This document shows positions 1-64,000 of a stretch of DNA of 64,000 nucleotides, piece by piece. The DNA is from Paramacrobiotus metropolitanus (lineage: Eukaryota; Tardigrada; Eutardigrada; Parachela; Macrobiotidae): contig NW_026570316.1 of NCBI RefSeq assembly GCF_019649055.1, positions 496,001 through 560,000 on the forward strand. Direction: 5' to 3'. Numbering within the stretch: position 1 is the first letter of the stretch; every line of letters starts with the position of its first letter. The translations under genes were made by a program, and so were the position numbers. The notes beneath the pieces are model-generated. The model ran no database searches. It had not been told where the DNA came from and saw only the letters and a program-made list of their open reading frames with translations.

Positions 1-10
1 ATATAGATAT

Positions 11-180
11 GTATGATTTCTTTTGGAGCTACTCGCCCGCAAGTCCATAATGCCAAACCCGAAGTCACAGCTGTTGGCGCTAAAGCGGTCTCTTATCTTG
101 TTGCTGGCCAAAAATAAATCTATTCTTAAGCCATCACCATAAAACTAAAAGTAAAGGTGCTACTAATACAGACGCTCCGC
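11..180. repeat. Dispersed duplicate, copy 1 (partner at 2050-2215)
   Basis: This stretch and 2050-2215 share the same order of short blocks, for example TTTTGGAGCT, then CAAG...CC(A)AAATGCC, GCGGTTCTTAT-like, and AAATCTATTCTTAAGCC, with scattered substitutions. They lie in the same orientation about 2 kb apart. I see no coding frame preserved in both copies, so this is either a local duplication or two copies of an unclassified interspersed element. Confidence 0.6.
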
Positions 181-334
181 CATCGTTTAATTGGCTTATT
201 AGTCCAAAATGCATCTAGATAACTGCAAGCACGCAACATGTAAGCTCGTACACGATGTACCCAATTCAGTTTTAATTCAGTTGGTGAAATTTTAATCAAC
301 CAGACGCTGTTACGGTTCGAGCAGTCAGTCACTC

Positions 335-505
335 TCATCGTCCTCGTATTCGATATGGCCTCGTCATCACTTGCTGCGGCATGGACAGCGCTCCGCCTGG
401 GAAGTAGAGATGGTATGCATAGCCCGCGCCCATACTGTCGCCGGTCGGCGCTTCTGTGTACCCAGTCGGGACTGATGGTACTTCACTTTTATAGGAAACT
501 TGTGA
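335..505 (-). CDS. Possible terminal exon of an unrecognised gene
   Basis: On the minus strand an open frame begins after a plausible acceptor (ACGATACAG at about 506) and runs to a stop at 335. The peptide is Pro/Gly/Tyr-rich (PSVPTGYTEAPTGDSMGAGY) and ends in a basic tail (RPYRIRGR). I do not recognise the family and could not place an upstream exon with a matching phase, so it may be a chance frame. Composition and the acceptor are the only support. Confidence 0.25.
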   Translation of the reverse strand, partial: SQVSYKSEVPSVPTGYTEAPTGDSMGAGYAYHLYFPGGALSMPQQVMTRPYRIRGR

Positions 506-972
506 CTGTATCGTTTTGCCAATAAATATATTCCACTGATGGTGAGAATACGTATGTACTCGCACATTAGCAGTATAAATGCTATAACGCCATGCATACT
601 AGCTTCGGTTTTCTCAACAACCGGTCACTTTTGCTAGAAGTATCCATTGTGAACAACTTTCTTTCTGTTTTTTTATGTCCGCTCCTTCATTTAGTAGCGC
701 AACTGGATGAAGCCACAAAACTAGGTGTATGATCAGACTAGGTGTATGATTGTAGGTGTATGATCAGACTTTACTTCCTTCCATTTTACTTGTTGTATGT
801 TGCTTCAACTGGGATCGCCAGTTCACCATGCAACGCGCCACAAGTCGGCCGGTAACCGGATGTTCAAAATGTATAGTAAGCGTGACAGGACTGAAATGCC
901 GAAGTACGGGTGGATCAGTGTTAACACCATTTTTTTAAATGCAGTGCAGTTCTACAAGCACATACCATCAGA

Positions 973-1400
973 CTACTTTAGCGTAAAAATACTGCGGCGC
1001 GCGACTGACTTCCTGGCCATGGGCCATGGCGGACCTACGCAACGTAGCTCAGGCCCGCTGAAGGGCGCGAATGCGCAGCCCGAGAGGGCGGTAATACACA
1101 ATACGGATCCCCGGGAGGCCACGGTAACGTTGAGAACCTGAAAGATGAGGACGTGAATGACGCAGGTGAAGTTGTCGGTGTATCGTGGACCGTGGTGTCC
1201 TCCGTCAACAACGTATAACGGGCGCGGCCGGCCAGCTTCAAAGACGGTGCGGGCGTATTGCACCCAGGGCACATCGCGTCCATCGCTTTTGGCCGGCAGT
1301 TCGCCGGGGAACTTCACATCGTCTCCGAGTCGCGGCCGGTATAAACCAAGCTGTCCGTCACGACAACACTCGGGGCCAGGTGCGTCAAAATAAACCAGTC
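973..1400 (-). other. Coding-like GC-rich stretch in shifting frames, possibly a decayed exon
   Basis: On the minus strand, two adjoining frames give protein-like sequence: one reads HLAPSVVVTDSLVYTGRDSE, and the next continues with LGDDVKFPGELPAKSDGRDV and VPWVQYARTVFEAGRPRPLY. The frame changes around 1330. The base composition resembles the GC-rich coding exons of the neighbouring F-box genes more than the AT-rich flanks. No family is recognised. It could be a degenerate exon or a chance open stretch; the opposite strand is also partly open. Confidence 0.25.
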
Positions 1401-2049
1401 GTCATGCTGGTTTTGAGCAGCGCCTCCGCCAGCATTTTCTTGACTAGCAAGATATCCTTAAGGCATTTCAGTTAATAATGTAACGATAAAATCTAAACTA
1501 GTATGAAACAGTACGAGTAAATAATTATAAATTCCGTGGCTGTACGCCTGTAATATTAGAGGGTACCTCCGCTAGCATTCATCTTTACGTCATCGATCTC
1601 GGACTGCCGTCCCTCTCTCATGTTGGTGCTTGGTAAGGCATCGAACCCAAGCGCGGACATACTCGAATGGATTAATCGAATCCCGGTAAGGTAGTGATTC
1701 CACTCTCGCACGGTGCCCGAATGGAAGGACTACATAACCAGGATTCGATTTGGATTCACTTCAGTCAGAAGCATGGGATCTGAACCCATCCTTACGGTCG
1801 CACGTCCGGCGGCGGCGGCGACGCTGGAGTAGGAGTAAGCTCGCTGCTCCCACCTCCCCGGCCCACCGCCGCTGACGCCGTTGTGCGATTCGTAGTCGGC
1901 TATTTGAGATTTTTGCCAATTAATATTCAGAGCATTAGAATCAATAAAGTGTACAATAAAGAGTCGGTAGTGTGCAACGTCGATCATGCTGTAGACGACA
2001 TATAGTTGATGATCGAATTGCACGGATCTGCAGTTTCCTGCTCACATCT

Positions 2050-2215
2050 GTGATTCCTTTTGGAGCTCTCGCTTTGCAAGCCCAAAATGCCGAATCCGTA
2101 GTAGCATAGTTTGCCGCGAAAGCGGTTCTTATTTTGTTCATAGCCATAAATATAAATCTATTCTTAAGCCGCCGCCATAAAAGGATATGGTGCATTGCTA
2201 CAGCAGTGTTTTTAG
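2050..2215. repeat. Dispersed duplicate, copy 2 (partner at 11-180)
   Basis: Second copy of the block found at 11-180, in the same orientation, with shared words such as TTTTGGAGCT, AAATGCCGAA and AAATCTATTCTTAAGCC. The stretch from 1400 to 2850 around it holds no gene I can support. Confidence 0.6.
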
Positions 2216-2851
2216 GACTTTGTGTTGCATTACTGCCTTGGCTTACGTAACAGGCAGCCTGTAGGTTATTTATATAGATTAACGTTTACCGGCACCTTTT
2301 ACTGTCCGATTTCCAGTGTTCTGCCGAGTGTGCATTGTGCATAGTGTATACGGGCAAAGTAAACACGTGAACAAAAATAATTTCTCCACAAATAGTTGCC
2401 ATAAGAAAGCATAAGAATACAATGAATTCATGCCGCGGTAGTACTAGGGTATGACTTAGTGCATAACGGCTACATTTCTTTGCCATTGATTTTTTGACGC
2501 TTTTCTTAACGTCTTTAATTTACATGTGAAACGTGAAAGCAGATATTTGCTGCGACCTGTAGAACGTACGTGATCTTACAGTTGAGCCTACATATTGCTG
2601 ACATTCAGTTTGATTTGTTTTGTAATTCAACCAACAAAACACTGGCAGGACATATGCAGCTGACGAAAATGAAGCTGGCAACGAGTCGCCATTAAGGCAA
2701 AAACACCACCTTTGGACGATTTCTTGGTCGCCAAATAATACTGGCATTTGACAGTTTGGCACTAAGGCAAGGAAGGCAAATTGGTACTAGCACTTAATAA
2801 ACTGTATTTTTTTATCGCTGCAGTAAACCTCATGGATGGTAAAGGGGTTGT

Positions 2852-3479
2852 TTAGTCAAAATAGGTAATCGGGTCATCTTCGCTAGCCTTTCTGATGCCC
2901 CTTAAAGTATATCTGCCCTCGTCATCCCGCTCGATCCTCGCACGGATGTACCTTCCGGGTTCACCAGTTCCCAGGCGGATCTACAAGGGTAAAACAAGCC
3001 CAGGCACATTTTAAAAGAGTGAAATTACGATTGGTCAAAAGGCTTGGGCAGTAAAAGTAGCATGGAGGACGTTACCTTGACAAAGTAGTCCGGGTAGATG
3101 ACGGCAGTGATATCCGTTCTACTGCCGTATGACATCGGAATGAGAACGGTGTCGCTGCTGACCTTAGTCTTAGCTCTTATTTCCTTGGAAACTTCCCTTT
3201 TTTGCAAATGATATAGCAAATTGATTAGATACTCAATGTACGGTATGTACTTCTCGTACGAGCATGTTAAAGAAGTACGCTACAAAATTTTAAAGAATTT
3301 ATAGAAGAGTTTTCAAACCGCAGATAGTTTACTAATTTTGCCGGAAACGGTAATGTGTTCACTACTCTAGCGCTTACCGCTTCGACAGCACGCTTATAAG
3401 CATCCCAGTGGAAATATTTGATGAATGTGACTTCTGGAATGCGTGGCTCAGAATTGGGAGAAACTAATCCAGCAATCAT
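2852..3479 (-). CDS. Unrecognised small gene, three candidate exons
   Basis: Minus strand. The last exon (2980-2852) follows a good acceptor (CCCTTGTAG) and encodes 42 residues ending in EDDPITYFD before a stop; it contains the phrase GTGEPGRYIRARIERDDEGR. Its phase matches the preceding candidate exon, which ends at 3076 with an AAG/gtaacg donor and contains SYGSRTDITAVIYPDYFVK. A third candidate ends at 3378 with a strong GCG/gtaagc donor and reads FIKYFHWDAYKRAVEA; its link to the middle exon needs an acceptor I place only loosely near 3190. The first exon is also preceded by an acceptor (CTCATAG), so more exons may lie upstream. I do not recognise the protein. The charged C-terminus and matching phases make a real gene plausible. 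Confidence 0.42.
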
Positions 3480-3584
3480 CTATGAGACTATGTCGAAACA
3501 CTGGAAAACACAAGTGACTTTGCAGGAAATGGCTCTTAAAATGAAAAAACGGGTGGTTCTATACAAAAACGTGCAGGTATAAAA

Positions 3585-3752
3585 ATGGACGAGGCATTCT
3601 GCCACAGTCTGTGTCACTACGAAACCAGCTCTTGGGACGTTGTGCTTTTGCAAAGGAGTTGGAGTAGGAAAACTGGGCAGACTGCCGAATTCAACAAAGT
3701 TTTCTCGGGTTTTGTGTCTCTTGCATCGGATTATGTAAAGTCTGATATTTAA
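3585..3752 (+). CDS. Small open frame, faintly globin-like N-terminus
   Basis: A 55-codon frame starts with ATG and ends with TAA. Its middle (DVVLLQRSWSRKTGQTAEF then NKVFSGF) faintly recalls the first helices of a globin, where a Leu-x-x-Ser-Trp motif precedes a Phe-rich helix. A GTAAAG after the Asp-Tyr codons near the end could be a splice donor, making this a first exon. No downstream exon with proximal or distal histidine was found. Treat it as a guess resting on one short motif. Confidence 0.22.
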   Translation: MDEAFCHSLCHYETSSWDVVLLQRSWSRKTGQTAEFNKVFSGFVSLASDYVKSDI

Positions 3753-3859
3753 ACGAACGATTTATTAAGCGATTACTCACTGAATAAGCGCTGAAGGAGG
3801 AGCGGCTCGTTGCAGAACCGGTTGCAAACCACTAACGTAGTAATCACCCGAGATTCTTA

Positions 3860-3955
3860 CATTCTTATATCTTATAAAGGTACTTCGCTTTTTCTCATAT
3901 TTCGGTCATTTTGAGTGCATCATATTCCGAAGTACCTTTATAAGATATAAGAATG
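3860..3955. repeat. Perfect 28-bp inverted repeat with 40-bp loop
   Basis: The arm at 3860-3887 (starting CATTCTTATATCTTATAAAG) is the exact reverse complement of 3928-3955. The loop is about 40 nt and AT-rich. It could be the termini of a very small foldback element or a structured RNA. Perfect identity of the arms suggests recent origin or selection on pairing. Confidence 0.8.
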
Positions 3956-4648
3956 GAAGAAGCCCTTTATACCTGGAAGTGTAGGAGAGCCATTTTCTTA
4001 CTCACTTATTTAGGTGTGCTGTACAATACATAACACCTGTAGGTTGCAATTGATTTTTTGAGAAACACCGAATCGAAAAGCAAAAAATGCCGGTGTACCG
4101 AAATATGTAGCTGCAGCAGAAGATAATGGAACCGTATGCGCTCCATTTTTCAAGATGCACAAGCCTCACGCTCATATGAGGAGTCGCTGGATTTCTGTCA
4201 TTATGTTGGTGTTGAGTTTTGCAGTGCGCGAAAATGGGGAGGGTAAAAAATGTGTAGTGGGATGGAGCGGCAAACAACTTGCCGTACCCTAGCACCCTTT
4301 CGTGATGCTTAAATTTTCTACTGTATCTCAAATTGGACGGACGCTACTGTCCAAAAGCATCTGCCGATAAGGATGTGTAGAAAGCTAGAAACTCTACAGT
4401 TTCAGTCAGAATTCTGCAGTTTGTTTTGAATACTCGTAAACCGGACCAACTGCCCGTTCATAGTGCACAAACAGCGCGCCAACAATCTGTGCATGTACAA
4501 TACACTGTACCGTTTAGCTGTAGGTAACGGACTGTACGATTTATCGAATCAAGTTTGGGTTAAAACCGCCGTACGGCCTTTGCATACGGGGCGTATTAGG
4601 CGTAGAATTATCGGGACAATACAAGGCCGCGTTTTCTACCAGGCTTAG

Positions 4649-4797
4649 CGGCTTATAGATGTACAAGTACACGTCCGCAGACACCCACTAATCAGCGTGT
4701 GCATTTAACGTAATTTTAGTACTTATAAATGTACATAGGACACGTCCGCAGACACCCACTAATCAGCGTGTACATTTAACGTAATTTTAGTACGAGC
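4649..4797. repeat. Tandem duplication, two units of about 75 bp
   Basis: Two adjacent near-identical units each contain ACACGTCCGCAGACACCCAC, then TAATCAGCGTGT and ATTTAACGTAATTTTAGTAC. They differ by a few substitutions and short indels near the unit start. The flanking 3.96-5.57 kb has no gene I can support. Confidence 0.8.
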
Positions 4798-5569
4798 ACG
4801 TTGTTTATGTGCACACAAACATAAATTGTATTATTTACGTACATTACTGTATGTTACTGCATAACATTACTACATTGAGCGTTCTTTACCCGCGGAAAAC
4901 TGCAGCATCACATCATGTAATTATGGTAGTACTGGTTTGGACGGTTTTACCTGACGCGGCATTACGAGAAAGCCGCCGCACAGACCCACCATACTTAAAT
5001 ACTACGAAGAAACTGCCGCATCATGTTATTTCCACTCCGTACACCTGAATGGAAACGTTTGTCGGAATACCAGCACTACCTAGTTTTTACACAATCATAT
5101 GCGGAACAACACGGATAGGGGTGTCATGTATTTAGCGGAAACCATCCGTCTCGCTGCAGCGCTCCGCATTATGCCGAATGATAATAATTTTCTCTATTGT
5201 ACTTGCCAGCTTCTATACACACACTGGCAGCCATTTACCATCTGCTATTACCGGCAACGGAGAATATACAGAAAATGTTTTATATTACCATTGACGCAGC
5301 CGTTATGTAAATACAGCGGATGCAGTTTTACCTGATACCATCACGTGTCGGTAAACCGAGCCCCAGTGCGCGCGCCACTTCATAATGCCGCTGACCAAGC
5401 TGCCGTGGAGTTTGTTTTATCTGGCGCATTAATCGATTTATCCCAGCTCCTTCCACAATACTATCAGTGGACGCAAAATGCCCTGATTAATATAGACCTA
5501 TCCCGCAGCAGGACTGCGTTATCCACGGGTTGTTTGAATAATACGTAGTGCTCGTATATAATTTGCACA

Positions 5570-7906
5570 ATGGGTGCCCTTACCTTCGATATGGACAACA
5601 AGCCCGAGTCGGGTACGGCACGGCGGCGGAGCTCCTTCAAGTACACGCCCTCCAAGGAGGATCTGCTGGCGGTGGATAATGAGATCAGTGTCGATGCATT
5701 GCCCACGTATTATACGGCCATTCGGATGGTGCCCATTATGCTGTGCGTTGGGTTGGCCACCGGGACGGTGCAACCGGTGCTGACGGAGCTCATTAAAATC
5801 AGGGTATGCGCGGGAAATTTGTCAAGACAACTGTGGTTTCGGTGCTCAATAAAAATATAATTCAAGAAGTGCAAATATTAACGTAACGCTTATCTGGTTC
5901 GAAAAACATTATACGTGAACTTTTAAAATTATGCTGGTAACTGGTAAACAACTTCCGGTTATAGCGATTGGTTCTAATTACAGACCTGCCAGGTGGAATT
6001 GAATTTTACCGATGAAATCTGTGATCATATTAATAATCATACACGGGAAGCGAAAGCCGTCCAGCGGGTAACATCCCAGATCAAGATGTACGAGACGCTG
6101 ATCGACAGCCTTCCTGCCATGTTTTTCTCACTATTTTTGGGTCAGTTCTACTAGATTGTTGAACTTAACAGCACAGTCAAGAAACGCGAGGGACAGCGTT
6201 CAGCCAAATCAAATGGTACCACTACAGCCATAAGTTAACAAATGTTAACAACAGGTTCCTGGAGCGACGAATATGGGCGAAAACTGCCCATGATGCTCCC
6301 TTTTGTTGGACTAATCATTGCGCATGGATTCACATTAGTTAACACTTATGTCCGCATATCGCCGTACTTCCTCATGTTAACCCCATTCATTACGGTAAGC
6401 AAACGGTTTTTCCCAAACGGTTTTTCTGACAGTTTTGTTTTTGTTGAAAAAGTTCAGCTTTACTAAATTAATACAAAGCGAGTTCGTAGTAATTATTTAT
6501 AGCTATTATAATTAAGTATATTTTAACGCATAAACACAATTTTTGCCTGAATATTAATGTTTTGTAACGCAATAAGAGTGCCATATCTCAAATTTTTTAA
6601 TATACTACATGCACAAAACGGCTTGGTTGTTAATAAGAAAAATAAGAAAATTAAAAGCTATTATAATTATTGACAGCGTGACCAACAGTACATGCAAGCC
6701 TTCCAGCGAACTATGGCTTGAGAATTATGTATGACCTTTAGGCTGCCACCGGTGGAATGATTCTGGTCAATGTCGCGGTCTTCAGCTTCGTCGGAGACTA
6801 CACCAACGACCGCACCCGTTCGCCCAATCTAGCCATCGTGGATGCCGCCCATTTCCTAGTCCGCTTTGCCGGCTCGGCCATTGGCGGCCAGTTGATGCGC
6901 TTCGGCGAATCCGTGCCCTTCTATCTCGCCATCAGTCTGCACGTGTGCTCGTTCTTATACGTCTTCTTCGTAATCCACGAGAAGCGCACTTTTAGAAACA
7001 TCAAGGAATGCAAGATGAGCGACGTCATTACCTTTGAACGCGTGAAGGACAACTGGAGGACACTGAGTAAAAGACGGCCGGGACATAATCGGTTGTTTCT
7101 CTTGCTGATCATTGGATGCATTATCATATCAGCTATTTGTGTCATTGGTGAGCTTTGTGTATGAGCTGGCAAATTTTTCAGTTTCGGTCACGTGTGGTTA
7201 TATTACAGGTGACATGTCAATCACGCAGCTGTATTTGGAATTCGATCCATTCAACTGGACGCTGCAGCATTATACCCTGTACAATGCCATTAACGGAGTG
7301 ATAGAGGGCGTGATCATGGTGCTGGTCAACATAGTACTGCGCCGCTTCTTCACCATTTCCGACACGATGATTGGAGCGATTGCGTCACTGTCGGCGGTGA
7401 TGCATTTATTGTTCTACGGTCTTGCAACCAGTAGTACGCTGATTTACGTTGCTGCCGGAGTTGGAGTACTCAAGTAAGTTAATGTTGCTTGTGTCTATAA
7501 ACGACAAAGAAAGATCAAAGCGTTTTTCTCAAATAGGTAATAAAATATATAAAGAATATTAAGCTAATAAATTTTTCGTTGCAGGATGTTGGGCTTCGTC
7601 TCCATCAAGTCGGTGACGATCGCTCTGGTGGATCGCGATGAAATCGGGAAGCTGATGTCGACGAAGATGTCGCTGATGTCTATCGCGCCATTTATCGGCG
7701 TCACCATCTTTACCAACATCTTCACGCACACCAACGAATGGTGGCCGGGCTTCTGCTTCGTCCTGGGTGCGTGCATGACCTCGCCCGTGGTCTTTGTCTT
7801 TCTTGCCTTTTACCTGGTGCAGCGCCGACAAGCCAAGTCGGCCAGTAGTACCGGCACAACCGTTAGCGCAGCAGAGAGTCTTGATGACATCAAGACTAAA
7901 GTATGA
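5570..7906 (+). CDS. SLC46: SLC46-family transporter A, six exons, 507 aa
   Basis: Coding exons: 5570-5803, 5984-6140, 6255-6394, 6742-7147, 7209-7473 and 7585-7906; all phases agree and give 507 residues plus stop, near the usual 450-500 of the family. The family signature is clear: a conserved luminal Cys pair (CQVELNFTDEIC) in exon 2, VQRVTSQ upstream of helix 2, then GSWSDEYGRKLP spanning the exon 2/3 junction, which matches the Gly-x-Trp-Ser-Asp-x-x-Gly-Arg loop of SLC46/PCFT proteins. Multiple hydrophobic helices follow, then a long cytosolic loop in exon 4 and more helices in exons 4-6. Family members carry folates, related heterocycles or bacterial muropeptides across the plasma or lysosomal membrane, many by proton coupling; the substrate here is unknown. 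The start is the first Met in a context also conserved in SLC46-B. It is convergent with the F-box-1 gene downstream. Confidence 0.88.
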
Positions 7907-9952
7907 ACACAACCGGCTGTTCGTTCGAACCCTTTTTTTAAAGTTTCCTATAACTGTTAGTACCGCAGCCTTTTCTGGCTATGTACGAAATACTCTGTTT
8001 TCTCTGCGCACCTATTATTATGACATTGTTGCAGTTAAGTATGCAACTCAACATGTGTGTGTATGTTGTTATAAACATGGACCAATCCGGCAGCAAAAAT
8101 TATCTGCTGCAATATTTTTTAAGGGATCCTATGGCGTAAAGTAAGGTAAAATAATATTTAGCCGCGCGAAAAGCGTTGTACGAGTAAGCAAGCCGAACAC
8201 GCAGTAATTACACAATTATTGCCTTATTCACAAAAGTAAAATCATAATTTATCGCCAGCAGACAGTCTTATTAGGTCAAACGTTCGGTGTACATGTATTT
8301 AGGGAAAATCAGCCGCACATCTTTTAGCACCAGAAAGGTGCCGTCCACCAATACCCTGAACATTGTATGGTACAAGCCGCCATTAAATGTTGAAATGACG
8401 GATAATAGTTCATTTATGTAACTGGAACACAGGTTAGACTTTTCCGGCTAGTTTGCAATTATGTCGCCTTATTAAATTTAATTGAACGGATGCATTTTAT
8501 GTTTTAATTACAGTATGGTACTTGTGGAATGTTGACCGCTTAGCAAAATGCACGATTTGCTAACTGCCGCAAACTACGCGTAACCACAGTCGGTAAAAAG
8601 CTAAAGCTACTCCAAACAGCGCACGCTGGCTGCCTTTGCTCCTATGGATCAAGGCTCCGTTGCTCGAAAGCCATATAATTCGCTAAAACATCGGCAGAAT
8701 GCCGACCTGAAAGAGTGAATGCATTACGAACAATGGGTTATGTCCGAGATATACCGTTGCATTCCGATTGATACCGTTGCATACAGCATAGTGCATAACA
8801 AGTTAGCAACATTCAATAATATAACACCGCTGCATTTATTTTTAGCAAATGGTGATTAAACTGATTAAAATACTAAAATTTAGATATAAATATACTCGTA
8901 GTCATAGCCTGTTGACATTTAACGTTTGCTAATAATGCATTTTTGCAGTAGTTTAGACATATATTGTTTTCGAAATGTTAGGGCTTGTTATTAAACCACT
9001 CGATTTTCACTTGAGAGATTTGGTTGTCTATTAAATTTGGTTTTTTCTCTGCAGTTCCAGTACTGCGTTACCGAAAAATGCACTGAAGTTCTGCACTCGA
9101 TAAGTCTGCAATCTTTCAGGATACGCCCATTTCTGCCGATTTCCATAGACTTTTGTTTACTCCATATTCTAGCCTATTCGGCTTTTAGCCGAGTGTCTCA
9201 GCCCTGGGGTAACTACTCTATGGTACTTGTTCGTATAGCGGAAGTACAGTGCGGAAAGTACTTGCAGAACTTTATGTATTAAGTTTCTGTATTTCGCGTT
9301 ACAGTACCCGTTCTAAGAATTGCGTTCACAGCCAAGTATTGGACCTGCAACATATTATGTGGTTTGTGTTGCCGGTTGCGTAAAGTTATTTATCGGAAAT
9401 ATCAAAAATTAATAATAGAATAAATTGCAAGTACCGGTAACCAGATATTTATTTTTACGTGTAAAACGGCGTATAGCCGAATCGTAGGGTACGGCTTGCC
9501 GGAAATTCAGTTCGTAAAGTCCAGTTTGCAAAGTTGATAAGAACGCGAACAAAATTTCAAAGACCTAAAAGTGATTTAAAGATAAAACAAGATCAACTCT
9601 TGCTGGGAGGGAGGGAGGATTCGAGATGCTCCATAATACGGTAGGTGTCCAGAAGCGCACGGAGCGAAGAAGAGCATCCACAAAGAGCTACAAGTCGATC
9701 TATCAGGACGCTTTAGTGTTTGTTCTTGCGGAGTGGCCGACTGGCCGTACGACTTAACGCAGACGAAGCTCGTACAAACACACGATTTTAACAATGTTGT
9801 TAAATGTGTACCAAAATACACAACTATTGCCGGCAAAATTCGCCACACGAGGCCGATGCCACGTTGCTATAGCAGGTCAATAAAACGTCAGTACGTGATG
9901 AATATGAAAACCAGTAAACGGACAATGCAAACACAGGGGCGTACTACTAGGG
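7907..9952. other. Intergenic, no gene seen
   Basis: About 2 kb between two convergent genes, presumably holding the 3' UTRs of both. Open frames here are short and of low-complexity composition, and I found no splice-consistent exon, clear repeat or tRNA. Confidence 0.5.
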
Positions 9953-12655
9953 CTATTCGACTGCATCGTCGTCCTCGTAATCATCGTCATCTTCATCGTC
10001 GTCTTCGGTGTCACCCTCTTCGTCATCTTCGTCGCCATCTTCGTCGCCGTCGTCTTTGTAGCACCCGTGCAGGGCTGCGAAGGTCAGATTGTTCAAAGCG
10101 GAAACGTCCAGTTGGCGTAAATTCATCGTCTCCCATGGCCGAGGAGTATCGGTGACATGAAGATTGTCCAGCCTGATTTAACAGACAGAAAATTATTGGC
10201 TTTTCGCTACGCCAACCGTACGATGTTTTCCCACACCATAATCCATTTTTTAAGTGAAGAACTGCAGCCGCCCAACCACGTTAAACCACAGACTGCGTGA
10301 AAGGGAAGATACCCGGTGTGCGCACAGCCCTGCGTGTGCGTATACCAGTAGCACACACGGTGCAGGTGCTGGTTTCCCATACTCCTACTCGTTCACGCAC
10401 TCCGTGATCTGATTTGGTCGGGAGTCTGCATTCAGTTAATTACTGTATTACTGCTGCTTACAAAGTTAGAAATTTGCGAATGCCGCTCCAGTCGGCGTCT
10501 CCCAGCGTCTCCACCCAGCGGGCGTACAGTGCGGTGATCTTCTGCTGGACCTGCTGACTAACAGCCGGACAGCTCTCGTTGGCGGCGGCTAAAAAGCGCC
10601 GGCACTGCTCTTCGACCGCCTCCCCGCGGCGAAAGCGGAGAATCGGAATGGCCACACCCAAATCGACCAAGGTCCGTTTGCGGTCGGGCCGCAGCATCTC
10701 CGGGGTCGGTGGGTGTCCGTCGGTACAATCGAACAGCAACTGCTTTGCGGATTCGGTGATCGCTCGCGAAGCCATGTAGTTGATGAGAACCAGCTCGTCA
10801 CACACGGTTGCCACATCCTTCATCACGTCACTCACCCTCATTTTGTATTGTCCATCATCGATTGTGACGGCAAATAACGGGTCATCTGGCCACGCAGCCA
10901 CATCATAGCCGTTTTTCACAATGAATCTGCGCACGTGAATTCCCCTGGCTTGCAGAACAGCTACGGCTGCAGACATTTTGAGATAGAGTTCGAAGGTAGG
11001 TGGATTGTGCTGGCCGTCATCAATCAGCACCAGCGTTGTAATGTGCTTGCTAACGACGCGGTCCAGCGTGGCCAGCAGCTTATACTCGCGGTAGTGGGAT
11101 TCAATAAAGGACTCTTGAGTATATGGCTTTTTCGGCCACATCTCGGCCATGTCCAGGATGACCACACGCTTGTCCGTGTATTTTTGCACAATCTCCCTCC
11201 ACAACGCGCAGACTCTGGTTCAAACAGCAAAGGATACTATTGCTTGCTTATAATTTATAATTTATTAAAAGCACTGCCGTTGCAGCAAGGTAGTAAAAAA
11301 GATCAAGGTGAACTAGCCTGGACGTGCGTTGCCGGCCCTCTGTATCCAAATCACCCAAAAGACACGTCAATATCGGTGGCGAAAGTTCGTTAATGGACAT
11401 GTCGCCCACACCAGCCGTGTCGTCAGCACAGGAATCCTTGAAGGAGGCCAATTCTACCGTACATGGAAAATACCGAACTGAGTAAAAATGATGTACAAAC
11501 AGGTTTAATACAATCAAGTTTACATTAAACAAGAAATTCAAACAGGGATAAAAACAAGAACAGAACTCGTATTAGATTTTTATGTACATGTTGGTATGGA
11601 CAAGTAAGTACTGTACATGTACAATATAAAGCGGGTGCGGCAAGTGCCCGTACTTAATGCGCACTCATGCACTGCTGATTTGCTTCGCTATACATACTAA
11701 AATTTATACGAGTACATATCAAGCTTGCTATTTTGCCACTAAAACCGATTTTAACATGCAAATACTGACCATTATCTAAAGCTCCTGGAAAAGCGTCGAT
11801 ACTGTTCACTGAATGCAGACGGAGGTAATTGTTGCAAGCTTTTTTCAAAGCATCCCCATTCCAGGACATTCGGCGCCCGGCTGCCTCATTGTGGACTTCC
11901 ACGCACACAAAAGTCACCGTGTCGATTCCGACGCGCACAAACACACGGCACCCTACGTACACCCCGTATCGGGCCTCTATTTCTCCAGCTGGCACCCCCA
12001 AACGCGGACCCACGGAGTAGAAGCACGTGGAACGGGAACCCCCGTACACAGCGATCCTCGATCTACCGAACAGACGATCACCCTTGGCCAGCGTGAACTG
12101 GCATGCCGGGCCCACGTACGCTGACAGACTGTCTACGTTGCGCAGGGCGTTTGCTGCCGGGAAGTCGATGACGTGTTTGACGAACGTCAGACCATCCGTG
12201 CGTCCGAAGAAACTCTGCCCATCACCGGGCACGGGCAGGTGTTCCACGAACTGGCCGCGATGCACGAAACGACAGTCCGTAGTGTTCTTGGACGAGTCGT
12301 TCTCGTCCAGGCGTACAGCCAAAAACTCGGCATTCCATTCTGCAGTGACGGTGGCGGGACGGAAAATCATCGGTCCACGGTAACTGTCCCGCAGTGCTAC
12401 TTGCAGGGAGCAGTCGATATAGTGGTCCAGATCCGTAACCGACAGGAAATGATGCGGCCACAGACGGTTGGTATGAATCCATTCGGCCGTCACTGTGCTG
12501 GCATCGAAGTCGACGAGGAAGAGTTCGCCATCGACGTCCTGAACGTATCCCAACCACCATTGGCCGTCGTCGCGATGCACCAGCACCGTGTTACCGTAGT
12601 TGGTTTCCCGCGCACCCGTCCACAACTCGCGAAAAAACCGCGGTGTCCCGATCAT
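9953..12655 (-). CDS. F-box-1: Tudor-like plus F-box protein with acidic tail, 672 aa
   Basis: Minus strand, four exons: 12655-11770, 11477-11318, 11214-10462 and 10172-9953. Phases (1, 2, 2) all agree and give 672 residues. Exon 1 opens with a segment like an SH3/Tudor-type barrel (VLVHRDDGQWWLGYVQDVDG, then VDFDAST, AEWIH, LWPHHF). Exon 2 and the start of exon 3 together form an F-box: LSPPILTCLLGDLD, then a splice, then RVCALWREIV, as in the Leu-Pro...Ile-Leu...Leu-Asp...Arg-x-Val-Cys-x-x-Trp pattern. The rest of exon 3 is a domain I do not recognise, with a repeated alpha/beta look (TTLVLIDDGQ, VCDELVLINYMASRAITE). Exon 4 adds PRPWETMNLRQLDVSALNNL and ends in a strongly acidic Asp/Glu tail. 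F-box proteins usually serve as substrate adaptors of SCF ubiquitin ligases; that role is inferred. Intron 2 has a GC donor (CCAG/gctagt). An acceptor just 5' of the start codon implies an untranslated upstream exon. Confidence 0.72.
11317..11318 (-). promoter_or_regulatory. GC-AG splice donor of F-box-1 intron 2
   Basis: The exon ends CGTCCAG and the intron begins GCTAGT rather than GT. Joining at this site restores the F-box (Ser-Arg-Val-Cys) in phase with the acceptor at 11215. The paralogue F-box-2 has a GC donor at the same place (CTCCAG/gcaagt), so the change predates their duplication. Confidence 0.75.
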
Positions 12656-13339
12656 GCCCGCGGTACTGCGAAGAAAACCGAAAACCAGAGTTTACAGTTT
12701 CATACCGTCCTACGTCAAAGTCAACACCAGCTAGTCTGTTACAGTGCCACGACGTTTTAGCACACTGCTCGCAGCTCACTGTTTTAACTAAGTAAATCAA
12801 TTGCAAACATCCGGGAAAGCAAAACGTAGCAATAAATCTGAAATGAATCGATAGCAATAAAATGAAACGATGAAAGACGATTGCATTTCGGAAAAACGGA
12901 AAACTGCGCACTGCACCTTCATGGCTGCGCTGAACACACCAAACTGTCTACATGAGTCGGTGAAGCAAGTAACTGCCCCTCGCTACGGTTGTGGATTTCC
13001 TCCTAGTATGCGATCATGCGATGGCCACTTGCGGCGTATTATTCAGGTGCTTTCGAAGGTTTGGACTTTGGCCGTCAACGTTTCTCTTTTTCGAAGACCT
13101 GCGAATGTTTCCGGAAATTTTTCTCGGTAAATAAGTTTGGCGGCTACCGTATACAGAGTACCGATTACAGAAACGGGATAGAAATTAGAAATACAGTATA
13201 TCATTACTTAATTACTGTCTACTGTAGTGATACTTATTAATTAACGATATCACTACTTAACTGAATTTTTTTTAAAATAATAAAAATAATTGGCTTAGTA
13301 CGTATCGAATTATTGTAAATAAGATGTTTCTTTTGCCAG
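12656..13339. other. Intergenic, upstream of F-box-1
   Basis: Presumed 5' flank or first intron of F-box-1. The acceptor CTTCGCAG just above the start codon points to a non-coding exon somewhere here, which I could not place. No other gene is supported. Confidence 0.4.
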
Positions 13340-14024
13340 GATGTTGGGCTTCATCACCATCAAGCCGGTGATGAACTGTCTGGTCGACCACGATGAAACT
13401 GGGAAGTTGATGTCGACAAAGATGTAGCTAATGTCCATAGCGCCCTTCATCGGGATCACTATCTTCACCAACATCTTCACGAACACCAACGAATGGTGGC
13501 CGGGCTTCTAAAAAAATACAACCTTTATTGCGATTTTGTCCCTATAGACACATACGACAACATCAGTCTACGGTGGGCTCCTATTAGTCTTATACTTGCC
13601 GCGGTGGACAGGTCGAGTAGTTGTTGTAAATTTTACCTTATAACTTCTTAGGTTTTTTTTTTTAGATATGCACGTCAGTACAAATCACTGAGATTTGAAA
13701 TCTCCCCGGCTGACCAAAAACCCGCTACCTATCTACAACTACTTACAGGTTATCGGAATTGTTTAAGAAAGTTTCCTTTTAAAATAAACAAAGCAGTTTC
13801 GGGAAAAAAGGAAAGACGGGGAAATTTAACTGTCGAGAGACTATCGACCTGTCTAAACCGAGGCTGCCCGTCCATTACAGATACAAATACACAATCGCAA
13901 TAAGGTAAATTGTAACAGAACATCGAAGTCACAGCAACAATCATCGTACACCATGAGAGTCGTTATCAGCAGCATCATTTTCGGCCGTGCTGAGGACGAC
14001 CGGCAAGGAAGAGTAAAATAACGG

Positions 14025-14756
14025 CTAACGAACGCATGACGTGAACAGGTTATTCGGACCTGGAACAGCCCAGTCCTTATTAGACTTATTGAGAAAAATA
14101 ATATAGCTACAGTTAAGCGCAATAATTGCCAGATTTTTAAATAGTGATTTAGTCTGGCAGACTTTCGAACTGTGGCGGATGGTATTGGCAATTCGTTCAA
14201 TGCTGGACATAGCAGTGCGGGCAACCATTCCCCTTGATCCAACAGCGAGATGGTGGTAGTGGGTCTGCCAGCCGGCACTAGTTAGCTCAGCGACCAAGGA
14301 AGCATACCGGGCGTGCTTCCTGGCTTCAGCATTCGCAAATCCGTTCACGGTTTCAAAGGGAATGGTCAGTTCTGCTAACACAATGCGCTTTTCGGCGCGG
14401 TTAATACAACATAAATCAGGACAGAGAGAGGTAGGTAGAACATCAACGGGAACAGTATTAACATGGTTTTCATATTTATCAGAGCGTAAATCACTTATAA
14501 TCTCCCATTTACTATTATCAGCCACACCGGTCAGGAAATTGAAAATAGATGACAAGACACTGTTATGGCGCCAAGTATAGCGGTGGCTGTTTAAAGACAT
14601 TGGGCAGTAGTTGACAATGTGACAGAGAGTTCCCTTGTCAGCCCCACATAATTCGCACTTCGCTGAGACAATTTTGCCCCACTTAAACAAATTAGTAAAG
14701 GAGGGAGAGATATTAAGTGCCGCTTCAACCATAAAAGTAACAACCTTTTCTGACAA
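14025..14756 (-). CDS. LINE-1 CCHC knuckle and endonuclease frame
   Basis: Open frame of 243 codons that continues the R2-like element in a shifted frame. It begins with sequence typical of the linker (ALNISPSFTNLFKWGKIVS), then a CX2CX8HX4C knuckle, then the nuclease core with Pro-Asp (DVLPTSLCPDLCCINRAEKR) and Glu (LAELTIPFE), and a lysine-containing helix (EARKHARYASLVAEL). It cuts target DNA in this class of elements. The short frame at about 14990-14755 bridges it to the RT, so at least two frame changes separate RT and nuclease. Confidence 0.8.
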   Translation of the reverse strand: MSEKVVTFMVEAALNISPSFTNLFKWGKIVSAKCELCGADKGTLCHIVNYCPMSLNSHRYTWRHNSVLSSIFNFLTGVADNSKWEIISDLRSDKYENHVNTVPVDVLPTSLCPDLCCINRAEKRIVLAELTIPFETVNGFANAEARKHARYASLVAELTSAGWQTHYHHLAVGSRGMVARTAMSSIERIANTIRHSSKVCQTKSLFKNLAIIALNCSYIIFLNKSNKDWAVPGPNNLFTSCVR

Positions 14757-14964
14757 TCATACAAGACATATTTCCAGGAAGTATCAGCTATCTGTGCTTT
14801 TGTTACTTCGTGCCAAGCTCCCTGCTGCACTAATGAATCTAGCCTGTTTTCCTTCGCTGTCGACATGTGCTGCTTAACGTTCTTGTTAACAAGCTTCCTA
14901 ATAGCCGCTTTATTTGCTCCTCGCTCCCTACCTGTTGCAGCCGAAGTTTGAACGATGTCCACAA

Positions 14965-17121
14965 CTACGCCGTATCGTTTGCACATGCCGTATTCAGGCA
15001 ATCATTCGCTACCTGCGCCACAACAACATCGTTCGAAGAAAGTGCATCCGTGATGAATGTGGCATGCCCTTGTACGTAAACTGATTTTATCGATTTCAGG
15101 TTAATTCCATCCGGTATGTAAAAAATATCACAATTAGAAGACCCCGGTAAATTAAGCCACTTTTTCAAAAATTTATTCGCAATAGCTTCGAGCTCGTTCA
15201 CAGTAGGGGGAGAAAGGTCATGCATAGTTAAGGCAAAGCGCATACATGCAACAACATAGTCATTATAGGTACGAACTTTATACGTAGCACGTATATTAAG
15301 CCGGTCGACTTTTTCCATTAAAGAATTAAACGCAGACTTGATTAAGATACCGCTAGACGCTGACTGGTTCTTTTCAAAAATATGGACCCCAAGGAACTTC
15401 ATGGGATCTTTTGAAATATTAGTAACATCTTGCCCGTCAATTTTAAACGCGGTTTCACATGAAATACCTTTAGAAAGTGAGAAGCATCGGCACTTTTCAG
15501 CATTTAAATAAAGGCCAATTGAATTCATTTTGACGCTAATTTCCCGAAGCAGCCGATTCATGCTCGACTTGTTATTCGTAATAATAGTCAAATCATCAGC
15601 AAAAGCATGGCCAACAATTTTTTCTTCCGGTAAGGCATCGAACGCAACCCCGCACTTTTTATTTTCCTCTAAAAATTCCTGAATACAATTGAAAACTACA
15701 AGGAACAGCGCACAGCTCATAGTATCCCCTTGAAACAGGCCTACGTTAAATGGGATATTTTTAGAAAAGTTATCGTTATAGTTAATTTTTATTGACAACC
15801 CAGTATAATAATTATCAATATAGTTAACAATGTACTCAGGAATGTTATATCGACGCAAAGCTGCCAAGAGGACTTCCTTTCTGATAGCGATGTCAAGCCA
15901 GGCCACATGCATTGCCTGCCTTTTATCCCTTTGTTGCTCAATTAATTTCAGCAGTTTCATAGAATGCTCCCCACATCCGTTGGTAGCTTCAATAAACCCC
16001 TTTTGAACATCCGTGTTAATCAATTTATTTTTAATGCAGTAAGTCATTAACCGATTTGAAATAACAGAGTGAAAAACTTTCCCAATGCAACTGGTCAAAG
16101 TTATAGGTCGATAGTTGCCAGGCATATTATATTCTCCCTTCTTATACAAAAGAACTGTCTTCCCCACTTTCCACGAACTACACGTTGTACCAGATGTCAA
16201 GAGTCTGTTAAACATATTAGCCAGAAATTTATGAACATCCGGGTACGGCTTAAGAAAAGAATAATTAATGCCATCCAACCCGGAACCTGCTGAACCGTCC
16301 TTACGAGAAAATATAGATTTTATATCGCTAGGCAGAACATCATAATTAATAAAGCCGGTGTTGCACGGTTTACATTTTAATTTATTTATCCATGCAAAAT
16401 CAAGAAGAGAGAGATTCTGAGGATTACAGATATTTTCAAAATAATTCTCGATGTCTGTCATTTTCATAGCATTAGAAGGGGCCGAAGAAGAAGATTTTAT
16501 TTTAACTTCAATAAAATTCCACATACGTTTTGTGAACCAGCTATCATTTTCGCGGCGCTCGGCATTAAAGCGCAGCTGTGAAATTTTCGCGGAAAGAGTT
16601 TTTCTAATTAATTTCAAATGGTGCAACCGGTCTGCATAAGAGAGGGAAAAATCACGATCAACCACTTTCATTCTTCGCTTTTTTCTTTTAAGTTTGTTAA
16701 TCTCGGTAGAAACAAGATGCCTTTCCTTGATTAATTCAGCCGGTACTGCATATTTCGAATTCTTACTGAAAAATTTTCCGGTCGATTGTTCGCAATGTAA
16801 TACAGTCAGAGCATATTCCGCTAGCCCCCATGAAAATAATTCCATAATTTCATGCGCTGCCCACAAGCCCAGATCACAAGCAGAAATAAGTTGATTACAA
16901 AAATCTCCCAGGAAAGAGTGAAAGCGAACCGGTGCGGACTGATGTAACTTATGCCATTTCGGCGGTAAAATTTTCATACGAGGAGTATTCGCAGAAATAA
17001 TATTATTTAAATCGATTCTTACGGTACCGAATACCACGTCATGCAGATGTTGCGTTAGCCGATCTTCCTGCCGGATTGGACGGGATTGACTGTGTGTGGA
17101 AGTAGTCATGGTAAAACACAA
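14965..17121 (-). CDS. LINE-1 reverse transcriptase frame
   Basis: 718-codon open frame in the R2-like element. The RT fingers and palm are visible (KVGKTVLLYKKGEYNMPGNY, RPITLTS, GLFQGDTMS, AFADDL), followed by the thumb region (LNAEKCRCFSLSKG, MKFLGVHIF). Around the first catalytic aspartate the sequence reads WLDIAIRKEVL, which looks shorter than the usual block and may be a small deletion. No N-terminal zinc finger or Myb domain was seen ahead of the RT, though R2-type elements usually have them; the start may lie in a lost 5' part. Confidence 0.85.
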   Translation of the reverse strand: MCFTMTTSTHSQSRPIRQEDRLTQHLHDVVFGTVRIDLNNIISANTPRMKILPPKWHKLHQSAPVRFHSFLGDFCNQLISACDLGLWAAHEIMELFSWGLAEYALTVLHCEQSTGKFFSKNSKYAVPAELIKERHLVSTEINKLKRKKRRMKVVDRDFSLSYADRLHHLKLIRKTLSAKISQLRFNAERRENDSWFTKRMWNFIEVKIKSSSSAPSNAMKMTDIENYFENICNPQNLSLLDFAWINKLKCKPCNTGFINYDVLPSDIKSIFSRKDGSAGSGLDGINYSFLKPYPDVHKFLANMFNRLLTSGTTCSSWKVGKTVLLYKKGEYNMPGNYRPITLTSCIGKVFHSVISNRLMTYCIKNKLINTDVQKGFIEATNGCGEHSMKLLKLIEQQRDKRQAMHVAWLDIAIRKEVLLAALRRYNIPEYIVNYIDNYYTGLSIKINYNDNFSKNIPFNVGLFQGDTMSCALFLVVFNCIQEFLEENKKCGVAFDALPEEKIVGHAFADDLTIITNNKSSMNRLLREISVKMNSIGLYLNAEKCRCFSLSKGISCETAFKIDGQDVTNISKDPMKFLGVHIFEKNQSASSGILIKSAFNSLMEKVDRLNIRATYKVRTYNDYVVACMRFALTMHDLSPPTVNELEAIANKFLKKWLNLPGSSNCDIFYIPDGINLKSIKSVYVQGHATFITDALSSNDVVVAQVANDCLNTACANDTA

Positions 17122-17265
17122 TCCGATGATGATGCTAGTGACTAAGATAAAGGTTCCGTAATTCTGGTAGATGGAGTACGGCAGTTCTCAAGAAGAGAAC
17201 GCCAGATTTAAAAGGTCACCGCTGTGTAGGGTGGATTTCACACAGCAACTCGGTCAACCAGCTCA

Positions 17266-17316
17266 GAGCAGCATTCGCGAGTGAGCAGCATTCGCGAGTG
17301 AGCAGCATTCGCGAGT
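17266..17316. repeat. Three tandem 17-bp repeats at the 5' end of LINE-1
   Basis: The unit GAGCAGCATTCGCGAGT is repeated three times without mismatch and directly abuts the resumed SLC46 exon; its last bases overlap the host GTCCTGGG. Short tandem units at the 5' end occur in several LINEs, where they may act as promoter monomers or arise during reverse-transcription template jumps. Confidence 0.9.
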
Positions 17317-17470
17317 CCTGGGTGCATGCATGACCTCGCCCGTTGTCTTTGTCTATCTTGTCTTTTGCGTCTTAACTTTTATCTGGTGCAGCGCCGTCAA
17401 GCCAAGACGGCCAGTGATACCGGCACAACCGTTATTAGCGCAGCAGATAGTCGTAATGACATCAGACTAA

Positions 17471-18021
17471 TATTGTTAGGACATTAGGTTAGTATGCGTG
17501 TTGCGAAACTCGGCCTGCAGGCTTTGTCCACAGCATGCAGCCTGTCGGCTATCGGCAAATTCGCCTTAAAAGAGAAGGGATGTTTTACACTTTTACAGAG
17601 TACTTACACAGCTGCAGTAATACTCGTACTTGTAGACCATTCAGCAAAACGTAAATCAAAACATACAGCGAAACGCGTCTGTATATTTTCACTGCCGCGT
17701 ACAATGAGTAGCTGGGATACTTTTGGCTAAGAGCAGTCAAAGGTTCCGACTCAATCAACCCGCTTACTACAAGCCGATTTCATTAGAAATTTTTAGTCAA
17801 CTAAAGGACACCCATGTAGGATTGTTCATGACCAGTTCAACACATGGGCTATGAAACCAAACTGTGACCGGAATAAATGCAAAAACCCAGCAAGTACTGG
17901 TGCAACGTTTACAAAGGTTCGCAAGAAGAGAACACGATCAGTACACCATCTCCTCAGACTCCTCTTCAACAAGAAAACAAATAAAATACAACAAATGAAC
18001 GGTAATGAAGGCACCCTGACG
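17471..18021. other. Intergenic, no gene seen
   Basis: Between the SLC46 pseudogene and the end of F-box-2. Presumed 3' flank of F-box-2. I see no exon, tRNA or repeat that I can support. Confidence 0.45.
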
Positions 18022-21000
18022 CTACTCGACTGCGGCGTTCTCTTCGTAGTCATCTTCGCCGTCATCTTCGTCGTCGTCTTCGGTGTCGTCCTCTTCATCG
18101 TCTTCATCGCCCTCGTCTTTGTAGCACCCGTGCAGGGCTGCGAACGTCAAATTGTTCAAAGTAGAAACGTCCAGTTGGCGCAGATCCATGGTCTCCCATG
18201 GCCGAGGAGTATCGGTTGGACGAAGACTGTTCAGCCTGATTTACACCAAAAACTGTCAATTTTTCTCTGAGCCCAAACATATCATATTTTACCACAGCAC
18301 AATAAAATTAATTTCTCTAATTGGTACTGCTTACAATGTCAGAAACTTGCGAATACCGTTCCATTCGTGGTATTCCAGCGTCTCCACCCATCGAGCGTGC
18401 AGTGCGGTGACCTTTTGCAGGACATGCTGACTAACGGCCGGACAGCTGTCGTTGGCGGCGACTAAGAAGCGGCGGCATTCTTCAGCAGCTTCCTCCCGGC
18501 AGCTAGGGATGCTATAAACGTGAATAAGCAACTGGACAGTCCAGTTGCTTATTCACGTTGAAATCACGCTTTCACCGTTTCACATTTCACTTTTCATTTC
18601 ACTTTCATTTCACAATCACGCGGACCCTCGTGTGAAATGTGAAAGTGAAATGAAATGAAACGTGAAATGCGTGAAATGGTGAAATCGCTTGAAATGCATT
18701 AAAAGCGGACGAAATTAGAGCGATTCACAATATTTCTTGCAATGAAAATGTTCACTCCGTTGAATGTTTTGTGTAACCGCTTCTAATTGGATTCCCTGCA
18801 TTAGGCAGCACTGCGCGTAAGCATTAATCTTGCAACTGGAAGAGAAGAAAACGTTTCTCGTACGCTTTTATTGCAGGTAGTTTCAGAATTCCGAGATCTC
18901 AATTCATAGGTAGCCAAAACGCAATAAGATTTCCGTACGCTACTGCGCTGTTTTCTTGAACAGAACTGAGAAATGAACACTTTTACTGTACGCCTTGTTC
19001 TTATAAGAGCGTATACCGATTACCATTTTCAAACTTCTGCTCATATTTTAGTTTTAAACAGTTTTATCTTATTTTGTACTACAAATAAAAGCAAGTTGCA
19101 AAATCTTTTGGCGCTTACTGTTTGGTCTGTACTGAATAATAAATTTAGCAATCCACTTACAACGAATTTTTTTGAAATTTGAACTTTTACTAGTACTGTA
19201 CAGTTGCAATATTAATGTTTTAACTGCTTTCGGCTGTTTTCCAGCTCTAAAAAAATGCCAAAATAATCAGTTTAAAATTAATTTTTTATTTCACGTTTCA
19301 TTTCATTTCACTTCATTTCACTTTCATTTCACTTCTTTTCACAAACGGGTCTAAGCCTCGTGAATTTCAACCCTAACTGGACTTGCCCTTTAACTCGGTT
19401 TACCAAAAGTCAAAGTTTCTGAATTACCTAGACATCTGATCTTATTAATTTGTTTTACCTGAGTCGAGTGCTCAAGTCGAATTACTGTATTAAAACCTGA
19501 AGTCGACGTCATGGCGAGCCGAAAGCGATAGTAGAATCTTACTTTCAAACACCAAGTCGACACCATCGACTTGGCTGGAAAGAATAAGTTCAAATTATTG
19601 ACGTGACTTTTCTCCCAGGTTTTATTCGATTAACTCAAAGCCTCAAGTTATTAATTAGACACTCGACTTCGCCAAGTATTTGGCAACCCTACCCGCTGCG
19701 AAACCGGAGAACCGGAATGGTCACACCCAAGTCGACAAATGACCGTTTGCGCTCAGGCCGCAGCATCTCCGGGACCGGTCGGTCCCCACCGGTGCATTCG
19801 TACAGCAGCTGGTTTGCGGATTCGGTGATCGCTTGCGAAGCCATGTAGTTGATCAAAACCAGCTCGTCACACACGCTCATCACCTCGTCCCACGTCGCCT
19901 GGTTCATTTCGAGCATTTCTTGCCGGATTGTGACGAACACTACCGGTTGCATTGGATACGCAGCCACATCATAGCCGTTCTTTACTATGATTCTGCACAC
20001 ACGAATTCCCTTGGCAGCCAGTACAGTACTGGCAGCGTACATTATTTCCTGCAGTTCGCGAAAAGGTGAATTGTTCTGGCCGTCGTCAATAATCACTAGC
20101 GTTGTAATGTCCTGGCTAATGGCGCGGTCCACCGTGGCCAAGAGCTTGTATTTATGGCAGTCGGATTCAATGGAAAATTCCTGAATATACGGCTTCTTCG
20201 GCCACATCTCCATCATATCCAGGATGACCAGCCGCTTGTCCGTGTATTTTCCCACAATCTCCCTCCACAACGCGCAGACTCTGGTCAAAGCAGTAAACAA
20301 AATGAAACACAACCACAGCTGTACGCTACCGCATACAGCAGTTCTGTAGAACGCTTTCTGATCTATAAAGAACAGCCGTCTTTGTCAGATGGAAAGAAGG
20401 ACGAACGTGAACTTGCCTGGAGAAGCGTTGCTGGCTCTCTGCATCCACATCCCCCAAAAGACACTCCAAAATCGGAGATGGCAGTCCATTAATGGATATT
20501 TCGTTCACATTAATGGTATTGTCATCGAAGGAGCCTTTGAGAAAGGTGGTTTTTGATGCACATAATATCATATGAATAAAATAACGGAGTAATTTAAATA
20601 CTGTGGAGTGTGGACAAACAGGTTACAGTTAAGTTGGAAATAAAAAAAATTCAAATGTACAGATACAATTAACTCGTACTAATTTTATGGTTTACAGTAT
20701 TCATGGAAAACATCCGAAACAATAGTACTGCAAGTAGGGTCATCCCACCCAGATTTTTGAAGTGAAAATGATGAGACTGTGATTTTCACTTCAAATCACA
20801 GTCTCATCAACGTGAGGTGATGAGCGCGAGGTGATGAGATCTAGATTGGTGGAACGAAGAGAACATATAGACAATTTTAGCCGAGTACCTTAAGCATTCA
20901 AATATGAAATGCGCATCGTCATTTTTTGAAAACAAGAGTCTGTTACCAGCCACACAGCCCCGTGTGAGCTATTTTAAGATACAGCCTGGCGTAAACAAGA

Positions 21001-23286
21001 TCGTTAGCCACAAAGAGAACTGAGAGAATATCATTTAATTCTATATTTGGGCATATGTTGATAAGACCTGAACTGACAGATTTCCCGTCTTCTCTGCATC
21101 TCTTGTTATGTCGTGTTAATGTTGTTATTGAGTGATCTAAGGCTTTGAAAGTTTCCAGAAGTTTCTTAATGTGGATGTTTACCCGAATGTGGCTATATAA
21201 GCGCCAAGCTTGCAGATGCTAGATGGTCCACTCTGGTTTAGTCCACTGGAAGTCATCTAGCAGTCACTTGAATTGTGTTTCGTAAATAAAGTCATAAAAT
21301 CCATGTCGGAATTTCTACGTTAAACTTAGCTACGTACAGTGCCAGGGGCAGCACATAACGTTAGTGGAGTTTATAACGTAACAAGTCACACGTAAGAAAT
21401 TTTTAAACAAGAAAATCGAATGGACTGTGGTTGAAGCGGTGTAGCGTACGGTAACAGAATACTCAAATCCACGCTTCTACAGAGTAAATTTCCCATTCTG
21501 CAGCGTTGGCTTGATTTAGAAAGGAGGAAGAGTTTGGAAGAAGAAAAGTTTAAAGTAAGCGGCATAGCGGAAGCAATATAAATTTTTACGTTTAAACACC
21601 TATTTTAGGGGCAATCCCTTCCCAATCCCACCACTTCATCAAATCACATTATCACGGCCACAATTCTTCGGTATAAAAACATGAAATCGCGTGATTGCGA
21701 TAGCGTGTGATGACCACCACAGGTCCACAACGGCAAATACTCACTGTGCATTCTGAATGCACAGCGAGTATTTGCAGTTGTGGTGGTCATCGATTTCCAT
21801 AAACTGTCGATTTCGCTCCATTGTAACAACAGGCTCAACAGCCTATCTGACTGCTACTCTAGGGGCGGCGATCAGCCTTTAACAACTAGCATGCGGCTGT
21901 TGGGATGAAAATTGGAGCGGCCGGACCGTTGCCGGGCAACGGTACCGCCGAGGACGCTCTTGACTGAGTTAACACAATTACTCAGGTGACTCCTCCGATG
22001 AGAAATTTAGATTGACACATGTTCGGGCAAACGCAACAACGTAAATTACGCCAAGTTTAATGACAAGGCTTCCAAAGAAACGGAGCAAGGTTTTTTTGGT
22101 GCAAGAAATCAGGCAAGAAGGTACAAGCGGTAGCAAGCGAGTGTAAGACTGAATTCTAGAAATGTTAGAAAAGGACAGCTAGTCGGTAAAATCGACGGAA
22201 GTCCATAACCCGATGAAATATTGAATGATAACTGTGTGCTCTTATCAGTCACACAATTACTACCGTTTCAATATGTTACACGTTTTATGCTATATGTTAT
22301 ATGCTATACGTATTATAATTTCATGCCCTGTTAATTCGCTACCCAAATCAATTCCGACACGCATGTAACCTACCTGCATAATGACCATCGTTCAACGCTC
22401 CTGGAAATGATTCGACGATATTCGCTGCATAGTGTTGAAGGTACCTGCTGCAGGCTTCCTTCAAGGCATCCTCATTCCAGGACATTCGGCGCCCGGCTGT
22501 GTCATTGTGGATTTCCACACAAACAAAAGTCAGAGTGTCCAGTCCTACGCGCACAAACACACGACAACCCACGTACACCCCATATCCGGCCTCTTTGTCT
22601 CCAGCTGGCACCCCAAGAGGCGACCCAACGGAGTAAAAATCCGTAGAATTCCCGAAAATAACGAACCGCGATTCACCAGTCATGTCCTCCCGGTCACCCT
22701 GGCCCAGAGTGAACTGGCATGTCGGGCCGACGAATGCCGGCATGCTGTCCACGTTGTTCAGAGCGCCCGCTGCGGGTAAGGCGATGACGTGTTTGACGAA
22801 CGTCAAACCGTCAGTGCGTGCAAAAAAGTTCTGCCCATCACCGGGCACGGGTAGGCGTTCCGCAAACTGGCCGCGATGCACGAAGCGACAGGCCATAGAC
22901 TTCCTAGCTTTCTTAACAGGATTGTTCTCATCCAGGCGTACAGCTAAGAAGTGGACATCCCACTCCATAATAACGGTGGCGGGACGGAAAATCATCGGTC
23001 CACCGTACTTGTCCCGCAGTGCCACATTTAGGCAGCGGTCGACATAATGGTCCAAAAAAGCAACAAACGGGAAATGATGCGGCCATAGATGGCTGGAGTG
23101 AATCCATTCGGCCTGCACTGTGCTGGCATCGAAGTCGACGAAGAAGTGTTCTCCATTAACATCCTGGACGTACCCCAACCACCACTGGCCGTCCGCACGA
23201 TTTACCAGCACCGTGTTGCCGTAGTTGATTTCCCGCGCACCCGACCACAACTCGCGAAAATACCGCGGTGTTCCCATTATACCCAT
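18022..23286 (-). CDS. F-box-2: Tudor-like/F-box paralogue, interrupted by a hAT-type insertion
   Basis: Minus strand paralogue of F-box-1 with the same four-exon plan: exon 1 23286-22374 (or donor at 22386, same phase), exon 2 20534-20417, exon 3 20280-19692 continued at 18495-18335, exon 4 18235-18022. Phases match F-box-1 throughout. Exon 1 has VLVNRADGQWWLGYVQDVNG and AEWIHSSHLWPHHF; exons 2-3 give the F-box (LPSPILECLLGDVD, RVCALWREIV); exon 4 has PRPWETMDLRQLDVSTLNNL and an acidic tail. Exon 3 is split by a 1.19-kb element at 18504-19691. Removing the element and one target copy leaves an intact frame through VLRF...AAEECRRFLVAAND. As it stands, translation would stop a few codons into the insert unless the element is spliced out. 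The exon 2 acceptor (CTCAAAG) is weak. Intron 1 is about 1.8 kb against 0.3 kb in F-box-1, enlarged by repeats. Confidence 0.68.
18504..19691. mobile_element. Non-autonomous hAT-type element, about 1188 bp, 8-bp target duplication
   Basis: The element starts TAGGGATGC and ends GCAACCCTA, so its ends are short inverted repeats (TAGGGATGC versus TAGGGTTGC). It is flanked by CCGGCAGC at 18496-18503 and CCCGCTGC at 19692-19699, an imperfect 8-bp target duplication (6 of 8), the size made by hAT transposases. Deleting the element plus one copy restores F-box-2 exon 3 exactly in frame with its paralogue. Inside are a 43-nt near-perfect palindrome (18517-18559), a second imperfect palindrome of GTGAAAT-type words at about 18560-18690, and more such words at 19283-19343. 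There is no transposase frame, so movement would need one in trans. Confidence 0.82.
18517..18559. repeat. 21-bp perfect palindromic arms with 1-nt centre
   Basis: The arm beginning AACGTGAATAAGCAACTGGA is followed by one A and then its exact reverse complement. A palindrome with almost no loop is prone to cruciform extrusion and is usually lost during cloning, so its presence supports a real foldback end rather than an assembly artefact, but it is also a place where assemblies fail. Confidence 0.9.
20757..20808. repeat. Two interlocked palindromes in F-box-2 intron 1
   Basis: Arm A (TTGAAGTGAAAAT, 20757-20769) pairs with 20782-20794. Arm B (GATGAGACTGTGATTT, 20770-20785) pairs with 20793-20808. 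The order is A, B, A', B', with the arms overlapping by a few bases, so only one hairpin can form fully at a time, or both partly as a pseudoknot. Confidence 0.8.
21105..21350 (+). other. Possible solo LTR or Pol II unit: TATA box and poly(A) signal
   Basis: Within F-box-2 intron 1, a TATA-like GGCTATATAAGCGCC (about 21192) is followed about 100 bp later by AATAAAGTCATAAAATCC. This short promoter-to-poly(A) spacing is typical of an LTR. I cannot fix clean ends or a second copy, so the call rests on those two signals alone. Confidence 0.3.
21709..21792. repeat. Imperfect 40-bp hairpin in F-box-2 intron 1
   Basis: GATGACCACCACA at 21709 onward and TGTGGTGGTCATC ending at 21792 are reverse complements, and the pairing continues inward through CAAATACTC(A/G)CTGTGCATTC around a tiny loop. 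One arm has a short insertion (GGTCCACAACG-like). It is probably the end of another miniature element that enlarged this intron. Confidence 0.7.
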
Positions 23287-23983
23287 GTTGCTGCGAAAAA
23301 AGCGAAGAGTTTACATCCACACCAAGCAGCAGCAGTACCAGAGAATTTAGCACCCTACCTGCAGAAGGAGAGCGCACCCAGAACAGTAGTGTATATCTAT
23401 ACGGACTACCTGTACTCCAGAACACTATAACTACCTACTCGCAACTTACTCATTAAAAATAGAACCATTGGTAAAGCAAGTGCAAACAAGGACAGGCAAA
23501 TGTGGTATTAAATCAGAAACCAATTACTGCAAGACGACTAAACGAAGGAAGACTTTATTTAGACTGTTGCTATTCTTGGGAACAAATTTCTACTGACGGG
23601 TTTTCCGAAAATATTAATTTTGATCGAACGATAATCGAACACGTCTGAATTAAGCAAGTAGCTGCCTCTCGCTAAGGTTTTGCACAGCCTTTGTACTGTG
23701 TCGTATGTAATCCTCCAGTTAACTATAACGGGTTGCGGAAGTGCCTTGCGCCGTGTTATCGCTGGCGAACACAGAGCCTTCATAGCTTACTTGTATCGGA
23801 GACCTGTTGATCTGAAAGGGGTGGTTGGGCTCGTAACTTTTCAGGTTTGTGGGAGGCCAGTTGGCAGTCGCTCGTGGCTTTGTGCATTTTTCGAACATTT
23901 GTTCGGATTGGTTTGGAGGCGGCTTATCACAGTTCAAAACTACTGACTGCGAGGGCTGAATTTTTGCAAACGCAGATAACAAC
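23287..23983. other. Intergenic between F-box-2 and the LTR element
   Basis: An acceptor (TTTTTTCGCAG) immediately above the F-box-2 start suggests an upstream non-coding exon somewhere here. Minus-strand frame 23982-23719 reads PPPNQSEQMFEKC but has no other support. Nothing else was recognised. Confidence 0.35.
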
Positions 23984-24416
23984 TGTTACGGCCGTGGTGT
24001 TGACAAGTGGACGGCGGCTATCGTGGTTTGATTAATTGCCAATGTGCATGGTCTGCGTGCTCGTTAGTACGAGTATTAATTATGACCATATGTGTGTGCA
24101 GATATTTATATCTTTACCGTATCGTTCCTTATCTCTGTAAGATCGCTGACTGCTGGTCAAGTGGAATAATGAGGAGGCAGGATGAATGTGGCCTGCAGAT
24201 GTGGTTAATGAAACACAGTGATGGGATTGGTGCATGTGTTTTTCTAGCTTTGTGGCTGGTGCGAATATGAGCATATGATGTGGTATATAAGTTGATGCAA
24301 CTGTGGGAAGGCGGCACAGTTGTCGGAGTGCAGCTGTCATGATGTGGAATAAAGTTTAAGCTTTTTCCCTTAGTGTACGTTACGGTGGTAGACGTAGTAC
24401 ATTAAGGGTTATATCA
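23984..24416 (+). repeat. 5' LTR
   Basis: 433 bp, TG...CA. It contains a TATA-like GTGGTATATAAGTTG near 24278 and a poly(A) signal (GGAATAAAG) near 24345, consistent with promoter and R/U5 layout. Preceded by CAAC. Confidence 0.9.
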
Positions 24417-24434
24417 TTGGTGCCGAAACCGTGC

Positions 24435-24890
24435 TATATTGTTGGAATATTGGGATAATATCCGACAATATAACGGGTGAGGGGGAAAAGGTCATCGTTG
24501 GGGAAACGGTGAGCCGTGGAGTTTAATATTGTTGGTATATTGGGATAATATCTGACAATATAACTGGAGGAGAAGGAGGTCACCGTTGTGGGAACGGTGG
24601 GCCGAGTTGCTGGATATTGTTGAGATATTGGGAAATATCTAACAATATAGCGGAAGGAGAAAATCAGCGCTGTGGGAACGGGTAGCCGTGCTGTTGGACA
24701 TTGTTGGGATATTGGGATAATATCCGACAACATAAGAACAGGCCATACCTGTGGAAACGTGAACCGTGTTTTGGATATTGTTGAGATATTGGGATAATAT
24801 CCGACAATATAGGAAGTGGTCACCGCTTGGAAACGGTGAGCCGTGGGGTTTAAAATTGTTGGAATATTAGGCATATACCTCCGACAATAG
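24435..24890 (+). repeat. Array of six hairpin units in the LTR-element leader
   Basis: Six units start at about 24435, 24524, 24614, 24698, 24774 and 24852, spaced 76-90 bp. Each has a left arm ATATTGTTGGAATATT or a variant, a short GGGAT-type loop, and a right arm AATATCCGACAATAT or a variant, so each folds into a stem of about 15 bp. Between hairpins lies a second shared motif (GGAAACGGTGAGCCGTG and variants). The last unit ends one base before the gag start codon and is the most diverged. The array fills almost the whole leader. Confidence 0.9.
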
Positions 24891-24891
24891 A

Positions 24892-25860
24892 ATGGGCGAC
24901 AAGGATAATGTTACCGCTGTGGGAGCAGCCGGTGTGAAATATACCGTGAATGTAAACTCTCGCCAGTTAGCGAAGGAGTTTACTGATCTGAAATTGGCCA
25001 GTGACACCAAGCCACCGTTGTTTAGCGGGGAAGCTAAAGAAGTGGTGGAGGAATGGTGCCGGCAATTTCAGCGCATAGGTAATGCACTTGAGTGGACGGA
25101 TGCTGTCTTGCTGAAGCAGGCGCCGATATACCTGCGTGCATTTGCAGCCAACTGGTATGATAGGGAGACCAGTGACGGAGCGAGGATTCCATGGGCTGAC
25201 TGGGCGGCATTTAAAACGGCATTAATTGCCCGATTTCGTCCTAAGGACATGATTCAGCGTTACAAGCGTGAGATGCGACGCCGGAAACAATTGCCGGATG
25301 AGGACGTAAGTACGTATTTCAACGAGAAAGTTTCGAAATGTTACCTTGCTAATCCGAAAATGGACGATGCGGATGTTATCGAACATTTGAAAGATGGATT
25401 ACTTGAATCGTACTACGGTTATGTGGTGCTTTCTCAAGCGACTACGCCTACGGAGTTTTACGCTGATTTGGTGCTTGCACAAACTGCTGTGAAGCGCAGT
25501 AAGCGTAAGGAGAATAAGTACGTCACTGGGCCGGTGGCGTCTGATGAAGAAGAATGGGAAGAACATGAGCACCACCGCAAATATTACGGGCAGCGGGATG
25601 ATCGTCAAGAGGATGAAGACAGTACTGATATGCGCGGGAGCGACAGGTCGGTGATGCGGGTGATGACGATAGTGCTAGTGCATGCAGCGACGACGCGGTT
25701 GAGGACAACAGCGTTGTGCACAGTGGCGGCGCCGGTGCGGGCAGCACTGTGTATAATGCCGGCGGCCGGGATGAGCCGGGTGGCAGGACAAAGGACAACG
25801 GAAAACGGGGTTCAAAGTTTACGGAAGGTTAGCACAACGCGGTGCGAGGTCGTGCTATAA
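24892..25860 (+). CDS. Gag-like protein, frame broken before the zinc knuckle
   Basis: The 322-codon frame starts at an ATG directly after the last leader hairpin. Residues of roughly 40-200 fit the retrotransposon Gag capsid domain of Ty3/gypsy elements: PPLFSGEAKEVVEEWCRQF, then a Trp-rich helix pair with AANWYDRET and WADWAAFKTALIARF, then DVSTYFNEKVSKC and HLKDGLLESYYG. A CX2CX4HX4C zinc knuckle lies at 25853-25894, but one frame over; the acidic linker before it also reads better in a shifted frame. So this copy has at least one frame change between capsid and knuckle, natural or from sequencing. The knuckle frame stops soon afterwards. Confidence 0.85.
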   Translation: MGDKDNVTAVGAAGVKYTVNVNSRQLAKEFTDLKLASDTKPPLFSGEAKEVVEEWCRQFQRIGNALEWTDAVLLKQAPIYLRAFAANWYDRETSDGARIPWADWAAFKTALIARFRPKDMIQRYKREMRRRKQLPDEDVSTYFNEKVSKCYLANPKMDDADVIEHLKDGLLESYYGYVVLSQATTPTEFYADLVLAQTAVKRSKRKENKYVTGPVASDEEEWEEHEHHRKYYGQRDDRQEDEDSTDMRGSDRSVMRVMTIVLVHAATTRLRTTALCTVAAPVRAALCIMPAAGMSRVAGQRTTENGVQSLRKVSTTRCEVVL

Positions 25861-26133
25861 GTGTGGTGGCGTTGGACATTTGATGGCCCAATGCACGAAC
25901 AATAAGCCGCAGGTGAATTAAAAGCGGTGGAGGAAGATGTGTGCACAGAACAATAATAGGTTAATAATCGAGGCAGTGTAGTCGGGTTGGCTAATGTGCC
26001 CATTATTTAATTGGATTCCGTGCAGTTAATTAAGGATCAGCGCAATATCGTTCTCCGGATGGCCGTGATCTTGATGGTGCATTCAGATCAGCTGACCTAT
26101 TCTTCGGGACGAAGAATCTAAGCGGAGGGTAAT

Positions 26134-26570
26134 GTTACGGCCGTGGTGTTGACAAGTGGACGGCGGCTATCGTGGTTTGATTAATTGCCAATGTGCATGG
26201 TCTGCGTGCTCGTTAGTACGAGTATTAATTATGACCATATGTGTGTGCAGATATTTATATCTTTACCGTATCGTTCCTTATCTCTGTAAGATCGCTGACT
26301 GCTGGTCAAGTGGGAATAATGAGGAGGCAGGATGAATGTGGCCTGCAGATGTGGTTAATGTGAAACACAGTGATGGGATTGGTGCATGTGTTTTTCTAGC
26401 TTTGTGGCTGGGTGCGAATATGAGCATATGATGTGGTATATAAGTTGATGCAACTGTGGGAAGGCGGCACAGTTGTCGGGAGTGCAGCTGTCATGATGTG
26501 GAATAAAAGTTAAGCTTTTTCCCTTAGTGTACGTTACGGTGGTAGACGTAGTACATTAAGGGTTATATCA
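26134..26570 (+). repeat. 3' LTR
   Basis: 437 bp copy of the 5' LTR. The visible differences are nearly all insertions of one or two bases, several in G or A runs (GTGGGAATAATG for GTGGAATAATG, GCTGGGTGCG for GCTGGTGCG, TCGGGAGTG for TCGGAGTG). Followed by CAAC. Confidence 0.9.
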
Positions 26571-28341
26571 CAACAGTAACACGTAGTGACGTAGGTGCTT
26601 ATGAAGGGTTGCAATACAGAACTCACTCTAACTTTGTGCGAGATGATACAGCATTGCAAAGGCAACTTCTTGTTGCCCCGATAAAAGGAGGCTTGATGGT
26701 TTGTCGGTGACCGCCTGTGAAGGGAGACTAAGTGAACTTACCATTAATTAGTGAACTGCAGAAAAATCATACTACATACGAACATGTTGATCAATACTGG
26801 CACCAGGTGCCGGCACGCCACACGCACGATCGTCAAAGTGTACCCCCATTTTTGATCAGCTGAAAAGTCATCATGGAAAAAATAGCAAGGGCACGAGCAA
26901 GACGAAGTGCATGGATGACTTCCGACATACTCAGAAGTCTAGAAAAGTGTCAGAATTTCAGAATTCATACAAGTATCGCATTCTGCTATTTTCTGATTCA
27001 GCTAACACCAATGAAATGCATTTCTTCACAACCGACCTCTTTTGTTCGGCTACTATAGTATGCACAATGCATTATACACAGAATACAACTATTGGCATGC
27101 GATTATGGATTTCCGGCAATACGTATTGCCGGAAACCCAAGCTCATGTCACAAAGAAGTAACCACTATAACCGTGAAATCCCAAAAGGGATGACTCGAGT
27201 CACGAGCCACATGAAATACTACATACAACGCGCTGCGCCACACTGTTTGGGAAATCACAAAATGATTTTCAAACAACGTATTGTATTGCCATATAAGTAG
27301 TTACTGTACGTCCTGTATTATGCTGCAATTGCAGTACTACTGCAGATTTTATTAGCTAAAGTTTTTAGATCTAACTGTTATTACTGAAATGTGAAGCGAT
27401 ACTGTTGTTAAACAAGAAAGGCTACGCACTCGAACTTCGGCAATGCCAGTGCATTTTTGTTATAGAACGCCAGCGCAGCCATCACACTATAATCTGCACG
27501 ACTGGTTATTGTACGAGATTTCTGCGTTAACCCTTATAGTGGACCTGTTTATGAAACGGGCGTGCCTTTGCCCTTTGAGCACTGGAAACAGTGACGTAAA
27601 CTGCAGAGTTGCTAACGGGCGCACAGTGATCCTATTTCTTGCAAGATGGGTGCGCATCGGTGCAAAATTTCTCAACTAGAGTAGGACATTTATATAAATG
27701 AGCTGGATATGTTGCTCTGAATTTTTCATCATTTCAGAAAGGCGTATACGGTATACCTCAGCGATTTGCAGATAAAGTATACTATATTCACTACGGTACC
27801 AACGTGTTTCTTGTGCTTTCTAGACTGCATAAGCATGTAATACCATCGGCACCGCGCACGCTGTTGTGCAAATCAAGGTTAAGCACCAAAACTACCTGCT
27901 TTATGCAGGATCATAAGCGAAACTTCATAAACAGGGGACGTGAATTGCACCCGTGACCATCTGTCTCGTTACCGCTCCGCATCGTGTCTAATGCTAATAA
28001 TGCATACATTGTGCCTAAGCTGCTTAGATGCTGACACTTATATTTAACCCAAACTACGTCCGGTATCGAAAAAGAAAATATTTCTATGGGACATGGACGA
28101 TATATTTCTGCAAAGACAGCGGATAAAGTTTCATTTGGCTTAGACCGCATCACGAGCGGAACACCGGTAATACTGTAGGTCTACAGTACTGCTTTTTGTG
28201 ATCAGTACCGGCGTTTTCGATCGTTTTACCGACCGGCACGCGCCAACGTTTCCAAACCGCTTTTTTGAGAAATCATTCGATCAAAAATGCCATAATTTAT
28301 TAACATAACGTTTGTTAAATTACTTAGCTAATTACTGCATA
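26571..28341. other. Intergenic, no gene seen
   Basis: Short unlinked frames only. The 3' end is the presumed promoter region of SLC46-B. I found no tRNA, clear repeat or splice-consistent exon. Confidence 0.45.
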
Positions 28342-30938
28342 ATGGGTGCTCTCACTTTCGATATGGACAAGAAACCGGCACCGGATGCGGTGCGGCGACG
28401 CAGCTCCATGAAGTACACGCCGTCTAAGGAGGATCTGCTGGCGGCGGATGTGGCGGATGAGATCAATGTCGATGCGCTGCCCACTTACTACACCGCACTG
28501 CGGATGGTCCCGTTGATGGCTTTCTATGGATTGGCCATGGGCACGGTGCAGCCGGTTTTAACGGAGCTCATCAAAACTCGGGTTCGTTGAGTTGATGTGA
28601 GCATGCTATAAGCACTGTGAACATGCTATAAGCACAATGTACGTAAATTATTTGAGCTCAACTCAAGCTGAATCAAAGAGCACCTACTCTAGCTATGCTT
28701 ATTTACAATTTGCAACGAAAACAATTCAATAAAAGTGGACACAATAAATGCAGTTTTTTACAATTATCTGCTAACGCAGATTAATTTACTAGCGCATAAT
28801 TTATTAAGTACTAATTTATTGGTATTGTTTAGCGCATAATTTATTAAGCGCATTATTTATTAAGTACTCTTATGGTTTATTAAAAATAAATCCCGAAATA
28901 GCTTAAGATTTTCGAGCTCTCGTAATACCCTTAATACCCAGTATGATATAAATTCGTTTACTCCAGATTTTTATAAGTACTTACATGTATTCTTTGTACA
29001 TCTTGATAATAATTTGATTGCAAACTATCCAGTATACCGGTAAGTACAGTAACATTTCTCACATAGCGTCACGTGTTACGTGAATATTATGTACACGTTT
29101 CTGTAGTCGCCATTTTTTAAATATGAATTAATTACATGGTTGTTCGTTGCAGACGTGCCAAGTAGCGCTGAATTACACCGACGAGATCTGTGAGAATCTC
29201 AATAACTATACCAAGGAGGCGAAGGCCGTGCAACGGGTGACCTCCCAAATCCAGATGTACCAGACACTGGTGGACAGCCTTCCTGCCATGTTCTTCTCAC
29301 TGTTCTTGGGTAAGTTGTGAAGTTACCGTATGTAAACGAGACAATCTGCACCGTCAGATAGGATACATGTGCAACGTAATTTCCATTAAGGATTAAGAAG
29401 AGCCGATTCAACAGGTTCCTGGAGCGATGAATATGGTCGAAAATTACCTATGCTGGTACCGTTTGCTGGATTGGTGATCGCGCATGGATTTAGTTTGATT
29501 AACACTTTCATCCGCATTTCTCCGTATTACCTTATGCTAACCCCCTTTATCACGGTATAATAAATAATTATCACGATAACTCATCAGCGCTTTGATATTG
29601 TAACCAAACTTTGTGATGTTACCGTGTTTAATGAAATAAAAAGTCAATTTTATACCAATAATTTTTAAATACTGTATAATATTGTAGTTGAATGCTCTTC
29701 GATCGCTAAGTAAAAAATTAGTAAATTGATTTTTTGCACAAATAATTTTATTTTGTGGTGTTGTATTTTTCAGAAGAATTGTTTTACTGCGAATTTTAAA
29801 ATTACGTTTTAATGGTTATTTAAAATGCACCAGTTATCTGCGTTAACACTAAAGCACAGTAACGGTAGATATCTTAACTGCATTTTTTCCGATGTGATCT
29901 TTAGTCAGCCACGGGTGGAATGGTGCTGGTCAATGTTGCCGTCTTTAGTTACATGGGTGACTACACCAACGATCGTACCCGCTCTCCCAACGTGGCCATC
30001 GTCGACGCCATTCATATGTTGTTGCGTTTTGCCGGTTCGGCCGTTGGTGGCCAGTTGACGCAGTTCGGAGAGTCTGTGCCGTTTTACTTAACCATCAGTC
30101 TGCACGTGTGCAATTTTATTTTTATATTCTTTGCGATCCATGAACTGCGTGCCTTTAAAAGTATCAAAGACTGCAAGATAACCGATGTCGTCACCCTGGA
30201 ACGCGTGAAGGACAACTGGCGAACGCTGAGTAAAAAACGACCGGGATATAATCGGCTGTTTCTCCTCTTGATCATTGGATGTCTTCTCATCATCGGTGTT
30301 TGCGTCATCGGTAACCAATCTTGACCTTAAAAATTTTTGCTAGGGATTATATACTGTACTGTGTGCAAGCGCATTTGCAGGTGACATGTCAATCACGCAG
30401 CTTTATCTGGAATTCGACCCGTTCAACTGGACACTGCAGCATTTCACCATTTACAACGCCATTAACGGTGTCGTTGAGGGAGTGATCATGGTGTTCGTCA
30501 ACATTGTCCTGCGCCGGTATCTGACGATTTCCGACACCATGATCGGGACCATTGCGACCTTGTCGGCAGTGCTGCATCTGCTGTTTTACGGGTTGGCAAC
30601 GAGCAGTGCCTTTATCTACATTGCAGCTGGCGTTGGTTGCTTAAAGTACGAAAGTGAAATTAAAGGTCATTCCATTAAAAGTGTGGTATGATGCGAATTG
30701 ATGATTGCAAAACTTTGTCAGGATGTTGGGTTTTGTCTCCATCAAGTCGGTGACGATCAGTCTGGTGGACCGCGATGAAATCGGGAAACTTCTGTCAACG
30801 AAGATGTCGCTAATGTCTATCGCGCCCTTTATCGGCGTCACTGTTTTTACCAACATCTTCACGCACACCAACGAATGGTGGCCGGGCTTCTGCTTCGTCC
30901 TGGGTGCGTGTGTGACCGCGCCCGTGGTCTTCGTCTGA
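28342..30938 (+). CDS. SLC46: SLC46-family transporter B, six exons, 474 aa
   Basis: Exons 28342-28581, 29153-29309, 29415-29554, 29905-30310, 30381-30645 and 30722-30938; exon sizes and phases equal those of SLC46-A except at the two ends. The N-terminus (MGALTFDMDKKPAPDAVRRR) and the family loop GSWSDEYGRKLP across exons 2/3 are conserved, as are ATGGMVLVNVAVFSYMGDYT and MSITQLYLEFDPFNWTLQH. The donor of exon 1 (CGG/gttcgt) is weak but homologous. The protein ends at a TGA after APVVFV, about 30 residues before gene A; so the last helix is shortened and the charged cytosolic tail of gene A is missing. It may still transport, or be on the way to decay. Convergent with the F-box-3 remnant. 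Confidence 0.87.
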
Positions 30939-31968
30939 AAACTAATGAAACGAGTAATGACCACTTTGTTAGTGCTGACAGCATAGCATGACCAAAAACG
31001 ATGTTGCTGTCGGTTCGAAATATGTACAAACAATATTTTGGACTTTCCCTGATAACAGTATACCAGAACAAAGGCTGATACATCAAAAATACCACCAATA
31101 GAGACAATGTAACCGCGCCCGATTTCGTGACTGACATGAACGTATAAAACAAACATACAGCAGCGACTGGCTTACTTCGGTGTTTTAGAATCCTGTTAGT
31201 GGGTGCACTTCCCTAGTTTAAAGCACATCTTTTGAATATCCTTGATTTGTCCGGTGACGTCGACTGGGAAACAACGACAATCAGCAGGCTGGTTCTGCGA
31301 AGCAATTGCGCGGCACAGCATGACTATTAGTCAACCATAAATACTTCGTTGATCCCATATAGTGCCATTTTGCTCAGTTCGCTGGGATCCACTTGTCTCA
31401 GATCAACGCTCGACCACGATCGGAACGTTCCATCTGGATGAAAGCCACTATACCTACAAACAGTGCTCATGTCAGTATGAATCCGTTTACAAATCGATTA
31501 CCATTACTTTCATTTCACGGAACTGGGCAGCGATCACCTACGTTTCCCAAAGAACAAGCCGAAAATTAGGCTGATCTTTTATTTTATACTCAAGTAAGCT
31601 TATTTCATTTTGAAAGCGAAGAAAGGAAAAAAACAACAACACCCAACCTTTGGGTTTCAGCAACAGGTCCACAGTTTTGTGAATGGATTCCCTTTTCGAG
31701 AAATTATTTGTAACTCTGTCATATAATAAAAAAGTGTTTAAAAAGATAAAAAATGTAAACTATTACAACGGCGTAAAACTGTCATTTTTAATCAAGTGCT
31801 TTTCGGAAAATGTAAGACGTGGGCGCAACCGTGCTGACCCGTACAGCAGAACGCTTAGTATGCGAGCAGAATTTTGAGTGCTGTGTAATGTGCAGGTTGG
31901 GAGTAGATAATGTTTCAAGTTGTTCGCCACAGTAAAATAAATGCCTTTCTTTTTCGGTGAGAACTTAC
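30939..31968. other. Intergenic; expected acidic exon of F-box-3 not found
   Basis: By analogy with F-box-1 and -2 the final acidic exon of F-box-3 should lie within about 300 bp left of 31969, where a conserved donor (GCAAT/gtaagttc) is present. I see no Asp/Glu-rich minus-strand exon here. No other gene is supported. Confidence 0.4.
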
Positions 31969-32161
31969 ATTGCCAGAAATCTGCGAACAACGCCCCACCC
32001 AGACGGGTATTCAAGCTCGCGCGTCCAACGGGCGTGAACGGTCTTGACCTTTGCAAGCATGGCATCCGTCACCGGCGGGAAGTATTCGTTGACGGCCCAC
32101 ATAATGCGGCTGACCCGGTGAGTGCGGTGTTCGTCCCGGTACAGGACAACGCGCGGCACAG

Positions 32162-32189
32162 TGATCTGGATTTGATCTGGATTTGATCA
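32162..32189. repeat. 11-bp tandem duplication that shifts frame in F-box-3
   Basis: On the minus strand GATCAAATCCA occurs twice in a row and is then followed by GATCACTG. Sequence before it continues the family in one frame and sequence after it (PRVVLYRDEHRTHRVSRIMW) in another, consistent with an 11-base insertion. Confidence 0.85.
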
Positions 32190-33649
32190 ATGGCCAGTGT
32201 ATGATCCCCACCGAGCGGCAGCATTAGATTCTTTTCCCCAGGTGGCAGCGCGCTCAACCGTACAAATTCCTGCTGTACAAAGATTTCGTCCAGTGGACGG
32301 CCGAAGAGTTGGCTAACGTTCCAGTTGTGCAATACGATGCTCTCACACATGCGCTCCAGCATTACTGGATCTCTCGTCATAGGATGTTCATAGAAAAAAT
32401 TGCCCTTGGTATAACTGCTTAGCATGTAGTCCTTCAATACTAACAGCGGCACGCAAATCCCCAGGCCGTATTTTATGGCCTCCAGGAAAAAAAACCAAAA
32501 AATGCCGGTTTTTCTGAATCTGGGAGAACGAAGTCGTTACTATCGTCAGGCTTTTGGTCGCCGAGTTCACAGTGCGAGTAAGCAGCGCTATCAGTGTGTA
32601 GCAGTTGTAGTTGTCGGAAGTGATTTCGCTAGTCAGGCTGTTCCAACATACGCGGATGTGCTCGGTTGTTACGGGACTGCTCAGCAGTTCGTGCCATAAA
32701 AAGCACACTCTGTCCATAACATTGGCAGATAGTTAATAAGTTGGTAATGTACAGATTACAAATCATACACGCTGTTCGCTGCATTATGGTTAACGGAATA
32801 GGTTAAAATGTGGGCAAAGATTCACTCTCTTTCAGAACCATTTGCCTATTTGTACAATGAAAAGAGCGGCACTGATGAGAATGTAGATGTAGATCAGGAT
32901 TAAGGATTAATCAGGTGATCAGGATTAAGTCACGCAAACTGACATAATGTCGCGGGTCTCGTCAATTACCTAGTATTACGCTGGCCAGTGTTGTCAGACT
33001 TTAATTTTACTGTGCTGGGAAAGAAAACTGCAGATTATTTCTTTACTGGGAGTAGTAACAGAATAGACCACCCTTATAACGTGAGAACGTACCGCGTGAG
33101 CTTCATTTGAGAATGCAGATCCATGTAAGAAAAGATTTCGCTGAAGATCCAATGGGGCATATGACATAAAAAGAATTCTGAGCATGGTAGTTCCATTTGA
33201 TCGCCTAAATTATGATTCCTTTGTTATATGCGAGCAGATCACTCATTGCTTGGAAAAATTATAAGTATGCAGAAAATATGCTGCTTTGCTTCGCTCCACG
33301 AGCGGCGATTTTCTTGATTTTCGAATCTATAGCGACTGCCGGCCTCAAGTACCACGGATACGAGGCCGTTCCTTATAAAACCGATAAAATTTCTTGTAAA
33401 ACATATTCGAATTATTACAAGATAAGCAAACTGCACGCAACCAAAACACGTTTCGTAAAATTCCGTTAATTTAAGCCCGTCAGACAATATATAGCAACCA
33501 ACAGGCAACACCAACCTGTTGTGCTGAGACTGGTTCCGCTGGTGGATCCCTTCTCAAAACAAACCGGCATCAAATCCGCCCGGCTCGCTAAATGCCGCTC
33601 CAGCACTCTCGCCAGCTTTGTGAAGATCATCTCCCTTGTATCCGCGCTG

Positions 33650-36281
33650 GTTTGAATTTGAATTTATTGTCTTATGCATCGGGACACGGTCCCCTCAAAG
33701 CATTCGACACTCGAGACAAAAGAGAGAGAAAAAAAAACAAAAGTCGACATAATCAAAGATAAAGAGTTTTAACATTTCTTAAAGGTCATTTCACGTTTAC
33801 GTGTTAGTTGCACATACTCATATTCCGGCAAAACAATAAACATAGAAAAGTGGATGCAGGTGTCATTAGTCCGTTCATTGTCAGTAAAATTATACAATTT
33901 AAAACTTAGTACAACAGGTCGGTATCGCAGTTTTTCTTGGTCCGCTGCAGTTTACTCCACTGCAGTTTACTCCATGTGACTCTGTCGAGGGCATTCCTAA
34001 AGGTGTTGACTGAAGAATAGGAGTCTTTTGGTAAGACGATTTCATTCCATAAATCGCAGATTTCATGAACAAAGGATTCTGGCGTCGGCATTACCGAGGT
34101 TCCACAAAGCACTGTCGGAGCTGGACGAATTGGATATGGGTGATTCAGGAGTCGATGTACGGACCGGGTGTTCCCTGCAACAGAAACAAAACCAGCAGAA
34201 TCGTGTTCATATGGAAGATAAAATCTCTCCCCGAGCGGGATGCGACAAAATATTAATTTGTAAGCGAGGGTTAGACATTTCTTCACCCTGCGAACTTCGA
34301 AACAGTCCCAGTTTAACTCTTTCAGTTGATCTTCAAACTCGCTGTGACCCAAAGGGACGGTTTTTAAGAATCGCTCCATGCAATGGTCAAGCTTATCTCG
34401 GCTGGTTTTGTGAAAAGGGGGGACAACGGAACAACAATAGTCAAAAACTGGTAGCACTAAGGATTTAAACAATTGGATGCGTGCAGCAGAGTCTACTCTT
34501 TTAAATAAAAAATTTATCCATCGGATTCTTTTTCGGCATTTCGAAATGACAGCGTCAGTATTTTCCTTCCATTTTAATGAGCGATCTACGATGATACCGA
34601 GATACTTTACACTATCACAACGCTCTATTGCAGTACAATCAAGAAAATATTCATGCGTACTAGTAAGTGACCTTTTCCTCGAAAAACAGACATGAAAGGA
34701 TTTGCTAACGTTAAAGAAAAGTTTATTCTCATCAGCCCAGTTTTTCACATTACTGACATCCAACTGTAGCGCAGTTTTATCGTTTTCTGTTATTATTGGG
34801 CGATAAACAGCGATATCATCAGCAAAAATTAGAAGTTCGCTGCCGTGGGTAAGGAAAAAAGAAAGAAAATTTAGGAGGCAAATAAATAAACATGGCCCTA
34901 AGACAGAACCCTGCGGGACACCACTAGTTACTCTCACAAATTCCGAAACATTACCGTTTATCATAACGCACTGCATACGGTTTCGTAGGTAATCGTCTAT
35001 TATGTGAACTACCTGACTGCAGATTCCCAATTTGATCAATGCTTCCAGAATTTTTTCATGGTCACATTTGTCAAATGCTTTGGAGCAATCAAGAAAAATG
35101 GCATGCACATCGGTACCACGTTCGATAAAGTCACTAACAGATTTAATTAACCAAAAATTTTGCAGTTCGCACGAACGTTTCTCGCGATAAGCGAACTGGT
35201 GGTCAGTTAATTTAAGGTGTTTTTTGAGGTATTCGCGAATATGTTCGTCAATGCACCGTTCAAAAATTTTTGATAAAGGGCTTAACATGGAGATCGGGCG
35301 ATAATTATTCGGATTCATATGGTCTTTCGAGCTTTTCGGAATGGGGACAATAAAAGACTGTTTCCATTTTGTTGGGAAACAACCTTCATTTAGAGCGCCT
35401 TCGAAAACAATTTTTAACGGCTTGATAATTGCTGGAGCAGCTAATTTTAATAAGGTGTTAGTGATTTTAAAAGGACCACTGGAAGATATGGACAAACAGC
35501 GTGCAATATGGTAATAAATCATGCTTTCTGTTATTATGGCCGGCTCATTGTTCTCTATCTGCAAATTTAGACCTGACCCTATACAGTGATTCTGGCATGG
35601 TCCCTGAGACTCAGAATAAACATGATTTAAGGTAGATGCTTTCTGGGAATCAGAAGAAACAAAACTTCCGTCATTTAGCTTCAGCGGGGGGATACCGATT
35701 TTGTTACTGGTAGACTTAACAAAACGCCAAAACTTTTTAGGATTATTACGACTTGCTGTAGCAGCGTCACTCAAGCGACTACGTTCAAACTTACATATCA
35801 ATCGTTCAGCTTTTCTCGACAAATTCTTCCATATCAGTTTAAGGCGACGTTTCAGCGCTTCGTCCGAACTGGTAATAAAAGCACGATAATTTTTGAAAGC
35901 TTTATTTCTACGATTAATTGACTTTTTTATGTTTATCGGATAGGGAACAGGGCCGCGAAGTTTTTTGCTTTTGTAAACAAAGTAACGTTCAGCAATTTCG
36001 ACAAATACTTTTTCGAACGTTTCTACACGGTTGTTGGTACTCGAAGATTTCAAAAGGTCAACCCAGTTTACCCCACTTAAATCAGTTACAAAACTTTGTA
36101 CATCGGCATTTGAGATATGCCAGCTCGGCGGCATATACGGTACAGACTTTGTACGTCGGACTGAAATAGAGAATTCAAAGGCGATATGATCGCATTTGAC
36201 CGACGGTGGATTAATTGGCTTCACATATGCCACGCACGTCTTAGGGGAAAGCATGCATAAATCTAAACAGTTTTTTTTGTT
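33650..36281 (-). mobile_element. Jockey/CR1-type LINE, 5'-truncated, inserted in F-box-3 exon 1
   Basis: Reads on the minus strand. The frame from about 36281 to 33906 starts inside the last part of an APE-type endonuclease (NCLDLCML, CDHIAFEFSI, the latter in place of the usual Ser-Asp-His) and continues through a complete reverse transcriptase. The 3' end carries AATAAATTCAAATTCAAA. The insertion is flanked by TCCGCGCTG (33641-33649) and TCCGAGCTG (36282-36290), a 9-bp target duplication with one mismatch. Removing it rejoins the F-box-3 exon in frame (VVIS then ADTREMIF). Most of the endonuclease is missing, so this is a typical truncated, probably immobile copy. Confidence 0.87.
33906..36281 (-). 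CDS. LINE-2 reverse transcriptase frame
   Basis: Long uninterrupted frame in the truncated LINE, reading to a stop at 33906. RT blocks are all visible: WKQSFIVPIPKSSKDHMNPN, YRPISMLSPLSKIFERC, AIFLDCSKAFDKCDHEKIL with the first catalytic Asp, SGVPQGSVLGPCLF, and the catalytic LLIFADDIAVY, then VKYLGIIVD and the thumb. This block set is that of the CR1/Jockey/Rex group. The frame is intact over roughly 790 codons, so the insertion is fairly recent even though it is 5'-truncated. Confidence 0.9.
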   Translation of the reverse strand, partial: NKKNCLDLCMLSPKTCVAYVKPINPPSVKCDHIAFEFSISVRRTKSVPYMPPSWHISNADVQSFVTDLSGVNWVDLLKSSSTNNRVETFEKVFVEIAERYFVYKSKKLRGPVPYPINIKKSINRRNKAFKNYRAFITSSDEALKRRLKLIWKNLSRKAERLICKFERSRLSDAATASRNNPKKFWRFVKSTSNKIGIPPLKLNDGSFVSSDSQKASTLNHVYSESQGPCQNHCIGSGLNLQIENNEPAIITESMIYYHIARCLSISSSGPFKITNTLLKLAAPAIIKPLKIVFEGALNEGCFPTKWKQSFIVPIPKSSKDHMNPNNYRPISMLSPLSKIFERCIDEHIREYLKKHLKLTDHQFAYREKRSCELQNFWLIKSVSDFIERGTDVHAIFLDCSKAFDKCDHEKILEALIKLGICSQVVHIIDDYLRNRMQCVMINGNVSEFVRVTSGVPQGSVLGPCLFICLLNFLSFFLTHGSELLIFADDIAVYRPIITENDKTALQLDVSNVKNWADENKLFFNVSKSFHVCFSRKRSLTSTHEYFLDCTAIERCDSVKYLGIIVDRSLKWKENTDAVISKCRKRIRWINFLFKRVDSAARIQLFKSLVLPVFDYCCSVVPPFHKTSRDKLDHCMERFLKTVPLGHSEFEDQLKELNWDCFEVRRVKKCLTLAYKLIFCRIPLGERFYLPYEHDSAGFVSVAGNTRSVHRLLNHPYPIRPAPTVLCGTSVMPTPESFVHEICDLWNEIVLPKDSYSSVNTFRNALDRVTWSKLQWSKLQRTKKNCDTDLLY

Positions 36282-36857
36282 TCCGAGCTGATGACCACAA
36301 ACCCACAACCTGTAGCTTCGATGCACAAGCGAAACCTACAAACTTCCTCGCGAGCAAAACCTCCTTGCTCCGCCGGATCGAAAGCATCGCGGAAATGCTT
36401 AATAATCCGCGATCGGTCGGCCGGTTCACTGAGAACCTGGTGAGCCATGGCGCAAGGTACAAAGTATTTTGCACATAAAAGCCCGCTGTTGCGGTATAGC
36501 AAAGGCGGCTCAGTAAACCCCTCCTGACCGAGGATTTGGTGATGATCCACTAGTTCGATGCGAGCCTTGCCCGGATCTCCGCTTGGGATAATTGTTTCGA
36601 CGTAATACATATGACATCGATCACATGCCGCAATAGCTTCTCTTAAGAAAACAGGCTGGAACCGGAAGGGACCGTCGTCTTCGTCGCGGAGTGCCGCATA
36701 AATAGGTTTCTCGCGCTGGTTATTCCCCCCAATGATTGTACCATGGCAAAAAATAAACACATGCAGCATCGACCCACCTGGCTTTTTCTTTGCTGGAGTC
36801 AAAATCGACCAACAACTGGTCCCCGTTGATGTCCTGAAGAAACCCCAGCCACATTTT

Positions 36858-37156
36858 AGTCTCCTTTAATGGAGTTTGGCTACTGTAGTGCTATAATAAT
36901 AATCAAATATTTAATGTTAATTGCCTAGCCTGGTGGTAGTACGTCTGGCTTTAAGATTGTATGTCCTGGGTTCGATTCCTAGGTGGGTAACTTTTATCTC
37001 ATAAAATCAACCAAAAAAAGTATAAAATTTTCAAAATTAAACAAAAAAATTTTCCAATAGCCTAAACACCCAAAAGTTTTCACTTTAGGGTTAAAGTCTC
37101 CTTTAATGGAGTTTGGCTACTGTAGTGCTATAATAATAATAATAATAATAATAATA
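36858..37156 (+). mobile_element. tRNA-derived SINE plus a truncated second copy, (AAT)n tail
   Basis: 36906-37156 is one full-looking unit: a tRNA-like head with A box (TAGCCTGGTGGTAG) and B box (GGTTCGATTCC) at about 36925-36980, an AT-rich body, and a tail GAGTTTGGCTACTGTAGTGC then ATA/AAT repeats. 36858-36905 is the 3' end of another copy with the same tail. Together they interrupt the N-terminal coding part of F-box-3. The head can form the T arm (CTGGG/CCTAG around TTCGATT), but the acceptor stem does not pair, so it is not a working tRNA gene. Confidence 0.75.
37131..37156. repeat. (AAT)n microsatellite, SINE tail
   Basis: About 26 bp of uninterrupted AAT/ATA repeats ending the SINE; a shorter version ends the truncated copy near 36900. 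Confidence 0.9.
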
Positions 37157-37222
37157 TCACACTTCTCCCTGACGGCAACAGTGTTCTGATAGCTCATCTG
37201 ACCGGTACCCGATAGCAGCCGC

Positions 37223-38067
37223 CTGAAAGGCCGGAAGGGGAGGCTTTGGTTTGGCCACGGAATTCTTTGTAAGAAATTCGACCGCGGATGCCATTGTGCG
37301 CTCGAATCTGCAGAAAATCCTTTAGGCCAAATGTGGATGACCTTTCAAACACCTTGAACTTGTTAGTAACAGTAAGTCAGCCAATCAGGTTACTGTCGGC
37401 TTCATCCCTTCCAAACTATCTGTGATGAATGCAGGATGACGAATTAATCGCTGTGAGTCTGTGACGTCCCATAACATAAAACACGCGTGTCCAAAATAAA
37501 ACTTTGAAAAACCGCAACTTTCAGTAAAATCATAGAATTCAAAATGGCACGTTGTTTATAGCTGTTGCTTTTTATTCGCTAAGATTTCAAGAAAACTTCA
37601 AATCGACAACTGAGAGTTCACAGACGCAGCAACTTCAGGTGATGTATTGCAGCTTCACGTACCTGTCCTTCGTCTCACAGGAAAACAAAAGATATTTCTT
37701 ACAATATGTGCATCATATGCGAGAGTTTGACGATTTTTATAACTGCAGTATCGTGAACAAACTAATCAAAGTTCGCTTCCACGACGAACTATATTTGAAG
37801 AGTCAAACCATAAATTGCTACAAAATTGTATTTCATACCGCATGAAGCTTTACAGCACTCGAGTTTAGTGTCCGCATGTGCAGATATCCTGATGGAGTAA
37901 TTCACTAATTCCAAGAACGACCAAGCTTGTTGCAACATAACGAATGCAAAGATTGTTCAAATTAAGGATTTTTATTACAGTTGCGACACTTTGACAAAAG
38001 AAGCCAGTAGCCGTATACTGACACCCGCTGCGTCATTAAATTCTTTTTCAGCACATAATGCATCACT
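37223..38067. other. Intergenic, no gene seen
   Basis: Lies between the 5' end of F-box-3 and the 3' end of the TMEM151-like gene. An acceptor at 37223 implies an upstream F-box-3 exon, not located. A plus-strand frame 37552-37845 has no splice or family support. Confidence 0.4.
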
Positions 38068-39491
38068 CTACCGTAAGTATTTGACGTAAGTGTAATGCAG
38101 CCGCGTCGACTGCATCCTCATCATGAAACTGAACGGTAGCTCCAGGAAAAACAGCGCCGCCAACACATACCAGCACCTCTGAAAAAAGAAGGGCTTCTCG
38201 GATGTCGTGGATACCAGCACGGCCGGCTTGGATCCGACTATATCAAAGACTTCCTCCAGAGTGTAGTGTTTGTCCCGCCATTTGTTCTCCTTGATGAATG
38301 CTTTTCGCTGCTGCTCGAAGGCCGATGTCGTCCAGCTATCCGCCAAGACGTAGCGCTTGAAAAACTTGATGCGGGTCATCTTGTAGACGCCAATGTTGTC
38401 CAGCTGCCGGTCACTGGAGAAATCCTCCCAGTGCGTGAACCGAAAAGCCCTGGTTCCTTTCCAGATGGTCTCGTCGGTGTAAGTCTCGATTGTTCCTCCC
38501 ATTATCCGAGTGCGTTGTACTTTTTGATTGCATTTCATGTGCCACACAATCGAAGGAACACCTGCAAGAAAACCGCGCTGTTATTCTGCTTTTAAGCTGC
38601 GTATCAATTTTCATGGACTTGTTAGAAAAAATCCGGTTTTTCAGTAGTTCAGTGTTGTCGCTGGAAAGTAGTTTGTGTAACGGATATATGCTAACCGTAA
38701 AACATGCCAAAACTCCTAACCTTTATTTATATACATAATAACTCTTAGCAAAATATCATTTGTCTCGATTCCGTCAGGGCGTTAACGTTACAATGAAAAG
38801 AATTTCAATGTTGAAACTGAAAGGATCTGCTTAAAGACACATCACCGGCAGTTTTTTAAACTTATCCACGAGTAGATTATGAAAGTGTTTTCGCCGTACC
38901 GGCTCGGACACGCTCCATGTGTTTGTTCAGTTCGGCTACGCTGATAACATTCGTAAGGAACGCCATATTAGAATTGCCCACAAACACGTCTACCAGGTAG
39001 AACATGTAAAATACCGCGAACATCACACTTCCGACAGTTAACTTCCATTCTTGGTCATCTTCCAATAAATAAAAGAGCATCAAGGACAGGCCGGTGAGGC
39101 TGCCCACAACCAGGCAGAGGCGCCAGTACGTCGCACCCTTGCTGAACATTTCGCTGCAAACCGTTCTCATGTCCTGCCATGCGCGCGCATCCTCAGGATG
39201 GCTGGCAAAAGGACGTTCGTTGTGGATGATATCATCGTACAAGGGCGGCAGTGGTCGCAGTACCGTGTCGGGCCATCCGTCGTGGTCATGGATTGAGTCG
39301 TCGAGCATTGGCGAACTGGGGACCGGTGTTTCTGGGAGAATTTCCTGGTAGGACGGAGGTAGGTCGGGGTGGCTGCGTGAAGATGGTTTTGGTATGTGTG
39401 GCGAGACGCTTCTGACATCCCTGTGGTCTTCGTGATATTGGACACCAACCCTACTGGGGACGGGGCAAATCGGCCAATCGGATCCGGACAT
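38068..39491 (-). CDS. TMEM151: TMEM151-like membrane protein, two coding exons, 361 aa
   Basis: Minus strand. Exon 1 39491-38900 begins MSGSDWPICPVP just after an acceptor (TTTTACATCACAG), so a non-coding exon lies upstream. Exon 2 38561-38068 follows a clear acceptor (TTTTCTTGCAG); phase 1 matches. The N-terminal 90 residues are Pro-rich with two PPxY motifs (PPSY, PPLY) that could recruit WW-domain ubiquitin ligases. Two helices follow (CLVVGSLTGLSLMLFYLL and VGSVMFAVFYMFYLVDVF). Exon 2 has the TMEM151 pattern: VPSIVWHMKCNQ, FTHWEDFS, TRIKFFKRYVLAD, AFIKENKWRDKHYTLEEV and a last helical part ending in YTYVKYLR. It is shorter than vertebrate TMEM151 proteins (over 450 residues) because the C-terminal tail is missing. 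Function of the family is poorly known. Confidence 0.72.
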
Positions 39492-40299
39492 CGGGGCTGT
39501 GATGTAAAAGAGAGATCGCAAATGCAGCGTTTATGCGCTGTACTCCAAAATAAATAGAGTAGATCCACTGCGGCGAACTTCCGGTGGCGATAAAATGAAA
39601 AATCATGATGAAAACCGCAGGTTTAGTTTGGTAGAGTGGCTAGCGCTATACGATATGCGGCAGGACTGCCCCACCAGGCTGCTGCTGCTGTCTGCACTTA
39701 AACAGGAACAATATTTGATCAATAATCCCATGGTTTGCACTTCGCAGAGATGCTCACATGGTATGCAACGTCGAACTATGTGTACCGGTAGGATTGGATG
39801 TCAGTGATGTGCGCAGCTAAATGTCCACTGTTTAAGCACCGGGGTGAACTAACCTGGTTATGATATAAAGCAGACGCAGTTGACTGATTGAAAGGCAGCA
39901 TTATACTCGTATCTGTAAAATGTTTAAGTCACGCTGAGGACAGCCTGGTTTTCGGGCCGGAACACGGGCTGCATTAGTTTCCGACCGCAGCGTACTGTAC
40001 GCTATACCGTACACCTTCCTGGTTGTGCGTCAGTACGCCGAAATATCTAGTCCAACATAAAGCAGATTTGACGAATGGCAGTTACGATCGGTTTACGCAC
40101 AACAACCAAGCTTAAGCACACTTTGCGTGTAAAGCAGAATGTAAGTTCAGAGTCAAACTCGTTAGATCATATCATAATAATATGTACACATATTGTTCGT
40201 GATAAAGATTGTACGGCGTAGTAGAAAAAACTTGGATAACTGAAGAATAGAGAGCCATATCTTCGCCAATGTCTCGATATACCTAGGGGCTCATAGCCC

Positions 40300-40647
40300 T
40301 TCCGAATATACTCGTACATATTTGACATAAGTGTAATTCACGCGCACCAACTTTGTTCTCATCATGAAACTGAACGGCAGTCCTGGCAGCAGGAACACCG
40401 CCACGACATGCCAGCGTTTCTGGGAAAAATGGCTTCTCGGATATGGTTGACACCAGTGCGGTTGGTTCGAATCCGTCTATATTGGATGTTTCGTCCAGTA
40501 TGTAGTTCTTATCCGGCCATTTGCTTTCCGCTATAAACACCGCACGTTGCTGCGTACAGACAGCTTCTGTCACTATGTCAGCAGCTAAGATCAAGCCTTC
40601 GGAAAACTTGATGCGTGTCATCTTGTAGTACATAATTGAAGGACCAC
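40300..40647 (-). pseudogene. Decayed duplicate of TMEM151-like exon 2
   Basis: Minus strand. It starts with the same acceptor context (CCCAG/GTGGTCCTTCAATT) and then jumps to TACAAGATGACACGCATC, so about 125 bp of the exon are deleted. It then follows the paralogue (KMTRIKF, ESKWPDKNYILDE, LVSTISEKPFF) and changes frame, after which LPFSFMMR- and YTYVKYV-like sequence appears in other frames. No copy of exon 1 is seen. Confidence 0.85.
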
Positions 40648-40649
40648 CT

Positions 40650-41840
40650 GGGAGAACAGGTGCTTCTTCAATCCTGTAACACATGTCGATAATCTTTCTA
40701 TTGCAACAATTCGGTCACGGTACGGAACGACGAGGCTTGTCGGCAAAACATGATGACGATTTTGAGGTATTAAATGTGCTGGAAGTACAAGTGCAATATG
40801 TACGACTGCTCTAAAAATGTAATATTCTATATTACCGGTATGTGGTGCAATCCATTTCGCAGAAACTTCAAACTTCAAAGCCAGCACAGTTTATCCAGCA
40901 TTCAGTGCTTGCGCTTTAGGTAACAATCTAATATTGCTGATTTTTTACTGGTTCATCCCATTCTCATAAATTTGGGGCATATCAGCCACCAGTGTCGCAT
41001 AATGCATTCACATTTTTATTTCGCGATATCTTTCTCCAAACGTCTAGTTAAGGCGAAGTATGCTTTTCGGGGTACTCCGTAGCAATTTTTGGAAAAAATA
41101 ACAATGAAAGAGTAGCAGTTTAGCTACAGAATGATGTATGGGAAATGGCTGTCAGCGCTTCGGAGTACTCCAAAATCACACTCCGCCTTAAGGTTGATTG
41201 GCTTACAGTAGTACACATACATACAAAATGTAATCAATAAAGTTTGAATTTTGTACTCGCATTGGGAAACAGAAGCGCCTGTATTCAATTTGTTAAACAA
41301 CTTGTGAACTACACAGTCATCATTATTGTTCGAGACCGTTTTCATCGTTTTCGGAATGTTGACCTCAGAGTTTCCGCTCTTACTAGGCACAAAAACTGAC
41401 AGTTTTCGAACCCGCAGACTGCGGAATCCCTCGCGGTGCGTCTTTTTGTAAAAGTGACTATTCATTCGCACCAGTGACAATGTGTAATATGGTATCTGCA
41501 ATTTTACAATTTAATGACTGCAATGTGCAACTTTACGATTTAGCATGGGTATAATATTACACAAATACGAGGCATACGCGGGATGAAGCGTTCCGTGTAT
41601 GCTTGCGCAGAGCGTGCACTGATGCGTACTGTTGCAACCTAACTTAGGAGATGAGACAACATTCTGGAAGAGGAAATTAGTGACTGTCGTAAATTGTCGT
41701 AATTGTAGGAAACTTCCTGCGTCTTTCTGCTACTGCCGTCGGAAGTAGGACCTCGTGTTTACATGTGCTAACCGTCGCGCTCGGAAGCGTGCTGAATAGC
41801 TGTATGATATTGTTCGTGATCAATGGCCGAGTCTGTGTGC
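40650..41840. other. Intergenic, no gene seen
   Basis: Contains only isolated short frames, for example minus-strand 41501-41124, without splice or family support. Confidence 0.4.
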
Positions 41841-42895
41841 CGGGTTACACTCGGGTGTTTCTCCTGTTGATCATCGGATGACAAACCATCATTGCGGTCA
41901 TGGATGTCATTGGTAACTAGCCATGACCTTTGTAATTTTTTATTGGTACACGCATGCAGTGTGGAGTCTGTGGACATTAATACTTAGGATTAACATTTAG
42001 GCTGGCATGACATGTCAACCACCCAGCTGTACTCTGTATTTCGAATTTCACCCGTTCAACTTGACGCAGCAGCACTTTGCGCTGTACAGCGCTATTTACG
42101 GTGCCGTCAAAGGCATCATCATGCCCTGCGTCGGTACCTGACAACTTCCGAAACCATAACCGGAACCACTGCGACCTTGTCGGCAGTACTTGCTGCATCT
42201 GCTGTTCTATGGATTAGCAACGAATAGTGGGTCTATCTACAATGCAGCTGCTGTTGGATGTTTGAAGTACGATTACGCAAAGGTCAAGATTACGCAAAGG
42301 TTACGCCTTATAGTACTTATTATATGAATCATATAATATGATACGAATTAATATTTAATACTTGAAAAATTTATCTGGGATTCGTCTCCATCAAGCCGGT
42401 GGCGATCAGTCTGGTGGACCGCGATGAAATCGGGAAGCTGATGTCCATTGCGCCCTTCATCGGTGCCACCATCTTCACCAACATCTTCACGCACACCAAC
42501 GAATGGTGGCCCGGCTTCTGCTTCGCCCAGCTGAGGCATGCGTCGCCCGTGGTTTTTGTTATAACGCGGGGCCGTATGGGCGCCACGCGTATCCTCGACA
42601 GCGAAACAGCGGTGAACCCGGATGAGGCTTTATTGCCGAATCTAATGCGCACCGTGGCGCAGCAAACACCAGACTAACCAGGAAGGATTCTGCAGCCAGT
42701 GCAACTGTGCTGCAGATCCGTCAAAACAGCGCAGCAATGTGCGGGGTGGAAATCCCCAGAAACAGCGAATAGCTACTCAGGAGGGCAGAGCGTCCCTCCG
42801 TTACATTGTTTTTTTTTTGCATTAGTTTACCTGGTGCAGCGCCATCAAGCTGCCAGATCTGCCAGAGATACCGGGAAACAACTGTTAGCAGTGAA
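41841..42895 (+). pseudogene. SLC46 pseudogene 2: exons 4-6 remnants
   Basis: 41841-41880 resembles the end of exon 4 (CGGGT-ACAC-CGG-TGTTTCTCCT-TTGATCATCGGATG). 42009-42264 follows exon 5 (GACATGTCAACCACCCAGCTGTA) with deletions and frame changes. 42377-42560 follows exon 6 (GGATTCGTCTCCATCAAGCCGGTG, then GACCGCGATGAAATCGGGAA) but lacks about 24 bp that encode Leu-Ser-Thr-Lys. The C-terminal block TTACCTGGTGCAGCGCCATC reappears at 42827-42895 after a 270-bp insertion. The first half of the gene is absent. Confidence 0.85.
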
Positions 42896-44401
42896 AGTTT
42901 TTCTCTAGATAGCATTAAGAATTAACAAGGAGCGATAAGAACCTCTTTGTTGGTTTTACGACGGTTGCTGTCGCTCCTGTCGCGTCTTACAATATGCATC
43001 ACCGTATGCATAGGAATATCCATACCAGTGAATTTAAATCAAAATATTATCCTAACGCAAGCTGTGAAGAATCTATGTATTTCTCTAAGTTCGTTCAAGT
43101 TTGCTTTTAAGAATTAATATCATTGTGTGTCAGCGTGTAAGAAGGTAAACCATCTACTGACCATTGTAACATCTGATTCCTCTACAGTATACTATAGCAA
43201 GAGTGTTATTAGATTCAAATAATTATGTTTTATTTGATTGGTCGGTGATAAAGCCGATAATGTGATCGGTAGCCTGTGGAATTTCTAGCTTCTTTGGAGA
43301 TGAGAATGTGTTTACGGAAATCAGTCGGGCACGGTGCTGCTTCGCAGCCACCCGCACTTCTTCAGTTGCTAATAAACTTTCATGAGAAAGCTTTCTTCTT
43401 TCGTTCGTTCGATCGTTCGTTCGGAATGACCTTTCGTCTTCCTGATTCCTGTAATTCCCTAACTGTGTAACGTCTGCATCTTTGACCACCACTTTCGGTT
43501 ATTGTGCGTCGTGGCGCGGCGTGTAGCCAATCCACTGTAAACGGAGGCTCATCATCAGCCTTCCGTTATAATACGAATATTGGTACACCTCCATAATTTA
43601 TGTGAATCAACGCTATTCCACATTTGCCGATGAAAAGTAGTATACAGGCTTGATGCAGGCTACACGGCGTGTAATATTCTCAACAGCCTGATTTGCGACA
43701 TACATATCTTTAACTGATGTAAACCCCAGTGAGAATTACCTTTTTTCACAAAAAGAGAGAATGAATGAAATTAGCGATCTGACAAAACACGGCAGTTAAG
43801 TCAAATTTTTAACGTCTTCCTCGCCACTGGTTCATATTAATTTTGGAACGTGTTTCGAATGGGTTGTATTTGTTAACGTAAAAATCCTTTACGTAAAATG
43901 GTCAAGCTGGAGTTACTGGAGTAGTAAAAACATTTCGATCCAGTGCAGTTTCGGAGGCATTATGGACCGCAAAAAATGTAGTACTGTACTCGTAGTATAC
44001 AGTAGTCTGTAGCTTATGTAGTATAGTCTGTCATTCATAGATTATGATATTTAAATTTTGACATTTTTAATTTCGCAATTTCTTATTTATTCAGTTTAGC
44101 ATTAATTTTTAGCTTGTCTTACTTTTTTAGCATTATACATATAGTATAGGATTTTATAACTAATTGAATAAGGTACGTCAAAAAAATACTGGATTCATAG
44201 CAAAAATTATAGTGAAATTTATTTTCAATCTTTTGTGGCATACCAACACATATATAGTGCAGCGGAAGCCAGCCGCAACGGTACAACTCGCCGATCAACA
44301 GTAGAAGTACAGTACAAACAAATAAACTGTTTAGCCAGCTAGCCAGAAATGACACTTGACATAGTAAACCATGATAGACAATCTGCAAAACGGATGCGGT
44401 T
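42896..44401. other. Intergenic, no gene seen
   Basis: Includes a short TTCGTTCGTTCG run near 43400. A poly(A) signal on the minus strand near 44220 (GAAAATAAATTT) fits the downstream end of the secreted-protein gene. No other feature is supported. Confidence 0.4.
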
Positions 44402-45240
44402 TTATCCCATGAGCCCAAAGGGCATGGCCAATCCGTATCCGGTGTTCTGACCGATGCCGCCCAATCCCACAGCGTTATTATAGCCGTAACCATATCCGGA
44501 TGCTGTCAAAAATGCAAGCGATATGACTTTTCAGTTTTGTTAAAATTCGGGAATTGTTATACAGAAACCGATTCATGAGAAAATACAACGCTCATCATAT
44601 TATTGAAAAATTAAAATATATTAAAAAATACTATTAAAATAGTACCGTGGCCGTTCATTTAACCAAAATTGTAGTAATACAGCTAAAATTTTATCAAGAA
44701 ATGGCATTTAAATTTTTTGTTAACATTTTAACGGCGAATTAAGGTTTCCCAAGTGTACCAGGAGTTTACACTTACAAATTCCTTGGAGTTGACTCTGCAG
44801 ACCGGCCAGTTGTCCACCGTAACCCAGTCCGGCGCCGACACCCAGCTGACGCCCTTGCCGCCCCATGTTACGTCCCTTCGACCTTAGTGAAGCCGCTGAC
44901 ACGCTTCCGCATACTACGATAAAAAAAGGCATTTCTTCAGAATCGCTTCGTAACAGCAATTATTATAAAGCCTAGCGTTGTACAGTACTTCATATTTCCA
45001 TAACAAAAACAGTAACTAAAGTCTCGTCCAATGCTGTATTTAAAGCTGATTTCCATGTTCAGTAGAAACACACGCTAATTGAACTACCGGGTAATCTACA
45101 TATAGGTCATTTTAGTTTGCTTAATAAATTTAAAAAGCCATAACGAATTATCATTTAAGAAGAAATAAAGGGTGGATTAAGAATTATATGGACTTACCGA
45201 TTGTAACGAGAAATAAAGCCAAAACCATGAAAAACTTCAT
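44402..45240 (-). CDS. Small secreted Gly/Tyr-rich protein, three exons, 93 aa
   Basis: Minus strand, exons 45240-45198 (43 nt), 44913-44776 (138 nt) and 44502-44402 (101 nt); donors G/gtaagtcc and ATTT/gtaagtgt, acceptors ATCGTAG and TTTGACAG; phases agree and give 93 residues. The protein starts with a signal peptide (MKFFMVLALFLVTIV, cleavage probably after VSAA or nearby). The mature part has a short basic stretch (LRSKGRNMGRQGRQ), then Gly/Gln/Leu-rich sequence (GAGLGYGGQLAGLQSQLQG) and Gly/Tyr-rich sequence (SSGYGYGYNNAVGLGG), ending in MPFGLMG. There are no cysteines after the signal region. Such composition fits cuticle, silk-like or antimicrobial secreted proteins; the exact role is unknown. 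RGRQ-type basic sites could allow processing. Confidence 0.75.
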
Positions 45241-46912
45241 TTTGAGAAACGGTGGATGGTAACCACTTGCCGAATGAAACTGGCAACGAAAGGTCACACT
45301 GGCGAAGTTAGCTGCAAAAATTAACTGTAACTGCAACAAAATTCCATCCATATGCAGCATAACACTGCTTTTATATAGGCGGTCACTGGCTTGAAATGTC
45401 TAGCAAACAGGATCTGGCAAGCAGGAGCGGACAGCCGTTGTGAAAGTGGGGCAGTCGCAGGCGCATCCGTAATTCATTCACGTGACAATGCTGCCAGTGT
45501 CTGCCGAGGCCAAGTAAATTCCGGTTCTGCAGTTTGCGTCTACGTCGGCACCGTGCAGTTTATGTTTCGAATAGTTTCACCGGGAAAGTATTGTACGAGT
45601 GACCTTTACCTTTACATTTATCGATTGGGGAATGAGGCCATTATATCGAGCGAAATAACCGGAACACTGGTAAGATGCCACAGCATTCTTTTACCTGGAC
45701 ATCATCCCGATTGTGGAACCAGGCGGTTACCGGCAAAATGCATATAAAAACAACAGCAAAACCATTGAAATAACACGCCATGCAGCCGGGCAATCGTGTC
45801 TCGCCGGCTGGTGCGATGATATTACAATATAAGGCCTCTTAGCTGCGTATACACGCATATAATTGTTATGTATTTATTTAGGTAAATAATCATTGGCATT
45901 TCATTTTCTGACCTGGAGCTTAATGTCGTAATTTACAAAATTTTGTTTGAATCAGGTAGAAGATCGCACGTTGTGTTTGTGCTTGACCTGTGTGCGTGCA
46001 TTAAAACGTGTAATATTTTGTAAATTTATCTATGTATATTTATATATCATGGTACATTCCGTAAAGTTAAATTTGTTGTATTATAACCATCCAGGCTGCA
46101 CTTGCACGTTTTATAAGTGAACTAACTAACAGAAATATTTAGATTTACAAAAATATTTTGGAAATATTAAGTCTTATAAGTAATATTTTGTAAGTTTATT
46201 TATATGCGTACATTAAGGCCCATAAGTTTCTTAAATAGTCGTAGATATCCAAGCTGTCCTTGCACATTTTATATTATGTGAACAGCACGTTGATATTTTA
46301 ACCGCACCACACTCGATATGTTCTATCGAATTTCTTTTATGGCGATTTATGTCATTGGTACAGCGTTATTAGTTTCATTCTTATTAAAAGTTAGGCGTCA
46401 TGATAATGAATATGAAATTTTTTAATGCTGCACAACATTTTACTTCCAATTCCCCAAATACATACTGGATGTTGACATGTTTTGCTGTGACAAAGAGCAG
46501 CGGCGTAGCGAGGCAAGGGTGCCGCGAATCTCCTTGCAGGCTTGCCTAGCCTGTGAAGTGCCATGGGCCCCCAGCCCGCCACGGGCTCCGGTGGCCTTGA
46601 CGCTACCGCAGAGTCGCAGACGGATGCGAGCGAGCGAGAGAGAGGCAGCGACAGAGACATGGAACAAGCGCATTTGGCAGCACACCGAGCGTGCCCCACT
46701 TGATCCTTGATACGAGTTGATTTCCTTATCGGATTCCCATCACCCTTTATTGTCCTTACCGCCATTGTATCGGATATCCTATCCTTGTTGTTTGTTCCCA
46801 AGGAGAATTTATGGGGAGCTGCAGGCTGCTCATACTGCATGACACTGCATCGCGTACACACCGATGCTGATTTTGCCTGGCGTGTGTGTGGCATCTTTGA
46901 TGGGTTGGAATC
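45241..46912. other. Intergenic between secreted-protein gene and LIS1
   Basis: Divergent promoters of the secreted-protein gene (left) and LIS1 (right) should lie here. The GC-rich stretch 46490-46700 is probably LIS1 5' UTR or promoter; its open frames on both strands lack family or splice support. Confidence 0.4.
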
Positions 46913-49900
46913 ATGCTTGCTCAAAAGCAGAGAGATGAACTGTAAGTTGTTCCCCGAGATTTTCGGGACTTGAATACATTTTTAAAAGGGGCAGGGGGTA
47001 CGGATTTTTCGCGTTGTGAGCTGTGATCAATCGTTGAAGGAGTTCTCCAGATTTATCTTTTTTATTTTGATGGTAAATGAATCGCAGCTATTTATTTCCC
47101 TGTTTCCGGTTGACGTTTGATCAGTGTACTCGCAAACAGTGACACGTGCACATGCGCTAACGACATTCACGCAATTTTATTTTGGTTTCCCAGTTTTCTG
47201 TTTGCTAAAATCTCCACCCTGAATAATTTTGCCTCTTTTTGGAATTTTAGTTATTGATGAAAATTTTTGTTTACGATATGGTAACAGATTTCAAAGAGGC
47301 TTTTGAAACTGATGGGAAATTAGCGTGCGCAGTTGTAGTCTTTGAACGGCACTGTCTGGGTCCTTGAGCGTTTTATGATTTTACAGAAATATTTATTGCC
47401 TTCTGGCGTCAGCATAACTTACCGAATTTGTCACGGCAAACGCTTCTTTGTTGCTACCAATAAAAATTTCAGTTTTGAATAGTATTTTCTGCAAATGCAC
47501 AGATGATATGGTTGCCAGTGGACGTTTCTGAAAATACTATTTTCGTGATGCTGTGTTTTGGAAAGTCTCTTTTGCTGAATTTCAAAAATTATAAATTATC
47601 TTTAATAATTTTGGTTTGTCTAACAAGTAAGTTTTAGTGTTTTTAGTTACCGCTTGCTTAAACAAACGGATAATCTTAAAATGATCTCGGAGAAAGATCC
47701 CATTTTTTCCCGGATTTTACATAAAATAATTCAGGCCGTTTTTGTTGGTTACGTCAGAGGAAGCTTTTTCAGGATTTAAATTTAATATAGAATCAATAAT
47801 TAGGATTTCCTTATTTTACAATATTTTATACCATTTGAAAATGTAGGTTTTGGTTGGAACCTGTGTTGCTGTTTTTTATGGAATAGTTATTTTGTTATGG
47901 CCGTTTGTTTTGTGGAATAATTTCCCGATATCGACTTCTCTCAGTTTTTTTTTTGTTTTAAAAATTTCCAAGTAAATGAAAGAATTTTTGAGAATTTGTT
48001 GACGCAAAAGCGTCATGTATTTATTCCAAAGATTTCCAGCACAGGAATACAGAATTCCACAAAAGCAGTTTATGGGTAATCTTATTTGTGCTACCCCGTC
48101 AATCAGCGCTATAACACGGATGCTAGTGAAACGTAGTGTAAAGGCTTCGGTCGTCCGGCGGCATTACAATTACTCTTTAGTCTTTACGAATACCTTACTC
48201 AACCAAATAATTTCACATTTTAGCAGGCGAGGAGTATTAAGTTTTTCTCCTTTATTATTCTTTTTTTATTTGTTTTTTCTTTTTTTCATGTTGATAACTT
48301 TCGTCTGTTTATTATAAATGAGAACCAGCGAAACAATATAGCGTTCTGATTTTTCGAATTTATTGAATAATCACTAAATGTTCACTGCAAAAACTGTATA
48401 GTTTGCAGTTCCGCTCCGCTAATAATTTCCTTTTTATATGCGGCAAAACGCACAATGAATCTTTACACGAGATTCAGCGAAATGAAAACATAATAAGCCG
48501 TTTTGCGCATAAATACATTATTATCCCCAGTGTCGCCATATGTCGCCGGGCGCGATGCTTGTATGTTGGCCGACACGCGGGGCTGGGAATTGGATGATAG
48601 CATGATGATTCCCTTTTGATGAATTTGTTCTCCCCGTGGTAGATGGGTCGTAATCCCCTTATATGTGACTGCCTTATAGACTTATATATCCGTGTTGTTG
48701 TCGTTAGACATCACGCCATCGCCGACTATCTGAACAGCTGCGGTTATCAAGAAGCTCTGGAGGCCTTTCGCCGGGCCACTGATCTGGTAAGCGGAAGAGG
48801 CGAATTAGCATAGCGTCCGTTCTGGCTCGGCCTCTTGCCCGGATGATGAGGAGAAGCGGGAGAAGAGGGAGAGACAGAGCAGCGCGCGGGACGGGAGGAG
48901 AACAGATTGACACGTCGTCGCGCCGGCTAAGGATGTTTGTTTCGCTGTTGCAGGGTGATAGTGAGAGCGATCATAAGTATAATGGACTACTCGAGAAGAA
49001 ATGGACCTCCATCGTCAGGCTGCAGAAGAAGGTTCGCTCCAGAAACTTTAATGAAACCATTCGTTTGACTCCCATGGATTATGATTTTCTTTGCATATTG
49101 CATTAACATTTGGTTTTCATATTTGGTTTTTGAAACATAATGTTCCCATTTTATTTTAAACCATTGGAATTTTTTCTTCCCACACAGAAAATTTATTTTA
49201 TATATCGTGATGATTTCCCTTCTAAGAATAAGGATTTTATTGATTAGCAAATTTTTTCTTATTGGTTTTATCTTCGTCTGATTTTGTTGATTAGCAAATT
49301 TATTTTTTTCGGTGATTACTTTATGAAACTTTCTGTCTCTAAATTTACAAATGGCAGATGTTATTGGTCTGTTTGTGATCGGCTTCGATTAAAACGAAAT
49401 TCGACTGAATTTGTATGCATAGAAGAAAATAGGCAGATGAACTGATGCCAGTATTCGGCAGTAAATTCGTAAGGAACATTTTAATGTAAAATTCCACAGT
49501 TGATTGTGGATCAGATGGAAATGTACAGGAATCTGACGCTAACTGAGTCTGACTTTTGTCAGTTATCGGCTTATCGATAATTTCAACAATGAATCACCGA
49601 AAAACGCTGAATCACGCGTTGATAATGGTTGTGTGGCATCACGGTTGTATGATTTGTCATGTTATTATTGCAGAACATGGAGCTGGAGAGTAAACTGCAG
49701 GAGTTAGAGCGGGAAGTGCGGCACGGTGCTCCCACGCGGGAGCAGCGCAAACCCGAGGACTGGGTGCCGCGCGGCCCCGAACTGCACTGCCTTACCGGAC
49801 ACCGGGCTTCCGTACTGCGGGTGATCTTCCATCCCAAATACAGTATCCTGGCCTCGGCCTCCGAGGATGCCACGATTAAGGTAATCACTCATATGTCTGC

Positions 49901-52900
49901 GCTGCGTTGTAACTTTATCAGTACAAAATATTCAGAATTATCAGGGACAGAAAAAATCTATGATATACAGCCGTGCGTTATTAATATTGAACGGTATGCT
50001 GACATTGTAGTGCAGTGCCTAAATTGCCCGTGAGGGGAATCTTTGAAACTGGCATGGATTGCTCGTATCTTTGAAAAACTTCTGCGAAAACTAGAATTTA
50101 AATATATTAACTTTTTTTTTGTAATATTTCGACTGGCAGTATTTTTTAGTTATAATAATATTTTAGTAGGAATAATCTTTTTAATATACTGTTTATAATA
50201 ATATTTTGTAACAAAGTTTTTAGCAGTAGTAATGTAGTGGGAATATTTTTGGTAATATCTTTTAATAGAATTTTGTTGTCAGGATGCTCGACCTACATTT
50301 CATGGCTTTATTATGGTGCGTTTATAGAAGGAAATGATCGTCGAAGAATTAGCCGTTTTAATTGCGTCAAAAAATTTCCGAATCAGAATTTAACTATATT
50401 TTTTAAATGTTTATAATCTGCATTGAAATGGTGCCGTCTGTTTTTTTTTATAATCAGCGATTTCTGATTTTTTCCTCGCGTAAATCGTGGTTCTATCATG
50501 ATTGATCTCGGCTAAGTAACCTAAACTCGATACTAGGTTTCCTTATTTGATTAATCCATCGCTGCGGCTTTTGTGATAAATGGCTGGAGAAAATCCGGTT
50601 GGCATTAATGTTGATTTAAGGCATTGGCCCATCTTTAAGTTTCTGTATGTGTGTATATATACGCATGAATGTGGCAGTGGAAAGTTGTTATGGCCGTGTA
50701 GTATGTGTATTTGATGAGGATAAACAACTTCGCGGGCGCTGAGAGCGCAGCGAAGAGTGTGTCTGCTGCAATAATAAATCAGCAGTGTGTCCAGTGTAAT
50801 TTATTTGTTATGACGGGCTGTGTAACTGCGTTGCAGATATGGGATTATGAGTCGGGTGAGTATGAGCGGACACTCAAGGGCCATACGGACACTGTCCAGG
50901 ACATCTCCTTCGACGCCACGGGCGACCGCCTCGGTATGTGCCGGTACCTGCAGTGTGTGTACTGGGGAGTTTCCTCTGCTGTTCAACATTTTAAATTGCA
51001 CAGAAAGCGCTGCAGAAGAGACATTAAGTTAATTATTAATTGAAACGTGGTTGAAAATTAATTACGTGGTTGAATTAATTTTCTTGACGTGATGGTTCTT
51101 TCGGCAGTTAACGTGCAAAGTGTCTTGGATGCTTGATAAAATATCGATGCGGGATTCGTGTTCCGCATTTGCCAGTTATTATAGTAAATTTGTCTGCTAG
51201 TTCTAAATATATAAATTAAAAACAAATTTATCTGAAGTTTAAAGGATTTTTTTACACCGCAGCTGATTTCAAAATTTTTTTAATACGGTCTAAAATTTGC
51301 CTCGGCTCCTTGTGATGCCGGCTTTTAGAGACTTTATGACTGTCGGCGAAAGTGAGATAAAATAAGAACAACCAAATTAGAATTATTAGGGTTAAATAAT
51401 TTTTTTAATTGTGGGACTGTGCCACTGTGGCACGTCCTTAAGATAATTACTTAGCTTTAGTTTGTATGCAGTTCAGCTGTAACCGAAATAAATAATTTTA
51501 GCCAGTATTTAATAAGTCTGTGATTTTAAAAAATTTTAAATTTTCCTTTTTTGTTATAAACTTTGAAAGAAATCCAAAGAGTTTGGAGTGCTAGTTGTGA
51601 ACTCGTGGTTCAGATCCGATTTTCGAAGCTAACAAAAGTTTCTACCCTTGTACTACGTTTTCTACATTTGGAGATTGATAGTCCATCGCAGTAAAGTGGA
51701 TTTTTGTCGTGTCCTCCTTCAGTGGAAACGTGCTGACTGCGAACAGATGATGAAAATCGTTGTTTTGCAAAAAACTTCACTTTACGGCGTAATATTTCGA
51801 ACGTTCTTAGACGGGTTGGTGTGAATTGTAGCATCGTGCTCGGCGGATATGAGCATCAAGCTGTGGGACATGACGACGTACGCCTGCATCCGCACGCTGT
51901 ACGGCCACGACCACAACGTCAGCTGTGTGGTGTTCATGCCCTCCGGCGACCATCTGATGTCGTCCTCCCGCGACAAGACCATCAAAATGTGGGAAGTGGC
52001 CAGCGGGCACTGCGTTAAGACCATCACCGGCCACGCCGACTGGGTGCGGAAGATCGCCCTGACGACGGACGGGAAGCTGGTGGCCAGCTGTTCTAACGAT
52101 CAGGTACGTGGACCACTGGACAGTGGTTCCCGCATGGGCAAGGATGGGTTGGGTAGCGACGGTGGTGATACGATGAAACGTTTGTGCTGGATAAAAAGCC
52201 GAAATAAACGTCGAGATATCGTAGTGTACCGGCAATGTCGTACAATGGTACAGCTCATCGTATGGTTTAAAACCGGTTTTAGTACTAGTAAACAGTCTCT
52301 AGCGGAAAAATATCGGATTTTTCCAGAAATATTTTGTAGAAGAGAAATTTTTTGTAAGTAATTAAAACATACCGGTATTTCCGTTTTTGGCGGCGGGATT
52401 TGTTGTGTAACGGCCGAGATGGGATTCAGGTTGTACTTGTTAAAGAGACGAATGTGATGTCGTTTAGTCGTAGTGTAGTGGCAGTATATTGAGAGCTCGG
52501 TGTCATTTATGTTACCCATCGGACTTTGAAACAATTCAATACGAATATCTGGCGAAAGCCATCGCAGTTTTCGAAAAATGTTTTTTTAAGACTGAGAAAC
52601 GGGAATTTTCGTTCAATAATTTTTAGGGGCATTCTGTTGGAAACATTTTGCTATTTGGGCGGCGGGCCGTGTTGTGTAACTACGCACGAGATACGGTGAA
52701 TGCTATGCATGTTGAAGAATCGAAATAAATGTTGAGGTATCGTAGTGGACTGGCAGTGGTATTGTTGCCAATCTTCTTTCCGCGTCGCCGATAACTTGAA
52801 ACGTTGTTGCAGCACTAAGTATAAAATTGTTTCGTACTTTTTTTTCTGTGAGTGCTTTCTTCTTTTCTTTACAAGTATGAATTCTTGAATTATGTGGTAT

Positions 52901-55316
52901 TATTATAATGGTAAGTTCTGCCCAGAAAATTATTGGTCTGAATTGCGAGGCAACGTTGTGGTTAAATGGTGAGGCTTGTCTTCGAGAGTACGGCTTCTGC
53001 ATCGCATCGTGCAGATTGATGTTTAGTTTAGTGACATGATACTAACATGTAGCGAAAAAAACGGAATTTGTTTTAAAAACTACGAAACTCCTAACAAACA
53101 AACTGTTAACGTATTAATTTTTTAGAAACTACGAAACTCATAATTCTAGAAAAATGAAATGCTTCTGAATAAAATAAAAAACTGATTTCGGAGTAAAATG
53201 AATTATTTCTGAATTATTCTGAGGGAGTTTTGTTCGCAGTCTCGGCGGTGGCAGAGAACAGACGTATTCTATTAAGTAACGTACCTGCGTTTTGTGTAGA
53301 CGGTGCGGGTGTTTATGGTGGAGACGCGGGGAGTGTAAAGTGGAATTCCACGGACACGAGCACGTGGTGGAGTGTCTGGCCTGGGCGCCGCTCTCCTCAT
53401 CGGCCCATATTCTGGAAGCGGCCGGAGCAGATGTAAGTTGGATATAGTAGTTGCTTTTTAAAGTTGGTTTTCTTTCTGTTCCGGATTGGTTTGTTTTATT
53501 CGGCTGCGATGGTTGTATCGCTTTAAAATTGTTTAAATTGTTTCCCGTAGCATATATGCAGCTTGTGCGTATCCGAATTGATTGTTTAATTTATAATGAT
53601 TCGCGGTGATCGTATAGGTGATTTCTGAAAATTCTCATGATTTGCCAATATTTTTTAAATTAAATACTAAAATATTTGTTTTGTTTTGAGAGACAGTGTT
53701 TTGTCTGTATATTTTCGCAGAGCATCCGATTTTTATTGGTGGTAATTCTTATTTCTATGTGCCTTTTTATTTGTAAAATGTTTCTTCGCAGTGGATCATT
53801 GTAATATATGATCATCAGAGGGCGATTAGTGCCAGTTATAAACTGAAGTGTTTAATTGTTTCTGGTTGGCAGAATAAAGCGAGCAGAACGGGTCCTTTCC
53901 TCCTATCCGGTGGACGTGATAAAATGTTAAGGTTATGGGATGTCGGCGCGGGGACGTGTTTATTTGTTCTGGTAAGACGAAAATATACACATTAAAAAAA
54001 GGGGCATTCAAATTGCTTGAAAAATTAGCAAGCGTTGTTTGAAGCAGTAGTTATGTATATACACAGCAGTGGCTGACCGAGCCTGTTGGTCAGTCTAGCG
54101 GGCAGTGGGCAGCGATCGGGCCTGTCGGCGCAACTGAACTCATGTATGTATCACGGTTTAGTTGGTGCTGTCTGATGAGTGACGGTTTATTTAGTAATCA
54201 CTAATACTGCCGAGTTACGTTACAGTATTTGACATTTTGACTGATATTTTATGTACGAGTATAAAGTAATTATTATCTGTGGAAATGCTGTACTTCGAAG
54301 TACAGTATGTATGTTGCAAAGTGTTTGGTATACACAACGGAGTTTCGTAGTGAAAAGGCATAAAATAATTGAATTCCGTAGGTTCTGTTGCTTTCGTAAG
54401 ATCCGTACTGGTCAAAAATGTTTGGGATGTTGTTACAATTTATATTTAATGATGCGAAGTTTTTTTTATGATTTGGGGCGTGCGTCGAAGGGTTTCGTAG
54501 TGACCTTTTCCCCTATCGCTTTGTGATTTCTGTTGAATATCTTTGATGTGGATGTGCTGTTTAATTGAGTGACACGGTTTTTTTGTTTGTGTTCGACAGA
54601 GCGGCCACGATAACTGGGTGCGCGGCGTGGTATTCCATCCGTACGGGAAGTACATTGTCAGTGCGTCGGATGATAAAAGCATCAGAATCTGGGATATTAA
54701 AAACAAACGTTGCCATAAAACGCTGGATGCTCATGATCACTTTTGCACTACTGTTGGTAAGTAATACGGATTGCCTTGTTCCGTTTTACGTGACTGCTCG
54801 CTTTATTTCGGCATACGATGCGTATCTTGTATTTAACTGTTTATTGCCGTTACCTCACCGTAAAATTGTATTATTTCGCTATTTTTCGAAACTGTTGTAC
54901 TTTGAAAACATGCGTTTCAAACCGCAATTTTTAATTCTGTATTTTGTTAGTTTTTATGATGTAAAGAAATAGAATCTGCGCAGTTAGAAAACAATTAAAA
55001 ATCTTGAACAAGGCACTGCATAATTCTCCTGTAATTTTTAGTATCACAAAAACGATGGTGTTCAGTTGGAACTTTCACTTTGATTATTCTTTTTTGATAA
55101 GTTGAAAACTTGCGTAAGCGTAAATACATTTTTAATACATTGTTTAATAAGACAGAATTATGACAGAATGTATTTTCGGATTGTTTGATTTTGATTTAAT
55201 TGGTTTCCGCTTAATTGGTGGTGTTTTTTTCTTTTCTTGCAGATTTTCATAGATCGAATCCGTACGTTATAACGGGGAGTGTGGATCAGTCAGTGAAGGT
55301 GTGGGAATGTCGTTGA
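46913..55316 (+). CDS. Lis-1: LIS1 / PAFAH1B1, ten coding exons
   Basis: Exons: 46913-46941, 48708-48786, 48954-49031, 49674-49880, 50837-50933, 51832-52103, 53300-53432, 53873-53971, 54600-54756, 55243-55316. LIS1 is the dynein-dynactin regulator that also binds NudE/NudEL. Exon 1 gives [10 protein letters not shown]; exon 2 completes the LisH dimerisation motif ([19 protein letters not shown]); exon 3 starts the coiled coil ([18 protein letters not shown]), exon 4 continues it and begins the WD40 propeller ([15 protein letters not shown]). Exons 5-10 carry the remaining blades, each with GH and WD-type ends: [91 protein letters not shown] and the conserved end [14 protein letters not shown]. 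Exon 7 has one extra base in a G run (53328-53331) relative to the family. Exon 3 has a weak donor (AAG/gttcgc). About 410 residues, the usual length. Confidence 0.95.
53328..53331 (+). other. Apparent one-base frameshift in LIS1 exon 7
   Basis: Exon 7 reads [10 protein letters not shown] in frame, then meets a TAA shortly after a GGGG run. Reading with one G fewer gives Glu-Cys-Lys, then [17 protein letters not shown], which fits the family. LIS1 is single-copy and essential in animals, so an error in a homopolymer is the simplest reading. Confidence 0.85.
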
Positions 55317-57081
55317 TGCGGATTTCAGGCGGTTGTCGGTTCGCTCTCGGGTGCCGTTTTAGAGTTTTTTTAGCAAAATGTTTGTGCGGTTGTTTTTTCT
55401 ACTGAATTTACATGTGGTTTTTTTCTTCTTTTTTTTACAAAGGGAGCTTATCTGCTATATTTATTACTACTGTTATTTGCTGCGCGGCTGGCCAGTTGGT
55501 GTGTGCGTTCTGTTCTTAACTGCGAAAACCGGGAGATCCGGCGAATTTCTCCCGGGAAAGATTTCTTTCGTTTTTGTTCGGCACGTTGCAGTTGGTGACT
55601 GGTTTGTGTCAAATTCACACACTGAGAAGAGCTAGTTTATCTGGTTGTGGTTGAAATAAATTATTTGGTTTTCTCAAATTAATTGTTTGGTTTGACGCAA
55701 ATAGGCAAATTAACAGCATTTTTAATTTTAGCCAGAACACACAGTATCTTATCTAATTGCATAAAAACAAATGACTTAAGAAGGCGCAGTGTTTTTTCAC
55801 GCCGGCAGGATTTTTCCCTATAATTTTGGAAAAAGACAAATTTATTTTACCCAAGTAAAAAAAAATAAAGTAAATTCTACAACAGATTTACAAAGCATTC
55901 CTTTGCTATTAAATTGCAGGCAACATCATTGTTTTTTGTGCGAGTAAATTTATTGGCTTCGCTTACTAATTTTACATTGGGGTTTAGATGTTTTGCTTAC
56001 AGAAAAAATGACTGATGTGTCCGTAACACGGATCTAAATTCAACAAGTTAATTTGTCCTGTCGTCCAGATTCACAATACACTGCAACCGGAAGTAATCAG
56101 CACTCTTTTACCGTCCTGCTGCGTTCGTCCATTTGCTCGTTTTTGTCCCAACTCGTAAGTATTCTCACCCAACTGCACCCGCGCACAGCAGGCGAGCACA
56201 CGTACGTAGCCGGCAAAACGGCAATATTTACGCTAAAAATATTCACGATTCGTTGAAAAATTCAGTAAAGTTACGGAAACAAGAGGAACGATCTAGCAAA
56301 TTGCTGCTGCTAAATGCCGGAAAAACAAATGGGTGGATATTTCCGTAGTAAACCGAAACTTTCCATAGATTGGCTTATGTCGACATTCGTGACCCTTACA
56401 CACACGGGCGTATCCGTAGAAAAGTAGCTGTTTTAAATTTCTTTTAAACGCGTGCGTACAAAGTTTCAGTACTCCCTGAAATGTTTAGTGTTCGACTTTC
56501 CCGGCATAAATAAAAGGAAAACGTCCTCATTGCTGATTTTTACCAACGGGCATGCTCCCATTCCCGTCCTTGAATTTTTTCCAACATCATTCAAAATTTA
56601 TATTCCCTGTATCCCCGTACTGCCAATCTGCGGGTTTAATGAGTCGCGGCTGTCGTTTTAATTCAGGGGAGCGGTCAACGTGCTGCATATTCCCTTTACA
56701 ACCGGAAATCCTTTCCTGTCTTCAATAGACAACGCTGTATATACTGTACATCCACATTTACACATCGTATCGCCCGCACCAACCTGGATATCCCGCTCAT
56801 TATCACGTCTACGTAATATACAGAAAGGAGCGGGTTATTTTTATATGTGTTGCAATTATTCTCCATGAATTGTGTACCGGCTATATAACCCGGGCATATA
56901 TGTCCGTTATAAAACTGCACCTAGATTGCGTTGCCGGTAGCGATTTGTAGAGGAATTTTAAATCTGCTCAGCGGCATCGAATTTCGGCATTTACCCGGTT
57001 TTCATTATCTCCCGTTTTGGTCAGTGATTAACGTTGCGAGGATATTACAGATACTTGTATAACCTATATATAATTTGAGAA
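55317..57081. other. Intergenic, LIS1 3' flank
   Basis: Presumed LIS1 3' UTR followed by the promoter of the neuropeptide gene. A TATATATAATTT lies 20-30 bp before its ATG at 57082. No other gene is supported. Confidence 0.45.
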
Positions 57082-58439
57082 ATGGATTCTGCCAGTGTTG
57101 TATCCTTAATGCGTTGTTGGGTGGGATTGTTGGCATTGGTGTGCGTTACCACGGTGGTCAGTGGGCAGACGTTTACGGGTGACCTTTTGAATAATGACGG
57201 CTATCGGCTGCGCTGGGGACCGGGAGTACCGACCATGTGGCCGATGCGGCTGCGTGCACAGGGTCAACCGCTGATTACCGTGCCGGAGCCGGTAATTGTG
57301 GAGAACGGGCCAGCGGAAAATGCAGCGCCAAGAGAAACGGTGAGATAAGGTTTTCGGATACTCCTGCGCGAAGGGGACACATATTTTACATAATTAGATA
57401 TTCAATTGTACATGCGTTCACTGTATGTACGTGAAATATGCCTTCACAACGCCTTAATTATAATAAATTTATTGCGCTTACATTTGAATTCAAAAAGATA
57501 AGACTGATGTATAAAATAAATGAATTTAAGAAAAGGTTATTATTGACTGTTTAATTTACGAAGGGTACATTACCTAATTAGTAGATGGTGCTACGTAAAA
57601 CGCCGACACGTGAGCGCTAGCAGAAGGTCGTGTAATGAGTACAATACAAGTACTCGTATATCAATATTAACAGCGTGTTGCATGTTTTAAATAATCAACT
57701 GTGTAGCTTATTGTTAATTCATAACAACATTTTTGTACTGTTTGTTTGATGGTACCGCTCCATGGTGTTCTCAAAATACCTTAGTCGTATATAAGGCGAA
57801 TTGAGCCGCGAAATTAGTGACAAATTACTGCATTAAGTGGGAATAACAAATATTTGTAGAGAAGTTAGTAATTAAGTATTACACATGATATGCAGTATTT
57901 AAGAAAAACGAAGTTAAAGGTACAATATACAGACGGAACGATACAAAGGTCACGGATCGAAGCAGTGGATATATAAAATGACAAAAGTTTAAACATTTAC
58001 TAATAATTTTTATGGACAAACGACTATATAATAATATAAAACGTTCAATCAAAGCGCGTATATACTGTAGTATTTATTGATATATTATTAGTAAAAGTGT
58101 AGGCACTGAAATGTTTTGTGCGCCATTCTATATACACATTGATAAAACTGTGATACCCAAAATCGCGCAATAAATCACTTCAGTACAGAACAAAATTAAG
58201 GTACTTATTTTTTACGCACTGATCAAGTTAAGTTAATTAACGTAAGGTACTGTACCTTACAGATACCAACCGAATTGGCAGAATCCGTTGTTGCCGATAC
58301 TGTCCCGGACAGTGCACCGGCAGTGGATGCTAATCTGATGCAGACAATGGGCCGGAAACGCTCGGCGGCGGTGATGTGCTATATCAATCCCATTTCCTGT
58401 TTCGGCCGCTATCCCATGAGGAGGAACTTTGCCTACTGA
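57082..58439 (+). CDS. AstC: Allatostatin-C-like neuropeptide precursor, two exons, 144 aa
   Basis: Exons 57082-57339 (donor ACG/gtgaga) and 58263-58439 (acceptor CCTTACAG), phase 0, giving 144 residues. The N-terminus is a signal peptide (CWVGLLALVCVTTVVSG). The precursor ends with GRKR, then SAAVMCYINPISCF, then GRYPMRR and NFAY. The core CYINPISCF differs by one residue from the insect allatostatin-C core CYFNPISCF: two cysteines eight residues... apart in a ring closed by a disulfide. The dibasic KR is a convertase site. The Gly-Arg after the final Phe could allow amidation, as in AstCC/AstCCC peptides, or cleavage may occur at the later RR. AstC peptides act through somatostatin-type GPCRs. 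The rest of the precursor is a spacer with no further cysteine pairs. Confidence 0.85.
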
Positions 58440-60085
58440 TGCCGCCTTAATTGGGCTGTTAATGGGAATTTCCAGTTTTTTCTTCTAGACCATTGCGAGT
58501 GTTGTATAAACATCATCATCTATAATTATTATCGCATTTTTATTTTTTAATTCTACTGTTTTATCATTGTTTCTTGGATTTTGCGCTAGCTTATTTACTC
58601 TAGTTTTTAAGCACTTATTAACCTAATTATAAATTATTGTCTATGATCACGTATGCTTCCATGGTATATAGTTGTTTATCGGGAAATAAACAAAACATTT
58701 ATTTATTAGTTTTTCGCCATACTTTTACTGATTACATTTCCTAATTTATTCCTTGTTTATTGCTGCAATTTTAAAATAATACGTTACTCACCACAGTCAC
58801 CAGGACCTCCCAAGTACAGAACTATCCCGGTAAAAATTTTAAAAAAACGTACTTCGCAGCCGTACAAAATATGATACAAAAATTGCAAAAAAAGTTTAGA
58901 AAATTACAAAAACAGACGCGAAAAAATCACGGATTTGCAACTACTATAATTATACAGCACATTAGTTTGATAGAGGATCCGTGTTCCCTAATTACTGAAA
59001 TTTCCGGTCGGGACCGGTAAGTTGTATTATTGCCAAGCAAATGCCAATTCCAACGTTTTACTTCTTACAATCAGCTTCTTCATAATAGTATTTCCGTATT
59101 ATTATCATGGAAAAGATACTCAAAAACGATCAAAATTCAAAAGAATATCTTTTTTGTCGACAGTGGAAAATTTGAAACCGAACGGAAAAATTCTGACAGC
59201 TGATAATATTTTGGAACCAAAACAGAGCTACGAAAATGGAAGAGCCTGGCAGCGAAACATGAGAATGGAATCCCAATTCTGAATGGAAATGGAAAGCACA
59301 TTCGATTCTGCCCAAAAATTCAGGAAACGAGCGCAGTGTTGACTGTGTTGTTTCGGATTTTTAGTATTTTTTACTGTTGAATTTTAAAATAGACTTTTAA
59401 GGGTTTTATTCAAGATCTGTTTGGCAGAACTTGCGGTTAATTGGTGGGTTTCTGTTATCCTTAGCGAGCTTCGTCGCAGTGGGACACGAAACTGTTGCGG
59501 TAGTTGTTTGCAATCCTCCGAATACGCGTCCGTAGACGTTCCTTCTTTGTCTTCCTGCGCAAGAACCTGAGTGCCTCGCAGCATATCGTCTGACGCAGCT
59601 CACGCGTTGAGTTCCCTGTACTGTTCCGTGATTGTTTGGTGAGCGGACAGGGTTGTCGTACCATCCAGCTGTGTTTTTTGCAGCAACCAGGTTCGATTTT
59701 CCCTTTCCTTAACATTTTGTTTCTTTTCCGAGTACGGGATACAAATGCAAGTTAATAACAATCTAAAAGATCTTGGTGTTGCAAGTTTTCGTAAATTCGT
59801 AAACAGTGGGTTTATAAGGCAAGCCTGCAACACTGCAGCATGTCTGCAGACTGTGCTGATTTTTAGTACCTGTTTTTGACGTTCTCCACAATCTTCAAGT
59901 TCTCTGTTCTATCTACACTTTTCGGATTTGTTTTGTGAATTTTATCGAAATCCTTTATGTAGTGTCTGTTCTCCGTTAGTAGGCGTCGCTTTTCTTCAGA
60001 TCAGTGTGATAATGAACTCCACTTGCAGAAATTGAACGTACTGTGTTTCTTTTGCAGCCTCGCGCACATTCATCAGCAACGCAAA
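58440..60085. other. Intergenic between neuropeptide gene and SUMO
   Basis: AATAAA at about 58684 suits the neuropeptide 3' end. Otherwise AT-rich, with one weak minus-strand exon candidate at about 59605-59735. Confidence 0.45.
59605..59735 (-). CDS. Weak exon candidate, unrecognised
   Basis: On the minus strand a frame with ENRTWLLQKTQLDGTTTLSA and HQTITEQYRELN ends at a good donor (AACGC/gtgagct). It looks like an amphipathic helix. Acceptor and partner exons were not fixed, and neighbouring frames are open too, so this is tentative. Confidence 0.2.
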
Positions 60086-62150
60086 ATGTCCGCCGCCAAC
60101 GGGAATTCCTCGTTGATATCCAATAATTCGTCGTCGGATGAATTTATCCAGCTCAAGTCAGTAAAATTTTGTTAATTACCATTCCGTATTCGCGGTTTCG
60201 AAGAGGGCTGTCAGTTTTGCTGCGAATATTATTTTAGTTTTTATGCTGAGAACTAATTACTAAAAAAACATGTCGTTAAGTTATCGGTTTATTTTTAACT
60301 TGCTGACCGGTGAGTGCTACAGTATTTTCTATTCAAACATTCGCTATGATCGTTCTGATTCTAAATAAAATTTACGATAAATTATAAGTAATTTAGCAGT
60401 GAAATTCTGGACTTGTAGTACCACGTAGCAAGTACCTATACTTAGTAAAGTGTACCGTCCTGTTGTACCGCATTTTTAAAAACATTTTTTTAAATCGTTT
60501 ACACGATTTTAAGATGATGCGCCTGCGATTGAACGACGTCCTGGTCAGTCTGGTTAAGCTATATACAAATATTACATAATGCAAAAAAAATTAATATTTT
60601 TTCTTTTAAAACGATCGTGACAGATTGGGCTTTCTAGGTTGCACATAAATGTGCTGGCAGCAACTCCTCTTTATGTTATTAGTCATTGGTACTGGTACGA
60701 GTTATTAGTAAAGTTAAAGTACTGAATGGTTGGTTTGTGGGTTTCGCAGAGCCGTCGATCAGGAGAATAATTCCGTCACCTTGAAAGTGAAAAAAGTCGT
60801 CCTCTTCCGGCGCATCATCGACGGCTACGCCCGGAAAAAAGGACTCGAACCCGCCAATATCCGCTTCACCGTGGACGGTATGCACTAAATGCAGGCACTA
60901 TTTTCGGCTCGTATACAGTAAATCTTTGCTCAAATACCTGATTCGGTCGTTCATATTATTTAATAAAACATTACTCGCTTACTTGCTTGTAAGAATCTCG
61001 GATACTCTAATCACCGATTGGCAGTTGGTCTGTTTTGTACTTTAATTTGACTTTAAATTGTTTAGCCTCTCGGGAAGATTTCGGTGTGCAAATCTAATAG
61101 GAAAATATAATTTTAATTAATTACTGTAAAACGAGAGGGCGGGTTCATCATATGCCCCTTACCTATGCCCCGACAGCTTTTTAGCATTTTAAAATCGATG
61201 TGCGAAGCAGGTGCGCGCTCGGTTTGCGTGCCGAAGTTGTCGCTATCGCATGCCACCCACGGGTGCTGCGCCAGATTCAAAAATCTTGCTGTTCGCTTCA
61301 CTGTTTGCAATTTTAAAGAATTTTTTTACTGTAATTCTACTGCCCTCTAGAAAGCTTTTACTTACGTCCAATCTGTAGAGGCTATAGCTTAAAAAATGCA
61401 GGAAAAAACTTTAATAAGGAAAATAGAAAGTTTAGTAAAAGTTTTCGGAGAAGCGAGATATCAACGATTAACGCTTTTTGCGTTTAACATACTCTTCTAC
61501 GGGGCAGTTTGCCATAGACTTGTATGCTAACTGCAATTTATTTAAGACGTTGATATCTCGTTTCTCCGAAAACTTTTTACTTGCAAACTTTTTATTTTCA
61601 ATAATAAAAGTTTTTTCTGCATTTTTTGAGCTATAGGTTGAACAGATTGAATGAAACTGAAGGCTTTCGAAAAATACCGAACCTGCAGGGGTTGCCCAGT
61701 GCGCAGGACATTTGGCACACACATTTTCTGCAGCCGAAAAGCTGTCGGGGCATATAGTAAGGGGCATATGTTCATCCTGTGGAATTTCCCGTATTATCTT
61801 GATTTTTGAGATATTAATTTGTATCGAATTTGCATTGAATTACGATGGCGTGTGGGCCATTTATTATCATATTATTATACTGTCAACTTATGCGGCATTG
61901 TTTTCTGTTTAGGGACCCGTGTTCGCGATGATGATACTCCGACCAAGCTTGGTTTGGAAGATGGCGACGTGAGTGCGCCGTGCTTCGGATCGAATAGCTT
62001 TATTTCATAAAATTGCGATTTCGAATTATATAAATTTTCATGCATCTTAATTCTCACCTACCGTACAACTGCTTAGTCAGTGCATTCACGTATCACTTTT
62101 GATTTCAGATTATCGATGTTTATACCTACCAACAAGGCGGCGGATCCTGA
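60086..62150 (+). CDS. SUMO: SUMO, four exons, 98 aa
   Basis: Exons 60086-60156, 60750-60877, 61913-61968 and 62109-62150; phases 2, 1, 0 agree and give 98 residues. SUMO is conjugated to lysines of nuclear and other proteins by the E1 (SAE1/2), Ubc9 and E3 cascade. A Ser/Asn-rich flexible N-terminus (about 20 residues) is followed by the ubiquitin fold: FIQLKAVDQENNSVTLKVKK, then GLEPANIRFTVDG, TRVRDDDTPTKLGLEDGD and IIDVYTYQQGGGS. The di-Gly is followed by Gly-Ser, or counted as GG-GS, so a SENP-type protease must trim it. No consensus Psi-K-x-E site stands out near the N-terminus. Intron 2 (1 kb) holds a foldback element. Confidence 0.93.
61149..61770. mobile_element. Foldback/MITE-like element in SUMO intron 2, 622 bp
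   Basis: The ends CATATGCCCCTTAC... and ...GTAAGGGGCATATG are inverted repeats continuing inward to TATGCCCCGACAGCTTTT. The element is flanked by TTCAT on both sides (61144-61148 and 61771-61775), a 5-bp target duplication. A second, inner inverted repeat of about 90 bp pairs 61379-61466 with 61546-61636 (for example AAGTTTTCGGAGAA, GCGAGATATCAACG). No protein frame is present. Confidence 0.82.
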
Positions 62151-64000
62151 AGACCCATTTTGAACGGGAAGGTCATGGGTTTTTAGAATGTTAATTGCCG
62201 CGGGGAATCCTTTGTACAGATTTATCTTAGTCCCGATCGCGGTGTTTTTTCGTTGGAAAAATGTGATGCTCATTGCCAGTAATTTGTACCACAGAATTTA
62301 CAGATTGAGGAAGTGTAACCAGGAATTATTTGTGGTTGCTCAATTTTTAATGCGCGCGCGTTTCTGAATTTTCCGTTTGGCAATGGAGAATGTGATGTTG
62401 TTGCCTTTTGAATAAGTTGTTATCGGCATTGGTATGAGATTAAAAAAATTACCGTTTTGGCAGTGTGCAATACGTTAAATAAAATTAGCAATTTTTCAAA
62501 AATTGAATAAATTACCCGTAGAGGTTAAAATAAAATTAGTCATTTTTAAATAAAAATAATAAAATTAGCCAGCTTACGGAATCAGTGTGAATCACTCTGC
62601 AAAATGACTTCCATTTCAAAATGACACTGTTAATAAATAATCAGGAATAACCCTGAGTTATTTAACAGTACGACTACTGTAATAAAATAATAAACAAAAT
62701 CATTCGTGCCAAGTCGCAGTCTTCCGTATATGCCACGGCTCGTCACGCCATCGGTCTTTGTCCCACTGCGTTTTCTCAGTTTTCTGTGGACTGCTCTGCA
62801 GCGACTACTCCGCGACTTTCGTCATGTTGTTCCGCATTTGAGATCTTCTGGCGTACAGTACCTTGCTGGATTTTAATATCAGTTTTTTTCTCGTGGATTA
62901 CCGGGATTATTTCTGTATATACGTAAATTGGAGTTTTATCCGCTTCCGCGCAGCGTTTACGGTAAGAAAAATGCTCTCTGGATAACGCTCATTCAGCCTG
63001 CTTACGATTTATCTTGTTGAATTCAGTGACAATCCCTGTTCACAGCGCGGCTGCGACTGGTTAGATTACAGGGATGCCGTAGCATCAGCGAAATTTAATA
63101 TGGAATTTTTATTTTTTCGTTTAATAGGCTTGTTTTATTTATTTTCGTTAATTTTCGCCTTTTGGTTTTTCCAAGGCCATATTTTTTTGCGTGATTATTA
63201 TTGTAAAATCTAAAAATTAATGGGATTCACGATCCTTATCGACGTTAGTTTAGACATGGCATTTACATCCCATAGGAGCGATTTTTCCTGTTCCGTGCAG
63301 CGTGTGCGTGTGTGCCAGTGCGGCCAATGGCCTGATCGACCGCCGTTATCTGATCTGGAGAGTTGCTGATTTGTACGCTTATCTCAGTTTATTGCCGCAT
63401 TTTAATTTGCATGTTTTATTAGATTTATTTTCACAAACATCCGTATCACTAGGTTAAATTATACTGCATTTATTGTGAAAGATTTATTTCTGGATAAATA
63501 TGTCGTTAATTCTTCACTAATAATGGGCGCACTTTGCCGGCGAAAAATGCGATAACGAAAATCAACAATTTCCCCTGCATTCTGGCAGAATTACGCGATC
63601 ACGTTACAACGAAGAACGCAAGGCGTTTGTTTAGTAAATATTTGCCAATTTGGAGTCGGCTTCATTTTTGATAAATTTCATAGCATGTGATAGTCCCGGA
63701 ATGGTGAGCAATACTGGTGAAACACGGCGTGTTTGAAGGCTAGAAAATCTGAGATGATAAAATTCAGCACCAGCAGTGCGATGAGTCAGCAGTATTTGTG
63801 CGCTGTGGTGGTTCGATGGCGAGAATAATTTAGCGGTTTAATTTTTATTTTTGGGAGATCAACTTCATTTTTTTATTCGAAGTTTATAACAATAAATTAC
63901 GCTAAAAAAATTTAACTTCTTTTGCCTAGTTTTTATGCAAGCGTTTTCGTAGTTTGAATGTTTGATTTCCGGTGCAGCCAAACGCGCCATCCACCACTGC
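62151..64000. other. Downstream of SUMO; possible exon starts at the window edge
   Basis: AT-rich, no supported gene. At the very end TTGATTTCCGGTGCAG is a plausible acceptor, followed by CCAAACGCGCCATCCACC, which may be the first bases of an exon cut by the window edge. The 62700-63060 stretch has a moderately GC-rich, 5'-UTR-like look but no ATG frame that I trust. Confidence 0.3.

What the first reader, a model, noticed from the sequence alone, without database searches (positions are those of the whole stretch)
24435..24890. Six hairpins in tandem fill the leader of a gag-only retrotransposon
Each 76-90-bp unit folds into a stem of about 15 bp and carries a second conserved motif. Differences between units sit partly at paired positions (for example GACAATAT/ATATTGTY and ACATTGTTGG/CCGACAACAT), which looks like compensatory change. 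An array like this might act as packaging, dimerisation or ribosome-entry signal for a parasite of other elements.
Basis: partly seen in the sequence, partly recalled or inferred. Interest (0 to 1): 0.75.

Follow-up and report, generated by a model that had tools for sequence, protein, structure and literature searches.

The report
Reiterated leader hairpins in Gag-only retrotransposon
A small jumping element that makes only a capsid protein carries, in front of that gene, three to seven copies of a folded RNA module (the hairpin next to its reverse-transcription start site joined to the start of the capsid gene), where its full-length relatives have a single hairpin, which suggests a multiplied RNA handle that could help it be packaged.

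Summary
Window 23984-26570 is a 2.6-kb LTR element (4-bp TSD, tRNA-Phe PBS, one gag ORF, no pol). Its leader holds six tandem units, each hairpin A (about 14 bp) plus hairpin B (7 bp). The array is in all eight copies found with a 5' end (3-7 units) and in none of the pol-bearing relatives examined.

New here: spacer + B is homologous to the first ~45 nt of gag, so a unit is 'post-PBS hairpin + gag start' and the sixth unit is the real gag start. Most Ty3-type relatives with the same PBS have one hairpin there and no repeats.

Strict double-sided changes are not in excess (A) or marginal (B). Pairing is still kept above a tree-based null (88% v 76%, p=0.001), partly through sense-strand G-U pairs. 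Gag is under purifying selection (dN/dS 0.07-0.15, capsid region); three copies have LTR pairs differing at one base.

Best explanation: a multiplied Gag-binding (packaging/dimerisation) signal of a semi-autonomous element that makes Gag and borrows Pol. Function is inferred, not shown. Main rival: neutral duplication during reverse transcription.

The parts
23984..24416 (+). 5' LTR (433 bp, TG...CA), flanked by 4-bp target-site duplication CAAC (23980-23983 and 26571-26574)
   Evidence: 431 matches, 2 mismatches, 5 gap columns to the 3' LTR
24418..24433 (+). Primer binding site TGGTGCCGAAACCGTG, perfect 16-nt complement of the 3' end of this genome's tRNA-Phe(GAA) + CCA
   Evidence: tRNA gene ends CACGGTTTCGGCA
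24430..24475 (+). First, PBS-clamped hairpin A1: CCGT of the PBS pairs with ACGG after the stem (ancestral post-PBS hairpin position)
   Evidence: fold z -4.4, 0/200 shuffles
24436..24525 (+). Array unit 1: hairpin A1 (24436-24471) + gag-start-like spacer (ACGGGTGAG...) + hairpin B1 (24493-24511)
24526..24613 (+). Array unit 2: hairpin A2 + hairpin B2 (24581-24599)
24614..24697 (+). Array unit 3: hairpin A3 + degenerate B3
24698..24774 (+).
24775..24852 (+). Array unit 5: hairpin A5 + hairpin B5 (24821-24838)
24853..24931 (+). Array unit 6: hairpin A6 (24853-24891) joined to the real gag start; spacer + B lie inside the coding sequence
   Evidence: R1 model match 24849-24931, E 2.7e-7; homology of gag start to unit spacers
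24892..25921 (+). gag: Retrotrans_gag domain, then zinc knuckle (about 25850-25900); the window copy is frameshifted near 25635, other copies have intact 334-344 aa ORFs
25922..26132 (+). Short non-coding tail without pol, ending in the conserved purine tract AAGCGGAGGGTAA (26120-26132; putative PPT)
26133..26570 (+). 3' LTR (438 bp)

Best explanation
The array is a reiterated cis-acting RNA module of a semi-autonomous Ty3-type LTR retrotransposon. SHOWN: one unit = the hairpin that follows the primer binding site + the first ~45 nt of gag (hairpin B). Most related pol-type elements with the same tRNA-Phe PBS have a single hairpin in that place. The element has multiplied the module to 3-7 copies, keeps the stems paired in its sense RNA, keeps G-rich loops, and keeps an intact zinc-knuckle Gag under purifying selection. 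INFERRED: each module exposes guanosine-rich loops (A: GGGA; B: GTGGG/A) that the zinc knuckle of Gag binds. An array of 6-14 such loops raises the chance that this RNA, rather than a relative's, is captured (and perhaps dimerised) by Gag, while reverse transcriptase and integrase come from pol-bearing Ty3-type relatives that use the same primer. INFERRED origin: tandem duplication during reverse transcription at the PBS/leader, as decayed internal PBS copies in three elements and PBS duplications in two relatives suggest.
For: Array present in all 8 copies with a 5' end, with 5, 3, 6, 6, 6, 7 and 7 units in the other seven. Stem pairing is kept above a tree-based null: A+B 87.8% v 76.1%, p=0.001 when substitutions are reshuffled only among stem columns; A p=0.026, B p=0.007. 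Single changes from a pair favour those that pair only on the sense strand, 25 v 11 (p=0.014), against an opposite trend in unpaired columns (9 v 25). Loop guanosines are strongly conserved (A: 33/37 and 37/37; B: 28/29 and 28/29). Of 16 loci without an array that carry the exact PBS, 10 fold behind it at p<=0.05 and two at 0.055 and 0.08 (four do not: L069, L086, L088, L089), while control stretches at +120 nt mostly do not; within one family the stem changes on both sides (ACTG/CAGT v ACCG/CGGT), and between two others it gains a base pair (GGACG/CGTCC v GGAACG/CGTTCC). No tandem repeats in relatives' leaders and no match to the unit model in the relatives' loci. Gag dN/dS 0.07-0.15 over the capsid region. 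LTR pairs 447/448, 447/448 and 449/450 in three copies, 4-bp TSDs in six. The unit order predates the copies: within-copy unit distance 20-30%, matched units in close copies mostly 0-11%. HIV-1 NC binds exposed guanosines of leader hairpins near the gag start (PMC7395439).
Against: No binding, packaging or transcript data. Strict double-sided covariation is absent in A and marginal in B. Some units are degenerate (window units 3, 4 and 6), which a selected signal need not tolerate. Hairpin B is not demonstrable at the gag start of pol-type relatives. Unit number is variable, down to three. The leader is not clearly slower-evolving than the LTR (C1 v C142: 9/514 v 17/447, p=0.07), and recombination between copies could mimic constraint.
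Confidence: 0.5

Rival explanations
1. Neutral by-product: the PBS-leader-gag-start stretch is duplicated by slippage or template switching of reverse transcriptase, helped by the hairpin. Extra units are tolerated because they mostly lack AUG and lie in untranslated RNA.
For: Decayed internal PBS in C1/C142/C35 units. Independent PBS duplications in relatives L069 and L070. Variable unit number. UTR tandem repeats attributed to such events are common in plant Ty3-type elements (PMC7004042).
Against: Units are old (20-30% apart) yet still fold. Pairing kept above a tree-based null, p=0.001. Array present in every copy with a 5' end although collapse is easy. Relatives' leaders have no array.
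Confidence: 0.27
2. Translation control: the hairpins and the reiterated gag-start context set how ribosomes reach the gag AUG (shunting, ribosome entry, or a downstream hairpin that helps start-codon choice), tuning Gag output.
For: No ATG in the 475-nt window leader against 11.5 in mononucleotide shuffles, and few in other copies (repeats are not independent, so this is overstated). The unit start is ATG in one unit and ACG in many. In the real gag start, hairpin B begins about 18 nt after the AUG.
Against: Other copies keep 2-5 upstream ATGs. Strong stacked hairpins usually impede scanning. The array was not tested for ribosome entry. Reiteration is hard to explain by start-site choice alone.
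Confidence: 0.15
3. DNA- or host-level role (promoter/enhancer or protein-binding repeats, or a recombination hot-spot) rather than an RNA structure.
For: Tandem repeats near an LTR can bind host factors (general knowledge); the arrays contain AT-rich dyads.
Against: Changes that pair only on the sense strand exceed those that pair only on the other strand (25 v 11), which a DNA dyad does not predict. The array lies in the leader behind the PBS.
Confidence: 0.08

Closest known systems
[quoted passage not shown] Chaparro et al. 2015, cited in PMC8704663)
   Same: Two LTRs and one ORF for Gag with no pol; a member was seen to transpose, so Pol must act in trans (PMC8704663)
   Different: Described in plants; no hairpin array in the leader is mentioned in the passages read; there an ATCOPIA63 element with a pol-bearing relative of high similarity, here the closest pol-bearing Gag is only 53% identical
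RLG_Quinta / RLG_Cereba pair of wheat (PMC11302176)
   Same: Non-autonomous partner with an intact Gag ORF and no RT/IN, sharing PBS (and LTR termini) with an autonomous partner
   Different: No tandem leader array reported in the passages read; centromere targeting not tested here; the specific autonomous partner is not pinned down here
Ty3 gRNA 5' region of yeast (PMC11381356)
   Same: Structured 5' end holding PBS, dimerisation site and the start of GAG; a minimal Ty3 needs the 5' UTR and part of GAG in cis
   Different: Initiator tRNA-Met bipartite PBS; no tandem array reported in the passages read
Retroviral psi packaging signals (e.g. HIV-1 leader, PMC7395439)
   Same: Several hairpins with exposed G-rich loops between PBS and gag start, the leader reaching into gag; bound by CCHC zinc knuckles
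   Different: The HIV-1 hairpins are non-identical parts of one compact fold, not 3-7 repeats of one module; Gag binding is not shown here
Tandem repeats in 3' UTRs of plant Tat/Ogre retrotransposons (PMC7004042)
   Same: Tandem repeats inside an LTR element, thought to arise during replication
   Different: Those lie downstream of gag-pol and can expand to satellites; these lie between PBS and gag, include the gag start and keep RNA pairing

Membership tests
TR-GAG-type non-autonomous LTR retrotransposon | Two LTRs, TSD, PBS and purine tract | tested here: met
   LTRs 433/438 bp, TSD CAAC, 16-nt tRNA-Phe PBS, AAGCGGAGGGTAA before the 3' LTR
TR-GAG-type non-autonomous LTR retrotransposon | Single ORF encoding Gag, no pol | tested here: met
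   Retrotrans_gag + zf-CCHC only; 211 nt between the gag stop and the 3' LTR; intact in four other copies
TR-GAG-type non-autonomous LTR retrotransposon | Plant host, as described | not tested
   Host not named; a 169.8-Mb eukaryotic assembly with tRNA-Phe-primed Ty3-type elements
Semi-autonomous partner of a pol-bearing element (Quinta/Cereba criteria) | Identical PBS in the autonomous family | tested here: met
   TGGTGCCGAAACCGTG exact in L052/L053/L056, L061/L064 and others
Semi-autonomous partner of a pol-bearing element (Quinta/Cereba criteria) | Shared LTR termini and PPT | tested here: inconclusive
   LTR starts TGTTACG (gag-only), TGTTACG (L061 family), TGTTACA (L063 family), TGTCACG (L052); 3' LTRs and PPTs of the relatives not read
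Ty3-type LTR retrotransposons (Metaviridae) | RT-RNase H before integrase in pol | tested here: inconclusive
   The element has no pol; its nearest Gag relative (53%, C45) has RVT_1, RNase H, then H2C2 and rve integrase in one open frame
Retroviral-type packaging signal (psi) | Needed in cis for capture of the RNA by Gag | not testable with these tools
   Needs RNA-protein or co-expression assays
Retroviral-type packaging signal (psi) | Conserved hairpins with unpaired G between PBS and gag start | tested here: met
Any curated RNA family (Rfam 15) | Match to a covariance model | tested here: not met
   No match at E<=1 over 23900-26700
3'-UTR tandem-repeat regions of Tat/Ogre elements | Location downstream of the coding region | tested here: not met
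   Array lies between PBS and gag, and includes the gag start

The most novel reading that the evidence does not exclude
A Gag-only retrotransposon competes for packaging by multiplying its own packaging module: the PBS-adjacent hairpin fused to the gag start is reiterated 3-7 times and bound by the element's own, still selected, zinc-knuckle Gag, while Pol is borrowed from relatives that have only one copy of the hairpin.
Probability: 0.35. Interest if true: 0.8.

Novelty: new variant of a known kind. Interest (0 to 1): 0.55.

Why it matters
Gag-only elements are known in plants, but how such elements win RNA packaging against full-length relatives is, to my knowledge, open. Here nature supplies a dose series (3 to 7 modules in sibling copies, one hairpin in relatives) of a small, defined RNA module with its cognate Gag. 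That makes the packaging-competition idea directly testable and could give a minimal packaging signal for a Ty3-type element.

Tried and rejected
Integrase family search of the genome was too crowded to place a partner; a 3.5-kb piece of the nearest Gag relative was read instead. First alignment of relatives' post-PBS hairpins had wrong coordinates and is not used. Hairpin B at the gag start of pol-type relatives: rejected, no excess stability. First structure string for hairpin B paired the wrong columns, superseded. Compensatory change in hairpin A: rejected. Known RNA family: none. Autonomous sibling with the same LTR: none among the LTR matches examined, which apart from the gag-bearing copies look like solo LTRs. 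Papers on tandem packaging hairpins in LTR elements: none found in the held library, which is incomplete; Chaparro 2015 itself is not held.

Full report
What is there. The window carries a complete short LTR element at 23984-26570: 5' LTR, a 16-nt PBS, a 475-nt leader, gag, a 211-nt tail with a purine tract, and a 3' LTR, flanked by the 4-bp duplication CAAC. The PBS TGGTGCCGAAACCGTG is an exact complement of the 3' end of this genome's tRNA-Phe(GAA) plus CCA. Gag has a Retrotrans_gag domain and a CCHC zinc knuckle, and there is no pol. The window's gag is frameshifted near 25635; four other copies have intact 334-344 aa Gags.

The observation. The leader consists of six tandem units starting at 24436, 24526, 24614, 24698, 24775 and 24853. 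Each holds hairpin A (ATATTGTTGGnATATT-gggat-AATATCYGACAATAT) and hairpin B (CACCGTT-gtggg-AACGGTG). The whole leader and four of the six units fold clearly better than dinucleotide shuffles; units 4 and 6 do not. So 'six hairpins' is right, and 'a second motif' is a second hairpin.

Other copies. A genome search with the leader finds eight elements with the array, counting the window's: C96 (window), C65, C182, C79, C23, C1, C142, C35, with 6, 7, 7, 5, 3, 6, 6 and 6 A hairpins, 46 in all. A ninth gag copy (C65 near 573.7 kb) keeps a 3' LTR but has no recognisable 5' LTR or array. Six copies have 4-bp TSDs. Three have LTR pairs that differ at one base (447/448, 447/448, 449/450), so the family has moved recently. 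Gag capsid regions show dN/dS of 0.07-0.15 between copies: the protein is maintained.

What a unit is. In nearly every copy the last A hairpin is followed directly by ATGGGCGACAAGGATAAGGTCACCGCTGTGGGAGCAGCCGGTG (or a close variant), the start of gag; in C79 a partial B stands in between. The corresponding part of upstream units reads ACGGGTGAGGAGGAAAAGGTCATCGTTGTGGGAACGGTGGGCCG, and in C65 unit 1 it still begins with ATG. Local alignment of the C1 and C65 gag starts with five such unit segments beats nearly all of 2000 shuffles (0 to 5 of 2000 reach the score); the window's own gag start is more diverged, with one of five comparisons not significant. A covariance model built from upstream units only recognises 24849-24931, which runs across the gag ATG, at E 2.7e-7. 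A unit is therefore the post-PBS hairpin plus the gag start. In C1, C142 and C35 a decayed second PBS (TTGTTGCCGAAAATCGTGCTG) lies inside the array, and two gag relatives carry duplicated PBSs (L069, L070). This points to duplication during reverse transcription, which is inferred.

Relatives with pol. The nearest other Gag in the genome is 53% identical and sits in a 2647-aa open frame. A 3.5-kb piece of it has RT, RNase H and integrase domains in Ty3 order; pol was not read in the other relatives, though several sit in long open frames. It and further families share the PBS, and their LTRs start TGTTACG, TGTTACA or TGTCACG. Directly behind the PBS most carry one hairpin, often using the CCGT of the PBS as one arm: of 16 loci without an array but with the exact PBS, 10 fold there at p<=0.05, two at 0.055 and 0.08, and four (L069, L086, L088, L089) do not. 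That hairpin is conserved as a structure while its sequence changes: ACTG/CAGT v ACCG/CGGT within one family, and a base pair gained on both sides (GGACG/CGTCC v GGAACG/CGTTCC) between two others. The relatives' leaders hold no tandem repeats and no match to the unit model. The multiplication is thus special to the gag-only lineage, as far as the sequences held can show.

Is structure maintained? Simple counts show no excess of double-sided change in A and some in B: six cells v 2.3 in shuffles, at three pairs. On a tree of 33 units, with substitutions reshuffled only among stem columns, pairing is kept more than expected: A 90.7 v 80.2% (p=0.026), B 82.1 v 67.2% (p=0.007), together 87.8 v 76.1% (p=0.001). 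Single changes from a pair that keep it only on the sense strand (G-U) number 25, against 11 that would keep it only on the other strand (p=0.014), while unpaired columns lean the other way (9 v 25). This favours RNA of the transcript over a DNA dyad. Caveats: parsimony on short sequences, one tree, recombination between copies, and composition differences between stems and loops.

Age and turnover. Units inside one copy differ by 20-30% on average, matched units of close copies mostly by 0-11%. The array is therefore older than the present copies and has not been homogenised; units have been lost and gained. Within the C1/C142/C35 group the leader differs by 1.6-1.8%, no more than the LTR at 2.0-3.8%; the difference is not significant (p=0.07).

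How it most likely works. The loops carry conserved guanosines (A: GGGA; B: GTGGG/A). CCHC knuckles of retroviral NC bind exposed guanosines of leader hairpins close to the gag start (PMC7395439), and a minimal Ty3 needs the 5' UTR and part of GAG in cis (PMC11381356). I therefore judge the array most likely to be a multiplied Gag-binding (packaging, possibly dimerisation) signal of an element that makes its own Gag and borrows Pol (0.5). The binding and its benefit are inference. The main rival is tolerated duplication without function (0.27), then translation control (0.15).

Known or new. Gag-only LTR elements are known (TR-GAG; Quinta with Cereba), as are tandem repeats in retrotransposon UTRs. 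A leader array that reiterates the PBS hairpin together with the gag start was not found in the held literature or in Rfam. I class it as a new variant of a known kind.

Noticed in passing
L070:1153-1190 and L069:1265-1301: Two gag-bearing relatives carry tandemly duplicated primer binding sites just behind the LTR, independent examples of PBS-region duplication.
   Followed up: partly
L081:2550-3129: The 3' LTR of the C35 copy contains an internal duplication (two ends about 177 bp apart).
   Followed up: no
L076:1877-3170: The C182 copy's gag is interrupted by about 1.3 kb of other sequence; the copy spans 4056 bp and still has a TSD.
   Followed up: no
L079, L080, L081: LTRs of the C1/C142/C35 group end in AAGA rather than the usual CA, yet are flanked by 4-bp TSDs.
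   Followed up: no
L084 and C45:281-289 kb: The pol-bearing relative appears to encode Gag and Pol in one 2647-codon open frame.
   Followed up: partly
L082:1100-1760: A ninth gag copy begins at the gag start with unrelated sequence upstream and has a 3' LTR only.
   Followed up: no
24434-24910 (-): A 158-codon open frame runs antisense through the array; probably a by-product of the repeat.
   Followed up: no
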